Shown here piece after piece: positions 1-6,337 of a DNA stretch of 6,337 nt. Positions within the stretch are counted from its first letter, which is position 1; each line of letters begins with the position of its first letter. The position numbers were made by a program, and so were the translations under genes. The stretch lies in assembly GCA_023436825.1 (NCBI GenBank), contig JAEZHS010000504.1, positions 1 to 6,337 on the forward strand. The letters run 5' to 3'. Source of the stretch: Pseudomonadota bacterium. Lineage in GTDB: Bacteria > Pseudomonadota > Alphaproteobacteria > Reyranellales > Reyranellaceae. Under the pieces are notes generated by a model. It ran no database searches. It was given only the letters and a program-made list of their open reading frames with translations, and had not been told where the DNA came from.

Positions 1-69
1 CGCGCCGCCCGCGCCCAACATCACCTCCACCAGCAGGCGGGGCTTGACCCATGCGCTCAACCAGAACAT
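1..69 (-). CDS. Possible N-terminus of a minus-strand gene cut by the left edge
   Basis: An open frame starts at an ATG at 69-67, directly after an in-frame TGA (72-70), and runs off the window after 23 codons. It reads MFWLSAWVKPRLLVEVMLGA and continues with Gly-Gly-Ala. Of the 22 codons after Met, all but one end in G or C. This bias disappears upstream of position 70, where coding would begin. The plus-strand frame sharing the same third positions stays open to 274 but loses the bias at about 67, so it explains the signal less well. There is only a weak ribosome site (GGTGATGA). The start is hydrophobic, as in a membrane or exported protein. I do not recognise the family. An alternative frame from 73 (MNVLVERMGQ) has poorer codon use. 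Confidence 0.35.
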   Translation of the reverse strand, partial: MFWLSAWVKPRLLVEVMLGAGGA

Positions 70-77
70 TCATCACC

Positions 78-120
78 ACAGCAAACCTGCCCGCAGTTTT
101 GCTGTCTCACCCACGGGGTG
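78..120 (-). promoter_or_regulatory. Two adjacent hairpins just upstream of the left-edge gene
   Basis: ACAGCAAA (78-85) is the exact reverse complement of TTTGCTGT (98-105). Inside it, CTGC (87-90) pairs with GCAG (93-96) across a single mismatch, so the whole 28 bases fold back almost completely. Next to it, CACCC (108-112) pairs with GGGTG (116-120) around a 3-base loop. On the minus strand the large hairpin ends 8 bases before the proposed ATG at 69. No T-run follows on either strand, so a simple rho-independent terminator is unlikely. A leader element controlling the left-edge gene is the inference. Confidence 0.4.
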
Positions 121-132
121 CGTCGCATCTGA

Positions 133-159
133 ATTTTTTGCATTTCCTGCATTTTTTGC
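133..159. repeat. Three tandem 9-bp units
   Basis: The units are ATTTTTTGC (133-141), ATTTCCTGC (142-150) and ATTTTTTGC (151-159). The outer two are identical and the middle one differs at two bases. The repeat stands out as T-rich in a GC-rich setting and lies 64-90 bases upstream of the proposed left-edge start codon. It could be a site bound by a protein or a slippage-prone tract. Confidence 0.75.
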
Positions 160-290
160 TGGCCCGGCCGCCTGGACTGCACCCCTTGAGCCCATCCGGT
201 CCGGCCGAACGCAGTCGGATGACCGGCTCCGGGTGGGGAGCAGTCTGGCTTATGGTCGGATGAACGATGCATAGAGCGACAGACGCTCGC

Positions 291-319
291 ACTCTATCGA
301 AAACCACCGTTTTTGTAAA
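291..319 (-). promoter_or_regulatory. Possible sigma-70 promoter facing left
   Basis: On the minus strand TTTACA (319-314, five of six bases of the -35 consensus) is separated by 17 bases from TAGAGT (296-291, four of six bases of the -10 consensus). Transcription would start near 284 and give a leader of about 215 bases before the ATG at 69. This is the best-spaced pair I noticed in the AT-rich part of the gap, but it rests on consensus matching only. Confidence 0.3.
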
Positions 320-491
320 TAACTTCAGTGCATTTCACTGCAACAACCACTGCGAAGGCCGGCTTATTTTATTGCGACTTTTTGGGCTCCAGCGGGGCCA
401 TTTCTGAGGGCCGCCCTCGCCATCAATACCGCGGCTTGCGCCGGTCGACCGACGTGCAGGCAATGCTGTCACCGTATCGGATCGAGATCGA

Positions 492-672
492 TCAACCGTG
501 CTCGTCACGCAGAAGACGGTCGAGGTCATCAGGCTTCATGCGCTTGATGACCTTTTCGACCTTGCGATCATAACGCCGATCGTTCGGTTCCGTGGCCTTC
601 TGGGCCTTGCGGCCATACTGCGCGATGAAGGTGCGAAGCTCGGCAGTCCGCAGCGCCTTTTGTGCTCGGCAT
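492..672 (-). pseudogene. Gene for a 59-residue basic protein, interrupted by a +1 frameshift in an A4 run
   Basis: On the minus strand ATG (672-670) reads MPSTK. Shifting one base at the AAAA run (661-658) then joins an open frame that ends at TGA (494-492). The joined product is 59 residues, starting MPSTKALRTAELRTFIAQYG. It contains the charged stretch KATEPNDRRYDRKVEKVIKR (25-44) and ends LDRLLRDEHG. Without the shift the ATG frame stops at 568 after 34 residues. The downstream frame has typical chromosomal codon use and a coherent, probably helical Lys/Arg-rich composition, but no ATG, GTG or TTG start at its beginning. It lies 40 bases after the heparinase stop on the same strand, so co-transcription is likely. 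I do not recognise a named family. It may be a sequencing error, a real pseudogene, or a gene read by frameshifting. Confidence 0.6.
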
Positions 673-712
673 CAGGCCGTCGGCGCTTCGAGGATGAGCC
701 CGGCAAGAGGAG

Positions 713-2464
713 CTACCCCTCCATCCGGGTCAGCGCCCACTTCACCGTGCTGCCCTCGGCCGGCACTTGGCCCACAAGCACGATCTGCTCGGTGCGACGG
801 ACGCGGCCTTCTTCGCCGAGGTAGATGCTTTCGGCAAGGCCGATGCCGGCGCCCGACGCCCGCAGACGCCAGCCGCGGCCGCTCGGCAGACGCATCAGCA
901 CCGCCTGGCCGCTCTGCGCCAGGGTCGCCTTCACCGCCGGATGCAGATGGAAGCGAACGATGAAGCGCTTGTCCGGCACCGTCACCATGCGGCCTTCCGG
1001 CCCCATGAACGTGTCCTCGCCGCGCAGGTCGCCGCCGTCGGCCGACAGCCACAGGCGGCGGCGATGGATGATGCCGTACAGCGAGCGGTAGCCATCATGC
1101 ATCATGTCGAGCCACTGAGCGCCGTCGTTGTCGGCACGATCGACCACGACATTGCCGGCGCGATATTCCAGCGCGCCATGATCGGTGATCTCGCTCGAGT
1201 TGGTGTCGTCGACCACGGCCGTCGAATGCGCCGCCGTATAGCGCATGAAGTACCGCCAGTCGCGCGGCGCGCCGGGGAAGGTGCCGCAATTGACGATCAG
1301 GCGCTCGTGTGCGGCGCTCATCTCGAAGCTGAGTGTGCCGGCATGGGCGATGCCGTCCATGCCGCGCCCGGGCGGGCTGCCGGCATCGGTGATCACCAAC
1401 GAAGTGCCGGCGGCCAGCCGCTGGAAGCCGCTGGCCAGCGCCATGGTCGGCGCGCTCTCGCCCGAACCCGAGCGCGCCAGCACTAGGTCGATCAGGGTGC
1501 GATCGGCTTCCCAGGCGCCGTTGAACAGGGCGAGCCCGCCGTCGCCGTGGCGGAAGAACCGTAGCAACGGCGCCATGCGGTCGATGGCGGCGAGGATCTC
1601 GGCCGGGGCGCGGCGTTCGGCCGAACCGAGCGCCGAACGCACGTCGATCAGGTGGCGCAGCACGGCGAGCTGCAGATGCGGCGCGCGCTCGGCCACGATA
1701 CCGTCGTGCAGCACGTAGCGCTTCACGAACCGGGCGAGCCGCGACAGCGTCTGGTCGAGGCTCTTCTCGAAGTGCTTGCCGTCGCGCAGGAAGGCGAGGT
1801 CAACGAAGATCAGCGCCTTCATCGCCGCCACGGCCTCGTGACCGATCAGGCCGGCACGCAGCGCGCGCCGCAGGTGCGTGCGCTGGCGGGCGAGCGAGAA
1901 CACGAAGCGGGCGGGGAACCCAGGATCGGCGGCGCTGGCCAGCCAATCGTAGTGACGGATCCACGAGACGATGCGCTCGGCCAGCACCTCGCGCTTCCAG
2001 GTGACAGCCGACCAGCGGCCTTCGCGGTTCGACCAGTCGTCGACCAGACGGACAGCCAGCGGTGCCGCTGAAGGGTCACCGCAATCGCGCAAGTCGCGCA
2101 GCCAGCCGAAGCCGTTCAGGGCATCGACCCACAGGTCGGGCGCGCCGGGCCGCCGCCAGGGCGGGTCATCCGATTCGGGCGCCACGGCGCCGGCACTGCC
2201 GCGCGCAAGGAATTCGCCCATGAGCAGGCGCTGGCCGGTCGCCGGATCGCCCGGCCAGCTGTCGGGCGCCACGGCGAAGAACGAGCGTGGCGAGTTGTAG
2301 CCCAGGGTGAGCGAATAAAGGCCGGATTCCAGCAGCCAGCGGCCAAATCCGCGACTTTCGATTCCGGCGGACTTGGCCGGACTGGAGGGAACGGACCGGG
2401 TCGGACGGGTTCCGGCCACCAAAGGCTCACCCGGCCGGCGCACGTCTGAGGCAACCAGCGTCAT
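713..2464 (-). CDS. Heparinase II/III family protein
   Basis: The 583-residue product matches the layout of alphaproteobacterial heparinase II/III-like proteins. A helical N-terminal toroid-like half spans about 40-330, with LYSLTLGYNSPRSFF near 49-63, PDSWPGDPATGQRLLMGEF near 67-85 and the Trp-rich WVDALNGFGWLRDLR at 112-126. A beta-rich C-terminal half follows from about 335, with AHERLIVNCGTFPG (385-398), RYTAAHSTAVVDDTNSSEI (408-426) and FHLHP (505-509). The Arg-x-x-x-x-His-Ser/Asn-Thr signature at 408-414 is where the family carries residues linked to polysaccharide lyase activity. No signal peptide is visible: the first 35 residues are polar and Pro/Arg-rich, so the location is uncertain. 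The true substrate of these proteins is not established, and 'heparinase' names the fold. The start ATG (2464-2462) has only the weak purine-rich site AGAAGCAG. A later start near the conserved part (residue 40 onward) cannot be excluded. Confidence 0.88.
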   Translation of the reverse strand: MTLVASDVRRPGEPLVAGTRPTRSVPSSPAKSAGIESRGFGRWLLESGLYSLTLGYNSPRSFFAVAPDSWPGDPATGQRLLMGEFLARGSAGAVAPESDDPPWRRPGAPDLWVDALNGFGWLRDLRDCGDPSAAPLAVRLVDDWSNREGRWSAVTWKREVLAERIVSWIRHYDWLASAADPGFPARFVFSLARQRTHLRRALRAGLIGHEAVAAMKALIFVDLAFLRDGKHFEKSLDQTLSRLARFVKRYVLHDGIVAERAPHLQLAVLRHLIDVRSALGSAERRAPAEILAAIDRMAPLLRFFRHGDGGLALFNGAWEADRTLIDLVLARSGSGESAPTMALASGFQRLAAGTSLVITDAGSPPGRGMDGIAHAGTLSFEMSAAHERLIVNCGTFPGAPRDWRYFMRYTAAHSTAVVDDTNSSEITDHGALEYRAGNVVVDRADNDGAQWLDMMHDGYRSLYGIIHRRRLWLSADGGDLRGEDTFMGPEGRMVTVPDKRFIVRFHLHPAVKATLAQSGQAVLMRLPSGRGWRLRASGAGIGLAESIYLGEEGRVRRTEQIVLVGQVPAEGSTVKWALTRMEG

Positions 2465-2510
2465 CTGCTTCTGTTCTTTGGCCCGCCGGCATTTTCCACC
2501 GGGCAGTTGA

Positions 2511-2534
2511 GGGTGTGGCTATTTTAGCCCACCC
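2511..2534. repeat. Dyad in the divergent heparinase-hsp20 promoter region
   Basis: GGGTG (2511-2515) pairs with CACCC (2530-2534) and GGCT (2517-2520) pairs with AGCC (2526-2529), with one bulged T and the loop ATTTT. The stem has nine pairs. There is no T-run on either side, so it does not look like a terminator. It covers the proposed -10 box and start point of the heparinase promoter, so an operator for that gene is possible. Confidence 0.5.
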
Positions 2535-2549
2535 GGACGGCCATGGCGA
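2521..2549 (-). promoter_or_regulatory. Possible sigma-70 promoter of the heparinase gene
   Basis: On the minus strand TCGCCA (2549-2544, four of six -35 bases) and TAAAAT (2526-2521, five of six -10 bases) are 17 bases apart. The start would fall near 2514, giving a leader of about 50 bases before the ATG at 2464. The -10 lies in the loop of the dyad at 2511-2534. Confidence 0.35.
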
Positions 2550-2566
2550 TGGCCCCGGCAAGAACC

Positions 2567-2595
2567 CTTGAACCGCCTCCCCGGCACCCCAGATT
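2567..2595 (+). promoter_or_regulatory. Sigma-32 (RpoH) type heat-shock promoter of hsp20
   Basis: CTTGAA (2567-2572), preceded by CC, is followed after 14 bases by CCCCAGATT (2587-2595). The known sigma-32 pattern is CTTGAA, 13-17 bases, CCCCATnT, so both boxes and the spacing fit. The start would lie near 2600-2603, directly before the first leader hairpin. This placement also argues against the in-frame TTG at 2568 as a start codon, since it lies inside the -35 box. Confidence 0.65.
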
Positions 2596-2603
2596 CACCG
2601 CAA

Positions 2604-2654
2604 GGGAAGGCCTTAATGGATTCCCGGACGCTCGCTCCTCGGAGGAGGGTTCTT
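2604..2654 (+). promoter_or_regulatory. ROSE-like RNA thermometer in the hsp20 leader
   Basis: The short leader folds into two hairpins. The first pairs GGGAA (2604-2608) with TTCCC (2621-2625). In the second, CTCCT (2635-2639) pairs with AGGAG (2643-2647) around a CGG loop. A bulged G (2634) and two more pairs (2632-2633 with 2648-2649) follow below. The right arm is the Shine-Dalgarno sequence GGAGGAGGG, five bases before the ATG at 2655. ROSE elements of alphaproteobacterial small heat-shock genes carry a U-U/C-G-C-U motif with a bulged G opposite the ribosome site. UCGCU at 2632-2636 matches it. The inference is that heat opens this helix and allows translation. The element is shorter than typical ROSE leaders. 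Confidence 0.6.
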
Positions 2655-3122
2655 ATGGGCCGTGTGTCGATGTTCAACTCGCCCCTGCTGCTGGGATTCG
2701 ACCAGCTCGAGCGCACGCTCGACCGGTTGGCCAAGAGCGCGGAGGGCTATCCGCCCTACAATATCGAGCGGATCGGCGAGAACGGCTTGCGCATCACCCT
2801 TGCCGTCGCGGGCTTCACGACTGACGACCTCGCCATCGAGCTGGTGGAAAGCCAGCTCACGGTGCGCGGCAAGCAGACCGACGACAGCGATCGTGTCTTC
2901 CTTCATCGCGGCATCGCGGCGCGCCAGTTCCAGCGCAGCTTCATGCTGGCCGAAGGCATCGAGGTTACAGGCGCGCGGCTCGACAACGGGCTGCTGTCGA
3001 TCGACCTCGTGCGACCGGTCCAGGAGCCGCGCATCCGCAGGATCCGCATCGAGGCCGGCGATACCGGCAACGATGCGCGCAACACCATCGACATCACCGC
3101 ACGCCGTGTTCAGCCCCGCTGA
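2655..3122 (+). CDS. Hsp20 family small heat-shock protein (IbpA-like)
   Basis: The 155-residue product is an ATP-independent holdase chaperone of the cytoplasm that binds unfolding proteins and passes them to DnaK and ClpB. An N-terminal arm (1-33) is followed by an alpha-crystallin domain from PPYNIERIGENGLRITLAVA (33-52) to about residue 120. The class A signature is present: FLHRGIAARQFQRSFMLAEG (82-101) and then GARLDNGLLSIDLVR (106-120). The usual C-terminal I-x-I anchoring motif appears as IRRIRI near 127-132, and the tail is longer than in IbpA. The start at 2655 is chosen because GGAGGAGGG lies five bases upstream and the product then begins MGRVSMFNSPLLLGFDQLER, as in related proteins. 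An in-frame ATG at 2616 also has a ribosome-like site (AAGG) but lies inside the leader hairpin. The DUF1150 gene follows 33 bases later. Confidence 0.93.
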   Translation: MGRVSMFNSPLLLGFDQLERTLDRLAKSAEGYPPYNIERIGENGLRITLAVAGFTTDDLAIELVESQLTVRGKQTDDSDRVFLHRGIAARQFQRSFMLAEGIEVTGARLDNGLLSIDLVRPVQEPRIRRIRIEAGDTGNDARNTIDITARRVQPR

Positions 3123-3155
3123 CGAGTGCCGGTCGACGCTGCCAAGGAGGTAGCC

Positions 3156-3380
3156 ATGGAAAACGAGCAGACGACGAACTTCACGCCCCTTGCCGAAGAA
3201 GCCTTCTTGAGCCTCGGCGCCCAGCAGATCGCCTATGTGAAGGCCATCAACCTTCCGGACGGTGCGCATGCGATCGGCATCTTCTCAGCCGACGGCAAAC
3301 CGATGGCCGCCGCGCCCTCGGTCGAGATCGCGCAGGCGTTGATCCGCCAGCACGAACTCGAACCGGCGCTGGTGCATTGA
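3156..3380 (+). CDS. DUF1150 family protein
   Basis: This 74-residue protein has the family's core: a short polar start, EEAFLSLGAQQIAYVKAI (14-31), a short loop, then HAIGIFSADGKPM (38-50) and a helical end with the closing LEPALVH. DUF1150 proteins are small alphaproteobacterial proteins of unknown function, commonly encoded right after an Hsp20 gene, as here. The start at 3156 has an excellent ribosome site, AAGGAGGT (3144-3151), four bases upstream. The 33-base spacing to the hsp20 stop and the lack of a promoter in it indicate co-transcription, so the protein is probably heat-induced too, perhaps as a partner of the chaperone. This copy lacks the Pro-rich insert I associate with longer members. 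Confidence 0.85.
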   Translation: MENEQTTNFTPLAEEAFLSLGAQQIAYVKAINLPDGAHAIGIFSADGKPMAAAPSVEIAQALIRQHELEPALVH

Positions 3381-3400
3381 TGGGAGCACGGGGTTCATGA

Positions 3401-3465
3401 TCCTTCCGGACCGCGAGCTTCCAGCTCGCTCATGACCGCGCAAGATGCGCGCGGGTCCGGAAGGA
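3401..3465. repeat. Cloverleaf-like inverted repeat between convergent genes
   Basis: TCCTTCCGGACC (3401-3412) and GGTCCGGAAGGA (3454-3465) form a perfect 12-bp stem. It encloses two more perfect hairpins: GCGAGC/GCTCGC (3413-3418/3424-3429, loop TTCCA) and CGCGC/GCGCG (3437-3441/3447-3451, loop AAGAT). The palindrome TCATGA occurs just before the element (3395-3400) and again between the inner hairpins (3430-3435). It fills the gap between the DUF1150 stop and the ptsN stop, so it may end transcription from both sides, although neither strand has a T-run after the stem. The modular shape is also typical of dispersed intergenic palindromes; this window holds only one copy. Confidence 0.75.
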
Positions 3466-3473
3466 AGAGAAGA

Positions 3474-3944
3474 TTAAGCCGCGCTCTGCGCCTGGACCGA
3501 TTCGACCAGCAGAGCGTAGAGCGCCTCGGCATTTTCCGTCGCGCGCAGCTTCTCGACGAGGCTGCGGTCGCGCAGCAGGCGTGACACGCGCGCCAGCGCC
3601 TTGAGATGGTCGGCGCCCGCACCCTCGGGCGCCACCAGCAGGAACACGATGTCGACCGGCCGCTCGTCGATCGAATCGAAATCGATCGGATGGGCGAGCC
3701 GGGCGAACAGGCCGCGTGGTGCGGTGAGCGTGCCCATGCGGCCATGCGGGATGGCAATGCCGCCGCCGATGCCGGTCGAGCCCAGCCGCTCGCGCTCCAG
3801 TAGCCGATCGAACAAACGGCGTTCGTCGAGCTTCAGCATGGCCGCGCAGCGGGCCGCCAACTCGGCCAACAACGCTTTCTTGCCGGACGCCTTCACGCTG
3901 GCCAGAACGGCATCCGGACCGGTCAGCAAATCGGCAATTTCCAC
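3474..3944 (-). CDS. ptsN: Nitrogen-regulatory phosphotransferase protein EIIA-Ntr
   Basis: The 156-residue product is the terminal phospho-acceptor of the nitrogen PTS chain (PtsP, NPr, PtsN), a cytoplasmic regulator that carries no sugar in its usual role. It is a full-length PTS EIIA type-2 domain with MEIADLL at the start and GSTGIGGGIAIPHGR at 55-69. His67 in IPHGR is the residue phosphorylated in the family. The family features PVDIVFLLVAPEGAGADHLKALARVSRLL follow around 95-123. Translation starts at a GTG (3944-3942). No good Shine-Dalgarno sequence precedes it, but the N-terminus matches the family exactly. The gene follows rpoN on the same strand with a 116-base gap. The hpf gene that commonly lies between them is missing, and a promoter in the gap suggests ptsN can be transcribed alone. 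Confidence 0.93.
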   Translation of the reverse strand: MEIADLLTGPDAVLASVKASGKKALLAELAARCAAMLKLDERRLFDRLLERERLGSTGIGGGIAIPHGRMGTLTAPRGLFARLAHPIDFDSIDERPVDIVFLLVAPEGAGADHLKALARVSRLLRDRSLVEKLRATENAEALYALLVESVQAQSAA

Positions 3945-4003
3945 AATGTCACCAATAGGTTAGCGGACAAGGGCCCCAAAGTTGCCCGGCGCGCGAAGGC
4001 GCC

Positions 4004-4032
4004 CCTATAGGCGCGTCGTCCGACCGGGTCAA
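4004..4032 (-). promoter_or_regulatory. Sigma-70 type promoter of ptsN
   Basis: On the minus strand TTGACC (4032-4027, five of six consensus bases) and TATAGG (4009-4004, four of six) are exactly 17 bases apart. The start would be near 3997, about 53 bases before the GTG of ptsN. The early leader holds a small stem GGCGC/GCGCC (4003-3999 with 3992-3988). The promoter lies fully in the spacer after the rpoN stop. Confidence 0.6.
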
Positions 4033-4060
4033 GCCGCTCCTTCAGGCGTCCGACATGGTA

Positions 4061-5599
4061 TCAGTCGGCCGGTCCGGCCAGTGCTTGCGAGGCGATCGCA
4101 GCACCGGGAAGCGTGTTCGGCAGGCTGCGATTGAGTCCGAGGCGGCCGAGCCGCCGGCGCTCCGCCGACGACGGAATGCGCATGGCCTCGCGATACTTGG
4201 CGACGGTGCGCCGCGCGATCTCGATGCCCTCGCCTTTCAGGAGATCGACGATGCGATCGTCCGACAGCGGCGCACTGGCGCTCTCGCCGCCGACCAGGTG
4301 ACGGATGCGCGAGCGCACCGATTCGGACGACACGACGACGCCCGGCGTCCGCGCCGGCAGCGCCGACGTGAAGAAATACTTCAGCTCGAAGATGCCGCGC
4401 GGCGTAGCGATGTACTTGTTGGAGGTGACGCGACTCACCGTGCTCTCGTGCAGCTCGGTCGCGATGGCGATGTCGCGCAGCACCAGCGGCTTGAGGGCGC
4501 TGACGCCGTGGCGGAAGAAGCCGTCCTGCTGGCGCACGATCTCGCGCGCGACCTTCAGAATCGTGGTCGCGCGCTGCTCGAGGGTCTTCACCAGCCAGTT
4601 GGCCGACTGGAAGCGCTCGGCGACGAAATCGCGGTCCGACTTGGCACGCGTGCCCTTCATCAATGTGGCGTGGTAGTTGCGGTCGACCAGCACCTTGGGC
4701 AGAGCGTCGGTGTTGAGCTCGATGTGCCAGCCCTCTTCGCCGGTATCGGCGTCCTTGGCCGGCCGCAGGAAGAGATCGGGCGCGACGGGTTGGATCGGCT
4801 CGAAGTCGAAGGCCTGGCCGGGGCGCGGATCGAGCGCGCGCAGTTCAGCCAGCATCTCGCGCAGGTCCTCGTCGTCGACGCCGCAGCGGCGACGCAGCTG
4901 TCCCAGCTCGCCCGCGGCCACCAGGCCGAGATTGTCGAGCAACGCCGTCATCGCCGGATCCAGGCGATTGCGTTCGGCAAGCTGCGCGCCCAGGCACTCG
5001 GCCACGGTGCGCGCGAACAGGCCGGCGGGCTCGATCTGGCGCAGCCGCGTCCACACCGCTTCGACCACGTCGAGGCCGACGCTGCAGGCTTCGGCGACAG
5101 CCGGCGCATCGAGGCGGCAATAACCCGCCTCGTCGAGGCCTTCGGCGAGCTTGAGCGCAATGCGCCGCTCTGCCGGTTCGGCGAACATCAGTTCAATCTG
5201 TTCCAGCACGTGGACGGCGAGCGAGCGCGGACGCTCGGAGACGAAATCGAGCGCGCCCGGCTGGTCGTCGCGCTGGCCGGCGCGACTCGCTGCCCCGTCG
5301 CCGCCACGGTCGGCATGCTCGCGCGTCCAGCGCTCGTCGGCGTCGGCAAGCGCGGGCGCAGCGGCCGCCAGCGCCTCGGCGGTGTCGGACGGTGCGTCGA
5401 CGATGGGCGCGTCCTGCTCGGCGATCGGGCCGTCATCGGCCGCGCCCTCGGCGAGCAACGGGTTCTTTTCGAGTTCCTGTTGGATGAAGGCGGCGAGCTC
5501 GAGATGCGAGAACTGCAGCAGCTTGATGGCCTGCTGAAGCTGCGGCGTCATTGCCAGGGTCTGGCGCGAAGCCAGGATCAGACTCGGACCGATACGCAT
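4061..5599 (-). CDS. rpoN: RNA polymerase sigma-54 factor
   Basis: The 512-residue product directs RNA polymerase to GG/GC promoters at -24/-12, which open only with an AAA+ activator. Region I is intact (SLILASRQTLAMTPQLQQAI at 6-25, then LLQF and QQELEKNPLL at 40-49). An acidic, Ala/Asp-rich region II follows (about 50-120), then the core-binding domain (about 125-300). The helix-turn-helix segment includes HESTVSRVTSNKYIATPRGI (384-403), followed by FELKYFF, and the RpoN box is perfect: ARRTVAKYRE (462-471). After the usual IPSSAERRR end there is an unusual tail of about 30 residues (LGRLGLNRSLPNTLPG and on). The ATG at 5599-5597 follows a G-rich site (GGTGGGGG). The long plus-strand frame over this gene is a shadow of its codon bias. 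ptsN follows; lptB is not directly upstream. Confidence 0.97.
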   Translation of the reverse strand: MRIGPSLILASRQTLAMTPQLQQAIKLLQFSHLELAAFIQQELEKNPLLAEGAADDGPIAEQDAPIVDAPSDTAEALAAAAPALADADERWTREHADRGGDGAASRAGQRDDQPGALDFVSERPRSLAVHVLEQIELMFAEPAERRIALKLAEGLDEAGYCRLDAPAVAEACSVGLDVVEAVWTRLRQIEPAGLFARTVAECLGAQLAERNRLDPAMTALLDNLGLVAAGELGQLRRRCGVDDEDLREMLAELRALDPRPGQAFDFEPIQPVAPDLFLRPAKDADTGEEGWHIELNTDALPKVLVDRNYHATLMKGTRAKSDRDFVAERFQSANWLVKTLEQRATTILKVAREIVRQQDGFFRHGVSALKPLVLRDIAIATELHESTVSRVTSNKYIATPRGIFELKYFFTSALPARTPGVVVSSESVRSRIRHLVGGESASAPLSDDRIVDLLKGEGIEIARRTVAKYREAMRIPSSAERRRLGRLGLNRSLPNTLPGAAIASQALAGPAD

Positions 5600-5629
5600 G
5601 TACCCCCACCCTGAAGGTCGGTTGGACCT

Positions 5630-5641
5630 CCCCGTACGGGG
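5630..5641. repeat. Perfect 12-bp palindrome in the rpoN leader
   Basis: CCCCGTACGGGG (5630-5641) is fully self-complementary. It spans the start point (about 5636) expected from the sigma-54-type promoter at 5645-5663. Next to it, AGGTC (5615-5619) and GACCT (5625-5629) form a second small stem in the rpoN leader, between the start point and the ribosome site. Either could be an operator or a leader hairpin. Confidence 0.5.
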
Positions 5642-5644
5642 GTC

Positions 5645-5663
5645 TAAGCAAAAGGCATGCCAA
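5645..5663 (-). promoter_or_regulatory. Sigma-54 promoter facing rpoN
   Basis: The minus strand reads TTGGCATGCCTTTTGCTTA from 5663 to 5645. Against the sigma-54 consensus (TGGCACG, four bases, TTGCT) only one base differs (T for C). The invariant GG (5661-5660) and GC (5649-5648) are exactly 10 bases apart, as required. Transcription would start near 5636 and give a leader of about 37 bases before the rpoN ATG. The site is entirely intergenic. It implies that rpoN is at least partly transcribed by its own product with an enhancer-binding activator. Confidence 0.65.
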
Positions 5664-5699
5664 GTCCCGGATCAAGCCCCCTCAGGGTAGTGTCTCAGA

Positions 5700-5730
5700 T
5701 TACTATTAGTAACCGGCATCCGATAGCCGG
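5700..5730. promoter_or_regulatory. Two abutting dyads: candidate operator between divergent genes
   Basis: TTACTATTAGTAA (5700-5712) is a perfect palindrome around a central T. It is followed directly by CCGGC (5713-5717) and GCCGG (5726-5730) flanking a smaller ATC-C-GAT dyad. Relative to the likely plus-strand start at 5750 they span about -50 to -20, where a repressor would block polymerase. Relative to the sigma-54 start at 5636 they lie about 64-94 bases upstream, close to where activators bind. No known binding motif was recognised. Confidence 0.5.
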
Positions 5731-5734
5731 GTGG

Positions 5735-5743
5735 TGGTATTCT
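5735..5743 (+). promoter_or_regulatory. Extended -10 promoter of the 74-residue protein gene
   Basis: TGGTATTCT has the extended TGn element followed by TATTCT (5738-5743), which can replace a -35 box; no good -35 is seen at 5715-5720. The -10 ends seven bases before the A of the ATG, so transcription would begin at the start codon itself and the mRNA would be leaderless. Confidence 0.45.
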
Positions 5744-5749
5744 ATCTCC

Positions 5750-5974
5750 ATGTCAAAGGGACCTAAAGGCGAGCGCAGGCCCGCCGATCTTAACAAGCGC
5801 GCCTTCGCCATTGTCCAGATCGCGACCGGCGGGGCTGAGGATACCCCCAAGAAAGAAAGCCACGCCAAGGCGGGAAAGGCGGGCGGACGGAGCCGAGCGC
5901 GCAGCCTAAGTGCTGATCGCAGAACGGAAATTGCGAAGAAGGCTTCGTCTATCAGATGGCGTAAATCTGACTGA
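5750..5974 (+). CDS. Small basic protein with a GGR and RRxEIAKKA-type tail, function unknown
   Basis: The 74-residue product begins MSKGPKGERRPADLNKRAFA, continues IVQIATGGAED, and ends with a basic tail: KAGKAGGRSRARSLSADRRT (41-60), then EIAKKASSIRWRKSD. The opening and the tail (Gly-Gly-Lys/Arg, S/T-x-x-x-R-R-x-E-I-A-K-K-A, then R-W) recall, from memory, small conserved proteobacterial proteins with no proven function, sometimes described as histone H1-like or nucleic-acid binding. An open extension starting at 5657 is not counted: it covers the sigma-54 site and the dyads and has poor codon use. No Shine-Dalgarno sequence precedes 5750, and the -10 box suggests a leaderless message. The gene diverges from rpoN, and another leaderless gene follows 44 bases later. 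GC content is lower than in rpoN, which may mark transfer. Confidence 0.75.
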   Translation: MSKGPKGERRPADLNKRAFAIVQIATGGAEDTPKKESHAKAGKAGGRSRARSLSADRRTEIAKKASSIRWRKSD

Positions 5975-5984
5975 CTCGGCTTGA

Positions 5985-6013
5985 TTGATTTCCGACTCCC
6001 TGCCTGCTATGCT
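5985..6013 (+). promoter_or_regulatory. Sigma-70 promoter of the right-edge gene
   Basis: TTGATT (5985-5990) and TATGCT (6008-6013) are 17 bases apart and each match four of six consensus bases. The -10 ends five bases before the ATG at 6019, placing the start at or within a base of the start codon. No ribosome site lies between them. Confidence 0.55.
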
Positions 6014-6018
6014 GGCAC

Positions 6019-6337
6019 ATGGAGTCACCGCCAGCACTCACCGACGATGATAAGACTACCCTTCTGGGGCTGGTGCTGCGCTATGGCGTGCTGCGCCGTG
6101 AAAACACCGTGGATCGGCTGGAAAAGGAGCGCATCGACGCCCGTATTACGGATCGCCTGAAGCGGATGGACCAATTGACTACGGCATTCCAAGGGTTCGG
6201 CTTCAGCAAGAATAAAGAGGGATATTTCCAGCAGATTCGCGCCGCGGTTGGGGAAGAGGCTTATGTCGCGATGTTGGCAAAGATCGACGCCATCCTCCTC
6301 GATCCCGAAGCCAAGCCGCCTGCGGTTGGCCCGGCAG
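6019..6337 (+). CDS. Unrecognised protein, N-terminal 106 residues, cut by the right edge
   Basis: An open frame runs from ATG 6019 to the end of the window without a stop. It begins MESPPALTDDDKTTLLGLVL and continues RYGVLRRENTVDRLEKERID. Residues 12-55 look like a long amphipathic, partly coiled-coil helix with regular Leu, Arg and Glu (VLRREN, VDRLEKER, ITDRLKRMDQL). A Gly/Phe segment FQGFGFSKNKEGYFQQIRAA (59-78) follows, and then another helix (EAYVAMLAKIDAILLD). There is no signal peptide or clear membrane segment in this part. I recognise no family. It has its own promoter 44 bases after the stop of the small basic protein gene, and again no Shine-Dalgarno sequence. The two may function together, but only their adjacency suggests it. 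Confidence 0.65.
   Translation, partial: MESPPALTDDDKTTLLGLVLRYGVLRRENTVDRLEKERIDARITDRLKRMDQLTTAFQGFGFSKNKEGYFQQIRAAVGEEAYVAMLAKIDAILLDPEAKPPAVGPA

Follow-up and report, generated by a model that had tools for sequence, protein, structure and literature searches.

Comparison with relatives strongly supports a genuine sigma-54 promoter of rpoN in the window (the whole stretch of 6,337 nucleotides that was analysed), and the best reading of this promoter, which we consider probable, is that rpoN would activate itself in an NtrC-dependent manner under nitrogen limitation. The original prediction had read a GG/GC pair ten bases apart, within a one-mismatch match to the sigma-54 consensus, in intergenic DNA and facing rpoN, and its coordinates, strand and spacing all proved right: on the minus strand GG lies at 5661–5660 and GC at 5649–5648 with 10 bases between them, and the site stands between rpoN, whose ATG is at 5599, and a small divergent ORF with a sensible start at 5750, 47 nt separating the 3' end of the site from the rpoN ATG. 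The geometry of sigma-54 promoters places the transcription start a fixed short distance downstream of the -12 element; with a start expected near 5636, the leader would be about 37 nt long. The features concerned are:

5663–5647, minus strand: sigma-54 (-24/-12) promoter TTGGCATGCCTTTTGCT, from a consensus scan and conservation in the rpoN 5' ends of relatives
5662–5657, minus strand: -24 element, TGGCAT
5651–5648, minus strand: -12 element, TTGC
5636, give or take about 2 nt, minus strand: transcription start as predicted from promoter geometry, 12 nt past the C of the -12 element
4061–5599, minus strand: rpoN, sigma-54, 512 amino acids, identified by Pfam (activator-interacting, core-binding and DNA-binding domains) and by NCBIfam models NF004596 and TIGR02395, above cut-off

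On the statistics of the window alone, the match is suggestive. TTGGCATGCCTTTTGCT departs from YTGGCACGNNNNTTGCW solely by a T for C at 5657, the sigma-54 consensus being TGGCACG-N4-TTGCW as printed in a passage of PMC4999443. With YTGGCACGN4TTGCW and at most one mismatch, it is the only match on both strands of the 6337 bases, where 0.07 are expected, and at least one match as good arose in 12 of 200 shuffles of the window; this modest showing favours the explanation that the site resembles the consensus by chance, or belongs to some other DNA-binding protein, with rpoN expressed without sigma-54. The looser pattern TGGCACN5TTGC, allowed up to three mismatches, is found 58 times in the window where 59.17 are expected and so shows no enrichment, and the rpoN-facing site is its only one-mismatch match there.

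What makes the identification of the promoter secure, beyond these statistics, is the comparison with relatives. Six close loci (83–88% rpoN identity) were found among the best 80 matches listed in a contig search, and the family of one close locus was searched: 74 of its 75 genomes gave an rpoN match, a single one in 72 of these 74. Every available rpoN 5' end was used, amounting to 74 loci, with G023 (no match) and G028 and G032 (no 5' end) left out. Nine distant family loci (56–62% identity) form the outgroup, and the group set, which probably represents Reyranella or its family, consists of 65 rpoN 5' ends from 63 genomes; the two 5' ends in G047 differ, one belonging to a second copy or a contaminant, and the two in G018 are identical and lie at contig ends, and so probably represent one gene.

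All 65 group loci carry the site, 45 of them perfectly, 19 with one mismatch and one with two, always in sense orientation and starting 59–65 nt before the ATG. Loss of the GG/GC pair in relatives that keep rpoN was looked for and did not occur, and the prediction that rpoN has its own sigma-54 promoter thus came through this comparison. The T for C of the window is common to 14 of the 65 loci, including the eight nearest relatives of the window (93–97% identity), and is therefore a lineage variant. Across 64 distinct sequences (the 65 loci and the window, less two duplicates), nine non-coding positions are invariant and these are exactly TGGCA and TTGC; the C/T position is divided 49/15, the next G is kept in 62 of 64 and the W after TTGC in 61 of 64. 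For the 34 sequences that include enough of the coding region, a tree gives a median of five changes at fourfold-degenerate rpoN sites, 9 of 167 of which never change, compared with zero changes at the nine promoter positions. Chance resemblance, or the mark of another protein, is scarcely credible against the invariance of precisely the sigma-54 consensus positions in 64 sequences and the presence of the same motif before glnK.

The gene upstream of rpoN in 61 of the 65 group loci is one that we take from its sequence to be rnd (RNase D-like), its end lying 77–90 nt from rpoN in 55 loci and 63–418 nt in 6; in two loci the contig is too short to tell the upstream gene, and in two (G013 and G037) rnd is not adjacent. 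Eight of the nine outgroup loci have lptB before rpoN, with a gap of 14–23 nt (G072 read by eye) and no site, and the ninth (G007), arranged as rnd–rpoN, has a three-mismatch site at -144. On the other side, the rpoN–ptsN gap measures 116 bp in the window and about 100–117 nt in 14 group loci that were inspected, 13 of them distinct, and is in every case too short to hold hpf; frames that a sequence motif marks as hpf-like occur in five of six other Alphaproteobacteria inspected and are absent from L007. The suggestion that the gene pair had lost its usual neighbours is thus borne out in that no lptB stands upstream and hpf has no room before ptsN, although this is a trait of the whole group and not of this genome. 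The gap itself contains promoter-like hexamers, which suggests that ptsN may have its own sigma-70-type promoter:

3474–3944, minus strand: ptsN (EIIA-Ntr-like), by PF00359; TIGR01419 reaches 133.6 bits, just below its cut-off of 138.7
4004–4032, minus strand: candidate sigma-70-type promoter of ptsN, TTGACC, 17 nt, TATAGG, read from the sequence

In the window, homology to relatives ends at the rnd stop codon, and DNA with the divergent small ORF lies beyond:

5664–5685, minus strand: former rnd–rpoN intergenic DNA, 22 bp from the rnd stop codon kept beside the promoter, by comparison with G033
5686–5698, plus strand: end of an insertion-sequence-like element, GGTAGTGTCTCAG, the same terminal sequence as in the G037 element
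5750–5974, plus strand: divergent small ORF MSKGPKGERRPADLNKRA..., an element passenger, with a relative at the same place in G037 and a DNA match in G013

The ORF at 5750–5974 matched no Pfam or NCBIfam family. In G037, a 2.6 kb element with terminal inverted repeats is inserted at the rnd stop, rnd is intact and ends 2.7 kb before rpoN, and the transposase of the element is IS1-like (PF03400 at 23.9 bits, just under the cut-off of 24.1); G013 has a related ORF and element end before rpoN. A similar insertion sequence (ends GGTANTGTCTCAG, MSKGPKGE-type divergent ORF) is found before the rpoN promoter in the window (5686–6337), L195 (G037) and L135 (G013), inserted at the rnd stop codon where this is readable (window and G037). 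In these three loci all but 21–22 bp of the upstream DNA has been displaced by insertion-sequence DNA, and the site is kept.

Between the predicted start and rpoN, two further features can be placed in the leader:

5613–5631, minus strand: leader hairpin GGAGGTC / GACCTTC with loop CAACC, about +6 to +24, from covariation
5603–5611, minus strand: Shine-Dalgarno-like GGGTGGGGG, from the sequence and the G-rich columns 68–76

The hairpin covaries across the 64 sequences, with 31 cells changed on both sides versus 13.1 in shuffles and none of 500 shuffles as high, although shuffling of this kind leaves the effect of kinship in place. Such a covarying hairpin just past the predicted start would fit a promoter that is real, but conserved mainly for the leader RNA hairpin and its effect on rpoN translation or mRNA stability, with sigma-54 input secondary. 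We consider this very improbable: conservation is much stronger in the promoter than in the hairpin, the leader gave no Rfam family at gathering scores, and an outer helix masking the Shine-Dalgarno sequence was rejected, as its covariation was no higher than in shuffles.

Each genome has few matches to YTGGCAYGN4TTGCW, 2–11 in number: the ten genomes hold 48 in total, compared with 15 when the pattern is reversed, and all ten have one before rpoN. Several of the perfect matches fall in long open frames and may be chance. Other matches, among the 30 with loci, stand before glnK, a RutA-like gene and transport genes, names that we assign from the sequence. In case of glnK, a site with at most one mismatch is present in all 27 located loci (30 genomes searched, 3 not located) and starts 61–98 nt before the gene, so that the glnK-amtB promoter of the same genomes shares the consensus of the rpoN site. 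The glnK promoter often faces a second, divergent sigma-54-like site (for example in L210 and L213), whereas the rpoN promoter does not. In G017 and G053, of one contig each (5.79 and 5.44 Mb), the only perfect consensus sites are those before rpoN and glnK. One-mismatch matches are not enriched over the reversed control in these genomes (28 versus 35 in G017, 12 versus 28 in G053), and hence perfect matches alone are used for statements about the regulon. Weaker sites that are probably real lie before an apparent urtA (one mismatch) and glnB (two mismatches), and the regulon would thus be larger than two.

A lenient search for sigma-54 activator domains in G017 and G053 returned two strong matches per genome, NtrC and NtrX: GAFTGA is present in NtrC and absent from NtrX, and it is likewise missing from all 14 other places that exceed the family cut-off. 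The NtrC identity follows from the G003 protein, which passes TIGR01818 (693.9 bits versus a cut-off of 558.6), and an NtrC-type protein with GAFTGA is found in G001–G006, G017 and G053; that the window's own genome has one, we infer from these relatives. A strong NtrC-type match was obtained in 24 of 25 genomes searched, the exception being G048, which gave no strong activator match at all (one of 19 relatives in that search) and whose assembly is perhaps incomplete. Further activator-like proteins occur in several genomes, which makes NtrC the common candidate and not in every case the sole one. The NtrX proteins (L295, L296, L090, L091) are without the GAFTGA loop, and for this reason the NtrX of the group is probably unable to activate sigma-54.

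The search for a site to which such an activator might bind gave little. No NtrC dyad or other inverted repeat shared by the regions upstream of glnK and rpoN stood out, glnK included. The window's best match to the NtrC consensus used has three mismatches, and one-mismatch matches to this consensus occur in 9 of 62 rpoN versus 5 of 26 glnK upstream regions, counts that have no control. Dyads are enriched upstream of rpoN at fixed places, about -300, -228, -172, -166 and -32 from the site, against a mononucleotide-shuffle control. Synonymous conservation in rnd is raised about 94–119 codons before its end and the last ~60 codons show no synonymous constraint; the fixed-place dyads look like conserved rnd codons and we do not count them as evidence, although one of them is possibly an activator site. 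Activators at high levels are able to act from solution, and the promoter may work without a nearby enhancer, or may serve mainly as a binding site.

It is because no activator site was found, and because the site survives displacement of the upstream DNA in three loci, that autorepression stays a real rival: sigma-54 holoenzyme would occlude an overlapping sigma-70-type promoter, the net effect would be negative, and activator-dependent firing would be minor or absent. We judge this unlikely, although it is the main rival. When 63 loci were scored with a loose matrix, the best sigma-70-like -35 hexamer began 5–8 nt ahead of the site in 27, which makes an overlapping sigma-70-type promoter possible, and the mean best score is 7.7 versus 5.7 in mononucleotide shuffles; in many relatives the site lies within a CTGACT-N17/18-TAGACT-like arrangement. 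Against this, the sigma-70-like match is not universal and is weak in the lineage of the window (TTGATC-17-TTTGCT), and a strict sigma-70 scan upstream of rpoN found nothing. Moreover, a site acting by occlusion would not have to face rpoN or keep a set distance from the ATG, but in all 65 loci it does both, and the consensus has been kept down to the W that follows TTGC (in 61 of 64).

The wider survey bears on the same question. It took in 74 named Alphaproteobacteria that lie outside the group and are the closest in rpoN among the matches listed. The 300 bp before rpoN contain a site with two mismatches or fewer in sense orientation in 4 of them and in reverse in 20 (L031, L033, L034, L039, L049, L052, L054, L055, L060, L062, L068, L070–L075 and L077–L079), compared with about 0.3 per strand in shuffles. 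Examples of reverse sites are TTGGCCCAAAAATTGCT in Rhizobium-type loci and CTGGCCTGTTTCTTGCT in Phenylobacterium loci. Sites in this orientation are unable to drive rpoN, which suggests that binding alone may be selected in those lineages; such sites could repress rpoN, and their presence speaks for occlusion. Of 162 genomes searched across the class, 124 gave an rpoN match; 67 of these, which lie outside the group, had the N-terminus matched and were retrieved, hold one sense and three reverse sites where 0.25 are expected. In the 80 loci where lptB ends less than 60 nt before rpoN the gap never contains a site, although so short a gap makes this partly trivial. Sites are present in 28 of the 61 loci in which the gap is longer or lptB was not found: 24 of the 44 named loci and 4 of the 17 from the class-wide search. 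These counts are not independent events, because many of the named loci are closely related to one another. Forward matches before rpoN in L042, L064 and L066 lie inside the lptB coding sequence and were rejected as evidence. Sense sites with one or two mismatches outside the group, in L018, L056, L063 (Caulobacter), L011 and G207, are possible independent cases.

Known systems provide parallels for either sign. A passage in PMC6925177, citing Cullen et al. 1994, describes for Rhodobacter capsulatus a NifA–sigma-54 promoter before nifU2 that raises rpoN, together with a weak constitutive promoter for basal supply. The likeness of this superoperon lies in rpoN being under a sigma-54-dependent promoter, which is known here by sequence only; there, however, the promoter is NifA-driven and stands before nifU2 in a nitrogen-fixation operon, whereas here it immediately precedes rpoN, the window contains no nif gene, and NtrC alone was found to carry GAFTGA in two single-contig relatives. 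In Mesorhizobium loti and Rhizobium etli, according to part of PMC3538637, rpoN2 lies behind prxS in a (potential) NifA–RpoN-regulated operon. The rhizobial precedent invoked in the original prediction thus holds for these NifA-driven rpoN2 copies, which are second, symbiosis-linked copies, whereas the rpoN considered here is the only one found in 72 of 74 genomes with a match. The same part of PMC3538637 gives rpoN of Rhizobium leguminosarum as negatively autoregulated: this shares autogenous control of a single rpoN and lends weight to occlusion, its sign is opposite to that proposed here, and many of the surveyed rhizobial loci carry the reverse sigma-54-like site. From the R. capsulatus and rpoN2 parallels, self-activation of rpoN is already known in kind; what sets this case apart is a direct promoter on the only rpoN, invariant across the group, with NtrC as the sole GAFTGA activator found in the two single-contig genomes. 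No earlier description of the group's rpoN promoter was found in the open-licence literature, where a search for Reyranella and rpoN gave unrelated titles only.

Self-activation through NtrC would then proceed as follows. Sigma-54 holoenzyme would bind 5647–5663 as a closed complex, which phosphorylated NtrC would open under nitrogen limitation, and transcription would run from near 5636 through the short leader hairpin into rpoN. The gene would thereby belong to its own small NtrC regulon with glnK-amtB and be autogenously raised when nitrogen is short, with the first sigma-54 coming from a weak sigma-70-type promoter, or from rnd read-through where rnd is adjacent. Comparative sequence covers the site, its orientation, spacing and conservation, and the activator inventory in relatives; actual transcription, NtrC as the activator, the positive sign and the basal source are what we infer. 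More tentatively, and with a good deal of doubt, the best-assembled relatives may hold a minimal circuit of one NtrC, one sigma-54 and two full-consensus promoters (glnK-amtB and rpoN): a positive-feedback, possibly bistable, nitrogen-stress switch without a nearby enhancer, which would have arisen when rpoN left the lptB operon, whilst elsewhere an rpoN separated from lptB would have gained a site of opposite orientation and opposite sign.

Sigma-54 is usually treated as fairly constant, with regulation left to its activators. If self-activation is true, the level of sigma-54 would itself be part of the nitrogen response, and if the minimal circuit is true, the sigma factor would be one of its own principal targets. 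Since there are few activators and few full-consensus targets, the feedback is directly testable. As the sites are seen only where rpoN is separated from lptB, in sense or reverse orientation depending on the lineage, these bacteria would offer a natural setting in which to compare how autoregulation changes sign in evolution.
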